DNA of 64,000 nucleotides from Actinomycetota bacterium (GTDB lineage: Bacteria; Actinomycetota; Actinomycetes; Actinomycetales; Dermatophilaceae). The position numbers and the translations under genes are program-made. The notes beneath the pieces were generated by a model. That model did no database searches. It saw only the letters and a program-made list of their open reading frames with translations, and had not been told where the DNA came from. Where the stretch lies: NCBI GenBank assembly GCA_020161845.1, contig JAIUNK010000018.1:26716-90715 (forward strand). The letters run 5' to 3'. Positions 1 to 64,000 of the stretch are shown here, in pieces (position 1 is the first letter of the stretch; every line of letters starts with the position of its first letter).

Positions 1-1
1 C

Positions 2-2368
2 TTCTACGGCCTGGGCTCCGACGGCACCGTCGGGGCGTCGAAGAACTCGGTCAAGATCATCGCCGAGGACGACGGTCGCTACGCCCAGGGCTACTTCGTC
101 TACGACTCCCGCAAGTCGGGTGCGACGACCGTGTCGCACCTGCGGTTCGGCAACCAGCCCATCGACGCGGCCTATCTCATCGACGAGGCCGACTTCGTCG
201 CCGTGCACCAGTTCGAGATGCTCGGCCAGATGAGCACCGTCGACATCGCCAAGAAGGGCGCGACGGTCCTGATCAACAGCCCGTTCTCGGCCGCTGAGAC
301 GTGGGCGAACCTGCCGGTCGAGGTGCAGCAGGTCATCATCGACAAGCAACTCAAGCCCTACGTGATCAACGCCCTCGAGGTGGCTCACAAGGCCGGCCTG
401 GGCAAACGGATCAACACGGTCATGCAACCCTGCTTCTTCTATCTCTCCGGCGTCGTGCCGCAGGAGGACGCGATCGGTCGCATCAAGACCTCCGTCGAGA
501 AGAGCTATGGCAGCAAGCGCGGCCGCACGGTCGTCGAGCGCAACTGGGCCGCGATCGACGCCTCCATCGACGCGCTGGAGGAACTGACGGTGCCGGCAAC
601 GGCCGACGGCGAGCTGCACCGCATGCCGCCGCTGCCCGCGGGCGCTCCCGACTTCGTGCAGCAGGTCACCGCGACCATGCTGCGCGGCGAGGGCGACCTG
701 TTGCCGGTGAGTGCCCTGCCGGTCGACGGCACCTGGCCCACCGGGACCAGCAAGTTCGAAAAGCGCGGCATCGCCGACAAGATCCCGATCTGGGACCCCA
801 GCCTGTGCATCGACTGCGGCAAGTGCGCCGTCGTCTGCCCGCACACGGCGATCCGCATCAAGATCATGCCGACCGAGTCCCTCGAGGCGGCCCCGCAGAC
901 GCTGCAGTCGAAGAAGTACAACGACCGCGCCCTTAAGGACCACAAGCTCATCGTCCAGGTCGCTCCGGATGACTGCACCGGCTGTGGCGTCTGCGTCGAC
1001 GTCTGCCCGGCCCGCAGCAAGACCGAGGTCAAGCACAAGTCGATCAACATGGAGAACCGGCGCGAGCACCTGGAGGTCGAGCGGAACAACTTCGACTTCT
1101 TCCTCGACATCCCCGAGGTGGACCGCAGCGCCGTCCGGATGGACCAGGTCAAGGGCGTCAGCCAGCTGCAGCCCCTGTTCGAATACAGCCTGGCCTGCTC
1201 CGGCTGTGGGGAGACCGGCTACATCAAGACGCTGACCCAGATGTTCGGCGACCGCATGGTCATCGCCAATGCGACCGGGTGCAGCTCGATCTACGGTGGC
1301 AACCTGCCGACCTCGCCGTGGACCACGAACGCCGCCGGCCGCGGCCCCGCCTGGAGCAACAGCCTCTTCGAGGACAACGCCGAGTTCGGGCTCGGCATGC
1401 GCCTCGCCTGGGAGCAGCAGAACTCCGAGGCACGGCGGTACGTCGAGCAGTTGCGCGGGGCTCTGCCCGCGGACCTGGTCGACGGCCTGCTCGGGGCGGA
1501 CATGTCCGACGAGGCCGGCCTGGCCGCGCAGCGCGCCCGGGTCGAGCAGCTCAAGGCGGCCCTGGCCGGGATGGACGAGCCGGTCGCGGCGTCGCTGCTG
1601 ACGCTGGCCAACGAACTGGTCGACAAGTCGATCTGGATCATCGGCGGCGACGGCTGGGCCTACGACATCGGCTACGGCGGGCTGGACCACGTGCTGGCCT
1701 CCGGACGCAATGTCAACGTCCTGGTGCTGGACACGCAGGTCTACTCCAACACCGGCGGGCAGGCCTCCAAGGCCACCCCGCGCGGCGCGGCGGCCAAGTT
1801 CGCAGCCTCCGGCAAGAGCACGCCGAAGAAGGATCTCGGCATGATCGCGCAGGCCTACGGCAACGTCTACGTCGCCCAGGTCAGCCTCGGCGCCAACCAG
1901 CAGCAAACGATCCGGGCCTTCCAGGAGGCCCAGGCGTGGGACGGCCCGAGCCTGATCATCGCGTACTCCACCTGCATCGCCCACGGCATCGACATGGAGA
2001 CGTCGATGACCCACCAGATCGATGCGGTGTCCACCGGCTACTGGCCGCTCTACCGGTTCCGCCCGAGCGACGAGGAGCACACCCAGCCCTTCCACCTCGA
2101 CTCCAAGGCGCCGGTCGGCGCGGTCGCCGACTTCATGACCAGCGAGGCCCGGTTCGCGATGCTCAAGCGGTCGCACCCCGAGCGCGCGGACGAGCTGTTC
2201 CGGCTCGCCCAGCAGGACGTCGACGAGCGGTGGCGCTACTACAGCCAGATCGCCGGCGTGGAGCGGGTGCTCCCCGCCGACAATGTCGGGATTCCGGTGC
2301 CCGAGGCGGGGCCCGGCGACCCGACTCCGGTCCCCCAGCCCGGCAACGTCGACAAGGATGAGTCATGA
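2..2368 (+). CDS. nifJ: Pyruvate:ferredoxin (flavodoxin) oxidoreductase, C-terminal part
   Basis: The reading frame is open from the first complete codon of the window and begins inside the family block GLGSDGTVGASKNS, so the N-terminal third lies upstream. The enzyme oxidises pyruvate with CoA to acetyl-CoA and CO2 and passes electrons to ferredoxin or flavodoxin in the cytoplasm. Visible are two 4Fe-4S ferredoxin motifs (CIDCGKCAVVCPHTAIR and CTGCGVCVDVCPARS), a further CSGCGETG cysteine pair, and the thiamine pyrophosphate region (GDGWAYDIGYGGLDHV, then DTQVYSNTGGQASKATP). The stop overlaps the next start by four bases (ATGA), so the two are almost certainly co-translated. In this locus it would oxidise pyruvate released by purine breakdown. 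The family call is secure. Whether pyruvate is the only substrate is inference. Confidence 0.95.
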   Translation, partial: FYGLGSDGTVGASKNSVKIIAEDDGRYAQGYFVYDSRKSGATTVSHLRFGNQPIDAAYLIDEADFVAVHQFEMLGQMSTVDIAKKGATVLINSPFSAAETWANLPVEVQQVIIDKQLKPYVINALEVAHKAGLGKRINTVMQPCFFYLSGVVPQEDAIGRIKTSVEKSYGSKRGRTVVERNWAAIDASIDALEELTVPATADGELHRMPPLPAGAPDFVQQVTATMLRGEGDLLPVSALPVDGTWPTGTSKFEKRGIADKIPIWDPSLCIDCGKCAVVCPHTAIRIKIMPTESLEAAPQTLQSKKYNDRALKDHKLIVQVAPDDCTGCGVCVDVCPARSKTEVKHKSINMENRREHLEVERNNFDFFLDIPEVDRSAVRMDQVKGVSQLQPLFEYSLACSGCGETGYIKTLTQMFGDRMVIANATGCSSIYGGNLPTSPWTTNAAGRGPAWSNSLFEDNAEFGLGMRLAWEQQNSEARRYVEQLRGALPADLVDGLLGADMSDEAGLAAQRARVEQLKAALAGMDEPVAASLLTLANELVDKSIWIIGGDGWAYDIGYGGLDHVLASGRNVNVLVLDTQVYSNTGGQASKATPRGAAAKFAASGKSTPKKDLGMIAQAYGNVYVAQVSLGANQQQTIRAFQEAQAWDGPSLIIAYSTCIAHGIDMETSMTHQIDAVSTGYWPLYRFRPSDEEHTQPFHLDSKAPVGAVADFMTSEARFAMLKRSHPERADELFRLAQQDVDERWRYYSQIAGVERVLPADNVGIPVPEAGPGDPTPVPQPGNVDKDES

Positions 2369-3402
2369 CCGCCACCTCCGACCCGCAGACCAGTGCCGGG
2401 CCTGACCTGGCCACCACCTACCTGGGCCTGCAGCTGTCCGGCCCGGTGATCGCCTCGGCCAACCCGACCACCCGCACCGTCGAGTCGATGCTCGCGTTGC
2501 AGGAGGCCGGCGCCGCCGCCGTGGTCCTGCCCAGCCTCTTCCAGGAGGAGGTCGAGGCCGAGGAGATGGCCATCTTCGACCTGATGGACATGGGTGGCGA
2601 GTTCGCCGAGTTCGATTCCGCGCCATTGGCGGACGTCGATACCTCGGGACTGGGCACGGACCGGCACATCCGGCTGGTCCGGGAGGCCAAGCAGGCGCTG
2701 TCCATCCCGGTGATCGCCAGCGTCAACGGCACCCAGCCGGGCGGTTGGTCGCGTTACGCGACGATCCTGGCCGAAGCCGGGGCGGACGCGATCGAGCTCA
2801 ACCTGTACGGCGTGAACACCGACCCGGATCTCGACGCGAACACGATGGAGACGCAATACCTGTCCATCATCGAGTCGGTTCGGTCCGTCGTCTCGGTGCC
2901 GCTGGCCGTCAAACTCAGCCAGAACTACATGTCGCTGTCGAACTTCGCCAAGCGGGCCCAGGAGGCCGGGGCCGATGGCCTGGTGTTGTTCAACCGCTTC
3001 CTCGGGCCGGACATCGACCTCGAGGAGTTCCAGGTGCGGCCGAAGGTGGCCCTGTCCACCTCGGGTGAGCTGCGGGTCCGGATGCGCTGGATCGCCATCC
3101 TGCGCAGCCAGCTGCCCACCATCGGGCTGGCCGCCACCGGCGGCGTGCACACGGCCGAGGACGTCATCAAGACCCTCATGGTCGGTGCGGACGTGGCGTG
3201 CGTGGCCTCTGCGTTGCTGCAGCGCGGCCCTGGCGTCATGACCGAGCTGGTCGGGGGCGCCCGCGCGTGGATGGCCGAGCGCGATTACGCCTCGGTGCAA
3301 CAGCTGCGCGGCAGCATGAGTTCGACGTCGGTGGACAACCCCGGCGAATTCGAGCGCGCCCAGTACGTCGAGGCCATCAAGTCCTGGACGCCGGACCGCT
3401 GA
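2365..3402 (+). CDS. Dihydroorotate dehydrogenase-like flavoprotein paired with NifJ
   Basis: The 345-residue protein is a TIM-barrel flavoprotein of the dihydroorotate dehydrogenase superfamily. Recognisable parts are the N-terminal TYLGLQLSGPVIASANPTTR, a central IELNLYGVNTDP strand, VPLAVKLSQNYMS with the FMN-contacting lysine, and the C-terminal phosphate-binding TGGVHTAEDVIKTLMVGAD. Proteins of this subgroup often follow nifJ and are not thought to be the pyrimidine-pathway PyrD. The ATGA overlap with nifJ indicates translational coupling. A role as an accessory electron-transfer or NAD(P)H-linked subunit is inference. It could also be a stand-alone dehydrogenase acting on a pyrimidine or purine breakdown product. 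Confidence 0.85.
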   Translation: MTATSDPQTSAGPDLATTYLGLQLSGPVIASANPTTRTVESMLALQEAGAAAVVLPSLFQEEVEAEEMAIFDLMDMGGEFAEFDSAPLADVDTSGLGTDRHIRLVREAKQALSIPVIASVNGTQPGGWSRYATILAEAGADAIELNLYGVNTDPDLDANTMETQYLSIIESVRSVVSVPLAVKLSQNYMSLSNFAKRAQEAGADGLVLFNRFLGPDIDLEEFQVRPKVALSTSGELRVRMRWIAILRSQLPTIGLAATGGVHTAEDVIKTLMVGADVACVASALLQRGPGVMTELVGGARAWMAERDYASVQQLRGSMSSTSVDNPGEFERAQYVEAIKSWTPDR

Positions 3403-3417
3403 GTCCGTCCGACACAG

Positions 3418-3454
3418 CGAGAGGGCGGCCCCTGGATCAGGGGCCGCCCTCTCG
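3418..3454. terminator. Bidirectional hairpin terminator between convergent genes
   Basis: A 16-bp perfect inverted repeat has arms from CGAGAGGGCGGCCCCT to AGGGGCCGCCCTCTCG and a five-base loop. It lies 15 bases after the stop of the dihydroorotate-dehydrogenase-like gene and 14 bases before the stop of the convergent gene. There is no long T tract, as is common in GC-rich actinobacteria. Confidence 0.8.
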
Positions 3455-3468
3455 GCGTACGGCCGAAT

Positions 3469-4209
3469 TCAGGCGACGTCGTTCATGTCGCCGTAGGCGA
3501 CCGGGTTCTGACTGTTGTTGTCGAGCGGATCCGGCTGACCGATGAACGGGTGGTCCGGCAAAGGTTGGCCGATGATGGCGATACGATCGCCGTGGATGGT
3601 GAGACCGTCGATCGTCCCGACCATGCGCACCTGGCCCGCGTGGGCCACGATCAGCCATTGGGAGGCGATGACGCGGTCCGCCTGCATCCGCCACACGCCG
3701 CGGCCGCGCAGCCAGGTCTCATGCGGCGAGGCGCCCTCGCGGAAGCCCACCCGTTCGCGGCCCAGGGCGTCGTTGGTGACGGCGGGCTGATCCGCGCCGA
3801 GCCGGACCCGCACCAATTGCGGGCGTGGCACGGTGGGGTACGCCGAGGGCACGCCGAGCTGCTCCAGGATCTCGCGCTCGCGGGACTGCTTGGACTGCGA
3901 GGACTGGGTCAACACGCTGGCGATGACCGATTGGTGCTGGCCATCCAGGGAGTCCCACCGGGCGCCGAAGGTCTGGTCCGGCTGGCGCACATCGGGATTG
4001 AAGCCGGCGATCTCGGCGCAGATGCCGAGGAAGGCCCGGTCACCACTGGAGAGCACGTTCTGGCTCGCCAGGTAGGCGATCTTGGCCCAGTCGATCTGCG
4101 GCTCGGGGCCCTCGCCGGTGACGAACGCCGCTGCCTTCGCAAGCACCGAGGGCGCACTGGCCAGGATCGCGGCAGCGTCCTCGCGGGCTTGCGTCAAGGC
4201 GAAATCCAT
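3469..4209 (-). CDS. Hypothetical protein, 246 aa
   Basis: I do not recognise a family. The chosen start, reading MDFALTQAREDAAAIL, avoids a long upstream extension whose codons run into the ygeW leader. The product looks soluble: no signal peptide or membrane helix is visible, the N-terminal half is helical with many alanines, and the C-terminal half appears beta-rich (for example QLVRVRLGADQPAVTN and MVGTIDGLTIHGDRIAIIG). It ends in a proline- and asparagine-rich tail. It is divergent from ygeW across a 190-base gap and convergent with the nifJ partner gene, so it is a single-gene unit embedded in the purine locus. No function is proposed. Confidence 0.65.
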   Translation of the reverse strand: MDFALTQAREDAAAILASAPSVLAKAAAFVTGEGPEPQIDWAKIAYLASQNVLSSGDRAFLGICAEIAGFNPDVRQPDQTFGARWDSLDGQHQSVIASVLTQSSQSKQSREREILEQLGVPSAYPTVPRPQLVRVRLGADQPAVTNDALGRERVGFREGASPHETWLRGRGVWRMQADRVIASQWLIVAHAGQVRMVGTIDGLTIHGDRIAIIGQPLPDHPFIGQPDPLDNNSQNPVAYGDMNDVA

Positions 4210-4399
4210 GACCGCAATACTAGCCGGAGCCTTGCCGCCCCGAAAGAAGAAGACTAGACTCTTGCCATAGTTAGATTGACCAGGCCGGGAGTAGCCACCA
4301 CGGTCCGGTCCTGGGCCGGGCCACCCCCCGACCCGCCGCCACACCGAGCACCACACCGGCGCGAGGCCACCGCCATCGATAAGGAGTTGACGAGGTCCC
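4210..4399 (+). promoter_or_regulatory. Divergent intergenic region with candidate ygeW promoter
   Basis: This 190-base gap separates a leftward hypothetical gene from ygeW. A TANNNT-type -10 box (TAGATT, 4272-4277) lies in the least GC-rich stretch, without a convincing -35 box. A GATAAGGAG sequence near 4378-4386 could serve as ribosome-binding site, though its spacing of about 13 bases to the ygeW ATG is long. Confidence 0.35.
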
Positions 4400-5590
4400 A
4401 TGGACGTTCGTGAGCAGATCGCCAAGCTACAGGGGCTGGACTTCTCGGGGCTCTACCAGGACGACTTCCTGCTGACCTGGGACAAGACCGAGGACGAGAT
4501 TCGTGCGGTGCTTGCCGTCGCAGACGCCCTGCGGGGGCTGCGCCAGCAGAACAAGAGCTGCCGCATCTTCGACTCCGGCCTGGGCATCTCCCTGTTCCGC
4601 GACAACTCGACCCGGACCCGGTTCTCGTATGCCTCGGCATGCAACTTCCTGGGCCTCGAGGAGCAGGTCTTCGACGAGGGCAAGTCGCAGGTCGCGCACG
4701 GCGAGACCGTCATGGAGACGGCCAACATGATCTCGTTCATGGCCGACGTGATCGGGATCCGCGATGACATGTACATCGGGAAGGGCCACACCTACATGAA
4801 GGCCTTCTCGGAGTACGTGCAGATGGGGCACGCCGAGGGCGTCCTGGAGCAGCGGCCCACGCTGGTCAGCCTGCAGTGCGACATCGACCACCCGACCCAG
4901 TCCACCGCCGACCTGCTGCACCTGATCCACACCTTCGGGTCGCTGGAGAACCTGCGCGGCAAGAAGCTGGCCATGAGCTGGGCCTACTCCCCCAGCTACG
5001 GCAAGCCGCTGTCCGTGCCGCAGGGCATGATCGGCCTGATGTCCCGGTTCGGCATGGACATCGTGCTGGCCCACCCGCAGGGCTACGACGTGATGAGCGA
5101 GACCCGCGATGTGGCGACGAAGTTCGCCGCCGAGAGCGGCGGCTCGTTCCGGGTCACGCACGACATGGCGGACGCCTTCGAGGGCGCCGACATCGTCTGC
5201 CCCAAGAGCTGGGCGCCGTTCGCCGCCATGGAGGAGCGCACCGAGCTCTACGGCAACGGCGACACCGACGGCATCAAGGCCCTGGAGAAGCGGCTGCTGG
5301 CCCAGAACGCCGAGTTCACCGACTGGACCACGACCGAAGAGCTGATGGCCTCCACCAAGGACGGCAAGGGCCTCTACATGCACCCGCTGCCCGCCGACAT
5401 CACCGGCTTGTCGTGCAAGCAGGGCGAGGTCGATGAGAGCGTGTTCAGCCGCTACCGCGTCCCGATGTACGCCGAGGCCAGCAACAAGCCCTATTCGATC
5501 GCGGCGATGATCTTCCTGCAGAAGGTCAAGGACCCGATCGCCAAGCTCAACGACCTGCTGGCCGACGCAGCGCCCCGCTGGCGGCAGTGA
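4400..5590 (+). CDS. ygeW: Knotted carbamoyltransferase YgeW
   Basis: At 396 residues the protein has the length of E. coli YgeW, an ATCase/OTCase-fold enzyme with a trefoil knot whose substrate was long unknown. The carbamoyl-phosphate loop is clear ([18 protein letters not shown] near residue 72), followed by [13 protein letters not shown], the HPTQSTADL motif near residue 170 and the C-terminal [10 protein letters not shown] block. In purine-degrading bacteria the family is thought to release a carbamoyl group as carbamoyl phosphate from a ureido intermediate, which carbamate kinase then uses to make ATP. It is followed by ygeY and a carbamate kinase gene, which fits that role. It opens the rightward part of the purine operon. 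Confidence 0.93.
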
Positions 5591-5593
5591 GCT

Positions 5594-5640
5594 TCGGGGC
5601 GGGTGGCGGAACTCCGGACGCCGCCCGCTGCCCGCCCCGA
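5594..5640 (+). terminator. Hairpin between ygeW and ygeY
   Basis: A ten-base arm TCGGGGCGGG and its complement CCCGCCCCGA enclose a GC-rich loop that can fold further. It begins four bases after the ygeW stop. It could terminate or attenuate transcription, or mark a processing or stability point within an operon, since ygeY is the functional partner downstream. Confidence 0.4.
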
Positions 5641-5717
5641 CACCTCCGCCCGCGACGTCACCCGGCGGCCGACCACCCCGGCCGCGAGCAATCGCACCAC
5701 CGAAGGAGAACCATCCC

Positions 5718-6965
5718 ATGGCCGAGATCGACTACGGACGCGTCAACGAGGTTGCGGAGAGCTACCGCGCCGACATGACCCGTTTCCTGCGCGCTCTCAT
5801 CAAGAACAAGGGCACCAGCTGCGAGGAAGAGGCCAAGAGCCGCCTCATCGTCGCCGAGATGGACAAGCTGGGCTATGACCGCACCCGCATCGACGGCCTG
5901 GGCAGCGCCATCGGCTACCTCGGCACCGGTGGCAAGGTCGTCTGCTTCGACGGCCACATCGACACCGTCGGCGTCGGCAACATCGACAACTGGAAGTTCG
6001 ACCCGTTCGAGGGCATGGAGGACGACGAGGTCATCGGTGGCCGCGGCGGCTCCGACCAGCTCGGCGGCGTCGTCTCGGCGGTCTACGGCGGCAAGATCGC
6101 CAAGGACCTCGGGCTGCTCTCCGACGAGTTCACCTACATGGTGACCGGCACCGTGCAGGAAGAGGACTGCGACGGGATGTGCTGGCTCTACCTGATCGAG
6201 GAGGAGAACGAGCGTCCCGACCTGGTCGTCTCCACCGAGCCGACCGACCACGGCATCTACCGCGGCCACCGTGGCCGGATGGAGATCCGCGTCGAGGTCG
6301 ACGGCGTCTCCTGCCACGGCTCGGCCCCCGAGCGCGGCGACAACGCGATCTACAAGATGGCCGAGATCCTGCTGGAGATCCGGGACCTCAACGACAAGCT
6401 GCACGTCGATGAGTTCCTCGGCAAGGGCACCGTGACCACCTCCGAGATCTTCTTCACCAGCCCGTCGCGCTGCGCCGTGGCCGACTCCTGCGCGATCTCC
6501 CTGGACCGCCGCCTCACCGACGGCGAGACCTGGGAGGGCGCGATCGAGGAGATCAAGGCGCTGCCCACCGTGCAGAAGTGGGGCGCCCGGGTGTTCTGCT
6601 ACGACTACAAGAGCACCGCGTGGACCGGCACGGAATACGGCCAGCAGTGCTACTTCCCGACATGGGTCATCCCGGAGGACTCCCCCGAGGTCCAGTCCGC
6701 CGTCGAAGTTCACCGCGGCCTGTTCGGGGAGCCCCGCGTCGACAAGTGGACCTTCTCCACCAACGGCGTGGCGACCGCGGGTCGGCACCACATCCCGACC
6801 ATCGGTTTCGGCCCCGGCAAGGAGGCCCAGGCGCACGCCCCGAACGAGCTGCAGTGGAAGGACGACCTGGTCCGCTGCGCCGCGCTGTACGCCTGCCTGC
6901 CGACCCTGTACGTCGAGCACATGACCCACGCCGGCGACGCCAAGACGGTCGTCAGCCAGCTCTGA
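5718..6965 (+). CDS. ygeY: YgeY, M20-family metallohydrolase of purine degradation
   Basis: The 415-residue product belongs to the M20 (ArgE/DapE/carboxypeptidase G2) family of zinc-dependent amidohydrolases. Metal-binding segments are [11 protein letters not shown] near residue 76, the [10 protein letters not shown] block, and VQEEDCDGM carrying the catalytic glutamate pair. [15 protein letters not shown] follows, then the dimerisation domain with [14 protein letters not shown]. The start is supported by an AAGGAG at the proper distance. It sits in the canonical order ygeW-ygeY-carbamate kinase. In urate-fermenting bacteria YgeY is required for growth on purines and is expected to cleave a ring-opened amide or carbamoyl intermediate; the exact substrate is not readable here. 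Confidence 0.92.
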
Positions 6966-6972
6966 GGTCCCC

Positions 6973-7000
6973 GGCCGGGACGCCCGCGGGCGTCCCGGCC
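6973..7000 (+). terminator. First of two tandem hairpins after ygeY
   Basis: The 13-base arm GGCCGGGACGCCC, a two-base loop GC and the perfect complementary arm GGGCGTCCCGGCC start eight bases after the ygeY stop. It is a strong stem in RNA and probably a terminator or attenuator. Confidence 0.65.
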
Positions 7001-7015
7001 ACCCCATCGTTCACT

Positions 7016-7047
7016 CCGGGGCGGTTCCGCTGTCGGAACCGCCCCGG
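7016..7047 (+). terminator. Second tandem hairpin, just before the carbamate kinase gene
   Basis: A perfect 13-base inverted repeat (CCGGGGCGGTTCC and GGAACCGCCCCGG, six-base loop) ends 29 bases before the carbamate kinase ATG. With the preceding hairpin it makes a double stem, so transcription of the last two genes may be uncoupled from ygeWY. Confidence 0.6.
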
Positions 7048-7076
7048 AGGCGTTTCTTCCCGGAAGGATCACTGGA

Positions 7077-8009
7077 ATGTCGCGCATCCTCGTCTCACTC
7101 GGCGGCAACGCCCTCGGCGTCGACTTCGACGAGCTCGTCGAGACGGTCGGCGTCATCGCCACGCCCATCGTGGGGCTGCTCGCCGACGGCCACGAGGTCG
7201 TCATCTGCCACGGCAACGGCCCGCAGGTCGGCATGATCAAGACCGACATCGACCTGGGCAAGGCCGGACTGCACGAGAACCGCGTCATGCCGCTGTCGGA
7301 GTGCGTGGCGATGAGCCAGTCCTACATCGGCTATCACCTGCAGAACGCCATCGAGAACCAGATGGCGGCGCAGGGAGTGGCCGGCAGGGTGGTGACCACC
7401 GTGGTCTCGCGCTGCCTCGTCGACCCGGCCGACCCCGGTTTCGCCAACCCGACCAAGCCGATCGGCGCCTTCTTCACCAAGGAGCAGGCGGACGGCTACA
7501 TCGCCGAGGGCAAGACCTTCATCGAGGACTCCGGCCGCGGCTGGCGCGAGGTCGTCGCCTCCCCGATCCCGCAGACCATCCTTGAGAAGGACGCCGTCCG
7601 CGAGCTCGTCTCCGCCGGACACGTGGTGATCGCCGGCGGCGGCGGTGGCATCCCGGTGGTCACCCGCGACGGCTGGACCAAGGCGATCGACGCGGTCATC
7701 GACAAGGACCGCACCTCCATCCTGCTGGCCGCGGACACCGAGTGCGACTCGCTGGCGATCCTGACGGGCGTGGAGAAGGTCGCCGTCGACTTCAACACGC
7801 CCCAGCAGCGCGACCTCGACGAGATCACGGTGGCGCAGGCGCAGGAGTTCATGGCGGCCGGCCAGTTCCCGGCCGGGTCGATGGGCCCCAAGATCCAGGC
7901 GGCGATCGACTTCGCCACCTCCGGCCCAGGCCGCAAGTGCCTGATCACCTCGCTCGACAAGCTCGTGGAGGGGCTGCGCGGCGAGACCGGCACGTGGGTC
8001 GTGGCCTGA
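7077..8009 (+). CDS. arcC: Carbamate kinase (YqeA/ArcC family)
   Basis: At 310 residues it has the usual length of carbamate kinases. It transfers the phosphate of carbamoyl phosphate to ADP, giving ATP, CO2 and ammonia. Family motifs are the N-terminal LVSLGGNALG, the VICHGNGPQVG loop, VVIAGGGGGIPVV, the DKDRTSILLA segment and PAGSMGPKIQAAIDF near the C terminus. A GGAAGGA sequence precedes the ATG. The last codons overlap the start of the next gene (TGATG), so the two are translated together. Beside ygeW and ygeY it is the likely energy-conserving step of purine breakdown rather than part of an arginine deiminase pathway; no arcA or arcB is present. Confidence 0.93.
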   Translation: MSRILVSLGGNALGVDFDELVETVGVIATPIVGLLADGHEVVICHGNGPQVGMIKTDIDLGKAGLHENRVMPLSECVAMSQSYIGYHLQNAIENQMAAQGVAGRVVTTVVSRCLVDPADPGFANPTKPIGAFFTKEQADGYIAEGKTFIEDSGRGWREVVASPIPQTILEKDAVRELVSAGHVVIAGGGGGIPVVTRDGWTKAIDAVIDKDRTSILLAADTECDSLAILTGVEKVAVDFNTPQQRDLDEITVAQAQEFMAAGQFPAGSMGPKIQAAIDFATSGPGRKCLITSLDKLVEGLRGETGTWVVA

Positions 8010-9283
8010 TGACGGACGCCGGTCCGACATCGGTCGGGTTCGCACCGGCTCCCGACGTACGGCGTGGTGTCGTCGTCGGCTACCGGTGCGCCACCTGCGC
8101 GACCGAGGTACCCATCGAGACGACCCACCCGTGGCGCTGCCCGGCCGCGCCGCCCGGCGACGCGCACCACGTGCTACACCCCGTGATCGGCGGTCCGGAC
8201 CCCGAGGTCATCGACGACCCCAACCCGTTCGTGGCGTACGGTCGCTCGCTGGCGTGGTGGGCGTTCGCGCGGGCGCACGGGATGACCGAGGCCCGCTGCA
8301 TCGAGCTGACCCGCCAGGTCGGCGCCGGCTTCCGGGTCACCCCCACCGCCGCGCACCCGGCCCTGTCGCAGAAGCTCGGCGCGGACGTGTGGGTCAAGGA
8401 CGAGACCGGCAACGTCGGTGGCTCGCACAAGGCACGTCACCTGGTGGGCATCCTGCTGCACCTGCGGGCCGCCGAGGAGCTCGGCCTCGCCGACGGCGCG
8501 CGGCGCCCGCTCGCGATCGCCTCGTGCGGGAACGCGGCCATCGCGGCGTCGACGCTGGCGCAGGCGGCGGGGTGGCCGATCCAGGTGTACGTGCCGGAGA
8601 CCGCCAGCCCGGCGGTGCTGCGCACGCTCGCCGAGTTGGGCGCGCGGGTGCACCCCTGCGTCCGTACGCCGGGGGTGCCCGGCGACCCGGCCGTGACCGC
8701 GTTCCGGGCCGCCGTGGCCGAGGGCGCCATCCCGTTCAGCGTGCAGGGCCCCGAGAACGGGCTGTGCCTCGACGGGGGCCGCACGATCGGTTGGGAGCTC
8801 GCCGACCAGCTGCCCGCTCCGGCCCGGATCGTCATCCAGGTCGGCGGTGGGGCGTTCGCGGCCTGCATGGGTTGGGGCCTGGGCCCGACGTACCGGCTCG
8901 ACTGCGCCCAGACCGAGGGCGGCGCGCCGCTGGACCGGGCCTGTCGCCTGGCCGACGGGGTCCCGGTCGAGCAGTTGGGTGCGCGTTGGTCCGACTTCAT
9001 GACCCCCTGGGATGCGCCGGACTCTCTCGCCGACGGGATCCTCGACGACGAGACCTACGACTGGCAGGCCGACATCGCGGTCATCCGCACCAGCAAGGGT
9101 CGCCCGATCGTGGTGGCCGAGGAGCAGGTGCGGCAGGCGTACGAGCTGGTGGACTCCCTCGGTCTCGCCGTGAGTCCGACCGGCACCGCCGGGCTCGCGG
9201 CGCTGCTGCCGGGGTCGGGGCCGGGCACCGGAGTCGCGCCGGGCGAGCGGGTGGCGGTCGTCTTCTCCGGTGTCCGCCGCTGA
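8009..9283 (+). CDS. Threonine-synthase-like PLP-dependent enzyme in the YgeX position
   Basis: The 424-residue protein is a fold-type II PLP enzyme. It starts with a short metal-ribbon-like segment (YRCATCATEVP, then WRCPAAPPG), as threonine synthases do. The PLP-binding lysine lies in KDETGNVGGSHKARH near residue 136, the phosphate-cupping loop is ASCGNAAIAAS, and the glycine-rich loop is VQVGGGAFAA-like (IQVGGGAFAA). The gene overlaps the carbamate kinase stop by one base (TGATG). In comparable purine clusters this slot holds 2,3-diaminopropionate ammonia-lyase (YgeX), whose lysine motif (family type KDES...AFK) looks different. I infer that this enzyme performs an equivalent beta-elimination giving pyruvate and ammonia, but it could be a lyase acting on another amino acid. 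Confidence 0.8.
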   Translation: MTDAGPTSVGFAPAPDVRRGVVVGYRCATCATEVPIETTHPWRCPAAPPGDAHHVLHPVIGGPDPEVIDDPNPFVAYGRSLAWWAFARAHGMTEARCIELTRQVGAGFRVTPTAAHPALSQKLGADVWVKDETGNVGGSHKARHLVGILLHLRAAEELGLADGARRPLAIASCGNAAIAASTLAQAAGWPIQVYVPETASPAVLRTLAELGARVHPCVRTPGVPGDPAVTAFRAAVAEGAIPFSVQGPENGLCLDGGRTIGWELADQLPAPARIVIQVGGGAFAACMGWGLGPTYRLDCAQTEGGAPLDRACRLADGVPVEQLGARWSDFMTPWDAPDSLADGILDDETYDWQADIAVIRTSKGRPIVVAEEQVRQAYELVDSLGLAVSPTGTAGLAALLPGSGPGTGVAPGERVAVVFSGVRR

Positions 9284-9298
9284 CGCTTTGCTGCAGCG

Positions 9299-10165
9299 CT
9301 AGCTCGCGACCAGGCCGGCGGCGCGGGCCAGCGCGGGCAGCACGGCGATCAGCTCCGGAGGTGCGGGCGAGCGGGTGACCATCGAGAACGAGAACTCCGC
9401 GGTCACGGGCGAGCGAAGCACCTTCTCCTGCGGCGTGGCCAGGCTGAGTGCCAGGCATCGACCGATCAACGCGAGGTCCCCGCGGCGTCGGGCCAGCGCC
9501 GCGGCGACATCCGCGCTGGCCGCCCGGCGCGGCTGCCCACCCAGCTCGGCGATGCGGGCGTGCAGCCGGGTCGTCGTCATGTCCACGGCATGAAAGTGCA
9601 CGACCCGGCCGGTCAGTGGGCGCCGACCGCGACCCGGCGGCTCGACCCCGGCCGGGGTCAGGACCGCCAGCCGATCCCGGCCCAACGGCGTGGCGATCGT
9701 GCCGGGCGCCGGGGGCAGCTGCCCGGCCACGGCCACGACGGCCACGTCGAGGGAGCCCTCCCCCACCCAGCTCATCAGCCGATCCCCGTGATCGGTGAGC
9801 TGATAGATCGGGACCTGCGGCAGCAGGGCGTCCAGGCCCGCGAACAGTGTCGGGCCGAAGCTGGCGAAGGTGCCCACCCGCAGGGGCACCCCCTCGACGG
9901 CCTGCCGGGAGCGCTCGAAGGCCTGCGTCAGGTGTCCGAGAATGTGCGCCGCCTCCGCGGCCAGCGCCGTGCCGGCCGCGGTCGGCCGGGCGCCGGTGGT
10001 GTCCCGGACGAAGAGCGGCGCCCCGACGCGACGTTCCAGAGCGGCGAGCCGCTGGCTCGCCGACGGCTGGGAGACGAGCAACTCACGGGCGGCGGCACCG
10101 ACCGAACCATGGCGATGGACGGCGTCGACCAAGAGGAGATCAGCGACCTCTGGCAATGACCTCAT
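9299..10165 (-). CDS. LysR-family transcriptional regulator
   Basis: The N terminus has a LysR winged helix-turn-helix (VHRHGSVGAAARELLVSQPS followed by RLAALERRVGAPLF), then an effector-binding domain of normal size with VEGVPLRVGTFASFGPTL opening it. I place the start at the ATG that gives 288 residues, because a TAAGCT -10 box (10177 to 10172 on this strand) lies seven bases upstream and suggests a leaderless mRNA. A GTG two codons earlier is the alternative. It is convergent with the PLP enzyme gene (15-base gap) and divergent from an MFS exporter gene, the classic LysR-target arrangement. It may control that transporter; control of the purine genes is possible but not shown. Confidence 0.88.
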   Translation of the reverse strand: MRSLPEVADLLLVDAVHRHGSVGAAARELLVSQPSASQRLAALERRVGAPLFVRDTTGARPTAAGTALAAEAAHILGHLTQAFERSRQAVEGVPLRVGTFASFGPTLFAGLDALLPQVPIYQLTDHGDRLMSWVGEGSLDVAVVAVAGQLPPAPGTIATPLGRDRLAVLTPAGVEPPGRGRRPLTGRVVHFHAVDMTTTRLHARIAELGGQPRRAASADVAAALARRRGDLALIGRCLALSLATPQEKVLRSPVTAEFSFSMVTRSPAPPELIAVLPALARAAGLVAS

Positions 10166-10192
10166 AGCCACAGCTTATGGTCGAACCGCGCG

Positions 10193-11503
10193 ATGCGCAG
10201 GCTACCGACTCTCCTTTCTGACCTGCACGCTAAGGACGTGACCAGCCACGTCGTACCCGCTGCGGAGGCTCCACCGGGCACCGGCAACCCCCGCCATGCC
10301 CGCCGGGCTCGCCGGGCTCGCCGGCACATCGCCCTCATGCTCATGGCGACCTTCGTCAGCTGGGTGGGCCAGCGCCTGGGCGCCATCGCCCTGCCGCTGG
10401 TGGCCCTCGCGCAGACCGGCGAGGCCTGGACCACCGGCCTGGTGGCCGGCGCGGCCGGCCTCCCCGTCATCGCCGCGCCCTGGTGGACCGCCCGGCTGCG
10501 TCACCGGGTGGACAGCGGGCGGATGCTCGGGCTGCTCACGGCGCTGGCCGCGGCCGGTACGGCGGCGGTACCGGTCGCCGCGCTGACGATCGGGCTCGGC
10601 GCGGGAACGCTGGTGGCCTCCGGCCTGGTCTTGGGCGGTTGCACCGCGCTGACCGCGCCAGGACAGCGGGCGCTGCTGGCCGACATCGGCGATGCCCTCT
10701 CGCCCGCCACCAGCGTGCGAGCCCTCACCGGCCAGGACTTCGCGCACCGGATCTCGATGACGTTCGCCCCGGCGCTCGGCGCGCTGGTCGTCGCCCTGGG
10801 CCACCCGATCACGCTGCTGTGGGTCGAGTCGGCCGCGCTCGCGACGGCGGCCGGGCTGTTGGCCGCGGTGCCGAGCTATCCGGCCGTCCGGATGGCCGGT
10901 GAGCTGAACCCTGCGCCGTCGCTGCGCGAGGCGCTGCGGCAACGGCCGACCATTGCCCGCGCGATCGCCGTCAATGCGATCGGTGGCGCGTGCTGGTTCG
11001 CCTTCAGCCTGGGGCTGGCGATCCGGGGCGCCGAGATCGGACGGCCCGGCGTGCTCATCGCCGCAGGGATGACGGGCTATGGCATCGCCTCGGTGCTCGG
11101 GGCCGCCCTGGCGCCTCTGGCGGTGCCCCGACTGCCGGTGCTGCCCACCATCGGCGCCGGGTGGGCGCTGTTGGGCGTGTCGTTCGTCGCGTTGTCCGTC
11201 GTGCTCGACAGTCCCGGCGCGGTGCTGGCGTGCGGCGCCCTGGGCGGCGCCGCGATGCCGCTGCTCATCGGCGCCCACAACGCCCTGATCGCGGGCGGTA
11301 CGACGGGGCAGCTGCGCCGGGCGTGCTTCGCCGCGGACGCGACGGCCTACGCCGCCGCCGGTGCGGTCGGCATGACCCTGGGTGGGGCGGTGATCGGCGT
11401 CGCGGGGGCTCCCGCCACCCTGCTCGCCGCGGGCACGGTGCAACTCCTCGCCCCGGGCCTGCTCGTCCTTCGGCGCCGGCCCCGGACGAGGCCGACGCCC
11501 TGA
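10193..11503 (+). CDS. MFS transporter
   Basis: The product is up to 436 residues with about 12 hydrophobic segments after a basic N-terminal stretch (RHARRARRARRH). The first helix reads LMLMATFVSWVGQRLGAIAL and is followed by the charged first-loop region, as in the drug/metabolite exporter branch of the major facilitator superfamily. A GTG at 10238 is a plausible later start that removes 15 residues without touching a membrane segment. It is divergent from the LysR gene, 27 bases away, and is its likely target. The substrate cannot be read from sequence. The purine context allows but does not prove a role in exporting a degradation product. Confidence 0.82.
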   Translation: MRRLPTLLSDLHAKDVTSHVVPAAEAPPGTGNPRHARRARRARRHIALMLMATFVSWVGQRLGAIALPLVALAQTGEAWTTGLVAGAAGLPVIAAPWWTARLRHRVDSGRMLGLLTALAAAGTAAVPVAALTIGLGAGTLVASGLVLGGCTALTAPGQRALLADIGDALSPATSVRALTGQDFAHRISMTFAPALGALVVALGHPITLLWVESAALATAAGLLAAVPSYPAVRMAGELNPAPSLREALRQRPTIARAIAVNAIGGACWFAFSLGLAIRGAEIGRPGVLIAAGMTGYGIASVLGAALAPLAVPRLPVLPTIGAGWALLGVSFVALSVVLDSPGAVLACGALGGAAMPLLIGAHNALIAGGTTGQLRRACFAADATAYAAAGAVGMTLGGAVIGVAGAPATLLAAGTVQLLAPGLLVLRRRPRTRPTP

Positions 11504-11529
11504 GCGGCGCGCACTCGACGGATCTGAGG

Positions 11530-11567
11530 GGTCCTGCCCGCGGCCCCAGGAGGGCCGCGGCCGGACC
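11530..11567 (+). terminator. GC-rich hairpin after the MFS gene
   Basis: The inner stem is CCGCGGCCC with GGGCCGCGG around a five-base loop. An outer GGTCC/GGACC pair brackets it, and TTT follows. It lies 27 bases past the transporter stop and just before the toxin-antitoxin operator. Confidence 0.55.
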
Positions 11568-11571
11568 TTTC

Positions 11572-11600
11572 ATCCATAGTGCATGTCATGCACTATGGAT
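11572..11600. promoter_or_regulatory. 29-bp palindromic operator of the FitAB-like operon
   Basis: Two perfect 14-base arms, ATCCATAGTGCATG and CATGCACTATGGAT, flank a single central T. The palindrome ends two bases before the antitoxin ATG, so a bound antitoxin/toxin complex would cover the promoter and start. This matches conditional autoregulation of RHH-antitoxin/PIN-toxin operons such as FitAB. Confidence 0.75.
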
Positions 11601-11602
11601 GC

Positions 11603-11884
11603 ATGGGTGTCTTGGTGCAGATCCGCGATGTGGACGAGAACGTGCGAGACAAGCTCAAGGCCAAGGCGCAGCAGGAGGGAGTCTCCCTCAATGCCCTCCT
11701 CAAGGATCTACTGGCGAGGGAGGCCCGGGTCCCCTCGAAGCGGGAGATGTGGCGGCGGTTGCGAGAGCGCGGCAACCTGACGGAGGTCTCGGCCCTGGAC
11801 ATCTTGGAGCGAGTGCGCGCGGAGCGGGACGGGCGTGACTCCGAACGACTTCACCGGGCTATCGGGCGGCCGTCTTCAGAATGA
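11603..11884 (+). CDS. FitA/VapB-like ribbon-helix-helix antitoxin
   Basis: The start MGVLVQIRDVDENVRDKL gives 93 residues: a beta strand followed by two helices, the ribbon-helix-helix DNA-binding fold (residues about 1-40, including EGVSLNALLKDLLAREA), then an alpha-helical C-terminal tail that would wrap the toxin. An upstream in-frame ATG lies inside the operator and is less likely. The stop overlaps the toxin start (ATGA), typical of co-translated toxin-antitoxin pairs. It should bind the adjacent palindrome and neutralise the PIN nuclease. Confidence 0.85.
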   Translation: MGVLVQIRDVDENVRDKLKAKAQQEGVSLNALLKDLLAREARVPSKREMWRRLRERGNLTEVSALDILERVRAERDGRDSERLHRAIGRPSSE

Positions 11885-12261
11885 TCGTCGTCGACTGCTC
11901 CTACGTCGTGGACTTCATCCTTCGGCCGGAATCGATCTCCACGGCCCCATCTGATGACGCCTGGCAGGCGCCGTCCTTCCTGGATGCGGAGTTCACGAGC
12001 GCCCTGCGAGGTCATCTCCTGGGCGGGCATCTTGACGACAACGGCGCGCATGAGGCGCTTCGGGTGTACACGGCCCTCCAACTGGTCCGGTGGCCCATCG
12101 ACCAGCCCTTGCAGGTGCGGATGCTCCAGCTGAGACACAACCTGTCGGCGTACGACGCCTCGTACGTCGCCCTCGCCGAAGCCCTCGACGCGCCCCTGCT
12201 CACCCGAGACGCCGGGATGGCGCGCGGGGCCCCGCCGGGGGTGCGCGTCGAGGTCGCATGA
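11881..12261 (+). CDS. PIN-domain ribonuclease toxin (FitB/VapC type)
   Basis: The 126-residue product has the PIN layout: the first acidic residue in MIVVDCSYVVDFIL, a conserved glutamate in LDAEFTSALRG, and aspartates in LSAYDASYVALAEALD and LTRDAGMA. These form the Mg2+ site of a single-strand RNA endonuclease. Members cleave tRNA, rRNA or mRNA when freed from antitoxin. It overlaps the antitoxin gene by four bases. All catalytic acidic positions appear intact, so the module looks functional. Confidence 0.88.
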   Translation: MIVVDCSYVVDFILRPESISTAPSDDAWQAPSFLDAEFTSALRGHLLGGHLDDNGAHEALRVYTALQLVRWPIDQPLQVRMLQLRHNLSAYDASYVALAEALDAPLLTRDAGMARGAPPGVRVEVA

Positions 12262-12294
12262 CAGCCTGGAGCATTCGAGTCACGGAGGCGGCGA

Positions 12295-12595
12295 GTGAGC
12301 CCGATGGCGGAGGAGTCTCCCCCCGACCTCGTCGCGATCCTGCGGGAGGCGCGGGCCGAGGCGGCCGAGCGGCTGAGCGAGTTCAGCGCGACCGAGCGGG
12401 CGTACGCCGACGCCCGCAGCCTCCGCCGCCGCGGCAGCCAGGCACCTCGCCGAGGTCGACGCCGCGCTCGCGCGGGTCGCGGCCGGCTGGGACGGCACCT
12501 GTACGGCGTGTGGGCGGACCATTCCCGCCGAGCGACTCGCCGCCCGCCCCTCGGCGGATCGGTGCGTGACCTGCGCGGCGACCACGAGCCTTTGA
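12295..12595 (+). pseudogene. DksA/TraR-type zinc-finger gene broken by a frameshift
   Basis: Translation from the GTG gives a helical N terminus (ILREARAEAAERLSEFSATE). Near 12418-12435 the homology moves to the next frame, which reads RHLAEVDAALARVAAG and then the four-cysteine finger CTACGRTIPAERLAARP with CVTCAA, ending at TGA 12593-12595. This is the C-terminal domain of actinobacterial DksA/TraR-like RNA-polymerase-binding proteins. The full span is 301 bases, one more than a multiple of three, so a single-base insertion or two-base deletion explains it. The region usually carrying DPEGATIA-like sequence also seems short. It may be a decayed gene or an assembly error. Confidence 0.7.
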
Positions 12596-12669
12596 CCCGG
12601 CGCGCAGGTCACGCGCCAGCCCGGCGGATCTGACAGGCTGAGCCCAGCCAACCCAGGAGGGCCGATCAC

Positions 12670-13608
12670 ATGAGCGACGTACAGGTGCTGGCCGCGCGCG
12701 AGGTGCCGCTGGGCGGGTTGCGGGCGATGACGGTACGCCGCACGCTGCCGCACCGGGACCGCTCGTTCGTGGGCGCCTGGTGCTTCGTGGACCATTACGG
12801 GCCGACTCCGGTGGGCCCGGGGAACGCCGGCGGCATGGACGTCGCACCGCATCCGCACACCGGGTTGCAGACGGTGTCCTGGCTGTTCACGGGCGAGATC
12901 GAACATCGGGACAGCGGCGGCGTCATCGGTCTGGTGCGCCCCGGCGAGATCAACCTGATGACCGCCGGGCACGGCATCGCCCACAGCGAGGTGTCGACGC
13001 CCGCGACGACCACCCTGCACGGCGTACAGCTCTGGGTGGCGCTGCCGCAGTCCGCCCGCGACACCGACCGCGGGTTCGAACACCACGCCCCGGAGCCGGT
13101 CGACCTGCCGGGCGGGGCGGGAACGGCGCGGGTGTTCCTGGGCTCGCTCACCGGCGTGGGCACCTCGCCGGTGCACACGTTCACCCCGCTGCTCGGGGCA
13201 CAGCTCGACCTGCTCGCCGGGGCGGAGCTGGAGGTGGCTGTGGACCCGGCGTACGAGCACGCCGTTCTCGTCGACCGCGGTGAGGTGACCTACGACGGCG
13301 CATCGTTGCGGCTGGGCGACCTGGGCTGCCGCGATGCGGGCGCCGACCGGATGGTCCTGCGGGCGGGGCCGGCGGGCGCCCGGCTGATCCTGCTCGGCGG
13401 GGAGCCGTTCGAGGAAGAGATCGTCATGTGGTGGAACTTCGTCGGACGCAGCCACGAGGAGATCGCGGCGTTCCGGGAGCAGTACGAGGCGGGCTCCGAG
13501 CGCTTCGGCGCGGTCCCTGGCTACGTCGGCGCCGTGGAGCGGATCCCCGCTCCCCCGCTGCCGAACGTCCGGCTGCAACCTCGCAGCCGCCACGGCCGAC
13601 GGGACTGA
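12670..13608 (+). CDS. Pirin family protein
   Basis: The 312-residue protein is a bicupin. The N-terminal cupin carries the pirin metal ligands in VAPHPHTGLQTVSWLF and TAGHGIAHSEVS, with the WVALPQSARDT segment beyond. The C-terminal cupin ends in LGGEPFEEEIVMWWNFVGRS, characteristic of bacterial YhhW/YhaK-type pirins. Known members are iron enzymes with quercetinase activity or redox-sensing partners of metabolic enzymes; the role here is unknown. An AGGAGGGC stretch upstream supports the ATG. It seems to be transcribed alone. Confidence 0.9.
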   Translation: MSDVQVLAAREVPLGGLRAMTVRRTLPHRDRSFVGAWCFVDHYGPTPVGPGNAGGMDVAPHPHTGLQTVSWLFTGEIEHRDSGGVIGLVRPGEINLMTAGHGIAHSEVSTPATTTLHGVQLWVALPQSARDTDRGFEHHAPEPVDLPGGAGTARVFLGSLTGVGTSPVHTFTPLLGAQLDLLAGAELEVAVDPAYEHAVLVDRGEVTYDGASLRLGDLGCRDAGADRMVLRAGPAGARLILLGGEPFEEEIVMWWNFVGRSHEEIAAFREQYEAGSERFGAVPGYVGAVERIPAPPLPNVRLQPRSRHGRRD

Positions 13609-13715
13609 CGACCGACCGTCGAGTGGTCCCCGGCGGCCAAGAATGTCGCCGAAGCGCCCCCGGGCGGCGCGTCACGCTGGTGCAGGCCCACGGTCCGCGC
13701 TCAGGATGGCCGGCT

Positions 13716-14390
13716 TCACGCCGAGGCAAAAGCGGCCCGGCCCACCGGCCGCGGCGAACGGACCGGGCGCGGCGAGTAACCGCCGGTGGCGGGCAGCGAA
13801 GCCACCGGCAGCCAGTGGCCGCTGCGGTATCGCTGATGCAGGGGGCGCACCGCGCGGGCCCAGCAGCTGAAGGCGAACTCGGCCCAGTCGCTGTCCAGAA
13901 TCTCCGCTGTGCCCACCGCGCGGCGCCGCCACACCAACCGGCCCGGCCCCACCAGGTCGATCTCGGCCAGCTCGCACCAGTCGATGGCGCGCAGCGCGGG
14001 ACCGGACGTCAGGTAGACGCCCCGATCGGTGAGCCACATCGTCCCCTCATCGCGAGGAAGACAGCTTGCGACAGCCGCTCTCGCCTGGGTCAGGCCGCGC
14101 CGTGCGTGGCCGACACGGCTGAAGGCCGCAGCACGGATGTGCAGGGTGGCCCCCATTCCGCCGGCGGCCACCGTGACCTGCCGGTCAACACCCCGGCCAC
14201 GGCCGCGCTCCGGCGGCGACTCCCACAGCACGTAGGTGGCACTGGTCAACACGTGCTCACCCAACCGGCGCAGCGCGAAGGGCACGGCCAGGCTCTCACA
14301 TTCCCCCAATCGCCCCTGCTGGGCCAGATTGTCGACATGCCGGGCATACATCAGCGCGTTTTCCCTCGGGGTCACCGTGCCGTCCTGCAT
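13716..14390 (-). CDS. Hypothetical protein, 224 aa
   Basis: I do not recognise the family. The protein has no clear signal or membrane segment. It contains a central stretch that resembles a PH-like or GRAM-like beta domain (WLTDRGVYLTSGPALRAIDW, then GPGRLVWRRRAVGTAEI) followed by an arginine- and proline-rich tail. It faces away from the sensor kinase gene across about 195 bases. The C-terminal 40 residues are of low complexity and may be poorly conserved. Confidence 0.55.
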   Translation of the reverse strand: MQDGTVTPRENALMYARHVDNLAQQGRLGECESLAVPFALRRLGEHVLTSATYVLWESPPERGRGRGVDRQVTVAAGGMGATLHIRAAAFSRVGHARRGLTQARAAVASCLPRDEGTMWLTDRGVYLTSGPALRAIDWCELAEIDLVGPGRLVWRRRAVGTAEILDSDWAEFAFSCWARAVRPLHQRYRSGHWLPVASLPATGGYSPRPVRSPRPVGRAAFASA

Positions 14391-14585
14391 CTCGACTCAC
14401 CTCCCTGATCGCGGTGCCCTGGGGGTCCTCCGTCGTCGCTGGACGCCGTCGCCAACGCTCTGAGTGTGGTGTTGGGCGAGAGTCCAGGTCCATGGGTTTC
14501 CCCCCGTGGCAAGCCACGGCGGCCCGGCGATGAAGCGGATGCGCCCGACGGCCCGATGGAGCCCTGGACCCCTAAGCTGTACGTC

Positions 14586-16409
14586 GTGCGAGCCCAGCGA
14601 TCGGGACGCTGGCCGACGTCGTCCCCCGACGATCCGCAGGTGCGTGTTGTCGGGGTTTCGCGTGCCGCCAAGGCCCGACCGACAAGGGCGCGGCTGACGG
14701 GCGAGATCGCGGCCGTCGTCCTGCTCGCTACCGGAGCCGTGCTGGCGGCGGCGGGGCCCTCTTACTGGGCCGCTCACCCGGCGGCAGCGGCCAGCACCGT
14801 CTTCGCCGTCGCCTCCTGGGCCATCGTCGGAGTTCTGTGGTGGCGCACCGACGTCGAACCGGCCACCACGGTCCTGATTCTGGCGCACAGCTCGATGACG
14901 GCCCTGTCCTGGGTGTTCGTGCGCAACAGCGGCCCATGGCCCGTGATCGGCGAGTGCGCCAACACCATGGCGAACTTCTGTGGCGCATCGGCCATCGTCA
15001 CCCACATCTGCGGGGGAACGTTCACCCGCCCCGTCAAGGCGTGGATCGCCGGCGCCGCCGTGCTCTTCGCCACGTGCCAGGGGATTTTGCTCGCCACCAC
15101 GGTCACGGCGGGGCGGGGCTACGGCGCGACGGTGTGGTGGCCGACTCTGCCCATGACCGACGCAATGCGCCAGGTCCTGCTCGATGCGGCCCTGGTGGGC
15201 TACTCCCTTCTGCTGGTCACGAGCCTGCCGCTCATCGCCAGGACGCGGGGTTCCATGGCCAGGGCCCAACGGGAACGGTCGCTGCCCTGGATCGCTGGGT
15301 GGATCGCCATGGTGCTCATCAACATTGCGCACGAACACGAGGCCATGCGGAACGGCTATGCCTTTGTGCATTGGGTGGCGGCGCGCGAGCAGCAAGTGCT
15401 GATCCTGCCCCTCCTGCCGCTGGCGCTGCTCGCGACGGCGTCGCGGTCGGCGTGGCAGCAGCTCCTCATCACCTGGCGGTTGTCTCGACAAGCGGCCACC
15501 CTCACGCATCGCGGCCTCCAGGACCAGGTACGGACCGCCCTGCGTGACCCGACGCTGGCGATCTGGCTGTGGAGCCCCGCTGCGGGGGCATTCGTCGACG
15601 CCGACGGACGGCTGCGCGGGGTCGGCGGCAACGACTCACCGGCCCGAAGGCAGCTGCATATCACGACGGCGGAGGGGCTCATCGCCGTGTGGGACATCGA
15701 CCCCTCGGCGTTGTACGACCTTCCACTGGCCCATGCCGCTGCCGCGGCGAGCCTGCCCAGCCTGACCGTCATCCGGACCAGGAACGAAGCGGTGGAGTCG
15801 GTGCGGCAGTTGCAGGGCCGGCTCCTCGAAGCCGAGCAGCGGGCCCGCGAGGCTGTGGCCCGCGACCTCCACGATGGCGTGCAGCAACAGCTGCTTTCGC
15901 TGCGGTTCGAACTCAAGCGCAGCGCCCGTCAGGACACCATTGACCAGACGCGCGGGCTCCTCGGCACCTGCGAGCAGCGCGTGTGCGACATTCAGCAAGA
16001 GATCCGTCGCCTGGCGCGGGGCATCAGCCCGCCGAGCCTGACCGATGGCGGCCTCGCTGCGGCCGTTGAGGAACTCGCCGACAACGCCAGCTGCACCGTT
16101 CGTATGGACATCCCGGAACGCCGGTTCAGCCCCGCGTTCGAGTCGATGGTCTACTTCTTTTTCGCCGAAGGCCTGACGAACGCCCTGAAACACGGGAGAT
16201 GCGCCACGGTGTGGCTCAGCCTGCGCCCCGGGGAACACGCCACGCTGGTGGCCGAGGTGCGCGACGACGGCCACGGCGGCGCTCGCGTCGCGCCTGGAGG
16301 CGGTCTCGCCGGCCTCGCCGACCGGCTGTCCGTCATGCGGGGCCGGCTCGAGGTGCACAGTCCCCCGGGCGGGGGAACCCGCCTGGCCGCCCATCTCACC
16401 AACAGCTAG
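14586..16409 (+). CDS. Sensor histidine kinase, NarX/LiaS (HisKA_3) type
   Basis: The product starts with six or seven hydrophobic helices (residues about 35-260), then a linker and a HisKA_3 dimerisation domain with ARDLHDGVQQQLLSLRF; the phosphoacceptor histidine is near residue 428. The HATPase domain ends with GGGLAGLADRLSVM. I chose the GTG giving 607 residues because a TAAGCT -10 box (14573-14578) sits seven bases upstream, suggesting leaderless translation. An ATG at 14556 and a GTG at 14466 are in-frame alternatives. The response regulator gene follows after eight bases. The ligand sensed by the multi-helix N terminus is unknown. Confidence 0.85.
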   Translation: MRAQRSGRWPTSSPDDPQVRVVGVSRAAKARPTRARLTGEIAAVVLLATGAVLAAAGPSYWAAHPAAAASTVFAVASWAIVGVLWWRTDVEPATTVLILAHSSMTALSWVFVRNSGPWPVIGECANTMANFCGASAIVTHICGGTFTRPVKAWIAGAAVLFATCQGILLATTVTAGRGYGATVWWPTLPMTDAMRQVLLDAALVGYSLLLVTSLPLIARTRGSMARAQRERSLPWIAGWIAMVLINIAHEHEAMRNGYAFVHWVAAREQQVLILPLLPLALLATASRSAWQQLLITWRLSRQAATLTHRGLQDQVRTALRDPTLAIWLWSPAAGAFVDADGRLRGVGGNDSPARRQLHITTAEGLIAVWDIDPSALYDLPLAHAAAAASLPSLTVIRTRNEAVESVRQLQGRLLEAEQRAREAVARDLHDGVQQQLLSLRFELKRSARQDTIDQTRGLLGTCEQRVCDIQQEIRRLARGISPPSLTDGGLAAAVEELADNASCTVRMDIPERRFSPAFESMVYFFFAEGLTNALKHGRCATVWLSLRPGEHATLVAEVRDDGHGGARVAPGGGLAGLADRLSVMRGRLEVHSPPGGGTRLAAHLTNS

Positions 16410-16417
16410 GAGTGCCT

Positions 16418-17089
16418 GTGCGTGTGGCGATCGCCGATGACAGCGGCCTGTTCCGAGAGTCCCTCGCGCGCTACCTCACCGAGCTGGGCCTGGAGGTGGC
16501 CGTCAAGGCCGCGACGACCGCCGAGCTCCTTGCCGCGCTGGCGCGCTCTCCCGTCGACGTCGCGGTCGTCGACGTCTTCTTCCACGGCAAGGACGACGGA
16601 CTCTCGGCGGCCCGACGCATCCGCGCGAATCACCCGGCGACCGGCGTTTTGATGCTGTCGGCCCAGACCGTCACCCGACAGGCGATCGAGCTGCTCCGCG
16701 CCTGCTCGGACGCGATCGGATATCTGAACAAGGACAACGTCGCCGATATCGAGGAGCTGCACGCGGCCATCCACCGGGTCGCCGCCGGGGAATGCGTGGT
16801 CGACACCGATATCGTGCGGCGCCTCCTGGACTCCCCCCGCCACGAGGAGGGCCTCAGTCATCTGAGCGAGCAGGAGCTCGGCGTGTTGACCTTGATGGCG
16901 CAGGGCTACTCCAACCGGGGCATCGCCAAACGCGTCTGTCTGAGCGAACGCCGCGTCGAGGACTACGTCGGACACATCTTCGCCAAGCTCGGCATCGACT
17001 CCACTCCCGGCGGCGAGCCCGCCGATCGCAACCGGCGCGTCCTGGCGGTCCTGCAATGGCTGCGTCTGTCCAATGGCGGGCCGGCCTGA
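16418..17089 (+). CDS. Response regulator, NarL/FixJ (LiaR) family
   Basis: The GTG start, eight bases after an AGGAG, gives 223 residues. The receiver domain (1-120) has the acidic pair in IADDSGLF, the phosphoacceptor in VAVVDVFFHGKDDG and the conserved lysine in GYLNKDNV. The C-terminal LuxR-type helix-turn-helix reads LSEQELGVLTLMAQGYSNRG then AKRVCLSERRVEDYV. It forms a two-gene operon with the preceding kinase. The usual lysine-threonine of the recognition helix is replaced by arginines (SERRVEDYV), seen in a subset of the family. Confidence 0.92.
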   Translation: MRVAIADDSGLFRESLARYLTELGLEVAVKAATTAELLAALARSPVDVAVVDVFFHGKDDGLSAARRIRANHPATGVLMLSAQTVTRQAIELLRACSDAIGYLNKDNVADIEELHAAIHRVAAGECVVDTDIVRRLLDSPRHEEGLSHLSEQELGVLTLMAQGYSNRGIAKRVCLSERRVEDYVGHIFAKLGIDSTPGGEPADRNRRVLAVLQWLRLSNGGPA

Positions 17090-17227
17090 GACACGACCCG
17101 CTCCGTCCTCGGGCCATCAGCGCGGCCCGGCGGCGCGGAGCTGCTCTTCAAGGGCGACGACGTCGGCCACACCGACGCCTCCCCAAGCGCGAGGCCAGGA
17201 GGCGACTGGCTGTGGCATAACCACAGC

Positions 17228-17243
17228 TGTGATCTGTATCACA
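17228..17243. promoter_or_regulatory. CRP/GlxR-type operator
   Basis: TGTGA-TCTGTA-TCACA is a perfect match to the TGTGA-N6-TCACA consensus of CRP-family regulators, including actinobacterial GlxR/Crp. It lies about 100 bases before the candidate -35 box of the DUF222/HNH gene. The surrounding 17.1-17.37 kb intergenic stretch has no other gene. Confidence 0.6.
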
Positions 17244-17340
17244 GTTCAATGCAAGTCGAATCTACCTGGCGGCCGGCGATGCTCAGATCGCGCGCTGGGC
17301 TGTTCCGTACTTAATATCGAACATAACCGGGCTCCTGCGC

Positions 17341-17370
17341 TTGCCTGATCGGTCGCCTGTTCGAGACAAT
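17341..17370 (+). promoter_or_regulatory. Candidate promoter of the DUF222/HNH gene
   Basis: TTGCCT and GACAAT are separated by 18 bases. The predicted transcript start falls at or next to the ATG at 17376, which would give a leaderless mRNA; no ribosome-binding site is visible. Confidence 0.45.
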
Positions 17371-17375
17371 TGGCT

Positions 17376-18857
17376 ATGACCGCGAGGGACACCGTGACAC
17401 CGGATCCGGTGGCTGGGTTGTCCTCGTTCGAGGCGATGAGCTGGTTGGGGGAGACGGTACGTCGGGTGGGGTCGGGGCTGCGGAGCTTGACCGGTGCTGA
17501 CGTGCTTGACGCTGGCGATGGTGGTGGCCCGGTCCGGCTGGGTGAGGTGTTGGCCCTGGTGTCGACCGACGATCTGGCTGGCCTGTTCGGGGACCTGGTC
17601 GCGCTGCGGGCGCTGGCGGAGGGGGCCTCGGCGGCGGTGCTGGCCGAGGCGGTCGCCCGTGGCGTGGTCGCCGCCGCGGATGAGTCGCCGCGGCCGATCG
17701 GCCCGAAGATCACCGCGTGGGTGCAGGACCAGGCCGCCGCGGCCGGTGCACCGGTCACGGCCGGGGTGGCCGGCACCTACCGGACCTGTTGGGAGCAGTC
17801 CCGCCGCCCCGAGCTGGCGCCGCTGACCGCGGCGGTCCGGGCCGGGCGGATCTCGTTGGCCGTCGGCGCCCGACTCGGCGCGGATCTGAGCACGTTGGCC
17901 GTCAAGATCCCCACCGACTGGTGGCAGGCGGCGGCGGGAGAGTTGTTCGCGCACGCCGCCACCGGTGCCTCCGCGTCCCAGCTGGGCAGCCTCAAAGAAG
18001 CGCTGATCGCCAGCTACGGCGAGGAAGGCGACTTCGAGGAGCAGCAGAAAGACCTGCACGCCCAGCGGCGGTTCACCACCCCCGTCAAGGACAGCACCGG
18101 GATGTGGGTCGGGAAGTATGCGATGACCAACGACGACTACGCCGCCCTCAAAGCCGCCCTCGATGCGTTGGCCGCGCCGACCCCCACCGCGGACGGTGAG
18201 GTCGATACCCGCACCGCGGACCAGCGCAACCTGGACGCGATCATCGAAATGGCCCGCGTCGTGGCCACCGACCCGACGTTGAGCGGCCACGTCCGGCCGG
18301 CCTCAGCGGTCAAGGCCCAGATCATCATCACGATCGACCACGACACCCTCGCCGCCCGCGTCGCCGCCACCTACTCCTCCCCGCCCAACCACGCCGCCAC
18401 CTGCACCGGCTGCAGCAACCCCTCGACCGGCACCGGCTGCTCCGGCGCCACCAGCGGGACGGGGAGCAGCGGGTTGGGTAGCGGGTTCGGGCTCGACGGG
18501 TTCGGCACTCCGCTGACCCCGGCCACCGTGCGCCGCCTGGCGTGTGATGCCCGCATCATCCCAGCGGTGCTCGACACCGACGGCGCGATCCTCGACCTCG
18601 GCCGCGCGGCACGCCTGGCCAGCCCTGACCAAGTCCGCTACCTGCGATCGCGGGACAAGTGCTGCACCTTCCCGGGCTGCGACCGACCACCGTCCTGGTG
18701 CGAGGCCCACCACCTGCGCGAATGGACCACCGACCTCGGCGAGACCAACGTCGACAACCTTGCGCTGCTGTGCACCCGACACCACACCGACGTCCACACC
18801 CGCGGACTCATCGGCCGCCTCATCGACGGCACCATCCGCTGGCGCCGCCGCCAATAG
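17376..18857 (+). CDS. DUF222 domain-containing HNH endonuclease (13E12 family)
   Basis: The 493-residue protein has the two-part layout of the actinobacterial 13E12 repeat family. A long alpha-helical DUF222 domain (residues about 60-330) is followed by a low-complexity glycine/serine/threonine linker (TGCSGATSGTGSSGLGSG). The C-terminal HNH nuclease has zinc cysteines in CTFPGCDRPP, the catalytic EAHHLREW and NLALLCTRHHTDVH. Its biological role is not established; genomes of this phylum often carry many near-identical copies. A TTG two codons upstream is a less likely start. It has its own promoter signals and ends at a strong hairpin shared with xdhD. Confidence 0.93.
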   Translation: MTARDTVTPDPVAGLSSFEAMSWLGETVRRVGSGLRSLTGADVLDAGDGGGPVRLGEVLALVSTDDLAGLFGDLVALRALAEGASAAVLAEAVARGVVAAADESPRPIGPKITAWVQDQAAAAGAPVTAGVAGTYRTCWEQSRRPELAPLTAAVRAGRISLAVGARLGADLSTLAVKIPTDWWQAAAGELFAHAATGASASQLGSLKEALIASYGEEGDFEEQQKDLHAQRRFTTPVKDSTGMWVGKYAMTNDDYAALKAALDALAAPTPTADGEVDTRTADQRNLDAIIEMARVVATDPTLSGHVRPASAVKAQIIITIDHDTLAARVAATYSSPPNHAATCTGCSNPSTGTGCSGATSGTGSSGLGSGFGLDGFGTPLTPATVRRLACDARIIPAVLDTDGAILDLGRAARLASPDQVRYLRSRDKCCTFPGCDRPPSWCEAHHLREWTTDLGETNVDNLALLCTRHHTDVHTRGLIGRLIDGTIRWRRRQ

Positions 18858-18927
18858 CTGGGGTCCTGCTCTCCCCCAAGCCGATGCCCCCGCGCTGAAA
18901 CGCCCAGCGACCGAAGAGCGGTATGAC

Positions 18928-18966
18928 AGCGGTACGCCGGGGAACGGCGCTCCCCGGCGTACCGCT
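18928..18966. terminator. Bidirectional hairpin terminator
   Basis: Perfect 15-base arms AGCGGTACGCCGGGG and CCCCGGCGTACCGCT enclose a nine-base loop between the convergent HNH and xdhD genes. Confidence 0.8.
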
Positions 18967-18982
18967 TGCTTCTGTGAGCGCC

Positions 18983-21628
18983 TCAGTGCTTGGCCACGGC
19001 CTCCGTCGGCGCGTTCGGCGCCATGGACGCCGGGGCTCCGAAGGTGGCCTGCGGGCCGCCGAAGGTGTTCGGCTCCTCCTTCTTGTACGCCGTGCCACGC
19101 AGCGGCAGGCTGTAGCGACGCTTGCCGTCCCGCTTGTAGTACGCCCAGGCCGCCGCCGGCGCGGTCGGGATCAGGCAGATCTCCCCCATGCCCTTGGCGC
19201 CATAGGCGTACGGCAGCGTGCCCGGCCCCTTGACGAAGCGCACCTCGACCTCCGGCATCTTGTCGGCGCGCATCAGGCCGAGCTTGCCGTAGCGGGTCTG
19301 CGGCACGCCGCCCTCGACGACGAACTCCTCGGTGAGCCCGTAGCCGATGCCCATCATCACCCCGCCCTCGATCTGGCCGACCGCGGACTGCTCGTTCATC
19401 ACCGTGCCCACGTCGTACACGGCCAGCACCTTGTCGATCTCGCCCTTCTCATTCAGCGTGATCATCTGAGCGCCGTAGCCGTAGGCCACGTGGCTGTACG
19501 GGTTCTCCTTGGGGGTGTCGACGACGTCGGTCTCCGGGGAGAACTCGCCGTACCACTCCTGCCCCTCCAGGCGCGCCAAGTCACCATCCACGGCCGCGAA
19601 CGCGTCGCGCAGCTGCACCGCCGCCAGCCGCGTCGCCTCGCCGGTGAACAGCGTCTGCCGCGACCCGGTCGAGGTGCCCGAGTCCGGGGTCCGGGCGGTG
19701 TCCGGCAGCTCGAAGACGATCTGATCCGGGCGCAGGTCCACGGTCTCGGACAGCACGTGCACGCAGACCTGCCCGACACCCTGGCCCATGCAGGACGCCG
19801 AGGTGCGGATGTGGACCTTGCCCGACTCCACCGAGAGGATGCACCGGCCGGTGTCCTTCAGACCCATCCCGACGCCGGTGTTCTTGTGGGCGATGGCCAG
19901 GCCCGCGTCGGGGTTGGCGTAGAAGTCGCCCTTGAGGTCCTCCAACACCTCCGCGATGCCGGTCGACTCGTCGGCGATCTGGCCGTTCGGCAGGCTGTCG
20001 CCCGGCCGGACCACGTTGAGATAACGCATCTCCCACGGGTCCAGGCCGACCTTCTCGGCCAGCTCGTTGACGCAGGTCTCCATGCCGAACTGGCTCTGCA
20101 CGACCCCGAACCCGCGGAACGCGCCCGAGGGCACGTTGTTGGTGTACATCGCCATGCCGAGCACCTCGAAGTTCTCGATGGCGTACGGGCCGCCGGCGTG
20201 GGTGCAGGCCCGCTGCAGCACAGGGCCGCCGAGCGAGGCGTAGGCGCCGGTGTCGGAGAGGATGACGACCTTGCAGGCCGTCAGCTTGCCCTTCTCGTCG
20301 CAGCCGACCGTGAACTCCATGTGCATGGGGTGCCGCTTGACGTGGTAGTTCAGCGACTCGGTGCGGGTGAACTTCACCTTGACCGGCTTCTTCAGGTGCC
20401 AGGCCATCAGCGCCGCGTGGTGCTGGACGCTCATGTCCTCCTTGCCGCCGAAGCCGCCCCCGACGTACGTCGCCTGGCTGCGCACCTTCTCCAGCGGCAG
20501 CTTGAGCATCCGGCTGATCTCGTGCTGCTCGTCGTACACGGACTGGCTGGAGGTGTACATGCGCACCCCGTCGCCGTCCGGCTCGGCCACGGCGCACTCG
20601 GGCTCCATGAACGCGTGCTCCTGCCACGGCGTGGCGAACTTGTGCGCGACCACGTGCGCGGACTCGCGGATCGCCTTGTCGACGTTGCCGCGCTTGACGT
20701 GCTCGATGTCGAGCACGTTGCCGTTCTCGTGGATCAGCGGCGCATCGGGACGCAGCGCCTCCTGGGGCGAGGTGACCGGCGGCAGCGCCTCGTAGTCGAG
20801 CTCGATGAGGGCGAGGATCTCCTCCAGCTTGTCCTCGTCGTCGGAGGCGACCAGGGCCAGGGCATCGCCGGTGTAACGGGTCTGCGTCCCCACCGGGATG
20901 AGCACGTCCCAGTCGCTGCTGATGTGCCCGATCTTGTTCTCCGGCACATCCTCGCTGGTGAGGATGGCCAGGCAGTTCGGGTGCGCCTTGGCCGCGGTCA
21001 GGTCCATCCCGCGCAGCAAACCCCGCGGGCTCGGGGAGCGCAGCGCCTTGGCGAAGACCATCCCCGGCAGCCGCACGTCGTCGGCGAACTTGCCCGTGCC
21101 CAGCACCTTGTCGGCGACGTCGGGCCGGTGCGCCCGGTCGGAGAGCCGCTGCCGCTCGTTGCTGGTCTGCACCGCGGCGTCGCGGCGGAACATGTCGCCG
21201 GCCATCAGGATCGCATCGAAGATCTGCCGATAACCGGTGCACCGGCAGATGTCGGTGCGAATCGCCTTCTTGACGTCGTCCAGGCTCGGGTCGGGGTTCT
21301 TGTCGAGCAGCGCCTTGCTCGCCATCACCATGGCCGGGGTGCAGAAGCCGCACTGCACCGCGCCGGTCTCGCCATAGGTGTGGACGTAGACATCCTTCTC
21401 CCGCTCGGAGAGCCCCTCGACCGTGAGGATGTCCTGACCCTCGAACTGCTTGGCCGGCCGGTTGCAGGCCTTCACCGGCTTGCCGTTCGCGACGACGATG
21501 CACGTGCCGCAGGTCGAGTCGTCGCAGCCGACCTTGACCGACAACGTCCCGATCACCTCACGCAGCGCGTGGACCAACATCCGGTCGCCGTCCACCTCGT
21601 GCTCGGTGCCATTCACTCGTAGCTGCAT
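18983..21628 (-). CDS. xdhD: XdhD-type molybdenum hydroxylase (purine hydroxylase/xanthine dehydrogenase)
   Basis: The 881-residue protein joins a 2Fe-2S subunit and a molybdopterin subunit in one chain. The N-terminal plant-type cluster has CDDSTCGTC with a later ACNRPA cysteine. The second cluster has CGFCTP and CRCTGYR (residues about 90-135). The molybdenum domain starts near 155 and includes GGGFGGKEDMS, GAFRGFGVVQSQF and MGQGVGQV. E. coli XdhD has the same layout and is slightly longer. No FAD-binding domain is present, so electrons must leave through another protein, plausibly YgfK or ferredoxin. An AGGAGGA sequence lies ahead of the ATG. It is the last gene of the leftward purine operon. 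Confidence 0.92.
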   Translation of the reverse strand: MQLRVNGTEHEVDGDRMLVHALREVIGTLSVKVGCDDSTCGTCIVVANGKPVKACNRPAKQFEGQDILTVEGLSEREKDVYVHTYGETGAVQCGFCTPAMVMASKALLDKNPDPSLDDVKKAIRTDICRCTGYRQIFDAILMAGDMFRRDAAVQTSNERQRLSDRAHRPDVADKVLGTGKFADDVRLPGMVFAKALRSPSPRGLLRGMDLTAAKAHPNCLAILTSEDVPENKIGHISSDWDVLIPVGTQTRYTGDALALVASDDEDKLEEILALIELDYEALPPVTSPQEALRPDAPLIHENGNVLDIEHVKRGNVDKAIRESAHVVAHKFATPWQEHAFMEPECAVAEPDGDGVRMYTSSQSVYDEQHEISRMLKLPLEKVRSQATYVGGGFGGKEDMSVQHHAALMAWHLKKPVKVKFTRTESLNYHVKRHPMHMEFTVGCDEKGKLTACKVVILSDTGAYASLGGPVLQRACTHAGGPYAIENFEVLGMAMYTNNVPSGAFRGFGVVQSQFGMETCVNELAEKVGLDPWEMRYLNVVRPGDSLPNGQIADESTGIAEVLEDLKGDFYANPDAGLAIAHKNTGVGMGLKDTGRCILSVESGKVHIRTSASCMGQGVGQVCVHVLSETVDLRPDQIVFELPDTARTPDSGTSTGSRQTLFTGEATRLAAVQLRDAFAAVDGDLARLEGQEWYGEFSPETDVVDTPKENPYSHVAYGYGAQMITLNEKGEIDKVLAVYDVGTVMNEQSAVGQIEGGVMMGIGYGLTEEFVVEGGVPQTRYGKLGLMRADKMPEVEVRFVKGPGTLPYAYGAKGMGEICLIPTAPAAAWAYYKRDGKRRYSLPLRGTAYKKEEPNTFGGPQATFGAPASMAPNAPTEAVAKH

Positions 21629-21655
21629 CTGGGTCCTCCTCGGTCGTACGGTCGA

Positions 21656-23050
21656 TCAGCGGATGTCGGAATCGGGCAGGGCGCGCGAGACGAACCGTCC
21701 GGTCGGCTCCCCCGCCGCCAGGTCACCACCGCGCACCAGGTGCTCCCCCCGCAGGAACACGTCGCGCACGCGGCCGCGCAGGGGCAACCCCTCGTACGGC
21801 GTGTGGTCCGTCGCGTCGTGCAGGTCCGCGTGCCGGACGAGGTGCTCGCCGTTCGGATCGTAGACGACGATATCGGCGTCGCTGCCTGGAGCAAGCACCC
21901 CCTTGCGCGGGTAGAGGCCGAAGTACTTCGCCGCATTGGTCGAGGTGACCTCGACGAACCGCTCCGGGGTGAGCCGCCCCGCGGCCACGCCGTACGTGTA
22001 GAGCAGGCCCATCCGCAGCTCCAGCCCGGGACCGCCGTTGGGCGTGTGGGCGAAGTCGGCCGCCGCGGCCTTCTGGCCCGCCAGGGTGAACGAGCAGTGG
22101 TCGGTGCCGACGAACTGGATGGTCCCGTCGGCCAGCGCGTCCCAGAGCAGCTCCTGATCGGCCGGCGTGCGCAGCGGCGGGCTCATCACATAGGCCCGGC
22201 TCGCCAGCTCATCGGTGTCGGGGTCGCCATAGCGCGAGCCGTCCAGCACCAGGTATTGCGGGCAGGTCTCCACGACCATCCGGGCGCCGCGCTCCCGGGC
22301 GGCGCGGATCTCGGCCAACGAGCCGCCGGAGGACAGATGCACCACGTAATGCAGCGCCTCCAGCGGGGCCGCGATCACCCCGAGCCGGTTGATCGCCTCC
22401 CGTTCGAGTTCCGCCGGCCGGGAGGCCTGGTGATAGTACGGCGTGCGCCGGCCGGCCGAGACGTACTCGCGCACCAGCGCGTCGACGAGGCGCCCGTTCT
22501 CGCAGTGGAACCCGATCGTCGTGCCCAGCCGCTCGCTGGCCTGCAGCGCCGCCCGGATCTCGTCGTCCTCCACCATCATGGAACCCCGGTAGGCCATGTA
22601 GAGCTTGAACGAGGTCACCCCGGCCGCGACGATGTCGGCCATCTGATCCGCGAACTCAGGCCGCCATTCGGTCATGGCCAGGTGGAACCCGTAGTCGCAG
22701 GACGACACGCCGGCAGCCTTCGCGTGCCAGCGGTCCAACCCGAACGCCAGCGACTCCCCATGGAACTGGGTGGCGAAGTCCAGCACGGTCGTCGTGCCCC
22801 CGGCCAGCGCCGATCGCGTCCCGCTGGCGAAGTCATCCGCCGTGGTCAGCCCCGGCCCGCACTCCAGATCCAGGTGGGTGTGGGTGTCGATGCCGCCGGG
22901 CAGCAGCAGGCACCCGGTGCAGTCGAGCACCGGCTCCCCCGAGTCGGGCTCGAGGTCGCCCAGCTCGACGACGACGCCGTCGCGCAGGCGCAGGTCGGCT
23001 CGCCGCGACCCCTCCGCCGCAACCACCGTCCCACCGCGCAACAGCGTCAT
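21656..23050 (-). CDS. hyuA: HyuA, D-hydantoinase/dihydropyrimidinase
   Basis: The 464-residue amidohydrolase carries the binuclear metal site of cyclic amidases: the HxH motif in PGGIDTHTHLDLE near residue 57, the lysine that becomes carbamylated in TSFKLYMAYRG near 150, then HLSSGG and the late aspartate region FVGTDHCSF. Members open hydantoin or dihydropyrimidine rings. In purine-degrading clusters this gene is expected to open a ring of a urate-derived intermediate. It lies 27 bases before xdhD and 47 bases after ssnA on the same strand, with GGAAGGA upstream, so it is part of the same operon. Confidence 0.92.
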   Translation of the reverse strand: MTLLRGGTVVAAEGSRRADLRLRDGVVVELGDLEPDSGEPVLDCTGCLLLPGGIDTHTHLDLECGPGLTTADDFASGTRSALAGGTTTVLDFATQFHGESLAFGLDRWHAKAAGVSSCDYGFHLAMTEWRPEFADQMADIVAAGVTSFKLYMAYRGSMMVEDDEIRAALQASERLGTTIGFHCENGRLVDALVREYVSAGRRTPYYHQASRPAELEREAINRLGVIAAPLEALHYVVHLSSGGSLAEIRAARERGARMVVETCPQYLVLDGSRYGDPDTDELASRAYVMSPPLRTPADQELLWDALADGTIQFVGTDHCSFTLAGQKAAAADFAHTPNGGPGLELRMGLLYTYGVAAGRLTPERFVEVTSTNAAKYFGLYPRKGVLAPGSDADIVVYDPNGEHLVRHADLHDATDHTPYEGLPLRGRVRDVFLRGEHLVRGGDLAAGEPTGRFVSRALPDSDIR

Positions 23051-23097
23051 CGCTTCGTCCTTCCGACGGCCCTACCTGACGGTCAACGTTCCAGGCG

Positions 23098-24423
23098 TCA
23101 CATCTGCGCCCAGACCCGGGGCGCGCGCTCGCGAGAGCGGGCCAGGATCCGGTGCTCGTCGACGGTCTGGATCTTGCGGTCCCGCATCACCCAGCGGCCG
23201 GCGACCATCGTGTCGTTGGTCATCGCCCCGCTCATCCCGAACAGGATGTGGCCGACGGTGTTGGCGCCGGTCATCGGGGTCTGCGGGACATACCACACGG
23301 TGATGAGGTCGGCGTAGGCGCCCGGCTTGAGCACGCCGACCGGCTTGCTCCAGAACTTGCCGGCGATGGCCGGGTTGTTCTGGAAGAGCAGCGTGGCGGC
23401 CTCGCCGAAGCCGACCGTCGGGTCCTGCAACCGGTGGCTCTGGGCGATCTTGACCACCGAAGCGGACTGGAACATGTCGGCGAGATAGGCGTCGGTGCCC
23501 AGCCCGACCCGGATGCCCTTGCGCAGCTGCTCGGTCACCTTGGTCAGGCCCACCGCGTTGCCCATGTTGGAGTGCGGGTTGGTGACGACCGAGGTGTCGG
23601 TGTCCTTGATGAGGTCCATCTCGGCCTCGTTGATGTGCACGCAGTGCACCAGGATCGACTCCGGTCCCAGCATCCCGAAGTCGGCGAATCGCTGCACGAT
23701 CCGCTGGCGCGTCAAGCCCTCGCAGTGCGGCTCGTCCTCGGGGCCCTCGGCGGTGTGCACGTGGAACCCACCGGGCACCCCTGCATCGCGGACGGCCGCC
23801 GCGCAGCGTTCCAGGGTCTGCTGGCTGACCGTGAACGAGGCGTGGATGCCGAACAGCCCGTGGATCAGGTCCTGGCTGCCGTCGTTCGCCTCCATCATGA
23901 AGGCGATGTTCTCCTCGATCTGCTGATCCAGGATCTCGGCCCCGTCGCGATCCGAGGTCTCGTAGCACAGGCTCGCGCGGATCCCCAGCTCACGAGCGGC
24001 CTTGGCCTGCGCGGCCAGGGAGCCCGGTACGGCGTGCGGGCTGGAGTGGTGGTCGATGACCGTGGTGACCCCGGCCCGGATCGACTCCAGGAACGTGGTG
24101 GACGTGTTGAGCTCGACGTCCTCGGTCTCCAGCAAGCGGTCCAGCTTCCACCACATCTTCTCCAGCACGCCGGTGAAGGTGCTGCCCTGCTCGCTGGGGG
24201 CCAATCCCCGCGCATAGTGGCTGTAGGCGTGCGTGTGCGCGTTGATCAGGCCGGGCATGATGACCCGTCCGGCGACGTCGACGGTCTCCTCGCCGGGGCT
24301 CGCGGGCAGGTCGGCCGCCGGGCCGACGGCGACGATCTGGTCGCCCTCGATCCGGACGGCGCCGTTCTCGATGAACGGGTTCTCGGGGTCGTTGGTGATG
24401 ACGGGTCCGCCGGTGATGATCAT
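23098..24423 (-). CDS. ssnA: SsnA, putative aminohydrolase
   Basis: The start that overlaps the ygfK stop by four bases gives 441 residues, nearly identical in length to E. coli SsnA. It is an amidohydrolase/cytosine-deaminase-superfamily protein. Metal-ligand segments are NAHTHAYSHYARGL near residue 60, GGFHVHTAEG, LVHCVHINEAE and the late GLGTDAYLADM aspartate. Such enzymes deaminate or hydrolyse heterocycles, for example guanine-like or chlorotriazine substrates. It is required for purine catabolism in bacteria with this cluster; the precise ring bond is not visible from sequence. Confidence 0.93.
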   Translation of the reverse strand: MIITGGPVITNDPENPFIENGAVRIEGDQIVAVGPAADLPASPGEETVDVAGRVIMPGLINAHTHAYSHYARGLAPSEQGSTFTGVLEKMWWKLDRLLETEDVELNTSTTFLESIRAGVTTVIDHHSSPHAVPGSLAAQAKAARELGIRASLCYETSDRDGAEILDQQIEENIAFMMEANDGSQDLIHGLFGIHASFTVSQQTLERCAAAVRDAGVPGGFHVHTAEGPEDEPHCEGLTRQRIVQRFADFGMLGPESILVHCVHINEAEMDLIKDTDTSVVTNPHSNMGNAVGLTKVTEQLRKGIRVGLGTDAYLADMFQSASVVKIAQSHRLQDPTVGFGEAATLLFQNNPAIAGKFWSKPVGVLKPGAYADLITVWYVPQTPMTGANTVGHILFGMSGAMTNDTMVAGRWVMRDRKIQTVDEHRILARSRERAPRVWAQM

Positions 24424-27400
24424 CGGGCGTACACCTCCGCAGCGCTCGACTCGGTGGGGGCCAGCAGGTAGGAATAGCTGCCTTCGAGGACGTCCAGGAC
24501 GCGCGTCATCTCGTCGGTCATCTTGTTGGCGGTCTGGAAGTCCTGCGCCTGGCTGTGTTCGAAGACGTCGCCGCCGGGCATCCGCACCAGATAGGTGTGC
24601 TCCCCCAACGGCAGAAAGCCGGGGTTGGTGGAGTCGTCGAAGTCCTCGCGGGTCCAGAACACCGTGAGCTTGTCCTTGTAGGGCAGCCCGGCGTGCGGGC
24701 AGAACGTGCCGCAGGTGTTGCACTCGTTGCACAGGCCGTCGATGTGCACGATCTGGCGTGGGTCGCTGAATCCCGGCACCGTGATCGCGACGTTGGCGCG
24801 GTTCGGGCACACCTCGGTGCAGATCTCGCAGATGTCCTGGCAGGACAGGCACCGGGCGCCCTCGGCCTTGCCGTTGATCTCGGCGATGAGCAGACCGCGC
24901 CGCTGGTAGACCTGCTCGGCCGGCTGGTGCACGGTCGGGTGCGGGCGTGCGTAGTCGGGGGTGATGCCCTGCGCGGTCAGGATGGCCTTGCAGGCCACCT
25001 TGGCGTCCCCGATGGCCTCGACGATCGTCGCCGGGCCGCGCCGGCCGTCGCCGATGACGTACACGCCGGGCACGGTGGACTGGAAGGTCTTGTCGAGCAC
25101 CGGGCGGCCGCGGCCGTCGAGCGTGATGCCGTTCCTGGTGTACGGCTCGGCCAGCAGGGTCGCGCCGGTTGCGCCGACGACGGTGTCGAACGCCATGTCG
25201 GTGAACTCGCCGGTGCCGGTGACGGACCGGCGACCGCTCGCGTCGAGCTCGGACAGGCTCATCTTCTCCACGCGCAGCGTCGTGCCGTCGTAGCTGATCG
25301 GGGCGAGCAGCTGGTGCATCGTCAAGCCTTCGCCGCGCACCAGGTTGACCTCGTGCTGGGTCGCCGGCATGTTCGGCTCGGTGCGCCGGTAGACCAGCTC
25401 GGCCACCTCGCAGTCCGGCAGCCGGGAGGCGGTGCGGACGCAGTCCATCGCCACGTCGCCGGCGCCGATGACCGCGACCCGCTTGCCGTAGTCGGTCTTG
25501 CCCTCGTTCTGCGTGGCCCACAGGAAGTCGAACGCGTCGACGATGTGTTCCCCGCCCTCACGCACCGGGCTCGGGCACTTGCCCCAGGCCCCGACGGCGA
25601 CGATGACGTGGCTGTAGGACTTCTTCAGTTCGGCGACGTCGAAGTCGGGGTCGGCGTTGAAGTGGAACCGTACGCCGAGAGCGGTGGCCAGCTCGTAGTC
25701 GCGGGTGATCTGGTCTCGGTCGATGCGGAACTTCGGAATGATGTATTCGACCACGCCGTACGGGCCCTCGAGCTTTTCGAAGACGTCGACGTCCATCCCG
25801 TTGCGCCGCAGGTAGATCGCCGAGGCGATGCCGGCGGGGCCGGCCCCGATGATCGCGACCTTGTCGGTCGTGGCCAGCTCGGGGGCCTTGGTGGCCTTGA
25901 TGTAGTCGTCCTGCGCGCCGTCCGAGGCGGTCAGCTTCACGCCGCGCATGTCGATCGAGATGTCGTAGTCGAGGCGGGTGCAGTGCTCGCGGCACTGCTC
26001 CGAGCACAGCACGCCGGTGATCGTGGGGGCCGTGTTGTCCAGCGCGATCACGTCGAAGGCCTCGGCGAACCGGCCCTCGGAGGTCAGCGTGAGGTATTCC
26101 GGGATCTGCTGCTCGATGGGGCAACCGCCGTGCTCACAGGGCGCCTTGTAGCAGTCCGTCAGGGGCAGCGCCGAGGCGGTCTTGCGGGAGCGGATCTTCT
26201 CCCGCCAGCGCTTGTGGTAGCGCTCGCCGGCCGACTCATCGAAGATCGCCTCGACGGCCGCGTCGAGCTTGGCCACGTCGATCCCGGCATAGTCGGTCAT
26301 CACCGCGGCGGTCTCGTCGGCCATCTGGTTGAACCGCAGCACTCCGCCCGGCTTGAGGATCGTCGTGGCGACCGTCACCGGCTGGATGCCCGTCTGCAGC
26401 ACCTCGCGGATGTTGAAGGCGTCGATGCCGCCGGAGAACGAGATCGGCAGCGTTCCGTCGAACGCGTGCGAGAGCTTCTGCGCCAGCGACAGGGAGAGCA
26501 CGTAGAGGCTGCGCCCCGACATGTACATCTCCTCGCTCGGCAACTCCCCCGCGGCGACCTGCACCGGGAAGGTATTGGTCAGCTTGACGCCGAACCGCAG
26601 GCCCAGCTCGCCGGCGGTGGCGGTGAGCCGCTGGAACATCGGTACGGCGTCCTCGAACTGCAGGTCGGCCTTGAAGTGATGGTCGTCGAACGTGATGTAG
26701 TCGAAGCCGAGCCGATCCAGCGCCTCGCGGGCGTAGTCGTAGCCGAGCATCGTGGGGTTGCACTTGACGAAGGTGTTGAAGCCCTTCTCCTTGAGCAGGT
26801 AGTCCGCGATCCGCTCGATCTCGTCCGCCGGGCAGCCGTGCAGCGTCGAGAGCGTGCACGACCGGGTGATCCGCGGGTCGAGGGCGTCCAGGTCCTCCTG
26901 GGTGAAGTGTGCGAACTCCGGCAAGCGCTGCTGCACCCAGGCGTAGCACTCAGCCCAGATCGGGGTGGTGCTCGCGTCCTTCATGCCCTCCAGGTAGGTG
27001 TCGACCTTGGCGCCCTTGATGCCCTCCAGGTCATAACCGACGCTGATGTTGTAAGCGACGTCGTGCACCCCACCCAGGCCCAGCTCCTTGCCGAAGACGG
27101 CGATCGCGAAGTAGGCCTTGATGTATTCGTCGAAGGCCTGCGGCACGGTCAGCTCGGTGGACCACTCGCAGTTGTAACCCTCGTCGGTGGCCTCGATGCA
27201 CGGCTTGGCCACGGCGTGCCGGATCTCCTCGCCGTCCATCTTCTGCACGGTCTTGAGTTCCATGAACCGGGCGCCGGTCAGGTAGGCGACCAGGATGTTG
27301 TTGGCCAGCTGGGTCTGCGGCCCCGCGGCCGGGCCGAGCGGCAACGCCAGCCGGTCCCCAAAGGCGTTGGTGATGATCCGAGGTTCCGTGGCGGTCCAGA

Positions 27401-27503
27401 AGTGATCGCGACGGACCCCGAAGATCGCGTCGTCGACGCGGAGCTCATCTCGCGCCCACGTCATCAGGTGGTCGAAGCTGAGGGGTCGCATGATGTCGCC
27501 CAT
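24420..27503 (-). CDS. ygfK: YgfK, iron-sulfur flavoprotein oxidoreductase of the purine cluster
   Basis: At 1027 residues it matches E. coli YgfK, including the characteristic MGDIMRP start. The N-terminal 400 residues form a dihydropyrimidine-dehydrogenase-like barrel. A GltD-like module follows, with CEHGGCPIEQQIPEY and CSEQCREHCTRLDY cysteines, an FAD-binding VAIIGAGPAGIASAIYL near residue 550 and an NAD(P)-binding RVAVIGAGDVAMDCVR. The C terminus has cysteine clusters CLSCQDICEICTEVCPNRA and CNECNTCGTFCPHAG. Databases call it a selenate reductase subunit. No in-frame UGA or selenocysteine signal is present, and here it most likely reduces a purine-derived intermediate or accepts electrons from XdhD. 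Confidence 0.93.
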   Translation of the reverse strand: MGDIMRPLSFDHLMTWARDELRVDDAIFGVRRDHFWTATEPRIITNAFGDRLALPLGPAAGPQTQLANNILVAYLTGARFMELKTVQKMDGEEIRHAVAKPCIEATDEGYNCEWSTELTVPQAFDEYIKAYFAIAVFGKELGLGGVHDVAYNISVGYDLEGIKGAKVDTYLEGMKDASTTPIWAECYAWVQQRLPEFAHFTQEDLDALDPRITRSCTLSTLHGCPADEIERIADYLLKEKGFNTFVKCNPTMLGYDYAREALDRLGFDYITFDDHHFKADLQFEDAVPMFQRLTATAGELGLRFGVKLTNTFPVQVAAGELPSEEMYMSGRSLYVLSLSLAQKLSHAFDGTLPISFSGGIDAFNIREVLQTGIQPVTVATTILKPGGVLRFNQMADETAAVMTDYAGIDVAKLDAAVEAIFDESAGERYHKRWREKIRSRKTASALPLTDCYKAPCEHGGCPIEQQIPEYLTLTSEGRFAEAFDVIALDNTAPTITGVLCSEQCREHCTRLDYDISIDMRGVKLTASDGAQDDYIKATKAPELATTDKVAIIGAGPAGIASAIYLRRNGMDVDVFEKLEGPYGVVEYIIPKFRIDRDQITRDYELATALGVRFHFNADPDFDVAELKKSYSHVIVAVGAWGKCPSPVREGGEHIVDAFDFLWATQNEGKTDYGKRVAVIGAGDVAMDCVRTASRLPDCEVAELVYRRTEPNMPATQHEVNLVRGEGLTMHQLLAPISYDGTTLRVEKMSLSELDASGRRSVTGTGEFTDMAFDTVVGATGATLLAEPYTRNGITLDGRGRPVLDKTFQSTVPGVYVIGDGRRGPATIVEAIGDAKVACKAILTAQGITPDYARPHPTVHQPAEQVYQRRGLLIAEINGKAEGARCLSCQDICEICTEVCPNRANVAITVPGFSDPRQIVHIDGLCNECNTCGTFCPHAGLPYKDKLTVFWTREDFDDSTNPGFLPLGEHTYLVRMPGGDVFEHSQAQDFQTANKMTDEMTRVLDVLEGSYSYLLAPTESSAAEVYAR

Positions 27504-27509
27504 GTCTGA

Positions 27510-29036
27510 TCACTGTCCTTCGTTGTGGGTGGGAGCCGGTCGGGTCGCCTCTCGAGGAGGCACGGGGGGCGTTCCGTCGCCAGCGGATGCGGATGGTGCA
27601 CGGTCGGGAAGGTCGGCCAAGACCTCGTGATCGATGGCGCGAGCCGGCCCGTGCGCCTGCAGGGTCGCCACGCTGGAGTCGCCGCGTCGACCGATCATGT
27701 TGAAGAACACGTTCAGGGTGAAGGCCACAATGGCACACGCGCTGATGCCCGACTCGAGGACCAGCTCGGCGGTCGTGGGTAGCCGGCTCCAGAAGCCCGG
27801 CGCCACAGCCGGAATGAGGCCGAAGCCGAGCGCTGTCGCCACGATGAGCAGGTTGTTGGTGCCGTCGTACGCGACTTTCGACAAGGTGCGGATTCCGGAG
27901 GCGGCAACCGAACCGAAGAGGACGATGCCGGCACCGCCGAGCACCGGCTGCGGGATCATGTTGATCAATGCGGCCAGCCACGGCGACAGCCCGAGAACGG
28001 CCATCAGACCGCCGCCGACGGCCACGACGTACCGGCTCTTGATTCCCGTCAACGCGACCAGGCCGACGTTCTGGGCGAACGCCGTGGCCGGGAAGGTATT
28101 GAAGACGGGGGCCACGGCGGAACTCAGCATGTCCGCTCGCAGGCCGTCGGCGACCCGGTGCCCGGGGCAGTCGGTCCCGACGATCTCGGAGACGGCCACG
28201 ATGTCGGCAGTCGTCTCCACCATGATGACGATGAAGACGACGACCATGGACAAGATCGCCCCGAAGCTGAACAGCGGGGTGCCGAAGGCGAACGGCGTAG
28301 GGGCAGCCAGCGGCGAGATCACCGACAGGTCGGGGGTGTGCAGCTTGCCCATGGGAATGGCCGCCACCGTCCCGAACACGAGGCCGAGCAGGATCGCCAT
28401 GCGCGCGAACCTCTTGACAGTGCTCAGCGCGAGGACGAAGGCCAGGGTGATCATGCCGAGGGCGAGATTCCCCAGATCCGCGAACCCGGGATTGGGTGCC
28501 CCGTTGATGGTCGGTCGTCCGGCGATCCAGCCGGCCGCCACCGGCAGCAGCGAGGCCCCGATCACCGTGATCACCGTTCCCGTCACCACTGGCGGGAAGA
28601 ACCTGATGATCTGAGCGAAGAGCGGCACGATGGCGAAGGCCACGACGCCGGCGGCGATGCAGGCGCCAAACGCCCGCCGCAGTCCAAGGGTGCCGTCGGT
28701 CCCGATGACGGCGAGCACCGTGGAGACCGAGGCGAAGGTCAATCCCTGCACGAGCGGGAGCTGGGAGCCGAGGTAGGGGACCCCCAGGGCTTGCAGGAGC
28801 GTGGCGAGGCCGCTGACGAAGAGCGCGCTGGCCACGAGCAGTCCGCGGCCGGCGGCGTCGAGGCCTGCCGCCTCGCCGATGAGGAGAGGCACCGCGATGA
28901 CACCGCCCACCATGGACAGGATGTGCTGCAGGCCATAGCCCACGAGCGCTCCCATCGGGAGCATCTCATCCTCAGGTCGCTGCGGCATCGCGCGCCGAAG
29001 CACGGGGGTGGCGGGTGGCAAGTCGACCTCCTTCAT
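27510..29036 (-). CDS. NCS2-family uracil/xanthine permease
   Basis: The start MKEVDLPP gives 508 residues; an extension of 14 codons is open upstream but has no ribosome-binding site. The protein shows about 14 hydrophobic segments and the nucleobase-ascorbate-transporter signature, including GLQHILSMVGGVIAVPL near the N terminus, QGLTFASVST and the motif PATAFAQNVGLVALTG that carries the substrate-contacting residues. E. coli relatives XanP, XanQ and UacT take up xanthine or urate with protons. It lies six bases before ygfK on the same strand and is the obvious importer for the pathway. Confidence 0.92.
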   Translation of the reverse strand: MKEVDLPPATPVLRRAMPQRPEDEMLPMGALVGYGLQHILSMVGGVIAVPLLIGEAAGLDAAGRGLLVASALFVSGLATLLQALGVPYLGSQLPLVQGLTFASVSTVLAVIGTDGTLGLRRAFGACIAAGVVAFAIVPLFAQIIRFFPPVVTGTVITVIGASLLPVAAGWIAGRPTINGAPNPGFADLGNLALGMITLAFVLALSTVKRFARMAILLGLVFGTVAAIPMGKLHTPDLSVISPLAAPTPFAFGTPLFSFGAILSMVVVFIVIMVETTADIVAVSEIVGTDCPGHRVADGLRADMLSSAVAPVFNTFPATAFAQNVGLVALTGIKSRYVVAVGGGLMAVLGLSPWLAALINMIPQPVLGGAGIVLFGSVAASGIRTLSKVAYDGTNNLLIVATALGFGLIPAVAPGFWSRLPTTAELVLESGISACAIVAFTLNVFFNMIGRRGDSSVATLQAHGPARAIDHEVLADLPDRAPSASAGDGTPPVPPREATRPAPTHNEGQ

Positions 29037-29205
29037 CGGAGCCGTGTACTCGACCTGAGGTGCTGCTAACAGTACCAAAGGACACCGAGACTTTGCTTAG
29101 AGTCATTGTGTCTCGTTACTCCCCCGAGGCGCCACCATCGGACCCCCCGATGTGTCCCAGCTCACGGCGCCGTGCGCCCGGCGGTCACCATCCGGCGTTC
29201 CCCCG
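29037..29205 (-). promoter_or_regulatory. Relatively AT-rich leader before the permease-ygfK-ssnA-hyuA-xdhD operon
   Basis: This gap between the mocA stop and the permease start contains the least GC-rich stretch of the locus (about 29065-29120), with TACTGT and TAAGCA elements on the leftward strand that could form a promoter. No strict consensus pair or riboswitch fold was identified by eye. Confidence 0.3.
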
Positions 29206-29760
29206 CTAGCAGTAGTCGCGATCGCTGCCGTCTGCGAGATCGTCGCACGGGATGACCCGCAGGTCAGGATGCCCATCCAGGTAACGTCCAGCACCCCGAT
29301 CACCCGCCGTGTTGCGGAGCGCCGCATCCCAATGCCGACGACCGAGTACGACGGGATGCCCAGGCGCCCCGTCGTACGAGGCACGCCGCAGACTCCCCGG
29401 TCCGGCCCCCGCCACCAGCCGAGCGACGACATCAGCCCCGACGTCGGGAAGGTCCACCAGATGCAGCACGGCGACCGCCGCCTCCGTGTCCTCGGCCGCG
29501 AGCAATCCGGCCCGCAGGGAGGTCCCCATCCCCGCCGCCCAGTCGGGATTCGCGATGGCGAGAGCGGGTGGCGGCATCACGACCTGGGCGGCACCCAGCA
29601 CGACGTACACGGGCCGGCAGCCCCCCGCGTCGAGCGCCGCGACCGCGGCCCGCAGCCAGGCACCGTCCTCGGCGAGCACCTTCGGCATGCCGAATCGGCG
29701 CCCGGCGCCCGCGGCGAGGACGATGCCGACGGCGGACGGAACCGGCGTTACTTTGTCCAT
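29206..29760 (-). CDS. mocA: MocA-like NTP transferase (molybdenum cofactor cytidylyltransferase family)
   Basis: The 184-residue protein has the nucleotidyltransferase signature AVGIVLAAGAGRRFGMPK at its N terminus, a VYVVLGAAQVVM strand, the metal-binding VLHLVDLPDVGADVV segment, and PGHPVVLGRRHW near the end. E. coli relatives MocA and YgfJ load CTP or GTP onto molybdopterin for xanthine-dehydrogenase-type enzymes. It is divergent from xdhC across 75 bases and upstream of the permease and XdhD operon on the same strand, which fits a role in maturing the XdhD cofactor. Usual family length is about 190-200 residues. Confidence 0.87.
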   Translation of the reverse strand: MDKVTPVPSAVGIVLAAGAGRRFGMPKVLAEDGAWLRAAVAALDAGGCRPVYVVLGAAQVVMPPPALAIANPDWAAGMGTSLRAGLLAAEDTEAAVAVLHLVDLPDVGADVVARLVAGAGPGSLRRASYDGAPGHPVVLGRRHWDAALRNTAGDRGAGRYLDGHPDLRVIPCDDLADGSDRDYC

Positions 29761-29835
29761 AGTCTCGGTAACATCGGAGGAGGAGCTGTCCCCGGCCGGG
29801 GGCAGCGGGCCGGGTGGCAGCGGGAGGAGCCGGTC

Positions 29836-30972
29836 ATGAAGGACATCATCCGTGACCTCGCACAGTGGAGCGCCGCCGGTGTCGACTTCGCGGTGGCCAC
29901 CGTCGTACGGACGTGGCACTCGGCCCCCCGACCGGTGGGCGCCTCGATGGCCGTGGCCGGCACCGGTGAGGTCGTCGGCAGTGTGTCGGGGGGTTGCGTC
30001 GAGGGGGCGGTGGTCGAGGCGGCGACCGAGGTGCTCGGCAGCGGGATCCCCCGGCTGCTGCACTACGGGGTGGCCGACTCCTCCGCCTACGAAGTCGGGC
30101 TGACCTGCGGTGGGACCATCGAATTGGTGCTGACGCGGGCGGACGACACGCTGCGCACGGCCATCCTCACGCTCGCCGAGGCCGTCGAGAACCGGGCGCC
30201 GCTCGCCCTGGCCACCGTGGTGGACGGGCTGCCGGATCGCCTCGGCGCGCGCCTGCTCGTGACCCCGACCGGGGCCGCCGCGCAGGGGTCGTTCGGGGAC
30301 GCCGGGCTCGACCACGCGGTCGCGCAGGAGGCGGTGGGCCGGCTGGCCGCCGGCGAGAGCGGTCTGCTCCAGCTGGGGCCGCAGGGGCAGCGCCGGATGA
30401 CCGATCTCAGCGTGTTCGTGGAGGCCTACGCCCCGCCGCCGCGGATGCTGGTCTTCGGCGCCATCGACTTCGCCGCCGCCGTCGCGCGGATGGGCAAGTT
30501 CCTCGGCTACCGGGTCACGGTCTGCGACGCGCGGCCCATCTTCGCCACGGCGCGGCGATTCCCGGACGCCGACGAGGTGGTCGTCGACTGGCCACACCGC
30601 TTCCTCGACCAGGTGGACCTCGACGAGCGCACCGTCATCTGCGTGCTCACCCACGATCCCAAGTTCGACGTCCCCCTGCTGGTCAAGGCGCTGCGGCGAC
30701 CAGCTCGCTATATCGGGGCGATGGGCAGCCGGCGGACCCACCTGGATCGGCTCGACAAGCTGCGCGCCGAGGGGATGACGGAGGCGGAGCTGGCCCGGCT
30801 GCGCTCCCCGATCGGGCTGGACCTGGGAGGCCGTACGCCGGAGGAGACCGCCGTCTCGATCGCGGCCGAGATCGTCGCCCTGAGCTGGAACGGCACCGGG
30901 CGCCCGCTGACCGCCTTGGACGCCCCCATCCACCGCGAGTCGCTTGCCACGACGGACCCGGCGCGCCGCTGA
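29836..30972 (+). CDS. xdhC: XdhC/CoxI family molybdenum-enzyme maturation protein (YqeB-like)
   Basis: A GGGAGGAG sequence precedes the ATG that gives 378 residues. The N-terminal domain has WHSAPRPVGASMAV and VGSVSGGCVEGAVVE, which bind the sulfurated molybdenum cofactor in known XdhC proteins. The C-terminal Rossmann-like domain has MLVFGAIDFAAAVARMGKF and YIGAMGSRRTHLDRL. XdhC inserts the sulfurated cofactor into xanthine dehydrogenase. It is divergent from mocA, so the two maturation factors share a control region with the purine operon. Confidence 0.93.
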   Translation: MKDIIRDLAQWSAAGVDFAVATVVRTWHSAPRPVGASMAVAGTGEVVGSVSGGCVEGAVVEAATEVLGSGIPRLLHYGVADSSAYEVGLTCGGTIELVLTRADDTLRTAILTLAEAVENRAPLALATVVDGLPDRLGARLLVTPTGAAAQGSFGDAGLDHAVAQEAVGRLAAGESGLLQLGPQGQRRMTDLSVFVEAYAPPPRMLVFGAIDFAAAVARMGKFLGYRVTVCDARPIFATARRFPDADEVVVDWPHRFLDQVDLDERTVICVLTHDPKFDVPLLVKALRRPARYIGAMGSRRTHLDRLDKLRAEGMTEAELARLRSPIGLDLGGRTPEETAVSIAAEIVALSWNGTGRPLTALDAPIHRESLATTDPARR

Positions 30973-31042
30973 GCTGCCGGGGAATTCGCCGCGCCACTCC
31001 TACACTCGGGGCAGGTTGGGACGAGGCGAAGAGGTGGCCCTG

Positions 31043-32200
31043 ATGCGACGCGTGACCCCCCTGCTCGCCGCGACCCTGCTGGCGGGCCTGGCCGCCGGCT
31101 GCGGCGGTATCGGGACGACGGCCACATCGTCCGGTTCGGGTTCTGTGCCGGGCACGTCGGGGGCCTCCCCGGCGGCCGGCGCCGACTCCCGCACCGACGC
31201 ACCGAGCACGGTCACGTTGGCCTTCGGCGGTGACGTGCACTTCGAGGAATATGTCGCCGACCTGCTCAAGGACCCGCAGAACGCGCTGGCGGACCTCAAG
31301 CCCACCCTGGGCGCCGCCGACTTCTCGATGGTCAATCTGGAGACCGCGATCACCACCGGCGGCACCCGGGAGAACAAGTCCTTCACCTTCCGCGCCCCGG
31401 CCACCGCGCTGAACACCCTGCAGGCCGCCGGCGTCGACGCGGTGAGCCTGGCCAACAACCACGCGGTGGACTTCGGCCGGGCCGGCCTGGTCGACACCCT
31501 CGCCGCGAAGAACGCCAGCCCGATCCCGGTGGTCGGCATCGGGGCCACCACCCAGGAGGCCTACACCCCGACCTATGTCGAGGTCCGCGGGGTCCGGGTG
31601 GCCCTGCTGTCCGCGCTGCAGCTGTGGGAGGAGACCGCGACGCGCTGGTCGGCCGCGGACGGGGAGGGCGTCGCCACGAGCCAGAACCCGAAGGCGCTGG
31701 GGCTGCTGCGGGAGGCGACCCGCCAGGCGGCGGCGAACGCCGATCTGGTCGTGGTGATGATGCACTGGGGCACGGAATACATGACGTGCGCGGACGAGGC
31801 GCAGGCCGCCACGGCCAAGGCGCTCGAGGCGGACGGCGCGGACATCATCGTCGGCGGACACGCGCACCGGTTGCAGGGCGGCGGGTGGATGGGTCGCAGC
31901 TATGTCGGCTATTCCCTGGGCAACTTCGTGTGGTGGCGTTCGGCCGAGCCGGAAGCCCGCTCGGGCGTGCTGACGCTCACCGTCGACGCGGCCGCCGCCC
32001 GGGAGCGCGGTACGGCGAGCGGGGCGGCCCGCCGTACGGCCTCTCCCCTGGTCACCTCCGCGGTCTGGACGCCGTTGCTGATCGGCACCGACGGCGTGCC
32101 GCGCAAGCCCGCCGACCCGGCGACCACCACCCGTCTGCAGGGGGTCTGGGACACCGCCGTCGCCTGCAGCGGCCTGCGCAGCACCGCCGCTCGCTCTTAG
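31043..32200 (+). CDS. CapA/PgsA-like metallophosphatase-fold lipoprotein
   Basis: The ATG chosen gives 385 residues with a lipoprotein signal peptide (MRRVTPLLAATLLAGLAAGC, cysteine at about residue 20) and a low-complexity linker. The CapA fold follows: TLAFGGDVHFEEYV, MVNLETAIT, SLANNHAVDFG, VVVMMHWGTEYM and VGGHAHRLQGG, all with the metal ligands of the calcineurin-like superfamily. CapA proteins act in poly-gamma-glutamate or capsule biosynthesis, but many actinobacterial paralogs have unknown roles. No pgsBC genes are nearby, so the function stays open. It is probably a surface-anchored protein. Confidence 0.87.
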   Translation: MRRVTPLLAATLLAGLAAGCGGIGTTATSSGSGSVPGTSGASPAAGADSRTDAPSTVTLAFGGDVHFEEYVADLLKDPQNALADLKPTLGAADFSMVNLETAITTGGTRENKSFTFRAPATALNTLQAAGVDAVSLANNHAVDFGRAGLVDTLAAKNASPIPVVGIGATTQEAYTPTYVEVRGVRVALLSALQLWEETATRWSAADGEGVATSQNPKALGLLREATRQAAANADLVVVMMHWGTEYMTCADEAQAATAKALEADGADIIVGGHAHRLQGGGWMGRSYVGYSLGNFVWWRSAEPEARSGVLTLTVDAAAARERGTASGAARRTASPLVTSAVWTPLLIGTDGVPRKPADPATTTRLQGVWDTAVACSGLRSTAARS

Positions 32201-32273
32201 GGCCACGCTCGCACCCCACGGTGTCGATGATGCCGTCACCGTCGGCCGCACGGTCGGTCGGGGTTGGCGGGGG

Positions 32274-32663
32274 TCACCCGGGAGCGATGACGGAGACGCC
32301 GTACGCCGTCGCGGCTGCGGCCTGCCGGTCGTCGTAGGTCACCACGGCGGTCAGGTCGTCGCCCAACGAGAGCGCGCTGGCCAGGTGTACGGCGTCGAGG
32401 CTACGCAGCTCGGCTGGATCGAGCCGCCCGGCCGCCTCGAAGATCTCGGCGTCGAGCGTCAGGATCGTGAGCACGTCCAGGACCCCGCGCGCCGCGGGCA
32501 TCAGGTCGGGGGCCACCCGACGCACCGCCCGGGCCAGTTCGGTTCGGGCCAGATCGCTCGTGACCGGGTCCACTTGCTGCACCAACCAGGTGCGCAGCGC
32601 GTCGCTCTCCGGTTCGGCGACGACGAGCTTGACCAGGGCCGACGTGTCGAGATAGACGGCCAC
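32274..32663 (-). CDS. PIN-domain toxin (VapC-like)
   Basis: The GTG start, one base after the antitoxin stop, gives 129 residues starting VAVYLDTSALVKLVV, the first catalytic aspartate motif. Further acidic positions are in SDLARTELARAV, LRSLDAVHLASAL and VVTYDDRQAAAA. These complete the PIN nuclease site. An upstream in-frame start would run into the antitoxin gene. The product is a predicted sequence-specific RNase restrained by the adjacent antitoxin. Confidence 0.87.
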   Translation of the reverse strand: MAVYLDTSALVKLVVAEPESDALRTWLVQQVDPVTSDLARTELARAVRRVAPDLMPAARGVLDVLTILTLDAEIFEAAGRLDPAELRSLDAVHLASALSLGDDLTAVVTYDDRQAAAATAYGVSVIAPG

Positions 32664-32664
32664 C

Positions 32665-32943
32665 TCAATACCGCTCGGAGTCGCGGAGCTCCCGCAGAGC
32701 CGCACTCAGCCCGCCGTGGAAACCGGCCACCGCCGGTGCGGGAAGCGAAGCTATCCCCCCGGGACGTCGCGGCGGTCGCGCCCGGCCGGTGGTCAACAGT
32801 TGGGTCAGCCGACCCTGCGGGATGGCCGAGAGCAACGCCGTGGGACGTCCTCGGTCCGTGATCGTCACGGGGGTGCCTGCGGCCGCCGCCGCAACGACCG
32901 CCGAGGCGTTCTGCTTGAGGGCTCGGACCCCGACGTGCTCCAT
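32665..32943 (-). CDS. Phd/YefM-family antitoxin
   Basis: The 92-residue product begins MEHVGVRALKQNASAVV with the short Phd/YefM DNA-binding domain, including TPVTITDRGRPTALL, followed by an extended, probably disordered toxin-binding tail ending RDSERY. It precedes a PIN toxin by one base. Pairing a Phd-type antitoxin with a PIN toxin is common in actinobacteria. Confidence 0.87.
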   Translation of the reverse strand: MEHVGVRALKQNASAVVAAAAAGTPVTITDRGRPTALLSAIPQGRLTQLLTTGRARPPRRPGGIASLPAPAVAGFHGGLSAALRELRDSERY

Positions 32944-33112
32944 GTGCTACAGAGTAGCTCAAGGCGGGGTGGTGGCGCCGGGACGGTGCGGGAGTGACGG
33001 CGACGCGGTTGACTGAGGATCGATTGATTGCGGCGCGATTGGTTGCGGCGAAAGGCGGCGCCGGCACCGCCTTTTGCCGCAGTCTGCGGCTCCTGACCAC
33101 GTGGCGCCCGGT

Positions 33113-33649
33113 CCACCACCGGATCGCCCGACGCAGGTCACCTCGACCGGGGAACGACCAGGCCGTGGCCACCAGGGCGAGGCAGGCGAAGAGGTAGCCG
33201 AGGTTCTCCAGGGCGATGAACAGGCCGTGCGGGTTGTATTGCGACCACAGCGCCAGAACCTCCTGCTCCCCCTTGACCAGGCTCGGTTGCACCACCATGA
33301 GCTGGATCGCATACGCCAGGCCGAGCACCACCGACGCCGCGACGGCAGACAGGATCGCCAGCCACGCCGCGGGCTGCCGCCGGCCCGGGACGCCGCCACG
33401 GAGGACCACGAGCGTCACGACCAGGGCGGGCGCCAGGATCGCGGCGGGATACATCCACCAGTACTCGGTCGGGACGTACGCCGCGACGTCGGTGTAGGGG
33501 AACTCGATGCACTCCTGCGTCAGGCAATTCGGCCCGGACCTCGCTGGGGCGAAGGCGATCGCGAGCGCCAAGGCGGCGCCGGCGGCCACCGCCATGGTCA
33601 GCGCCGGAATCGTGACAGACGGCGAGTCGTGATCGGACTGGGCGGACAT
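33113..33649 (-). pseudogene. 3'-truncated conserved membrane protein
   Basis: From the ATG at 33649 the protein resembles a small family of four- to six-helix membrane proteins: a first helix, SGPNCLTQECIEFPYTDVAA, YVPTEYWWMYPA, then QLMVVQPSLVKGEQE and YNPHGLFIALENLGYLF. Homology stops near RRAIRWW (residue 179), where relatives usually have two more helices. After that the frame is low-complexity arginine/serine-rich sequence and stays open down to 32501, across the toxin-antitoxin genes. I read this as loss of the 3' end, with accidental open frame beyond. A functional shorter protein cannot be excluded. Confidence 0.6.
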
Positions 33650-33682
33650 GGTGCGCCTCCGAATCTCATGGCGCTCCCTCAC

Positions 33683-35326
33683 CTACCGTCCACCGTTGCT
33701 GGCTTCGATCGCCTCCAGCGCCAACTCCCGGCGCAGGACCGCGTGTTCGAGCTGCCGGGCCAGCACTGTCTCCTGGTGCAGACTTCGGGCGGTCGCCACA
33801 CACATCCCGATCATGATGACGCTGAACGGCGCCGCGACAAGGATGGCCATGGTTTGCAGCGCCGACAGGCCATCGGTCAGCCCGCCGCTGCGGGCCCCGC
33901 TCCACAACAGCACGCCCGCGACGGCACCCTCGAGCACCGAGAAGAAGACGCGGCTCCAGATGGGCGGGTTCTCATCGCCGCCGGAGGCCAGCATGTCGAC
34001 CACGAGCGAGCCCGAGTCGGAACTCGTGACGAAGAAGACCACGATCAGGATCAGGAACAAGCCGGCCAGCACGGGGCCACCGGGGATGGTGTCCAGAAGG
34101 TGGAACAGGGCCGTATTGGTCGACACCGCTCCGTCTTGGACCATGTCGCCGTGGGTGATCTGGCGATAGATGGCGCTGCCACCGAGCACCGAGAACCACA
34201 AGAAGGTCAGCAGAGCCGGGACGAGGAGCACCCCGCCGACGAACTCGCGCACGGTGCGGCCCCGCGAAATCCTCGCGATGAAGACCCCGACGAACGGCGA
34301 CCAGCTCATCCACCAGCCCCAGTAGTACGTGGTCCAGCCGGACAGCCAGGTCTCTCCCGGCTCGCCCTGGAAGGACATCGTGCGAAAGCTCAGCCCGATG
34401 AAGTTCTGCACATAGGCACCCAGGTTCTGGACGAACTCCCGGAGCACGAACAGCGACGGCCCGAACACCAGCACGAGGGTCATCAGCACCAGGGCCAGGA
34501 TCAGGTTGCCGTTGGAGAGCCACTTGATGCCCACGTCCAACCCGCTGACCACCGAGACCATCGCGATCGCCGTGATGCCCGCGACCAGCAGCAGGAGCAG
34601 CGTGCTGCTCTGCTGCACCACGCCGAGATACTCCAGCCCGGCGCCCAGTTGGGTGACGCCGAAGCCGAGCGACGTGGCCACCCCGAAGAGGGTGCCGACG
34701 ATCGCCACCACGTCGATCACGTCGCCCCAGCGGCCCGCCACCCGGTCGCCGAACAGCGGCTCCAGGGCCCAGCGGATCGAGATGGGACGCCCGCGCCGGT
34801 GCACGGCCAGCGCGATCCCGAGGGCCACCACGATGTAGATCGCCCACGCATGCAGACCCCAATGCAGGAAGGTCGTGGTCATGGCGTTCTGGGCGCGGGT
34901 CGGGTCGGTAGCTCCGGCCGCCGCACCGGCGCTGCCCGGCGGTGGGGTGACGAAGTGATTCAGCGGCTCCGCCACCCCCCAGAACACCAGCCCGATGCCC
35001 ATGCCTGCGGCGAAGAGCATCGCGAACCAGCTCCCGAGGCCGTACGCCGGCTTCTCGTCATCCGGACCGAGGGTCACATTTCCCCAGGCGGAGAATCCGA
35101 CATAGAGGCAGAAGCCGACGAAGCCGGTGACCAACAGGACGTAGTACCAGCCCAGGCCGTTGATGACGGTCCGGTTGGCGTCGCCCAGCACGGAACTGAG
35201 CCAACCCGGCGCGATCAGCGCCACCAGCACGAAGCCGACGATCAGGATGGTCGCGGGCCAGAACACGCGAGGGGCGATACCTCCCTTCGCCAGCACCGCC
35301 TGACGTGGTTCGGCGTTCGTGGTCAC
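33683..35326 (-). CDS. BCCT-family transporter (betaine/choline/carnitine type)
   Basis: A GAAGGAG five bases before a GTG sets the start, giving 547 residues. About 12 membrane segments are visible. Family motifs are AAGMGIGLVFWGVAEPLNHF, the transport signature YYWGWWMSWSPFVGVFIARI followed by SRGRTVREF, and SSDSGSLVVDMLASGG. These sodium- or proton-coupled carriers import compatible solutes such as glycine betaine. Its C-terminal tail is short, so osmosensing by an extended cytoplasmic tail is not obvious. It is transcribed alone, next to an HtrA-like protease gene. Confidence 0.92.
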   Translation of the reverse strand: MTTNAEPRQAVLAKGGIAPRVFWPATILIVGFVLVALIAPGWLSSVLGDANRTVINGLGWYYVLLVTGFVGFCLYVGFSAWGNVTLGPDDEKPAYGLGSWFAMLFAAGMGIGLVFWGVAEPLNHFVTPPPGSAGAAAGATDPTRAQNAMTTTFLHWGLHAWAIYIVVALGIALAVHRRGRPISIRWALEPLFGDRVAGRWGDVIDVVAIVGTLFGVATSLGFGVTQLGAGLEYLGVVQQSSTLLLLLVAGITAIAMVSVVSGLDVGIKWLSNGNLILALVLMTLVLVFGPSLFVLREFVQNLGAYVQNFIGLSFRTMSFQGEPGETWLSGWTTYYWGWWMSWSPFVGVFIARISRGRTVREFVGGVLLVPALLTFLWFSVLGGSAIYRQITHGDMVQDGAVSTNTALFHLLDTIPGGPVLAGLFLILIVVFFVTSSDSGSLVVDMLASGGDENPPIWSRVFFSVLEGAVAGVLLWSGARSGGLTDGLSALQTMAILVAAPFSVIMIGMCVATARSLHQETVLARQLEHAVLRRELALEAIEASNGGR

Positions 35327-35477
35327 AGGTACTCCTTCGCAGCCGGTCGGGCAGGACGACCCCGTTCCGCGCCCGGCCCGATCGTTAGGGACGTTGATAC
35401 CGGGGGGAAACACTACCCCTACGTGAGGGTTTCTGACTCCTGGCTCGACGTTCTCCAGCCTCCGGCGCGGCGTCCGG

Positions 35478-36755
35478 TCAGTTCGCAGGCTTGGGCTGCA
35501 GGGTCACGTGGACGTCCTGGATCTGGCCCCCGCGGTGGATCGTCAGGGTCACCTGCTGGTTCGGCTGCTGACCCCGAATTCGACCGACCAGGCTGGTCGC
35601 GCCGTCGACCGGAACCCCGTTGAGGGCGGTGATGAGGTCACCCTCCTTCAGGCCGGCCGAGGCAGCCGGCGAGCCGGCGGCGACCGACCCGACGCCAGCG
35701 CCGCTGATCTGCGCGGCGCCCTGAGTCAGAGATGCATCGGTGGTGGAGATGCCCAGGTAGGCCACCGAGGCGTGACCCGTGCTGATCAGCTGGTCGACGA
35801 TCGAGGTCACTTCGTGGACCGGGATGGCGAAGCCGATGCCGATGTTCCCGCTCTGGCTGCCCGCACCCGAACCGCCCAGCGAGGCGATGGCGGAGTTGAT
35901 CCCGACCAGGCGCCCCGCGGCATCGACCAGGGCTCCCCCGGAGTTGCCCGGGTTGATCGCCGCATTGGTCTGAATCGCGGCGGTGACGACGGGGGCCGCG
36001 GATTGGCCGCCCATCATGTCGCTCATCGGCACCGTCGAGGGAGTCGGGACCTGACTGGTGGTGACCGGCCGGTCCAGGGCGCTGACGATGCCGGTCGTGA
36101 CGGTGCCCGAGAGACCGAGAGGGTTGCCGAGCGCCATCACCGGGTCGCCGACCTTCAGCGTGGTGGAGTCACCGCGCTGGATCGGGGTCAGGGTGCTGGG
36201 TGGGTTGTCGAGGCGAATGACGGCCAGGTCGGTGCCCGGGTCGGTGCCGACGATCGTGGCCGAGTAGGTGTCCTGCGCGCCGATGCGCACCTGGATCTTG
36301 GCCCCCGCGCCTTGGCCGGAGACGACGTGGTTGTTGGTGACGATGTCGCCCTTGGCGTCCCAGACGACGCCGGATCCCTGATCACCACCACCGGCGCCGG
36401 TGACCTGGATGGCGACCACGCTGGGGGCGGCCTTGCCGGCCACGGTGGTCCAGTCGGTCGGACCGACCGCCGGTGCCGGCCCGGCGACCGAGGTGCTCGC
36501 GGTGGCGGCACCGGTGTCGCGCGCGCCGTCGGCGAATTCGACCGCACCGAAGGTCACCGCGCTGCCGAGCACCGCGGCCAGGGCCAGGGTGAGCGCGTCG
36601 CGGCCGAACCTGCGCCGCGGCGGCACCGCCCCGGCTTGCGCGACACCGAGAGCCCCGTTGCTGGGCGGCGCCGCGGGCATGCCGGCGGGGCTACGCCCCG
36701 GTGCGGCCTCGTGGCGATCGTGGTCGGCGTCGTACCGGGGGTGGGTGGCAGTCAT
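35478..36755 (-). CDS. HtrA/DegP-like membrane serine protease with PDZ domain
   Basis: The 425-residue protein has a cytoplasmic N-terminal region, one transmembrane segment (LTLALAAVLGSAVTFGAVEF, residues about 50-70) and a trypsin-like protease domain with the triad in DIVTNNHVVSG (His), TDLAVIRLDN (Asp) and NPGNSGGALVD (Ser). The C-terminal PDZ domain includes ASAGLKEGDLITALNGVPVD. It should degrade or sense misfolded envelope proteins outside the cytoplasm. It is divergent from a PAP2 phosphatase gene, and a direct-repeat regulator motif lies about 90 bases upstream. In Mycobacterium tuberculosis the homologous PepD is controlled by MprAB, and a similar pair lies nearby here. Confidence 0.92.
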   Translation of the reverse strand: MTATHPRYDADHDRHEAAPGRSPAGMPAAPPSNGALGVAQAGAVPPRRRFGRDALTLALAAVLGSAVTFGAVEFADGARDTGAATASTSVAGPAPAVGPTDWTTVAGKAAPSVVAIQVTGAGGGDQGSGVVWDAKGDIVTNNHVVSGQGAGAKIQVRIGAQDTYSATIVGTDPGTDLAVIRLDNPPSTLTPIQRGDSTTLKVGDPVMALGNPLGLSGTVTTGIVSALDRPVTTSQVPTPSTVPMSDMMGGQSAAPVVTAAIQTNAAINPGNSGGALVDAAGRLVGINSAIASLGGSGAGSQSGNIGIGFAIPVHEVTSIVDQLISTGHASVAYLGISTTDASLTQGAAQISGAGVGSVAAGSPAASAGLKEGDLITALNGVPVDGATSLVGRIRGQQPNQQVTLTIHRGGQIQDVHVTLQPKPAN

Positions 36756-36845
36756 GAGCGTTCCTTTCGCTGGGGCATCCGCCGGGCCCGGGTTGGGCGC
36801 TGCGGACCGCTGGTCTTGGCCTCGCCCTCGAGCGTCCGCGGCGAG

Positions 36846-36863
36846 ACCAAGAGGACGCTGAGA
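36846..36863 (-). promoter_or_regulatory. Direct-repeat motif, site A, upstream of the HtrA-like gene
   Basis: On the leftward strand the site reads TCTCAGC-GTCC-TCTTGGT: two heptads at 11-base spacing, the layout of OmpR/PhoB-family binding sites. It lies 91 bases upstream of the protease start. Confidence 0.6.
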
Positions 36864-36888
36864 ATGCGCAGCTCCGCGCGCCGGACCG

Positions 36889-36906
36889 GCTCAGCGTCCT
36901 CTCAGC
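36889..36906 (+). promoter_or_regulatory. Direct-repeat motif, site B, upstream of the PAP2 gene
   Basis: GCTCAGC-GTCC-TCTCAGC lies 74 bases upstream of the phosphatase ATG, in the same divergent intergenic region as site A and on the opposite strand. Confidence 0.6.
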
Positions 36907-36980
36907 GACCGGTTGCGAGGGTGGCCGCCGATGGTCCCGGTCGCGCTCACCGGCGCCGCCCCCCGAAAAGGAGAAGCCCG

Positions 36981-37745
36981 ATGAATACCACCCTGACCAA
37001 CGGACGTCACCGCAGCGACGCCCCCCGTCCTGCCCCAGGGCAAACCTCGGGACGTGACGGCGGTGGCGGGCCCATCCCGTGGACGTGGTGGATCGGCGGG
37101 TCCGTCCTTCTCGGCGCGGGCCTGCTCCTCGGCATCGCCCTGCTGCGGTGGGGAGCTCCACACACCGGAGAGCTGGCGCTGGATGAATATCTCGGCGCGC
37201 GCCGCGTCGCTGCGCTGGACGCGATCGCCGTCGCCTTTGGGGTTCTCCTGGGTCCGATCGTGGCGCCCCTGGTGCTCCTCGTCGCGAGCCTGCTGGTGTT
37301 CCGGCGCCACCGCCCCGCCGCGATCACCCTGTTCACGGTGACCGTGGTGGGCTGGCTGTCGGTCGGGGTGGGCAAGCTGATCTTCCACCGGGCCCGGCCG
37401 CCGTTCGCCCTCGTTCACGCGCTGGCGTTCGAAGGCAACGCCGACAGCTTTCCCAGCGGGCATACGGCGTTCGGCTTCGCCCTGCTGTTCGGGGTCGTCC
37501 TCGCGCTGCGCGTGGCCCGCCGCCGCACCTGGCCCGCCTGGGTGATCGGCATCCCGGTGGCCCTGGGCGTCGCCGCCTCCCGCGTCTACGCGGGGGTGCA
37601 CTACCTGGGCGACGTCATCGCCGCCCCGCTGTTCGCCGCGGGCGCCGTGGCTTTGCTCGTCGCGGCCTGGTTGACCATTCCCCAAGCACGACGTACGGCG
37701 TGGGCCGGGAGGCTGTTTGCGGCGGGGCACCCGCGCCCGTCGTAG
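36981..37745 (+). CDS. PAP2-family phosphatase
   Basis: The 254-residue protein has an N-terminal cytoplasmic segment and about six membrane helices. The three-part phosphatidic acid phosphatase signature is complete: KLIFHRARPP, FPSGHTAFGFALL and SRVYAGVHYLGDVIAA. Enzymes of this type dephosphorylate membrane lipids such as undecaprenyl pyrophosphate or phosphatidate. An AAAAGGAG precedes the ATG. It is divergent from the protease and 43 bases ahead of a sensor kinase gene on the same strand, so kinase and phosphatase may be co-transcribed. Confidence 0.9.
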   Translation: MNTTLTNGRHRSDAPRPAPGQTSGRDGGGGPIPWTWWIGGSVLLGAGLLLGIALLRWGAPHTGELALDEYLGARRVAALDAIAVAFGVLLGPIVAPLVLLVASLLVFRRHRPAAITLFTVTVVGWLSVGVGKLIFHRARPPFALVHALAFEGNADSFPSGHTAFGFALLFGVVLALRVARRRTWPAWVIGIPVALGVAASRVYAGVHYLGDVIAAPLFAAGAVALLVAAWLTIPQARRTAWAGRLFAAGHPRPS

Positions 37746-37788
37746 CCTGACCGCAACACCCCGCGCCCGGCGGGAGAGGAGTCCCCCA

Positions 37789-39267
37789 GTGCCGATGCCG
37801 AGCCCGCCCCAGGTTCTTCGTGCCGGGGGCAGCGTGCGGGCCCGACTCACCGCGCTCACGGTGCTCATCGTGGTCGTCCCCCTCCTGGTGGCGATCGCGC
37901 TCACGATGACGCTGCTGCACCGCTCGCTGACGGCTTCGCTGCAGGCGCGAACCGAACAGAGCGGCTCCGAAGTCGCCGCCCTGCTGGCCCGGGAGGGCGT
38001 CGCCGGGCTGCAGGGCGATGCGGAGGTTCTCGCCGATCGCGGCCGGATCGTGCAGGTCATCGACCCGGCCGGCGCCGTCGTGTTCGCCTCCGCACGCAGC
38101 GCGACTCGTTCGCCCCTGTCCGACCTGCGCCCCTCCGTCGGGCAGGCCGTCGTCACCGGCGCCGAGGCGCTCCCGATGCCAGGCCACCCCGCGCCTCTGG
38201 TCGTTGCCCAAGGCGTCGAGAGCGGCGGCACCCGCTACACGGTCTTCGTCGTCGCCGATCAGGAGGACCAGCACGAGGCCGTGACCGAGACTGGAAAAGC
38301 CCTGCTGCTGGGCCTGCCCGTCCTCCTCATCGGCGTGGCCGGCGCGACCTGGCTCCTGGTCGGGCGCACCCTGGCCCCGGTCGACCGGATTCGGCAGACG
38401 GCCCAGGCGATCACGGGCAATCATCTCGAGGCCCGCGTGCCCGTGCCGGCGACCCGCGATGAGGTCGCCCAGCTCGCCACGACGATGAACGCGATGCTGG
38501 ACCGTCTGCAGGAGGCGCAGCGGACCCAACGACGGTTCGTCGCCGATGCCAGCCATGAGCTGCGTTCCCCGCTGGCCTCGTTGCGCGCGGCGATCCAGTA
38601 CGGCGCGGCGGGCGAGGCCGACGGCTGGGCTGACCTCGCCCCGCTCATGGATCGGGAATCCGCCCGGCTGCAGGGGCTGATCGACGACCTGCTCACCCTG
38701 TCCAAGGCCGACGACGCGGGCACGATCCCGCTGCACCGGGTGGAGCTGGATCTCGACGAGGTGCTGGAGGCCGAGGCCCGGCGCCTCAAGGTCGCGGGTG
38801 CGCGCACCGTGAGCCGGGCCATCACCCCGATCCGCGTTGTCGGCGACGAGGGCCAGCTCGTTCGTCTGGTCCGCAACCTGGTCGACAATGCGGCCCGGGC
38901 CGCGACGGCCACGGTGGCGTTGGGCCTGACCCGGTCGGCGTCCGGCGATGCGGTGCTCACGGTGGACGATGACGGTCCCGGGATCCCGGCGGCCGATCGC
39001 AGGCGGGTCTTCGAACGGTTCGTGCGCCTGGACGACGCCCGCTCCCGCGGCAGCGGCGGGTCGGGCCTGGGGCTGGCGATCGTGGCCGAGATCGTTCGGG
39101 CCCATCACGGCAGCGTCACGATCGAGCAGTCGCCGCTCGGCGGCGCCAGATTCGTCGTGACGCTGCCCGCCCCACCGCAGCCGGCCGATCCCGAGGAGAC
39201 CGACGCCGGGACAGCCGACCCGCCCGCCCGCACCCCCCGGCGTCGCCACCGCGGCGACTCGTGCTGA
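37789..39267 (+). CDS. Sensor histidine kinase, MprB-like
   Basis: A GAGAGGAG eight bases before a GTG gives 492 residues. The protein has a first membrane helix (LTVLIVVVPLLVAIALTMTL), an extracytoplasmic domain of about 115 residues, a second helix, then HAMP, HisKA (RRFVADASHELRSPLASL, phosphoacceptor histidine near residue 259) and an HATPase domain with DDDGPGIPAADRRRVFERF and GSGLGLAIV. The C-terminal 30 residues are proline-rich. Its partner regulator gene lies convergently, with only 16 bases between the stops. The layout resembles envelope-stress kinases such as MprB. Confidence 0.9.
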   Translation: MPMPSPPQVLRAGGSVRARLTALTVLIVVVPLLVAIALTMTLLHRSLTASLQARTEQSGSEVAALLAREGVAGLQGDAEVLADRGRIVQVIDPAGAVVFASARSATRSPLSDLRPSVGQAVVTGAEALPMPGHPAPLVVAQGVESGGTRYTVFVVADQEDQHEAVTETGKALLLGLPVLLIGVAGATWLLVGRTLAPVDRIRQTAQAITGNHLEARVPVPATRDEVAQLATTMNAMLDRLQEAQRTQRRFVADASHELRSPLASLRAAIQYGAAGEADGWADLAPLMDRESARLQGLIDDLLTLSKADDAGTIPLHRVELDLDEVLEAEARRLKVAGARTVSRAITPIRVVGDEGQLVRLVRNLVDNAARAATATVALGLTRSASGDAVLTVDDDGPGIPAADRRRVFERFVRLDDARSRGSGGSGLGLAIVAEIVRAHHGSVTIEQSPLGGARFVVTLPAPPQPADPEETDAGTADPPARTPRRRHRGDSC

Positions 39268-39283
39268 CGCCGCGCGCCGAACC

Positions 39284-39955
39284 TCAGGTCGCCACCATGC
39301 GATAGCCGACGCCGCGAATCGTCTCGATGCTCGTGGTGCCGAACGGCGCGTCGATCTTGCGGCGCAGATATCCCACATACACCTCGACCACGTTGGGCTC
39401 GCCCTCGAACGCCGGATCCCAGACGCCCTCCAGGATCTGCGGCTTCGTGAGCACCCGACCGGCGTGCCGCATCAGGTACTCCAGCAGCGAGAATTCCCGC
39501 GCCGTCAGGCTGATCTCGGTCCCGGCGCGCGCCACCCGATGCTCGGCGGGATCTAGGGTCAGCTCCCCCACGGTCAGGATCGCCGGACGCTCGGGGGCAC
39601 CGCGTCGAATCAGGGCGCGCAGCCTGGCGACCAGCACCACGAGATCGAACGGCTTGGTCAGATAGTCGTCCGCGCCGAGGTCGAACGCGTCGACCTGGTC
39701 ATACGGCCCGTCCTTGGCGGTCAGCATCAGCACCGGGGTCCAATTCCCGCGGGCCCGCATCGCCTCGACCACCTTGTACCCGTTCAGCCCGGGCAGCATG
39801 ATGTCGAGCACGACCACGTCGTACGCGTGTTCACCGGCCTCGAACAGTCCGTCCGGGCCGTTGCCGACCACCTCCACCGAGAAGCCCTCCCGCGTCAGGG
39901 ACTTGCGCAGCATCGTCCCCAGCGACGGATCGTCCTCCACGACCAGAACCCGCAT
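39284..39955 (-). CDS. Response regulator, OmpR/PhoB family, MprA-like
   Basis: The 223-residue protein has a receiver domain (VLVVEDDPSLG, phosphoacceptor in VVVLDIMLPGLNG near residue 51, LTAKDGPYDQ, DDYLTKPFDL) and a winged-helix DNA-binding domain (LTAREFSLLEYLMRHAGRVL, then VVEVYVGYLRRKID and GVGYRMVAT). It is the only regulator adjacent to the convergent kinase and is its likely partner. A direct-repeat motif of the type found before the protease and phosphatase genes lies about 90 bases upstream of its start, suggesting autoregulation. Confidence 0.93.
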   Translation of the reverse strand: MRVLVVEDDPSLGTMLRKSLTREGFSVEVVGNGPDGLFEAGEHAYDVVVLDIMLPGLNGYKVVEAMRARGNWTPVLMLTAKDGPYDQVDAFDLGADDYLTKPFDLVVLVARLRALIRRGAPERPAILTVGELTLDPAEHRVARAGTEISLTAREFSLLEYLMRHAGRVLTKPQILEGVWDPAFEGEPNVVEVYVGYLRRKIDAPFGTTSIETIRGVGYRMVAT

Positions 39956-40045
39956 GCGCCCCTCCCTGTCGCGATGCTCGCGAGGCTACGACGAATCCGG
40001 GCGGTCTGCGCAGAGGGAGCGCCGGGGCTGCGCCCGCACGGTGAT

Positions 40046-40063
40046 TCTCAGCGTCCTCTTGGC
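40046..40063. promoter_or_regulatory. Direct-repeat motif, site C, between the regulator and a rightward gene
   Basis: TCTCAGC-GTCC-TCTTGGC lies 91 bases upstream of the regulator start and 22 bases before the ATG of the divergent hypothetical gene. The 18 bases differ from site A only at the last position. Confidence 0.6.
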
Positions 40064-40084
40064 CGGCCGCGGCACGCTGCCGCC

Positions 40085-40585
40085 ATGGGACGAGGCACCG
40101 ATCAACGCTGCACCCTGAACCACCGCGAACGGCCGCACGCGCCGCCCGGGGTCCTGTGCGTCATCGCCCACTCCGACGACGCCGTGGCGCGGTTCGGTCC
40201 CAGCCTGCGCTGGTTCGATCGGGCCGGGATCCCCGTCCACCTGCTGGAGTTCTCGGTCGGTGCGCACCCCGAGCCGGACGGAGCGGCCTTCGGCCCCCAC
40301 CCCACCACGGCACTCGATCTGGTCTTGCGTTGCCCTCCCGAGCTGATTCCCGCGGAGGTCCTGGCGAGTTATGTCGACCGGGTCGCCGCCCTGACCGGCG
40401 CGGGAGGCATCCTCACCTACCGCCGGTCCTGCGACCTGAGCTCGGGTCGGGCGCTGCGCGAGGCCGTCGACGACGTCTGCCAACGCCGGGGAGTCCCGCT
40501 GTGGATCCGCGACCGGAATCCACCGTCCCCGGACGGTGCGCCCATGCGCCCCATCAAGACTCGCCGGAACCGGCAAAGCGGCTAG
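40085..40585 (+). CDS. Hypothetical protein with weak PIG-L/LmbE-like N terminus
   Basis: The 166-residue product is not firmly recognised. The segment GVLCVIAHSDDAVARFGPSL followed by IPVHLLEFSVGAHPEPDG resembles the first strand and metal loop of PIG-L/LmbE deacetylases, whose motif is normally HPDDE. Here it reads HSDDA, so the usual metal site would be incomplete, and the protein is much shorter than that family. It is divergent from the MprA-like regulator gene and overlaps the region of a putative regulator site, so it may belong to the same regulon. The resemblance may be coincidental. Confidence 0.55.
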   Translation: MGRGTDQRCTLNHRERPHAPPGVLCVIAHSDDAVARFGPSLRWFDRAGIPVHLLEFSVGAHPEPDGAAFGPHPTTALDLVLRCPPELIPAEVLASYVDRVAALTGAGGILTYRRSCDLSSGRALREAVDDVCQRRGVPLWIRDRNPPSPDGAPMRPIKTRRNRQSG

Positions 40586-40708
40586 CAGGCGTCCCGGTCC
40601 GTGCCGCCGAGTCGGTGCGAGGTCCCGACGGGAGCCGCCGAACGGGGCACGTAGCGTGGTGGCCGCGACGTTGATGCCGACCCGGCCGGGAAAGGACCCC
40701 AGAGCGCC

Positions 40709-41971
40709 ATGCCAGCGCAGCCTCTCGGAAAGCACGTCCTGGCGACCGGGTTCGCCGTGCTGCTCGGTGGTCTCGCGGCGGGGATCGTCGGGGCCGCCAT
40801 GACGTGGTTGTTGCTGCGCATCCAGGCGCTCACGTACGGCGTGGAGAGCGCCTCCCTGCTGGCCGAAGTGCGCGCCGCCAGTGACGTACGCCGTGTCCTG
40901 GGGCCCTTGATCGGCGGCCTGCTCGCAGGCCTGGGCTGGTGGTGGCTCCGCGGTCGCGGCCCGGTCACCACCGTCGAAGCCGCCCTGGAGGTCACTGCCC
41001 CACGCGCCCTACCGCTGCGGCGCACCCTGGCGGACGCCGTCCTGCAGATCCTGGTCGTCGGCTCCGGTGCCTCCATCGGACGAGAAGGTGCCCCGCGTCA
41101 GGCGGCGGCCGCCATGACCCAGGCCATCGCCGGCCGCTTGGCGATCCCTGATCCCCGGCAGCGGACCCTGGTGGCCTGTGCGGCGGGAGCCGGCCTGGCC
41201 GCGGTCTACAACGTCCCCGTGGCCGGGGCCGTCTTCGCCGTGGAGGTCCTGCGGACGCCGCGCCGATGGGGCACCGTGGCCTGCGCGGCCGCGATGTCGG
41301 CGGTCGCTACCGTCACGGCGTGGCCGGTCGTGACGAACCGCCCGACATACGACTTCCCGGCGATCGCCGCCGACCCTGCCATGGTCGCGTGGTCCTTCGC
41401 GTGGGCCCTGACGAGTGTCCCCGTGGTCGCCCTCACCGGCCGCGCCTTCACCGCGCTGGCCGGGCGGGCGAGGCGCCACGCGGTGGCACCTCGGGTGACC
41501 TTGCCGTTGGCCGTGGGGGCATCGTCCGCCCTGGTCGGACTGGCCGCCGTCGCGCTGCCGGCGCTGCCCGGAAACGGCAAGGACATCCTCCAGCTCACGT
41601 TCTCCGCCGAGGGGACGCTGCCGCTCTTCCTCATCCTGCTGGTGCTCAAGCCGCTCGCTACGGCGCTGTGCCTGCGTTCCGGAGCGGTGGGCGGCCTGCT
41701 CACCCCGGCGTTGGCGACGGGAGCCGCGCTGGGCGGGGCGGTAGCGTTCGCGGTGCACCCGCTGGCGGCGGCCGCGCCCCTGCCGGTCTTCGCGCTCCTT
41801 GCGGCCGCCGGGGTCCTCGCGGTGACACAACGCGCCCCGCTCTTCGCCGTCACCATGACCTGGGAACTGACGCACGCTCCGATCTGGACGATCCCGCTGC
41901 TGTGCCTCACGGCCTACGGGGCGCATTGGGCGTACAAGGGCTGCTCCGCCCGGCTCCACGGAGGGTCCTAG
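40709..41971 (+). CDS. ClC-family chloride channel or antiporter
   Basis: The 420-residue membrane protein has the ClC fold signatures: VVGSGASIGREGAPRQ near residue 115 (selectivity-filter GREGP region, here with alanine), NVPVAGAVFAVEVL and GAVGGLLTPALATGAALGG near residue 330. The first filter motif (usually GSGIP) is not clear. CBS domains are absent, as is common in short bacterial members. The protein exchanges or conducts chloride or fluoride across the membrane. A GGGAAAGGA lies 12 bases before the ATG. It belongs to a cluster of ion and osmotic-stress genes. Confidence 0.88.
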   Translation: MPAQPLGKHVLATGFAVLLGGLAAGIVGAAMTWLLLRIQALTYGVESASLLAEVRAASDVRRVLGPLIGGLLAGLGWWWLRGRGPVTTVEAALEVTAPRALPLRRTLADAVLQILVVGSGASIGREGAPRQAAAAMTQAIAGRLAIPDPRQRTLVACAAGAGLAAVYNVPVAGAVFAVEVLRTPRRWGTVACAAAMSAVATVTAWPVVTNRPTYDFPAIAADPAMVAWSFAWALTSVPVVALTGRAFTALAGRARRHAVAPRVTLPLAVGASSALVGLAAVALPALPGNGKDILQLTFSAEGTLPLFLILLVLKPLATALCLRSGAVGGLLTPALATGAALGGAVAFAVHPLAAAAPLPVFALLAAAGVLAVTQRAPLFAVTMTWELTHAPIWTIPLLCLTAYGAHWAYKGCSARLHGGS

Positions 41972-41998
41972 GACGCGGCTGGGCGGCAGGCGGCCCGT

Positions 41999-42286
41999 TC
42001 AGCGCTGCGCGGAGGCGGGCTCCAGCTTGAGATAGCCGCCCTGGACCAACGGCAGGATCGCGTCGGGGTCCTCGACGGCCTTGAGGTCAAGGACGGCCCC
42101 CTCCGCGACCTCCACCTGGGTGGCGACGCTGTGATAGGGGCCAAGCTTCAAGCGAATGACGTGGTGACCCGCCGGCACCGTGAACGTGGTCACCGCCTCC
42201 GCCAGCCGCCCCAGCTCGTCGCTACCGACCATCAGGATGCGGTCGGCGGATGCGTGGCCGCGGTGAATGCGCAAGGTCGCGCTCAT
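41999..42286 (-). CDS. Small hypothetical protein, 95 aa
   Basis: From the ATG preceded by GAAGAAGGG the product begins MSATLRIHRGHASADR. It contains FTVPAGHHVIRLKLGPYHSV, which resembles the PEGA-type beta repeat of surface proteins. No signal peptide or membrane segment is seen. A direct-repeat regulator motif lies about 120 bases upstream. Its function is unknown. Confidence 0.6.
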   Translation of the reverse strand: MSATLRIHRGHASADRILMVGSDELGRLAEAVTTFTVPAGHHVIRLKLGPYHSVATQVEVAEGAVLDLKAVEDPDAILPLVQGGYLKLEPASAQR

Positions 42287-42403
42287 GGATCCCTTCTTCC
42301 TCGAGTGTGCTCGGTCCTTATGCCATCGATCCCCGCGCGGGGAATGCCTACCCCCACGCTGCCACCACACCGGGGCCGTCCGCCAGCCCCGACCCAGACC
42401 GCC

Positions 42404-42421
42404 TCTCAGCCTCCTCTTAGC
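42404..42421. promoter_or_regulatory. Direct-repeat motif, site D
   Basis: TCTCAGC-CTCC-TCTTAGC lies in the divergent region between the 95-aa gene (118 bases upstream of its start) and the DUF2254 gene (180 bases upstream of its start). It has the heptad-plus-four layout of sites A to C. Confidence 0.5.
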
Positions 42422-42600
42422 GAGTACGACGCAGCCTCGGGCCGACTGCTCGGCAACTTCCCGCAGGCATTCAGCCATCTCGGCCTGATCCACGCGGTTG
42501 GCGCCCTCACCTGCTGACCTCGCTGACCCATGTGACCTGACGTCAGCGTCAACGCATCCCCCGAGTCGAGCCGGTGCCGGCGCCGAGGTCGGGTGCGAAG

Positions 42601-43950
42601 ATGCTCACCGTGACCGTGACTTCCGATCCAGCCAGCTCCCGACCGGACGCCTCCGGCGTTCGTGCCCGGGGGCGGGTCTTGTCCGTGCCGGCGCAGTCCC
42701 GCTGGTCGCGACTCTGGCAACCCTTCTGGGCCGTGCCAGCGGCGATCTGTGCCAGCGCCGTCCTGCTCGGTCTGACGCTGCCGCCCATCGAGGAGCGGAT
42801 CGCGACCCAGCTGCCCTACGTCTTTCAAGGCGGCCCGGACGGCGCACGCAGCGTGCTCGGCACGATCGCCAGCGCGATGATCTCGGTGACGGGCCTGGTC
42901 TTCTCCATCACGATGGTCGTCCTGCAGCTGGCCAGCAGCCAGTTCACCCCGAGAGTGCTCGGCTCGTTCCTGTCCAGCCGCATCACGCAGGCCACCTTGG
43001 GGGTCTTCACGGCCTCCTTCGTCTTCGCGCTCACGGTGTTGCGCTACGTCCAGGGCAGCAATGCGAACCAGGAGCGATTCGTGCCCCAGGTCTCCGTCAC
43101 CCTCGCCTTCGTCCTCGTGCTGGCCAGCGTGGGCTGCTTCCTCGCCTTCATCCACCACATCACCACCTCGATCCAGGTCGGTCAGGTCATCAGCCGGGTG
43201 GGGGATGCCACGGTGCAGGTCGTCAATCGGGTCTACCCGGCGCCCCCGCAGAGCGATGCCCCACGACGCGGGGCGACCTGGTCCCCCCAGCCGGACACCC
43301 CGCGAGTCGTGGTGCCGATGGCCGATCGACACGGCAGCGTCACCCACATCGACGCGGCGGCGCTGTTGGAGATCGCCGACCGCCTCGGCGTCGTCATCAC
43401 CGTCGACGTCCAGGCCGGCCAGTTCGTGACCTCGGGGCAGCCGATCGCCCGGGTCTGGGGGTGCGCGGAGCTCCCGGAGAAGGATGGCGCGCAGATCCGG
43501 CGCCACATCTGGCTCTCCGGGGAGCGCCAGCTGCGCCAGGAGGTCGGGTTCGGGCTTCGGCAGTTGGTCGACATCGCCGAGCGAGCGCTGTCCCCGGGCA
43601 TCAACGATCCGACGACGGCCCTGCAGGTCGTCGACGAGATTCACCGCATCCTGCGGGAGCTGGTCGCCCGCGACATGCCCAGCCCCTATGTCACCGACCC
43701 GGACGGAACGGTGCGGGTCGTCCATCAGGTCCAGGCCATCTCGGGACTGATCGAGCTGGGTGTCCGCGAGATCGCTCACTACGGCGCAGACTCCCTCCGC
43801 GTCCGGCCCCGGCTGCGCGAGATGCTGCGGGACCTGCAGGAATGTGCGCTCCCGCAGTACGCCTCCACCCTCGATCGCCTGCTCACCGAGCTCGGCGCCG
43901 ACGACAGTCCCGATAGCACGGCGACGCCCCACCCCGACAGCGAGGAGTGA
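42601..43950 (+). CDS. DUF2254 predicted membrane protein
   Basis: The 449-residue protein has four hydrophobic segments in the first 180 residues (for example GTIASAMISVTGLVFSITMV and TLAFVLVLASVGCFLAFIHH), then a soluble domain with DRHGSVTHIDAAALLEIADR and GINDPTTALQVVDEIHRIL. This is the DUF2254 layout; the family has no established function. A GTG nine codons upstream is an alternative start. It lies four bases before an mscS-type gene, so a joint role in membrane tension or ion flux is possible. Confidence 0.85.
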   Translation: MLTVTVTSDPASSRPDASGVRARGRVLSVPAQSRWSRLWQPFWAVPAAICASAVLLGLTLPPIEERIATQLPYVFQGGPDGARSVLGTIASAMISVTGLVFSITMVVLQLASSQFTPRVLGSFLSSRITQATLGVFTASFVFALTVLRYVQGSNANQERFVPQVSVTLAFVLVLASVGCFLAFIHHITTSIQVGQVISRVGDATVQVVNRVYPAPPQSDAPRRGATWSPQPDTPRVVVPMADRHGSVTHIDAAALLEIADRLGVVITVDVQAGQFVTSGQPIARVWGCAELPEKDGAQIRRHIWLSGERQLRQEVGFGLRQLVDIAERALSPGINDPTTALQVVDEIHRILRELVARDMPSPYVTDPDGTVRVVHQVQAISGLIELGVREIAHYGADSLRVRPRLREMLRDLQECALPQYASTLDRLLTELGADDSPDSTATPHPDSEE

Positions 43951-43954
43951 GCCC

Positions 43955-44866
43955 ATGCCCACCACCATCGTGCGCGCCTTGGATCTGCCGCCGGTCACCC
44001 TTGCGGGCGTCGGGCTCGGTGTCGTGGCCATCGTCGTCGCTGGTTGCCTGGGCTGGGCCGTACGCCGAGTGCTGCAGCCGCTGCTGCACCACCAGGGACG
44101 CAGCCAGAGCTCCGCCGCCGTCTTCGCCCGGCTGGCGTCGTGGGTCGTCGTCGCGCTCGGCGTGAGCGCGGCGCTGACGATCACCTTCCCCAGCGTCAAG
44201 CCGGTCGACATCGTGGGCGGCGTCGGGGTGTTCTCGATCGCGGCCGGCATCGCGTTCCAGACGGTCCTGGGCAACATGTTCGCCGGGATCGTCATCCTCG
44301 GTCGCGACAAATATCGGGTGGGCGATCAGATCGCCGTGGAGGACTACCGCGGCACCGTGTCCGCGATGCGCCTCACCTCCGCGACGATCCGCACCTTCGA
44401 CGGTCGGCTGGTCGTGATCCCGAACTCCATCCTGCACAGCAAGATCGTGACGGTGCAGACCGGTTACGAGGCCGTGCGCACCACCGTCGATCTCGACCTG
44501 GATGATCGTGCCGACCTGCAGCAGGCCTGCGAGATCGCCGAGGCGGCGATGCGGGCGTTGCCTGCGGTCCTCGCCGAGCCGCCTCCGCAGGCGTTGCTGA
44601 CCAGCGTGGGGACGGCCACGGTTCGGGTCGAGCTGCGGTTCTGGTCCGGGGCCCGGCAGCTGGAGACCCGGGAGGCGCAGCATCAGGTCATCCGCGAGGT
44701 CCTGCGGGCACTGGCGCGGGAAGGCATCCCCACCGGCTCCGACGTACAGACCATCGACCCGGGCCCGAAGGCTCTGGAACTGCTCACCGAACACGGCGTA
44801 CGGCCGACCGTGCCCACCGGGCTCGGCGGCCCAGCAGCGGATCCCGGCGGGACGAGCCGGGCCTAG
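43955..44866 (+). CDS. Small-conductance mechanosensitive channel (MscS family)
   Basis: The 303-residue protein has an N-terminal membrane helix, a second pair of helices and the pore-forming helix region VGGVGVFSIAAGIAFQTVLG, then NMFAGIVILGRDKYRVGDQI and IRTFDGRLVVIPNSILHSKI, the beta domain that follows the pore. These are family hallmarks. The channel opens on membrane stretch and releases solutes on hypo-osmotic shock. It is co-transcribed with the DUF2254 gene (four-base gap). Confidence 0.9.
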   Translation: MPTTIVRALDLPPVTLAGVGLGVVAIVVAGCLGWAVRRVLQPLLHHQGRSQSSAAVFARLASWVVVALGVSAALTITFPSVKPVDIVGGVGVFSIAAGIAFQTVLGNMFAGIVILGRDKYRVGDQIAVEDYRGTVSAMRLTSATIRTFDGRLVVIPNSILHSKIVTVQTGYEAVRTTVDLDLDDRADLQQACEIAEAAMRALPAVLAEPPPQALLTSVGTATVRVELRFWSGARQLETREAQHQVIREVLRALAREGIPTGSDVQTIDPGPKALELLTEHGVRPTVPTGLGGPAADPGGTSRA

Positions 44867-44876
44867 CGGCGGTGAC

Positions 44877-46100
44877 TCACGCGGTCCCGTCGCGGCTCGA
44901 GGGCAGGTGGTCCATGGCGTCCTCGTCGCGCCACAGCGCCGCCTGCGGCGCCTCGTCGAACCATCGGGCCACCACGACGTCGGTCGAGGAGTGCAACAGG
45001 ATCGACAGCACCACCGTCGCCGCGACGAGGTCGAAGACCTTCTGGCTGGTGGGAATGCCGGCCGACAGCACGACCAGCGCGTAGACCACTGAGGCGAATC
45101 CCTTCGGGCCGAACCATGACGCGGCCACTTGCTCTTTGACCGACAGCCGCGACCCGAGGAAGGAGATCGCCAACGCCAGCGGCCGTGGCAGGACGAGGGC
45201 GATCACGGCGAACACCCAGCCGGCGACCCCGATGTCGCGATGGATGGAGATGGTGATCAGCGCGCCGAAGACGAGCAATGCTGCGAGCTTCAGCAGCTCG
45301 GCGACCAGTTCGCCGAATTGTTCGAAGGCACTGCGCTGCCGGGGTCCTACCGTGGCGACGGTGATGCCCGCGGCGAAGGCGGCCAGGAAGAGGTTGCCGT
45401 GCGTGACCTTGCCCAGCGCCAGCACCAACAGTCCGATCGCGACGGCGCTGAGCGGCTCGTAGTGGTGGCTGGCCCCGAAGATGCGCAGTCCCTCCAGCCG
45501 GATCACGAGCCAGGGAATGCCGATCCCGATGGCCAGTCCGACGACCAATTCCGTGGCGACCTCCGCCGGATGCGAGGCGCGTTGGCTGGCCACCGCCAAG
45601 AGGATGATCACGAACGGGAGCGCCAGGCCGTCGTTGACGCCCGACTCCACGTTGAGCAGATGCCGCAACCGACCCGGCACCTTCTCGTTGCCCACCAACG
45701 CGGAGGCGAACACCGGGTCGGTCGGCGACAGGATCGCCCCCACCAGCAACGCGGTCGGCCAGTCGAGGCCGACCAGGTAGTGCGCCGCCACGGCCGTGAA
45801 CACCAACGTCAGGGGCAGCCCGAACAGCAGGGCCCGCCCCGGCAGACGCCACGCCCGACGCAGATCCCGCCACCCGGCCTTCATGCCATCGGTGAACAGC
45901 ACCGCGAACAGCGCCAACTCCGCCAACTGCGCCACGAGCGGGTCGGCCGGGTCCACCGGCAGCACGCCGAAACCCCCTGAGCCCAGGACGATGCCGGCAA
46001 TCAGGAACAGGGCCGACGTCGACAGAATGGTCCGGTCTGCGACGTTCGAGACGAGCACGCCGATGACCAGGATCACCGCGAAGCACAGGAGCAGCACCAT
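44877..46100 (-). CDS. CPA1-family cation:proton antiporter (NhaP-like)
   Basis: From the ATG preceded by AGAGAGG the protein has 407 residues and about 12 membrane segments. Motifs are LELALFAVLFTDGMKAGW, VGAILSPTDPVFASAL with the ion-binding aspartate region, NVESGVNDGLALPFVIIL (the N-D pair of the core) and SWFGPKGFASVVYAL near the C terminus. It exchanges sodium or potassium for protons. The tail after the last helix is short. It is convergent with the mscS gene and divergent from a regulator gene. Confidence 0.9.
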   Translation of the reverse strand: MVLLLCFAVILVIGVLVSNVADRTILSTSALFLIAGIVLGSGGFGVLPVDPADPLVAQLAELALFAVLFTDGMKAGWRDLRRAWRLPGRALLFGLPLTLVFTAVAAHYLVGLDWPTALLVGAILSPTDPVFASALVGNEKVPGRLRHLLNVESGVNDGLALPFVIILLAVASQRASHPAEVATELVVGLAIGIGIPWLVIRLEGLRIFGASHHYEPLSAVAIGLLVLALGKVTHGNLFLAAFAAGITVATVGPRQRSAFEQFGELVAELLKLAALLVFGALITISIHRDIGVAGWVFAVIALVLPRPLALAISFLGSRLSVKEQVAASWFGPKGFASVVYALVVLSAGIPTSQKVFDLVAATVVLSILLHSSTDVVVARWFDEAPQAALWRDEDAMDHLPSSRDGTA

Positions 46101-46181
46101 GACCTCTCTTCCGATGTTGCGGTCTTGTGACGAGTGGATGACGGTGTGCCGGTGAGGGCGTCCACCTGGGAACATGTCCGG

Positions 46182-47003
46182 GTGAACACCCACATCCTCC
46201 TCGTCGAGGACGACGACGGCATTCGGACGTTGGTGTCCATGGCCTTGGAGGATGCAGGGTACGCCGTCACGGCCTGCGCAAGTGCCGAGGAGGCCTTGAT
46301 CGCCTTCGGCCGGCAAGCCCCCGACCTGCTGCTCGTCGACCTCATGCTGGGGGCGATCGACGGGTTCGTCTTCCTGGCCGAGGTTCGCCGGCACACCCGC
46401 GCCCCCGTGATCGTGCTGAGCGCACTCAAGGAGACCGATCACATCGTCCAAGCCCTCGAGCTGGGCGCCGACGACTACGTGACCAAGCCGTTCAAGGAGG
46501 CCGAACTGCTGGCTCGGGTGCGCGCGCTACTGCGCAGGAGTGAAGGCCCGGACGTGGCGACCCCGGACATGGCGAACCTCGACACGCTCAACCCGGAGGC
46601 GAGGGTGCCCTCGGCGACGGCAGAACCGCTGCCTGGAAGCGCCGCGCAGGGCCCGCCGGAGCGGTCGGCGCTCCTGTCGCCGCCGGAGCAGCCGCCGGTG
46701 GTGCTGGACCCCGACGGGCCGCTGGTCCTTGATCGCGCGGCGGGCGTCGTACGGCGCGGCGCGGACGAGATTCCCCTGACCGTCACGGAATTCCGGCTCC
46801 TGTGCGACATGGCCGCCGCCGCCGGACGAGTCCTGTCCCGGGAACTGCTCCTGGAGCGGGTGTGGTCCCACGACTACTTCGGGGATCAGCGGCTCGTCGA
46901 CGTTCACGTCCGCAGGCTCCGCACCAAGATCGAGCGGGATCCAGGCAACCCGACGATCGTGGTCACCATTCGGGGACAGGGCTACCGGTTGGACCTGCCA
47001 TGA
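46182..47003 (+). CDS. Response regulator, OmpR family, with unusually long linker
   Basis: The GTG start gives 273 residues, about 50 more than usual. The receiver domain has ILLVEDDDGIRT, LLLVDLMLGAIDGFVF and DDYVTKPFKEAEL. A proline/serine/alanine-rich linker (residues about 125-180) separates it from the winged-helix domain, which has LTVTEFRLLCDMAAAAGRVL, VDVHVRRLRTKIE and GQGYRLDLP. A GTG or ATG further upstream is possible but would lengthen an unconserved N terminus. The kinase start overlaps its stop (ATGA). The operon continues into a GerMN lipoprotein gene. Confidence 0.9.
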   Translation: MNTHILLVEDDDGIRTLVSMALEDAGYAVTACASAEEALIAFGRQAPDLLLVDLMLGAIDGFVFLAEVRRHTRAPVIVLSALKETDHIVQALELGADDYVTKPFKEAELLARVRALLRRSEGPDVATPDMANLDTLNPEARVPSATAEPLPGSAAQGPPERSALLSPPEQPPVVLDPDGPLVLDRAAGVVRRGADEIPLTVTEFRLLCDMAAAAGRVLSRELLLERVWSHDYFGDQRLVDVHVRRLRTKIERDPGNPTIVVTIRGQGYRLDLP

Positions 47004-48451
47004 GGCGGCCCGGGGGTCTGTGGCTGCGGTGGGGCCTGCGCCGCAGGGTGTCCTTCCTCTTCGGGGCGCTCGCCGCGGCGGTATCGCTCGTCCTGGCGCT
47101 GGGCACGTACGTCGGGGCCCGCGAGGTTCTGATGCGCCAACGGGAGAGCCTGGCCGTTCGGCAAGCGATGGTGTCCGCCGCCTACGTCACGAACACCACC
47201 TCCGATGCGACCGACTTCGGTCAGGTGCTGGGCTCCATGACGTTGCCCGGCCGCGCGGCCCAGCTCATCCACAGCCGCGGTCAGTGGTATTCGGCCGTGA
47301 CCAGCCCCCGCAATCCGGCCCCGGCCAGCCTGCAACGCATCGCCGAAGCGGGCACGGTCGCCAAGGTGTGGACGGAGTACGACGGCCAGACAGCCGTCGC
47401 TGTGGGCGTCCCGATGCCCTCCCTCGACGCGACGTACTACGAGGTGACCCCCACCACGGAACTCTCGGGCACGCTGCGGACGCTGGCGACCGTCTTGGCC
47501 ATTGCTGCGGCCCTGACGACGCTCACCGGAGGACTCGCCGGCCGGTACGCCGCACGTCGCCTCCTGGCCCCGCTGCATCAGGTCACCGACGCGGGGCGGC
47601 GCATCGGCCGTGGCGAGCTGAGCACCCGGCTGGACCTCACTGAGGATCCGGACCTTGCCGTCATCGCCGAGGCCTTCAACGGCATGGCCGCCACGATCGA
47701 GCGCCGGATCGACCGGGACGCCAGATTCGCCGCTGACGTCGGGCACGAACTGCGTTCCCCGCTGACCACGATGGTCGCCGCCGTGGATGTCCTGGACCGC
47801 CGCAAGGCCGAACTGCCCGACCAGTGCCGCACCGTCGTGGGGCTGCTGGTGGGTGAGGTCGACCGGTTCCGCCACACGCTGGAGGATCTGCTGGAATTGG
47901 GCTCCTTCGACGGCAGTGTCAGGCTCACCCTGGAACCGACGAACGCCGCTGTCCTGGTGGCCCGCACGCTGGCGGACGCCGGCCGACCGGCGGCCCTGCT
48001 CGATGCGATGCCCGGGCCCCATCCGGTCGAGGCGGACAAGTCCAAGCTGGCCCGAGCCGTGCGCAACCTGCTGGAGAACGCCGACAAGTACGGCGGGGGC
48101 CCGGTGGCGGTTCGGGTGTTCACGGCCGCGGGGACAACCCGGATCGTCGTCGACGACGCCGGTCCCGGCATCCGGGCCGAGGAGCGCGACCGCGTGTTCG
48201 AGCGGTTCTATCGCGGCGGGGCCCGCGGCTCCCGCGGGGGCACGGGTCTGGGCCTGAGCATCGTCGCCGAGGTGGCTCGCGCCCATGGCGGCCGGGCCAC
48301 GGTCGAGGAGCGGGCCGGCGGCGGGGCGTCCTTCGTGCTGGAGTTGCCCTCGGCCGACCGGACGACATCGGCGCCGTACGGCCACGGGGCCGGGGACGGT
48401 GCGCAGGTGTCGAACCACGACGCCCCTGCCCGAGGAGGAGCGGCACCATGA
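47000..48451 (+). CDS. Sensor histidine kinase (HAMP-HisKA-HATPase)
   Basis: The 483-residue kinase starts by overlapping the regulator stop. It has a membrane helix (LFGALAAAVSLVLALGTYVG), an extracytoplasmic domain of about 130 residues, a second helix, HAMP, HisKA (RFAADVGHELRSPLTTM) and HATPase (NLLENADKYGG, DDAGPGIRAEERDRVFERF, GTGLGLSIV). The layout is like actinobacterial MtrB/CseC-type envelope kinases. Its stop overlaps the start of a lipoprotein gene, so three products are translated together. Confidence 0.92.
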   Translation: MRRPGGLWLRWGLRRRVSFLFGALAAAVSLVLALGTYVGAREVLMRQRESLAVRQAMVSAAYVTNTTSDATDFGQVLGSMTLPGRAAQLIHSRGQWYSAVTSPRNPAPASLQRIAEAGTVAKVWTEYDGQTAVAVGVPMPSLDATYYEVTPTTELSGTLRTLATVLAIAAALTTLTGGLAGRYAARRLLAPLHQVTDAGRRIGRGELSTRLDLTEDPDLAVIAEAFNGMAATIERRIDRDARFAADVGHELRSPLTTMVAAVDVLDRRKAELPDQCRTVVGLLVGEVDRFRHTLEDLLELGSFDGSVRLTLEPTNAAVLVARTLADAGRPAALLDAMPGPHPVEADKSKLARAVRNLLENADKYGGGPVAVRVFTAAGTTRIVVDDAGPGIRAEERDRVFERFYRGGARGSRGGTGLGLSIVAEVARAHGGRATVEERAGGGASFVLELPSADRTTSAPYGHGAGDGAQVSNHDAPARGGAAP

Positions 48452-49065
48452 GCCGACGCCACACCCGCCCGCTCTGCATGCGGCTCGCCGCACTGGCAGG
48501 TGCGGTTCTGATCGGCACCGCCTCGTGCGGTTTGCCCGGGCCGAGCGAGGCCTCGAGCGTTCCGGCCAGCGATCTGCCGCTGCCGTCACCGACCTCGACC
48601 CCGCCGCCCGATCCGTCCCCGTCGGGCAGTGCGGCGGGCGCGGCGCGGGTCGCCCTGATCAAGGACGGATCGTGCCTGACGCGAGGCCCCGCAATCCCGG
48701 CGCTCCCGGACGATCCGAAGTCGGCCGCGTCGATGATCGTGGACACCCTCGTCCGTGGGCCGGACGCCGTCCAACGCGCGCAGGGCCTGACCAGCCGGGT
48801 CCGCAACGACCAGGGCCTGTCGGTGGCTGCCGTGCAGGACCATGTGGCGCGGTTGGTCGTCGGCCCCGCCGGTGAGGACACGGCGCGAGCCCGCGATGAG
48901 TTGTGGGTGGGACAGGTCGTGCGGTCCGTGACCTCCGTGCCCTCGATCACCGCCGTGCACTTCGTCGACCAGGACGGCATTGACGTCCAATTGCCGCTGC
49001 CCGGCGGACGCCTCACGACGGGGCGGGTGACCCCGGCGATGGTCGCGGGGCTGTGCACCCGCTGA
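48448..49065 (+). CDS. GerMN-domain lipoprotein
   Basis: The 205-residue product has a lipoprotein signal peptide (LAALAGAVLIGTASCGLPGP, cysteine near residue 27), a proline/serine-rich spacer, and a GerMN-like domain with AASMIVDTLVRGPDAVQRAQ and ITAVHFVDQDGIDVQLPLPG. The domain occurs in sporulation GerM and in LpqB, the lipoprotein partner of the MtrB kinase. The four-base overlap with the kinase gene suggests that it modulates or reports to the kinase at the outer face of the membrane. Confidence 0.83.
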   Translation: MSRRHTRPLCMRLAALAGAVLIGTASCGLPGPSEASSVPASDLPLPSPTSTPPPDPSPSGSAAGAARVALIKDGSCLTRGPAIPALPDDPKSAASMIVDTLVRGPDAVQRAQGLTSRVRNDQGLSVAAVQDHVARLVVGPAGEDTARARDELWVGQVVRSVTSVPSITAVHFVDQDGIDVQLPLPGGRLTTGRVTPAMVAGLCTR

Positions 49066-49082
49066 GCGGGCCGGGCACATGG

Positions 49083-49120
49083 CACCGGGTCGGCCGTCTG
49101 GCATGACGGCCGACCCGGTG
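49083..49120 (+). terminator. Strong hairpin terminator after the GerMN gene
   Basis: Sixteen-base perfect arms CACCGGGTCGGCCGTC and GACGGCCGACCCGGTG surround the six-base loop TGGCAT, 17 bases past the operon stop. Confidence 0.8.
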
Positions 49121-49288
49121 TCCCCACGGCGGTGCTGCGAGCTTTCGTTGCTCTGGCCGCGAGGGGTAGACCGCGAAACGGGCGATGAGACGGACAGACG
49201 CGGCCCTAGTGGCCGGACTCCGCGTCGGTCCGCGCCAGGTGGGCCCGGCTCCAGGCCGGTCAGTGCCCCCCGCGGTCCGACGGAGCGT

Positions 49289-49573
49289 CTAGCCGGCCTC
49301 GGCGCTGACCAGCACGTCCCGGTCCATGGCGCGCAGGCGTCGCCGGGCCGCCGCGCGGACACACCCGATCGCGTCGCGGCGCAGGGCGATCAGCGCCTGT
49401 CGAGGCGTCTTGGGGTGTTGGGCGACGCGCAGCCGCATCGCCGGATATCCGCTGCCGGCCAACTCGAGCAGACGGGCGGCGGGCGTCGCCGGTCCCAGCG
49501 GAACTGCAGGGGCGGTCAGCATTTGGGCAGGTCCCACAAGTAACTCCTTGCGTCGAGGCTGCGAGCGGGCCAT
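49289..49573 (-). CDS. Small LRV-repeat-like protein
   Basis: The 94-residue product contains ARLLELAGSGYPAMRLRVAQ followed by HPKTPRQALIALRRDAIGCV, which resembles the leucine-rich-repeat-variant (LRV) helical motif found in tandem arrays in actinobacterial proteins. Only about one and a half repeats are present. A start at the second methionine (residue 18) is equally possible. Its function is unknown. Confidence 0.55.
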   Translation of the reverse strand: MARSQPRRKELLVGPAQMLTAPAVPLGPATPAARLLELAGSGYPAMRLRVAQHPKTPRQALIALRRDAIGCVRAAARRRLRAMDRDVLVSAEAG

Positions 49574-49892
49574 CCGCGTCGGGCGTAGGAGTTCACTGTG
49601 GGCAGCCGTCGATGACAGCGGGGCGCGGTTTTCATTGCGGTCTCATGACAGTTCGACGGCATCCCGGCACCAACGACGTGGGTCACGACGGGTGGGTGGG
49701 TGTCGAACGGCGTGCAGGTGTCGAACGGCGTGCCGGTGCCGCAGCTCACGGCACCTTGGCGGGGTGGACCTCGGTAGAGAGTTTGAGAACCCCTACTCGG
49801 CATTGAAAACGGTGGTGTCCCGCAGGTCGCGTGGCGTATACAAGCGTTCTTGGCGGCCTTTGGAGCCGTCGGTTGTGGACTCGCGGGGTCGG
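49574..49892. other. Gene-free stretch at the left side of the mobile region
   Basis: About 320 bases hold no convincing gene. The only structure seen is a pair of 18-base tandem units (49699-49734). The stretch lies between the small LRV-like gene and the HTH gene, where chromosomal stress genes give way to recombinase fragments and the copper island. Confidence 0.4.
49699..49734. repeat. Two 18-base tandem units
   Basis: GGTGTCGAACGGCGTGCA is followed directly by GGTGTCGAACGGCGTGCC, identical in 17 of 18 positions. Confidence 0.85.
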
Positions 49893-50237
49893 ATGGTGCG
49901 TGCAGTTGGGATAGCTCAAACCTTTCTGCGCCCGGCGCAGGTCGACGAGCTGGTGGCCCTGTATCGGGAAGGCGCGACCCTCGTTGAGTTGGGCGAGCGG
50001 TTCAGTGTTCACCGCCGCACAGTGGCTGCCCATCTTGTCCGCCGGTCGATCCCGATCCGCAGGCGCGGCCTCGATGAGTCCGACGTGACTGAGGCGGTCG
50101 AACTCTACGAGGGTGGTTCGACGCTGATAGAGGTCGGCTTGCGGTTCGGGGTGAGTCAACAGGCGGTCCGGCGCGCGCTCGACGTGGAAGGAGTCACGAT
50201 CCGTCCGGGCGGCCGGCGCGCTCGGGTCAGTGCTTGA
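49893..50237 (+). CDS. Double helix-turn-helix protein, recombinase-tail-like
   Basis: The 114-residue product has two successive helix-turn-helix units: LVALYREGATLVELGERFSV with HRRTVAAHLVRR, and AVELYEGGSTLIEVGLRFGV with SQQAVRRALDVEG. Such arrays form the DNA-binding end of serine recombinases and of small Hin-like or transposase-associated regulators. The frame is open further upstream (to about 49813), and the extension PLEPSVVDSRGRMVRA also looks recombinase-like, so this may be a remnant of a larger protein. It overlaps the end of the next, convergent fragment by 11 bases. Confidence 0.6.
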   Translation: MVRAVGIAQTFLRPAQVDELVALYREGATLVELGERFSVHRRTVAAHLVRRSIPIRRRGLDESDVTEAVELYEGGSTLIEVGLRFGVSQQAVRRALDVEGVTIRPGGRRARVSA

Positions 50238-50433
50238 TGCGCCTGACCCGGGAGGAAGATGCGTGGATCGTGGCGATCTGGATATCGAGCAGCGTGGTCG
50301 TGTCGCCGAGGGGCTGCGGTTCTCGGTCGGCGGTGTAGATGATCACGCCGGCGTCGTGGAGGTCCGCCATGATCTGCGGAACGACCCGGCTGAGCCGGTC
50401 CAGGCTGTAGGTCGCCGCAATTAGTCGCCGCAA
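50227..50433 (-). pseudogene. Serine recombinase catalytic-domain fragment
   Basis: A 68-residue frame contains YSLDRLSRVVPQIMADLHDA then GVIIYTAD, which matches the region of resolvase/invertase catalytic domains around the conserved DRLSR arginine motif, and DTTTLLDIQ in place of the usual DTSTPxGR. The N-terminal catalytic serine region is missing and the start would be a TTG, so this is a broken gene. A 13-base tandem duplication covers its 5' end. Confidence 0.5.
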
Positions 50434-50436
50434 TTA
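50411..50436. repeat. Perfect 13-base tandem duplication
   Basis: GTCGCCGCAATTA is present twice in direct succession, exactly where the recombinase fragment ends and the next gene begins. Confidence 0.85.
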
Positions 50437-50820
50437 TCGGAGTGCTCCCGCCGATACGGGTTCCTGATTCATCGAGTGGTCGTGGGTGACCTGCTCAGCG
50501 CGTGCGCGGCGCCGCGCGACTGCTTCCTGGGTCCGGGCACGGACCAGGAGGGCGAGGCTGACCGGTCCCATGATGACGAACTTCATCGCGTTCCAGATCG
50601 CCCAAAATACGACGAGGTGAAGCCAGCCGGGGCCGCCATCATCGATGAGGCGGGTGCAAATGCTCGCGATCAGGAGGTAGGGCGCGGCGATCAGCATTGC
50701 CGGGATGCCCCATCTGAGACCGCGTCGCCTGCGGATCGCGTCGAGCAGCCGGTTGCTCGGCATGTAACGGCGCAGGTAGTAGCGGCTGTGGACACTGATC
50801 GTCCAGAAAAGGCGGAACAT
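50434..50820 (-). CDS. Small membrane protein, 128 aa
   Basis: The product has two or three hydrophobic segments (IPAMLIAAPYLLIASICTRL, LHLVVFWAIWNAMKFVIMGP followed by VSLALLV) between basic ends (LLDAIRRRRGLRW; ARTQEAVARRRARAEQ). I recognise it only as a type of small membrane protein that accompanies actinobacterial plasmids and integrative elements. Its function is unknown. It is downstream of the copper two-component genes on the same strand, 262 bases away. Confidence 0.65.
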   Translation of the reverse strand: MFRLFWTISVHSRYYLRRYMPSNRLLDAIRRRRGLRWGIPAMLIAAPYLLIASICTRLIDDGGPGWLHLVVFWAIWNAMKFVIMGPVSLALLVRARTQEAVARRRARAEQVTHDHSMNQEPVSAGALR

Positions 50821-51082
50821 GGCGGGCCTCTCGTCACACGTGCTCTCCGTCGAGAAGGCAGTACGTGTATGAGCGCCCGTGGTGGGCCGTCCCGGAGGAC
50901 CCGCAGATGAGAAGAACCTGCCTCACGCTCTACTATACTCCCGATCATGGGGTACAGGGGGCTTGTCTGCGTTTGGTTGCTGGCGATTTGATCCTTCAGC
51001 GCAGGCTGCAATGTCGCGGACCGAGTACGATCAGCCTGCCAGGTCTTCGACGTTCTCGCGGGCGGCCTCCAGGCTGTACTGC

Positions 51083-52219
51083 TCAACGGCTCTGGTCATT
51101 GAGCGTCGTGGGCAGGCTGACTATGAAGGTGGTCCCGAGGCTGGAACCTGCGCTTGCGGCGGTGATGCTGCCGCCGTGGGCGTCGACGATGGCTTTGCTG
51201 ATGGTGAGGCCGATGCCGGAGCCGGTGCGGTCGCGAGTGCGTGCCGAGTCCCCGCGGTAGAACCGTTCGAAGGCGTGCTCTAGCTGCTCGGGTGTCATGC
51301 CTTCGCCGTTGTCGGTGACGTTGATGCCGACTTCCGCCCCGTCGCGTTGGGCGGCGACGGTGACGGTCGCCCCGGGTGGCGTGTGCCGGAGGGCGTTGGT
51401 CAGGAGGTTGGTCAGGACCTGCCCGATGCGGTGCCGGTCAACCTTCACGGCGAGGCCTGCTGCCGCCGTGGGGTCGATGACGAGGCTGACGCCCTGGGCG
51501 GCGTAGCGCTCTCGCATTCCTTCGTGGGCGGCCCAGAGCAGGTCGGCAACGGCGTGGTCGTGCAGATCGAGGTCGAGGCGGCCTTCTTCGGCTGTGGAGA
51601 CCTCGTCGATGTCGTCGGCCAACCGAGTGAGTCGCTCGGTCTGCTCGGTCAGGGCGGCGCGGGAGTCGGGTCCGAGGGAGGCGATGCCGTCGTGCAGGCC
51701 CTCGTGGTAGGCGCTCAGGGTGGCGATCGGGGTCCGCAGCTCGTGCGCGAGGTCGGAGAGCATCCGCCGGCGGGTGTCCTCGACCCCTTCGAGCCGGGCC
51801 GCCATGGTGTTGAACGCGGTTGCGAGGGTCTCCAACTCGGTGCCGGAACCGACCAGTGGGACCCTCGTGGCGTAGTGGCCTCTGCTGAGCTCTCGGGCGG
51901 CGTGGGTTACTTGGTCCAGGGGGCGTCGCAGACGCCGGGTGAGGAACCAAGTCACTGCGGTGGCGGCCAGCAGGGAGATGAGCAGCCCCACGCCGACCGA
52001 GATGAGTGAGGCGTCCCGGTAGGCCATCTCGATATGGGCCAGCTCGGGCGAGTTCGACGGGTGGCCGGCTTGGAGGAGGTGGTCGTGGAAGATCGGGGGG
52101 CCGATGATCGTGGCGACCAGTCCGGCGGTGAGGGCGCCGGCAACGAGGACGATCGACTGCCCGGCCAGCAGTCGGGACGCGAGGCCGTGGGACGCATGGG
52201 CGCCGGGTGAGGTGTTCAT
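51083..52219 (-). CDS. Sensor histidine kinase of the copper island
   Basis: The 378-residue kinase has two membrane helices (IVLVAGALTAGLVATIIG; VGVGLLISLLAATAVTWFL) around a short extracytoplasmic loop with two histidines (FHDHLLQAGH), then HAMP, HisKA (LSDLAHELRTPIATLSAY) and HATPase (NLLTNALRHTPPG, DNGEGMTPEQLEHAFERFY, GSGIGLTISKAIV). The short histidine-containing sensor loop suits metal sensing. It overlaps the regulator stop by four bases, and divergent copper-resistance genes follow, so Cu sensing is likely but inferred from context. Confidence 0.9.
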   Translation of the reverse strand: MNTSPGAHASHGLASRLLAGQSIVLVAGALTAGLVATIIGPPIFHDHLLQAGHPSNSPELAHIEMAYRDASLISVGVGLLISLLAATAVTWFLTRRLRRPLDQVTHAARELSRGHYATRVPLVGSGTELETLATAFNTMAARLEGVEDTRRRMLSDLAHELRTPIATLSAYHEGLHDGIASLGPDSRAALTEQTERLTRLADDIDEVSTAEEGRLDLDLHDHAVADLLWAAHEGMRERYAAQGVSLVIDPTAAAGLAVKVDRHRIGQVLTNLLTNALRHTPPGATVTVAAQRDGAEVGINVTDNGEGMTPEQLEHAFERFYRGDSARTRDRTGSGIGLTISKAIVDAHGGSITAASAGSSLGTTFIVSLPTTLNDQSR

Positions 52220-52941
52220 CCCTTGCCCATCCGGTAGCCGATGCCGCGCACGGTGCTGATGTAGCGGGCCGTGTCCGGGTCATCGCCGAGCTTTCGGCGG
52301 AGGTGGGCGATGTGGACATCGACCAGGTGTTCATCACCGACCCAGTCGTCGCCCCAGACCTCGTCGATCAGCTGGCGGCGGGAGAAGGCCATGGTGGGCC
52401 GTTCGGCGAGTGTCATCAGCAGGTCTCTTTCCGTGGGGGTGAGCGCCACCGGATCACCGGCGAGGTGGACCTGCTGGCCAACCGAGTCCACGTGAAGTTC
52501 CCCGAACACCCACACCGGCTCCTGACGATGGGCACGGGACGTGCCGGTGCGGGGTCGGCGCAGGACGGTCTGAACCCGCGCGACGAGCTCGCGAACACTG
52601 AACGGTTTGGTGACGTAGTCGTCGGCGCCGACGGACAGGCCGATGAGGGTGTCGATCTCATCCTTGCGGGCGGTGACGACGATGACGTAGCAGTCCGTGA
52701 AAGTGCGGATCTGGCGGCACACCTCGATGCCGTCGAGTCCGGGCAGCCCGAGGTCGAGGATCACCACGTCGGGCGTCTGATCACGCACCGCCTGCACCCC
52801 TTCCGGTCCGGTGTGCACGACGCGAGCCTGGTACCCGGCGCGGGACAGGTAGGCGCCGATCATCCCGGCGAGAGTCTTCTCATCCTCGATGACGAGAACA
52901 CTTGGTCCGGGGGTTGGGTGTGTGGTGCTCACACTCGACAT
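52216..52941 (-). CDS. Response regulator, OmpR family, of the copper island
   Basis: The 241-residue protein has a receiver domain (VLVIEDEKTLAGMI, phosphoacceptor in VVILDLGLPGLDG near residue 63, DDYVTKPFSVREL) and a winged-helix domain (LTPTERDLLMTLAERPTMAF, VDVHIAHLRRKLG, GIGYRMGKG). It is the first gene of a regulator-kinase operon and lies divergently from the SHOCT, multicopper oxidase and lipoprotein genes across 174 bases, the usual layout for control of the neighbouring operon. Confidence 0.93.
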   Translation of the reverse strand: MSSVSTTHPTPGPSVLVIEDEKTLAGMIGAYLSRAGYQARVVHTGPEGVQAVRDQTPDVVILDLGLPGLDGIEVCRQIRTFTDCYVIVVTARKDEIDTLIGLSVGADDYVTKPFSVRELVARVQTVLRRPRTGTSRAHRQEPVWVFGELHVDSVGQQVHLAGDPVALTPTERDLLMTLAERPTMAFSRRQLIDEVWGDDWVGDEHLVDVHIAHLRRKLGDDPDTARYISTVRGIGYRMGKG

Positions 52942-53115
52942 TCTCTCCCACCGTTCTCGCCCACCCGTGCTGTCGACGCCGCCTCGTCGGTAGCGCGTCC
53001 CGGATCTTCGTCAAACCTCAACTCAGCGAGAGTCTGATCACGACCTACACCGCACAGGATGGATCGTGTCGACACCACTGGGTTCACGACGACGGCAATG
53101 GCAAGGAGCACGCTC

Positions 53116-53352
53116 ATGATGTGGGGCTACGGCATGGAGTGGTGGATGTGGTTGATCATGGGGAGCGGCACTCTCGCGTTCTGGCTCGTCATCGTCCTGG
53201 TCATCCGGGCACTGCTTCCCGGACGCGATCGCACGACCGCCGGGGCTGACCGCCCGGACCCGCTGACCCTGCTCAAGGAAGGCCTGGCCCGTGGCGAGGT
53301 CACCCCCGAGGAGTACGAACAGCGTCGCCGTCTGATCGCCGACGGCCACTGA
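53116..53352 (+). CDS. Small SHOCT-domain membrane protein
   Basis: An AAGGAG seven bases before the ATG gives 78 residues. The protein begins MMWGYGMEWWMWLIMGSG, with one membrane helix, followed by the C-terminal SHOCT motif LLKEGLARGEVTPEEYEQRR. The family is short, of unknown biochemical function, and very often found beside copper efflux and oxidase genes. It starts the operon that continues with the multicopper oxidase, 28 bases downstream. Confidence 0.85.
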   Translation: MMWGYGMEWWMWLIMGSGTLAFWLVIVLVIRALLPGRDRTTAGADRPDPLTLLKEGLARGEVTPEEYEQRRRLIADGH

Positions 53353-53380
53353 CTCTCTCTCCCCGACCCGGAAAGGCATC

Positions 53381-54874
53381 ATGACCTCGCCCCTACTGTC
53401 CCGCCGCAACGTCCTGCTCGGCGGCCTGGGTGTCGCCGCGACCGCGGCCCTAGCCGCCTGTACATCATCGCCCGGGTCTACCGGTACGCCGTCCCGTACG
53501 TTCGGCACGCCGACCCCGATCCCGCCGTCCCCGGGGCAGAAACTGATCGAGAAGACCCTCACAGCGAAACCGGTCACCCTCGACCTGGGCGGACGGCAGG
53601 TGTCGACCTGGGCATACGGAGACGTCGCCCCCGGGCCTTTGGTCCGGGCGACCGCGGGTGACTTCCTACGGCTCACGCTGGACAACCAGCTGCCCGCGGA
53701 CACCACCATCCACTGGCACGGCATCCGATTGCGCAACGCCGCCGATGGGGTCCCTGGCCTGACCCAGGACCCGGTCAAGCCAGGCGCCCAGTACGTGTAC
53801 GAGTTCACCGTCCCCGACCCCGGCACCTACTTCTTCCACCCGCATGTCGGCGTCCAGCTCGACCGCGGCCTGTACGCACCGATGGTGATCGACGACCCCA
53901 ACGAACAAGGCGGATATGACGCCGAGTGGATCGTCGTCCTCGATGACTGGATCGACGGGACCGGCACCACCCCCGACGCCGTGCTCAAGAAGCTCATCGC
54001 CGACGGCGGCACCGCATCCTCCGGCGACATGGGCGGGATGGACCACGGCTCGATGGGCGGGATGTCGATGGGTGCCGGGCCGTGGGGCGACGCCGGCGAT
54101 GTCACATACCCGTTCTTCCTGGTCAACGGCAGACCCCCCACCGATCCCGAGGTCCTGACCGCCAAACCCGGCCAGAAGGTCCGGCTGCGGATCATCAACG
54201 CTGCCTCCGACACGATCTTCACCGTCGCTTTGGGCGGGCACCGGATGACCATCACGCACACCGACGGGCATGCGGTCCAGCCGAGCGAGGTCGATGCCTT
54301 CTACATCGGGATGGGCGAACGCTACGACGCGGTCGTCACCCTCAAGGACGGGGCTTTCCCGCTGGTGGCCAGGCCGTTCGGCAAGACCAGCGGCGGCCAG
54401 GCCATGGCCCTGGTCCGCACCGCGGGCGGTGCCGCGCCCGGTGCGGATGTCACCCCACCCGAGTTGTCCGGGCAGGTGCTGATCGGTTCCCAGTTGCAGC
54501 CGGCGGAGTCCGCGAAGCTGCCCGCCAAGGCACCGGATGCGACCGTCGACCTGAATCTCCAGGGCTCGATGAAGCCCTACCGGTGGGGCATCAATGGGGC
54601 CCAGTTCGGGAAGAACGAACCCCTCACCGTCACGGCCGGGCAACGGCTGCGGATCAACGCCGTCAACATGACGATGATGACCCACCCGCTGCACCTGCAC
54701 GGTCACACGTTCGCGCTGCCCTCTGGTCTGCGCAAGGACACCGTCCTGATGGCGCCGATGCAGTCCTTCGCGATCGACCTCGATGCCGACAACGCGGGCG
54801 ACTGGATGATCCACTGCCACAACATCTACCACGCCGAGGCTGGCATGATGATCGCCCTGGAGTATGCCAAGTGA
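53381..54874 (+). CDS. Tat-exported multicopper oxidase lipoprotein
   Basis: The 497-residue protein has a twin-arginine signal (SRRNVLLGGLGVAATAALAAC) in which LAAC is also a lipobox, so it is probably folded, copper-loaded, then exported and lipid-anchored. All four copper motifs are present: TIHWHGIRL, YFFHPHVGVQL, HPLHLHGHTF and HCHNIYHAEAGM. A methionine-rich loop (MGGMDHGSMGGMSMGAG near residue 215) is typical of CueO-like cuprous oxidases. It should oxidise Cu(I) to Cu(II) outside the membrane. Its stop overlaps the next start. Confidence 0.93.
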   Translation: MTSPLLSRRNVLLGGLGVAATAALAACTSSPGSTGTPSRTFGTPTPIPPSPGQKLIEKTLTAKPVTLDLGGRQVSTWAYGDVAPGPLVRATAGDFLRLTLDNQLPADTTIHWHGIRLRNAADGVPGLTQDPVKPGAQYVYEFTVPDPGTYFFHPHVGVQLDRGLYAPMVIDDPNEQGGYDAEWIVVLDDWIDGTGTTPDAVLKKLIADGGTASSGDMGGMDHGSMGGMSMGAGPWGDAGDVTYPFFLVNGRPPTDPEVLTAKPGQKVRLRIINAASDTIFTVALGGHRMTITHTDGHAVQPSEVDAFYIGMGERYDAVVTLKDGAFPLVARPFGKTSGGQAMALVRTAGGAAPGADVTPPELSGQVLIGSQLQPAESAKLPAKAPDATVDLNLQGSMKPYRWGINGAQFGKNEPLTVTAGQRLRINAVNMTMMTHPLHLHGHTFALPSGLRKDTVLMAPMQSFAIDLDADNAGDWMIHCHNIYHAEAGMMIALEYAK

Positions 54875-55770
54875 ACGGGCCAGTGCTGCGGGCGCTGTCA
54901 GCCGGTGCCCTGGTCCTCGCCTTCGGTGGTCTGTCCGCCTGCGTGGCTACGACCGCGCCGGACGCATCCGGCTCCCGACCTGCCGGGACGGCTTCAAGCC
55001 CTCCATCGGAAGCGGATGAGTCGAACGCGCCGATCGCCATCACTCACATCCACGCCGTTGCGCGAGACCCGGAGACTGGCGAGCTACTGCTGGCCACCCA
55101 CGAAGGGCTCTTCCGTCATGTCAAGGGCGAGCTGAGCCAGAACGGGCCGATCATCGACCTGATGGGCTTCGCTGTCGGGCCCAACGGCACCTTCTACGCC
55201 TCCGGCCATCCGGGCATCGGGGTCGATCTGCCTCAGCCGGTCGGGCTCATCACCTCCGCCGATGGCGGCCTCAGCTGGCAGGTCACCTCGCGAGGTGGAG
55301 AATCCGACTTCCATGCCCTCACCGTCGGACCCAAGGGCGTGACCGGATTCGACGGGACCCTGCGCACCAGCACGGACGGCCGCTCTTGGACAGACCGCAG
55401 CATCGCCGCCCCACCCCGGGCACTGGCCGCCTCACCCACCTCCGGGACTCTCCTGGCCACGACCGCTGCAGGCCTGCTCCTCAGCACTGACGACGCAGCG
55501 ACCTGGCAGAAGCTCACGCCACCGGAGACCGCGGTGCTGGTCGCGTGGGCAGACGAGCAGACCATCGTCACCACCACCAGCGCTGGACGCTTGGCGACAA
55601 GTGACGACGCCGGCACGACCTGGACCCTGCACCCCGACACCATCGGCACCGCCGATTCCCTGTTCGCCGAGCGCACCACTGACGGCAAGGTCGAGATCAT
55701 CGTTGTCGTCGACGGGAAGGTCCTTCGCACCACCGATGCCGGAGCAACCACCGAAGTCGTCGTCCAGTGA
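54871..55770 (+). CDS. BNR/sortilin-like beta-propeller lipoprotein
   Basis: The GTG start overlaps the oxidase stop (GTGA) and gives 299 residues: a lipoprotein signal peptide (GALVLAFGGLSAC), a spacer and a beta-propeller with repeated Asp-box-like blades (SADGGLSWQVTSRGG, TSTDGRSWTDRS, STDDAATWQKL, TSDDAGTTWTL). The first blade reads ITHIHAVARDPETGEL, as in the F510_1955-type glycosylhydrolase-like family often found with copper genes. Function is unknown; an extracellular partner of the oxidase is plausible. Confidence 0.85.
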   Translation: MNGPVLRALSAGALVLAFGGLSACVATTAPDASGSRPAGTASSPPSEADESNAPIAITHIHAVARDPETGELLLATHEGLFRHVKGELSQNGPIIDLMGFAVGPNGTFYASGHPGIGVDLPQPVGLITSADGGLSWQVTSRGGESDFHALTVGPKGVTGFDGTLRTSTDGRSWTDRSIAAPPRALAASPTSGTLLATTAAGLLLSTDDAATWQKLTPPETAVLVAWADEQTIVTTTSAGRLATSDDAGTTWTLHPDTIGTADSLFAERTTDGKVEIIVVVDGKVLRTTDAGATTEVVVQ

Positions 55771-55886
55771 CCCGGCCGACATCTTGACCCACCCTTCATC
55801 AACCCAAGGCCATACCGCCACATCGGGCGACGAGTCTGAAGACACAGGGCAAACGGCCCGGGACGAACATACGAAGGAGACCCACC

Positions 55887-56156
55887 ATGGCCACGCGGCA
55901 CTCACCGTCCAACGACTACGCACAGTTCACGCAACCTACCCAGACACCCACACCCGAGACCCCGGCTCCCAGCCCCGGGCACGGTCACGGCTGGCTGATG
56001 TGGCTCATGTGCGTGCCCATGCTCGTCGTCATCGGAATGCTCATCGCCGCCGGCGGCCTCGGCGCCGGCGGCCTCCTCTACGCCCTGGGCTGCCTCGCCA
56101 TGATGGGCGCCATGATGCTGTGGATGAACCACGGAAACAGGGGAAACCCATCCTGA
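55887..56156 (+). CDS. Small membrane protein of the copper operon, 89 aa
   Basis: An ACGAAGGAG precedes the ATG. The product has a proline/threonine-rich N terminus, a histidine stretch (GHGHGW) and two membrane helices (LMCVPMLVVIGMLIAAGG; LLYALGCLAMMGAMMLWMNH) rich in methionine and cysteine, residues that could bind copper. It resembles the small DUF2933-like proteins of metal-resistance loci. It follows the lipoprotein gene by 116 bases and precedes the copper operator. Confidence 0.7.
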   Translation: MATRHSPSNDYAQFTQPTQTPTPETPAPSPGHGHGWLMWLMCVPMLVVIGMLIAAGGLGAGGLLYALGCLAMMGAMMLWMNHGNRGNPS

Positions 56157-56240
56157 CGGACCCCCACGACCCGACCTTGCCCTAGTTCTCACCAGGCCAC
56201 GGCCTCTGCGCCCCGACACAGAAAACAACCCGCTGCTGTG

Positions 56241-56263
56241 CATATACCCCGGCGGGGTATATG
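56241..56263. promoter_or_regulatory. CsoR/RicR-type copper operator
   Basis: Perfect ten-base arms CATATACCCC and GGGGTATATG enclose a three-base spacer GGC. The TACCCC...GGGGTA core is the signature of Cu(I)-responsive CsoR-family repressors. It lies about 300 bases upstream of the CopA start and includes an AT-rich hexamer that could serve as -10 element, so repressor binding would block transcription. Confidence 0.75.
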
Positions 56264-56466
56264 GTGTTAAATGGTCCGAGTCCAGGAAGAAGCGGATGAT
56301 CACCACAAAGACACATATTCGGCTGCCCGCCATGAACCTGCGGCAACTGCGAGGGAACCGTCCGAGGCGGATGTCGCCCAGTTGGCCGGTGTCCACTCAT
56401 CAAGGTGGAGGCCCAGACGGGCGAACTGGTCCCATCAGCGTCGACAGCCAGAACGAAGGACACCGC

Positions 56467-56559
56467 ATGACCTTCGCGACACCCAGGGCGCTGGCCGCCA
56501 CGCTCGCCGCCCGGGCATGGACACCGATGGACGCGCTCGCGCAGGAGAGCCAACCGTGA
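56467..56559 (+). CDS. Possible 30-residue leader ORF coupled to copA
   Basis: An ATG five bases after a GAAGGACAC sequence opens a 30-residue frame ([20 protein letters not shown] and then [10 protein letters not shown]) that ends in TGATG, sharing one base with the CopA start. Wobble positions are mostly G or C. It could be a translated leader or a coupling device, or it could be chance. The same frame continues upstream to an ATG at 56296. Confidence 0.3.
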
Positions 56560-58940
56560 TGAACCACGAGCACCACTACGACCAATCCACCGCGACGGAG
56601 CCGCTCACAGATCCCGTGTGCGGCATGAACGTAAACGCCTCGACAGCACCCGTCCTCGACCACGACGGTCAGCAGTACCACTTCTGCTCGGAGCATTGCC
56701 GTGACCGATTCCACGCGGACGCCGCCGCGTTCATCGGTCCCGCAGCCGAACATGCAACAATGCCCGCCGCCAGCCACGATGCGCCCATCAGCGGCGAGGC
56801 GACGGAGTGGACCTGCCCTATGCATCCAGAGATCCGCCGCCCCGGGCCCGGGTCCTGCCCCATCTGTGGGATGGCCCTGGAGCCGGTGACCGTCACCGCC
56901 GATACCGGCCCCAGCCCCGAGCTAGCCGACATGACTCGCCGGTTCTGGGTCGCCACCGCGCTGACGATCCCCACCGTCGTCCTTGAGATGGGACGCCACT
57001 TCATCCCGTGGCTGCACGACCTCATCCCGGCCCGTACCTCGGTGTGGCTCCAGCTGGCGCTCGGCACACCCGTCGTGCTGTGGGCCGGGTGGCCCTTCTT
57101 CGTCCGCGGCTGGGCCTCGGTCCGCACCCGCAACCTCAACATGTTCACCCTGATCGCGATGGGCACCGGAATCGCGTGGCTGTTCAGCGTGATCGCCACC
57201 TTCACGCCGGGTGTCTTCCCCGACTCCTTCCGCGGTGACGCGGGCACCGTCGACGTCTACTTCGAAGCCGCCGCCGTCATCACCACCCTGGTCCTGCTGG
57301 GGCAGGTCCTGGAGCTGCGCGCCCGCGAGCAGACCTCCGGCGCCATCAAAGCCCTGCTCGATCTCAGCCCCAAGACCGCCCGCCGCATCACCGCCGACGG
57401 CGACGACGAAGAGATCCCCCTCGACACCGTCCAGCTCGGTGACCGCCTCCGGGTCCGCCCCGGCGAGGCGGTACCGGTCGACGGAACCGTGGAGGATGGC
57501 CGCTCCGCCGTCGATGAGTCCCTGGTCACTGGTGAGTCCATGCCGGTCACCAAGAACAGCGGCGACACCGTCATCGGCGGCACCATCAACGGCAGCGGCG
57601 CCCTGGTCATGCGCGCCGAGAAGGTCGGACGCGACACCATGCTCGCCCGAATCGTTGCCATGGTCGCCGACGCGCAACGCTCCCGCGCCCCGATCCAGCG
57701 GATGGCCGACAAGGTGGCCGGCATCTTCGTGCCCGCCGTCATCACCATCGCCGTGGTCGCGTTCATCGTCTGGGCACTGGTCGGCCCGGACCCGAAGCTC
57801 GCCCACGCCCTCATCGCCGCCGTGGCGGTCCTGATCATCGCCTGCCCCTGCGCGCTCGGGCTGGCCACCCCCATGTCGATCATGGTCGGTGTCGGTCGCG
57901 GCGCAGGCCTGGGCGTCCTGATAAAGAACGCCGAAGCCCTCGAACGCATGGAGAAGGTCGACACCCTGGTCGTTGACAAGACCGGCACACTCACCGAAGG
58001 ACGACCCACCGTCACCGGCATCGTCACCACCGGCAGCGACCGTGATGACAACGAGCTGCTGCGCATCGCCGCCGGCGTCGAACGCGCCTCCGAGCACCCA
58101 CTCGCCATGGCCATCATCGAAGCCGCCACCCAGCGAGGCCTGCACATTCCAGACGTGACCGACTTCGACTCACCCGTCGGGCGCGGCGTCCTGGGGACCG
58201 TCGACGGCCACCGGGTGACCATCGGAAGCGCGACGTTCCTCAACTCTGAGGGCCTCGACACGAGCCCGCTCGCCGCCCGCGCCGACGAGCTCCGCGGCGA
58301 CGGTGCGACCGTCATCCACATCGGAATCGACGACCACTCCGCTGGTATGTTCGCGATCGCCGACCCCATCAAGGAAACCACCCCCGCCGCCCTGAAGGCT
58401 CTGCGCGCGGACGGCATCGACGTCGTCATGCTCACCGGCGATAACCGGGTCACCGCCCAGGCAGTCGCCAAGACGCTCGGCATCGATCACGTCGAGGCCG
58501 AAGTGCTGCCCGACCACAAGAGTGACATCGTCACCAAGCTCCGCGGCGAAGGTCACGTCGTCGCGATGGCCGGCGACGGCGTGAACGACGCGCCAGCCCT
58601 GGCCTCCGCCGACGTCGGCATCGCCATGGGATCAGGCACGGACGTCGCCATGGAAAGCGCCGGCATCACCCTGCTCAAGGGCGACCTCACCGGGATCGTG
58701 CGCGCACGTCTTCTCTCCGAGAAGACCATGGCCAACATCCGGCAGAACCTGTTCTTCGCCTTCGTCTACAACGCCCTCGGCATCCCCATCGCCGCCGGCG
58801 TCCTCTACCCCGTCTTCGGGCTCCTGCTCTCACCCATCATCGCCGCCGCCGCCATGGCCCTCTCCAGCGTCAGCGTCATCGCCAACGCCCTACGACTGCG
58901 CGCTCAAACCATCGGTGGTGATGAAGACGATCGACGTTGA
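56559..58940 (+). CDS. copA: Copper-translocating P-type ATPase with YHS and heavy-metal-binding domains
   Basis: The 793-residue protein starts with a YHS domain ([20 protein letters not shown], then [12 protein letters not shown]) and a short heavy-metal-binding motif ([20 protein letters not shown]), then eight membrane helices. Catalytic signatures are TGES, the ion-binding [14 protein letters not shown] near residue 428, the phosphorylation site [11 protein letters not shown] near residue 473 and [19 protein letters not shown]. It exports copper using ATP. A CsoR-type operator lies upstream. The next gene begins 19 bases before its stop. Confidence 0.93.
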
Positions 58941-59301
58941 GCTGCTCGTCGTCCCGGACTGCGCCAGCGAGGCAGCCGCGGTGCGGCTGATCACGGCTGC
59001 CGTGAGCCAGTGCGGGACAGACGCGCGAGTACACCGCTCCATCGTCGTCAGCGATGAGCAAGCCCAGCAACGGGGATTCACGGGGTCACCGACAATCCTC
59101 ATCAACGGCGCCGACCCCTTCGCCCGTCAAGGAGCAGCGCCCGCTCTGGCCTGCCGGCTCTACCCGACCGCAGTCGGGCTGCGTGGTGTACCCGAACTCC
59201 GGAACGTGATACAAGCGCTCCAGCGTGCGGCAGGGGTGGCCACCTCAGCTGGCGATCACGGCGGCGATATCGCGAGGGGCGGTGCGCAACGTACGGGTTG
59301 A
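58921..59301 (+). CDS. Thioredoxin-fold small protein
   Basis: The 126-residue product reads [11 protein letters not shown]-like ([20 protein letters not shown]) at its N terminus, followed by the conserved block [20 protein letters not shown] with the cis-proline loop and a later [20 protein letters not shown]. Such proteins are often found with mercury and copper resistance genes. Only one N-terminal cysteine is present where thioredoxins have CxxC, so it may bind metal or form mixed disulfides. It overlaps copA by 20 bases. The last 20 residues look unconserved. Confidence 0.72.
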
Positions 59302-59535
59302 GGCACCTCGGGTGTGAGCGGTGCACGTGTGGCGCGCTGCGTCGACGCTTACGCGCGTCGCCCTCGGGAGGATGCCCGATGCCGCCCGGCACCAGGTGCA
59401 TCGTGGAGCGTCGCGATCAGGGGCATACGCAACCAGATCGAACTCTTTGAAGGCGCGCACACTATTATCCCGCTCGGAGTCCATTCCACACCCCAATCAA
59501 CACGTGTCGGCAAGGCACTGTGGGGCAGGCCTAGA

Positions 59536-62500
59536 TCACAGGCTCGGGCCGAGAAAGACTTGCTCGACCGGCGAACGCTCGACATTCGCTGTGTGTTCAC
59601 GAGAGATGTCCCTTGCCTTGTCGAGTGCTGTTCTGGCACGGGCGGCGTCGATCTTCTGGGCGGTTGACTGAGGGGGCGATCCGAGGGGTGTGTCGTCGGT
59701 GATGCGATACCGGTCCCGGTAGGCCGCGACTGTGCGGGCATGTCGCCGCCATGCTGTTGCCTTCCGCGAATCGCGAGGAGGCACGCCGAGCGGTTTCGTC
59801 CAGGCTTCCCGGGCGTCGCGTGCGGCGTCGAGTACCGCGTCGGTGCGGGCCTCGATCAGTTCACGCCGCTCATCAAGTGCTCGGCGCATGTCCGTGTACA
59901 TCGGGCCGTCGGCGTGCGGGACGAGGCCGGCGATCAACCGCGGTGCCTTGCGGGTGCGGCCCGACCCTGCCGGCCGTGCGGTCGCGCGTTCGACGCGGTG
60001 GTGAAGGACGGAAGCGATGTCGTCAGCATCACCGAACCCGCGCGCGGCGACGAGGCGCGGGAGCAGTCGGTCCATGTCGTGGTGATTCGCCTCGGCCCTT
60101 CGCAGCTCGGCGGTGAGTGCGCCGAACGTTTCCGAGTCGAGCACGGTGTCGACTTGCTCGGCGGTGAGCCCCGATGCACGAACCAGGCTCGCCCAGCGGT
60201 CGCGTTGCGCAGCGGCGGCGATCGTCTCGTACTCCGCAGCGAGTTGGGCGATGGAGCCCCACTGCTCGTGTTCGGCGGTGATGGTCTCGTGCGCGGACAG
60301 CTCAGCGCCGACGTGCTGGAGCACCCCGTTCAGCACGCTCCTGCCGGTGGCATCCGGGTTCTCGCCCGGATGCGACTCCGTGTGAGCATCGTCAATCCGG
60401 TCGAGGATCACATACGCACGGTTGGAACGCATGCCTCTTGTCATCGCGACGTAGAAATTCTCCCGCGTCGTGGTGGGCTCGACCAGAACGTGGGCGGTGT
60501 CGACGGTGACGCCCTGGGCGCGGTGGGCGGTGACCGCGTACCCGAGATCGACGTGCTCGGCCACATAGGACGCCGGGAGGAGGATCGAGCCGCCGAACCT
60601 GCGACCGGTCTTGCGGATGGTGATCGAGCCGTCGTCGCGGACGTTGGTGATGGTCCAGGTGTCGCCGTTGCGTACCCACTCCTTGCTGTTGCGGAGGCGG
60701 CGGTCGTTGCGGCGGGTGATGATCGTGTCTCCGACTCCGGCGGCGGTGCCGCCGTTCAGCTCCACCTCCCGGCCCGGTGTAAAGGTGCCGTCGAGGATCA
60801 GGTCCGCGCGGGCGCGCTGGTTGAGGGTGGTGACGTCGTCGCGGGTCTCGGCGATCAGCACCGACACCAACCCCGCATTCCGGTCGGCGCGCCAAGCGGC
60901 ATAGGCAGCATCCGTCATCGCCTCGGCGTCACCGTCGCGGATGCGGCCGTGGTCGAGGTAGGTGTCGATCACCTGCGTCCGCCCGTGCCGCAACGAGAGT
61001 GAGGCCGTCTTCTCCCAGGTGTTCACGAAGCGGTGGACATCGACCAGTTCGGGCGCATCATCCCGGTCGTTCACGAGCAGTCCGAATGCGCCGCCGGCGT
61101 CGACGGACTGGAGCTGGGCGAAGTCCCCGACCAGCAGCACTTTCGTTCCCGCCCACTCGGCCAGGTGCGTGATGCGATCCAGTGAAAGGGTGCCGGCCAG
61201 AGATGCCTCATCGATGATGACGAGCTGGCCGGACTGGAACGTTTCGCCACGGGTGAGTTGGTTCTGCCACCACTTTGCCGTGTTCTCCGTCGGGATCCCC
61301 AAGTCCTCGGCAAGTACCTGTGCCGCGACCGCGGACGGCGCCAGCCCGACCACGGACCCGGCGCCGTGTTCCTTCTCCCATGCCCGCCGCAGCGCGGACA
61401 TGGCCGTGGTCTTCCCAGCACCGGCCGGACCAACGAGCACGTCCAGCATGCGCCCGGAGACGGCGATCTTCGTCAGCGCGTCGGCCTGATCCTCACCGAG
61501 CATCCGCCCCTCATGATCTGGCCGGGCGGTGATCTTCTCCACCGTGCGAAGCGGGACTGTCGGTGCGGTCATGGTGCGGGAACGATCCAGCAGTCGGTCC
61601 TCAGCGGCGAGCAACAGCTCGGAGGAGAACACGGTCGAATGCTTGGGCCGGAACACGCTGGTGCCGTCCGCCCGGCGGAACTCCACCGGGCTGGTGGCGA
61701 GGTCGGGCGGCGTCAGCCGCAACGAGAGTCCTTCGGCAGCATCGGCCACCATGCCGACGACCGCTTCCCGGTCCCGCATCGAGGCGAACCGCCAGCCCAT
61801 CGTCTGCCGCGACGCCTCAGCCATCAGGTTCCAGCGCCGCCACGTCGACCGCTTCTCACCCACCACCCCGACGACCGAGGCGCCGAGTTCGGCGATCACG
61901 TCCAACGGCACATCATCGGCCCGCAACAGCAGCACCGGGTCGTTGTCGGTCACGGCTTGGGCCCATCCGGTGGCGTCCCGACCGAGCACGTCGGCGGCGC
62001 GGGTGCGCCACTCGCTGGTGAGGTTGGCCAGCGACCGCACCTCCTTGTCCGGCCGGGTGGCGAGGGTCGCTTGGGCGCGGAGCTTGATGATCGTCGCCGT
62101 GGACGGCTGGCGGCCGTGCCGGGCGACGTACTCGTCGATCAGCCGGTTCTTCTCGACGTCGATGTGGCGGGCACGGGTGGAGAACTCGGCCACCAGCTCC
62201 TGCGGCACGCTCGTGATCGCCCACGCCGGGTTCCGGTCCCGGCCCATGTCCCGTGCCTCCCACTCCACCCCGAAGGTTCGCGTCATGTGATCGGCGAACA
62301 CCGCCTCATGCAGTTCCGACAGCGCGACCACGGCGGCGTGCATCGGCCGCCCATCCAGCGACCGCCACTTCCCGTCCAAGACTGTCTGGACCTTGTTGGA
62401 GATGACGACGTGGGTATGCAGGTGAGGGTCGCCCGCGCGGGAGTCGAAGTGATCGAACGCCGTCGCCACCAGCCCGGTGACATCGACCTGTGCAACGGCC

Positions 62501-63090
62501 CCGTCCCCGGCGGTTGCACCGGTGCGGGTGGCTGCAACCTCTCGCTCCATGAACGCAACCACATCCGCAACCGCCCGATGATGCGCCTCACCAATTAGCG
62601 CTTGCGTCCCGGCGTCGGCGACCGCCCACAGCGCGGAGGCGGACTTCGGGATCGAGAACGTGAAATCGAACCCCGCCACAGCACGCCGCGTCCCACGCGC
62701 GCTCTCCTCGGCCTCGATCTGCGCGACCGCCGCCGCCTTCGCGCCCGGACTCAGGCCCGCGTCCAGGCCAGCGATCCGCGCATCGATCCGCTCGGACACC
62801 GACTTGTAGACGGGGAACGCCAGACCGAGCGGGTCGCCAGTGATCGGGTCGCGACCCATCCCCATCAAGAGCTGGAGCTGGGCCTCCGACACCCGATCAC
62901 CGACCAAGAGCTGCCCCTTGCCGAGCGAGGCGACACCTGAGCCCAGCCATTGGCCCGGTGGGGTTCCCGCGTCCACGTAGTACCTCGTCAGAGGCGTCGA
63001 CAGCGACCTGTCGCCATCGGCCGCGGCGACCGTGCGGAGCAGGTACTTGTACCCATCACCTGCACTCATCACCCGCATCGAAACCGTCAC
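59536..63090 (-). CDS. MobF-family conjugative relaxase/helicase (TrwC/TraA-like)
   Basis: The 1184-residue protein has the N-terminal relaxase domain with the catalytic tyrosine pair in TRYYVDAGTPPGQWLGSG near residue 37 and the metal-binding three-histidine motif RAGDPHLHTHVVISNK near residue 220. A RecD-like helicase follows: Walker A VGPAGAGKTTAMSALRRAW near residue 555, LVIIDEASLAG, and AVTAHRAQGVTVDTAHV. The C-terminal 250 residues are charged and helical. It nicks and unwinds DNA at oriT for transfer. It marks the right part of the window as an integrative conjugative or mobilisable element. It is divergent from a methyltransferase gene. Confidence 0.94.
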   Translation of the reverse strand: MTVSMRVMSAGDGYKYLLRTVAAADGDRSLSTPLTRYYVDAGTPPGQWLGSGVASLGKGQLLVGDRVSEAQLQLLMGMGRDPITGDPLGLAFPVYKSVSERIDARIAGLDAGLSPGAKAAAVAQIEAEESARGTRRAVAGFDFTFSIPKSASALWAVADAGTQALIGEAHHRAVADVVAFMEREVAATRTGATAGDGAVAQVDVTGLVATAFDHFDSRAGDPHLHTHVVISNKVQTVLDGKWRSLDGRPMHAAVVALSELHEAVFADHMTRTFGVEWEARDMGRDRNPAWAITSVPQELVAEFSTRARHIDVEKNRLIDEYVARHGRQPSTATIIKLRAQATLATRPDKEVRSLANLTSEWRTRAADVLGRDATGWAQAVTDNDPVLLLRADDVPLDVIAELGASVVGVVGEKRSTWRRWNLMAEASRQTMGWRFASMRDREAVVGMVADAAEGLSLRLTPPDLATSPVEFRRADGTSVFRPKHSTVFSSELLLAAEDRLLDRSRTMTAPTVPLRTVEKITARPDHEGRMLGEDQADALTKIAVSGRMLDVLVGPAGAGKTTAMSALRRAWEKEHGAGSVVGLAPSAVAAQVLAEDLGIPTENTAKWWQNQLTRGETFQSGQLVIIDEASLAGTLSLDRITHLAEWAGTKVLLVGDFAQLQSVDAGGAFGLLVNDRDDAPELVDVHRFVNTWEKTASLSLRHGRTQVIDTYLDHGRIRDGDAEAMTDAAYAAWRADRNAGLVSVLIAETRDDVTTLNQRARADLILDGTFTPGREVELNGGTAAGVGDTIITRRNDRRLRNSKEWVRNGDTWTITNVRDDGSITIRKTGRRFGGSILLPASYVAEHVDLGYAVTAHRAQGVTVDTAHVLVEPTTTRENFYVAMTRGMRSNRAYVILDRIDDAHTESHPGENPDATGRSVLNGVLQHVGAELSAHETITAEHEQWGSIAQLAAEYETIAAAAQRDRWASLVRASGLTAEQVDTVLDSETFGALTAELRRAEANHHDMDRLLPRLVAARGFGDADDIASVLHHRVERATARPAGSGRTRKAPRLIAGLVPHADGPMYTDMRRALDERRELIEARTDAVLDAARDAREAWTKPLGVPPRDSRKATAWRRHARTVAAYRDRYRITDDTPLGSPPQSTAQKIDAARARTALDKARDISREHTANVERSPVEQVFLGPSL

Positions 63091-63144
63091 CAGAGCACCG
63101 CCTCTCGACAGCCAGGTGAGCCGACGCTGACCGAGCGGAACACT

Positions 63145-63160
63145 GTCAACGTTGGTTGAC
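63145..63160. promoter_or_regulatory. Inverted repeat in the relaxase-methyltransferase gap
   Basis: GTCAAC and GTTGAC flank the four bases GTTG, 55 bases upstream of the relaxase start. It is a candidate operator or part of an oriT; relaxase genes often lie next to their nick region. Confidence 0.35.
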
Positions 63161-63282
63161 GACCTCGACCTGCAAGACGCGTGTGACCTCGGGCGGCGGT
63201 CGGAGCGAAGGCCGGAGGTCGAGTCGTCAGGCTGTGTCGCTCGGGTGGCTCAGTTGAGCAGCGGGCGCGTGTCGAAGTCGTG

Positions 63283-63295
63283 CACCTGACAGGTG
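63283..63295. promoter_or_regulatory. CACCTG-A-CAGGTG palindrome before the methyltransferase
   Basis: Two perfect six-base arms around a single A lie 32 bases upstream of the ATG at 63327. It may be a binding site for a controller or for the methyltransferase itself. Confidence 0.35.
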
Positions 63296-63326
63296 ACCAG
63301 CTCGGCATCAGCTTCGTCACGAGGCG

Positions 63327-64000
63327 ATGCCGAGGACGACCGTCACCGGAGCGGACTTCATGCACGACCTCAACGCCAGCGGCGACTCAGAACTCAAGAT
63401 CGGTTCGCTGTTCAGCGGCTACGGCGGCCTCGACCTCGCCGTCGAGCACGTCTTCAACGCCAAGACCGTTTGGTTCTCCGAACTCAACGAGCCCGTCGCC
63501 CGCGTCTTCGCCCACCACTGGCCCGACACGCCGAACCTCGGTGACATCACGACCATCGACTGGAGCCAGGTCGAGCCCGTCGACATCCTCATCGGCGGGT
63601 TCCCGTGCCAGGACGTTTCCACCGTCGGCAAGCGCGCCGGCCTCGCGCCCGGCACGCGCTCGGGGCTCTGGGCACACATGGCCGCAGCCATCGACGCGCT
63701 CCAGCCCGAATGGGTCGTCATCGAGAACGTCCGCGGGCTGCTGTCCTCGCCCGCGACACGGCCACCCGCAGAAGGAGACGACCATGACCGACGCAACCCC
63801 CGAGATGCAACCCCCAACGGCGCAACCCTTCGCGGCATGGAACGCGACCCGTGGCATCTGGGAGACAACGCAGCTCGACCTCTACGGGCTCTCGGCGCCG
63901 TTCTCGGCGATCTGGCCGACCTGCGGCTGGATGCACGATGGATCGGCCTACCGGCTTCCCTTGTCGGCGCTCCTCACCAACGCTTCCGCATCTTCGCCCT
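63327..64000 (+). CDS. DNA (cytosine-5)-methyltransferase, N-terminal part
   Basis: The frame runs off the window end without a stop. Motif I is KIGSLFSGYGGLDLAVEHVF, motif IV with the catalytic cysteine is ILIGGFPCQDVSTVGKRAGL, motif VI is VVIENVRGLL, and the last visible segment VGAPHQRFRIFA is motif VIII. The enzyme transfers methyl groups from S-adenosylmethionine to cytosine C5. No cognate endonuclease is seen, so it may be a solitary enzyme of a mobile element protecting it from host restriction. An ATG at 63360 is an alternative start. The last 215 bases are shared with a second reading frame. Confidence 0.92.
   Translation, partial: MPRTTVTGADFMHDLNASGDSELKIGSLFSGYGGLDLAVEHVFNAKTVWFSELNEPVARVFAHHWPDTPNLGDITTIDWSQVEPVDILIGGFPCQDVSTVGKRAGLAPGTRSGLWAHMAAAIDALQPEWVVIENVRGLLSSPATRPPAEGDDHDRRNPRDATPNGATLRGMERDPWHLGDNAARPLRALGAVLGDLADLRLDARWIGLPASLVGAPHQRFRIFA
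63784..64000 (+). CDS. Out-of-frame gene overlapping the methyltransferase, N-terminal part
   Basis: An ATG eight bases after AAGGAG opens a frame shifted relative to the methyltransferase and still open at the window end (72 complete codons). It begins MTDATPEMQPPTAQPF and includes TTQLDLYGLSAPFSAIWPTC then GWMHDGSAYRLPLSALL, a pattern I associate with phage- and element-encoded proteins next to cytosine methyltransferases. By hand count this frame has G or C at 59 of 72 third positions, against 45 of 72 for the methyltransferase frame in the same stretch. Function is unknown; it may alternatively be a chance open frame. Confidence 0.5.
   Translation, partial: MTDATPEMQPPTAQPFAAWNATRGIWETTQLDLYGLSAPFSAIWPTCGWMHDGSAYRLPLSALLTNASASSP

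Follow-up and report, generated by a model that had tools for sequence, protein, structure and literature searches.

Multispecific C5-cytosine methyltransferases of Bacillus phages carry serial recognition modules between motifs VIII and IX, in one polypeptide and in one reading frame. In another enzyme, M.EcoHK31I, the gene of the large subunit reportedly also encodes the small one, in an alternative frame. Outside small viruses, it is uncommon, to our knowledge, for a long gene to be nested on the same strand within another with selection demonstrated in both frames. According to PMC3404938, the target-recognition domain (TRD) of one-chain C5 enzymes occupies the variable region that separates motif VIII from motif IX, the C5 enzyme M.AquI is divided into two polypeptides in this variable region, after motif VIII, and M.EcoHK31I requires two polypeptides, of which the small one has motif IX only and the large one has motifs I–VIII, X, and the predicted recognition domain. 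The HNH element of phage ShiLan is presented in PMC11855218 as a mobile insertion with a homing endonuclease gene that is without a detectable ribosome-binding site. Here we analyze a C5 methyltransferase locus at the very end of a 64,000-nucleotide stretch of DNA (the window, meaning the whole stretch that was analyzed), in which a second frame, beta, lies within the catalytic frame, alpha. The likely product of the locus, in our view, is a C5 methyltransferase of two subunits, with the gene of the recognition subunit nested inside that of the catalytic one.

The locus and its relatives

Alpha occupies 63327..64000 on the forward strand and matches PF00145 (E 2.9e-29, over alpha residues 24–142) and phrog_363 (E 4.8e-59). 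Motif searches place motif IV, GGFPCQDVS with the catalytic Cys, at 63594..63620, motif VI, ENVR, at 63723..63734, and motif VIII, GAPHQRFRIF, at 63966..63995, all on the forward strand; this order, together with the N-terminal cofactor region and the Pfam match, identifies alpha as a C5-cytosine methyltransferase. Alpha shows motifs I–VIII in the window, and motifs IX–X of the relatives fall beyond base 64000, which is also the end of the contig (position 90715). Both frames are cut there, so their 3′ anatomy was read from relatives. The earlier note had proposed extending the sequence past base 64000; the contig offers nothing further, and a search of the assembly at E ≤ 0.001 did not recover the remainder of the gene, its sole other match being a distant methyltransferase, 28% identical, but the whole locus could be seen in the relatives.

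The nested gene, beta (63784..64000, forward strand, +1 frame; phrog_1008, E 3.7e-6), has 72 codons visible before the contig end cuts it. The AAGGAG and ATG that the earlier note had assigned to the second frame are both present, and this start and Shine-Dalgarno site are conserved in relatives: AAGGAG lies at 63772..63777 on the forward strand, six bases ahead of the ATG at 63784, which itself begins 61 nt after the first base of motif VI. Read mechanically, the beta frame already opens at a GTG at 63280, and both frames stay open up to the window end. An N-terminal element of beta, WNATRGIWE (63838..63864, forward strand), sits at the end of zone A (63783–63863), the zone at beta's start in which alpha-synonymous change is suppressed in relatives. 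A further beta element, IWPTCGWMHDGSAY (63910..63951, forward strand), is the +1 reading of alpha GDLADLRLDARW and is largely a shadow of that alpha motif. A recount of third-position G/C reproduced the earlier hand counts exactly, with 136/152 codons of the methyltransferase frame before 63783 and 45/72 after it, and 59/72 codons of the second frame.

The divergent neighbor of the locus, at 59536..63090 on the reverse strand, is a TrwC-type relaxase/helicase gene (PF08751, E 1.9e-89), and the same arrangement, upstream and on the opposite strand, is seen in 71/80 genome loci. The window-type locus is therefore probably part of a family of conjugative or mobilisable elements of actinobacteria. 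The stretch with the relaxase start and the DNA upstream of it (window 63011–63183) has an 82% identical copy on a different contig of this genome (G000:C12:11363–11535, locus L002), with no beta match there. At E ≤ 1e-10, beta is found in 19 of the 186 genomes of the window's family, its own genome included. The number of phage records with a match is 124 for the window beta (E ≤ 0.01) and 579 for the alpha of phage locus L060 (E ≤ 1e-20).

Because relatives were collected by alpha-frame patterns only, beta had no part in their selection; from 368 viral and 281 genome relatives, the best 80 each were taken. A motif search resolved 77 genome and 64 viral loci, leaving 3 and 16 unresolved (19/160). 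The earlier note had named stops in the second frame of homologues as evidence against dual coding. Such stops are rare: among the resolved loci, 75/77 genome and 63/64 viral ones have a beta frame that begins with a start codon near motif VI and reads without a stop through at least 40 codons beyond motif VIII. For the remaining forward frame, an open stretch of similar extent is seen in 5 genome and 4 viral loci. Beta or its start is missing in three resolved relatives (L124, L149, and L067). A stop falls inside 4/27 beta matches of the family-level search, and those in G012 and G048 and one of those in G042 are split in two. On a Microbacterium sp. plasmid (L007; NZ_CP072877.1, about 3902–4906), the methyltransferase frame is interrupted and unannotated, and the intact beta is the annotated gene (WP_187326295.1, hypothetical protein). 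Twelve loci in which beta was found are without the standard motif VIII; in the seven of these that were inspected, the alpha frame reads a variant, for example GACH.

The closest relative, L133 from Tessaracoccus bendigoensis, has an alpha protein 95% identical to that of the window over 202 aa and a beta 94% identical, with DNA 96% identical from motif VI on. Its alpha, which matches M.HhaI at E 2.5e-10, runs from motifs I–VIII through an unconserved linker of ∼70 residues to motifs IX–X in the same chain, with phrog_363 matching over residues 5–365 (the window copy stops before motif IX), and its beta has 164 codons. For codon comparison, L010 and the 80 genome loci (81 in all) gave 78 resolved loci, of which 76 were usable after filters that included beta lying wholly inside alpha, and 69 of which were distinct. 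The second frame does not end within a few codons past the window, an outcome that the earlier note had said would count against it; beta is 139–172 aa long in the 69 distinct relatives.

Selection on the two frames and the start of beta

The 69 distinct loci were codon-aligned and compared in 34 disjoint pairs, with each sequence counted at most once. Upstream of beta, 744/2319 alpha 4-fold sites differ (0.32). The fraction is 25/418 (0.06) in zone A, 180/950 (0.19) over motifs VII–VIII (zone B), 30/698 (0.04) just past motif VIII (zone C), 73/469 (0.16) in the last part of beta (zone D), and 581/1166 (0.50) downstream of beta. The zone C rate is below the upstream rate in all 34 pairs. Beta-synonymous sites in zone C differ at 352/876 (0.40), about as freely as those of alpha elsewhere, and the per-codon change rates at alpha positions 1, 2, and 3 are 0.357, 0.091, and 0.062, which is the codon pattern of beta; position-1 changes exceed position-3 changes in 32 of the 34 pairs, the remaining two being without changes. 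An all-pairs profile (2246 pairs, which are non-independent) gives the same zones. As dual coding demands, zones A, B, and D of the relatives are suppressed at both alpha- and beta-synonymous sites, and zone C is constrained by beta only, so that the order of constraint along the locus is alpha, both, beta alone, both, and alpha again over motifs IX–X. The beta constraint over motifs VII–VIII is modest (0.19 vs 0.32).

The stretch constrained by beta alone lies outside the window, starting immediately after base 64000. The earlier note had held that constraint shifts to the new frame at its start while the old frame stays conserved; the old frame is not constrained throughout, as only beta is constrained just after motif VIII, beyond the window. 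Between L133 and the window, there are 4, 0, and 19 differences at alpha positions 1–3 over the 100 codons before motif VI, and 4, 1, and 3 over the 215 nt from the beta start to the window end. A viral set of 30 disjoint pairs from 61 distinct loci differs at 24/248 alpha sites in zone A vs 625/1719 upstream (lower in 26/28 pairs), and at 164/669 over motifs VII–VIII (lower than upstream in 23/30 pairs). The comparison of codon substitutions at homologous loci, which the earlier note had recommended, finds selection in both frames, and these patterns settle that the two overlapping frames of the relatives are coding; the conserved start and Shine-Dalgarno site and the conserved openness lend further support to genuine dual coding. 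Alpha is open from just past motif VIII through the stop of beta in 69/69 loci, as compared with an expectation of 0.337 per locus when beta codons are redrawn, and is thus apparently kept as one chain with a linker.

In the genome set, beta starts 61 nt after motif VI in 62/69 distinct loci, the start codon is ATG in 67/69, and an SD-like 4-mer precedes it in 62/69. In the viral set, where the first in-frame start codon was taken as the start, it lies 22 nt after motif VI in 48/64 resolved loci and is GTG in 48/64. With the +22 starts, the Shine-Dalgarno site coincides with the Arg codon of alpha ENVR. Among 127 distinct loci, that codon is AGA/AGG in 46/47 Arg cases where beta can start early (two more genes have Lys), in 0/61 with the +61 start, and in 2/17 of the rest, against a background AGR use in the same three classes of 33/379, 38/314, and 8/122. 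The contrast between the early-start and +61 classes is marked (Fisher 6e-30, with related genes being non-independent), and, since the classes largely divide phages from conjugative elements, few separate events may lie behind it. The choice of an alpha codon tracks the start site of beta, which points to independent initiation rather than frameshifting as the way the second frame would be reached.

Programmed ribosomal frameshifting would instead produce one chain, with ribosomes starting in alpha, slipping +1 after motif VIII and, in the window type, slipping back for motifs IX–X. The recognition segment does lie in the normal place between motifs VIII and IX, motifs IX–X follow in the +1 frame in some phages, and methyltransferases are named among the genes known to contain frameshifts in the PRFect paper (PMC10885494). 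However, constraint on the +1 frame sets in at the start of that frame (zone A, 25/418), well before any useful slip point; the start and Shine-Dalgarno site of beta are conserved, and an alpha codon varies with the position of the latter. There is also no conserved slippery stretch where the constraint flips: at a threshold of 97% of the 69 loci, no conserved run of at least 8 nt lies at that point, and the sole one of such length is at codon 169, away from it. The window type would in addition require two opposite slips. We regard frameshifting as unlikely.

The recognition slot and the proposed role of beta

In loci of the L133 type, the stretch between motifs VIII and IX is conserved in the frame of beta only, and the alpha slot is unconstrained except for staying open. 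The best conserved part of beta, with the consensus LFRTPLASDSSRGGESL-QVRARRGTIALSHQIIDL, lies beyond the window end, in the TRD position but out of frame. Ten of the 64 resolved viral loci have the IX–X pattern solely in the frame of beta. In the eight of these ten that were inspected, the alpha stop codon comes 18 to about 70 codons past the beginning of motif VIII, so the frame of beta must contribute to any complete enzyme there. Motifs IX–X are likewise in the frame of beta in 21 of 80 loci found with the beta profile, some contigs being shared with the viral set. Two methyltransferase genes are annotated in the ArV1, Ryadel, and Phanphagia records, with overlaps of 266, 209, and 251 nt, and beta is annotated as a DNA methyltransferase or methylase in the records of ArV1, Arturo, Ryadel, Heather, and Phanphagia. 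In Arturo, Heather, and JayCookie the annotated beta starts late, with an overlap of 23–38 nt; in 6/6 phages checked, the open beta frame reaches back well ahead of motif VIII. Six IMG/VR loci of 43–52% GC (L177, L195, L209, L215, L224, and L241) have a short alpha (about 190 aa) and a longer beta with motifs IX–X, and the overlap is therefore not confined to high-GC DNA. The phrog_1008 profile matches both L133 beta (profile 62–149) and the IX–X end of L133 alpha (221–319). L133 beta has no match in Pfam or NCBIfam, the window beta has none in Pfam, and the beta profile gave no meaningful match against the PDB (only an antibody chain, E 0.53); the recognition role is accordingly argued from position and from the modules described below.

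In many phages, the slot is filled with repeated LPTP-type modules that are read in the frame of either alpha or beta. With the low-complexity filter and composition adjustment off, 37/135 loci (36 viral and 1 genome) have a post-VIII segment in the frame of alpha that matches, at E ≤ 1e-5, a segment which another locus reads in the frame of beta, the best match being that of L057 with L062 (225 columns, 79% identity). Nearly the same module region is found in mycobacteriophage loci in the frame of alpha (L057, L060) and in that of beta (L062), and it seems to have changed frames through a small indel. Phage relative L067 (2889–3107) has its LPTP modules in the frame of alpha and a beta down to 73 codons, and is a natural one-chain version.

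The earlier note had proposed an embedded modulator of the methyltransferase or an overprinted accessory gene. Beta would then be a separate accessory or regulatory protein, such as an inhibitor, an anti-restriction factor, or a repressor, which merely overlaps the methyltransferase gene, and its own start would fit, as would a window-type beta without a recognizable Pfam/NCBIfam domain. Yet the beta frame of the split phages contains motifs IX–X, five phage records annotate beta as a DNA methyltransferase or methylase, and matching module regions sit in the alpha of other phages, while alpha itself is without a conserved recognition segment where beta is conserved. We find an accessory protein improbable, and beta is better read as the missing recognition subunit of the enzyme.

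As a two-subunit enzyme, the locus would work as follows. Alpha (frame 0) would carry catalytic motifs I–VIII, the linker of ∼70 residues, and then motifs IX–X. Beta (frame +1, ∼164 aa) would initiate between motifs VI and VII, with a Shine-Dalgarno site and a start codon of its own, be translated separately, and bind alpha. We infer from the sequence comparisons that beta is made as a separate protein and, by filling the place of the TRD, would supply or shape target recognition. Alpha and beta together would methylate the DNA of the element or phage, which would escape host restriction; protection of the element from host restriction is, by inference, the likely benefit. More tentatively, and with considerable doubt on our part, the locus could be a cross-frame specificity system, in which interchangeable LPTP cassettes between motifs VIII and IX are kept readable in two frames, and a small indel would shift modules between the catalytic chain and the nested beta chain, in either direction. 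If so, one gene would give two enzymes with different target sets, alpha alone and alpha with beta, and specificity could be reshuffled fast in the contest with host restriction.

The openness of a second frame is, taken alone, weak evidence, and was rejected as proof of coding: when the amino acids of alpha are kept and its codons redrawn, the +1 frame is open over the span of beta in 0.397 of draws. The W..SG....G motif of the second frame was likewise rejected as proof, being mostly the +1 reading of the conserved alpha GDLADxGYDAxW. Both are what one would expect of a ghost ORF, held open by high GC and patterned by conservation of the methyltransferase. But the changes in zone C obey the codon positions of the beta frame, and beta also occurs in the six inspected loci of 43–52% GC; the substitution patterns refute a ghost ORF for the relatives, and we give it very little weight for the window. 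A homing-type insertion hidden out of frame has a precedent in the ShiLan HNH gene in a phage methylase (PMC11855218), but is hardly credible here and was rejected, since beta overlaps conserved methyltransferase motifs with no insert, nearly every resolved relative has it, in contrast to a patchy distribution, and a Pfam search gave no HNH match for it.

Comparison with known systems

The nested pair is conserved across actinobacterial mobile elements and many phages, and the inspected records often annotate one frame only, so such enzymes may be cloned and studied minus a subunit. The two-subunit reading would make the locus a testable case of overprinting from functional need, in which a recognition domain that is out of frame is rescued by an internal start. 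It also suggests a possible route by which mobile DNA could change methylation specificity, through frame switching.

M.AquI resembles the split phage loci (ArV1, Ryadel, Phanphagia, and others), in which alpha has motifs I–VIII and beta has the recognition part and motifs IX–X; in the nine inspected, three of them annotated, beta overlaps alpha by 170–266 nt in the +1 frame. A small subunit comprising the distal variable region and motifs IX–X is thus found in those loci, but not in the window type (L133 and other relatives), where beta is wholly nested in alpha and motifs IX–X are back in alpha. We know of no such deep nesting in M.AquI. M.EcoHK31I differs in another way, in that here alpha holds motifs IX–X, and the conservation of the recognition slot is found in beta; instead of a small subunit with motif IX, L133 has a beta that ends before motif IX, which is in alpha. 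The actinophage DNA methylases (phrog_363/phrog_1008; Tweety, ArV1, DLane, and relatives) belong to the same gene family as the window locus, and their records show in some cases two overlapping methylase genes and in others one frame or a late-start beta. The repeated LPTP modules resemble the multispecific Bacillus phage enzymes in layout. The ShiLan element likewise involves out-of-frame coding within an actinophage methylase gene, according to PMC11855218 and PMC9957025, whereas beta is dual-coded with methyltransferase motifs, overlapping the conserved motifs VII–VIII, as a putative subunit and not a mobile insertion, and neither the window beta nor L133 beta has a Pfam match. Searches of open-licence PMC papers turned up no account of a recognition subunit nested in this way in the methyltransferase family, and passages of PMC6456624, PMC2884959, PMC5831693, PMC4081073, and PMC12707154 contain nothing on one. 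Two-polypeptide C5 methyltransferases are known, while a wholly nested subunit without motif IX or X, together with modules that switch frames, looks new.
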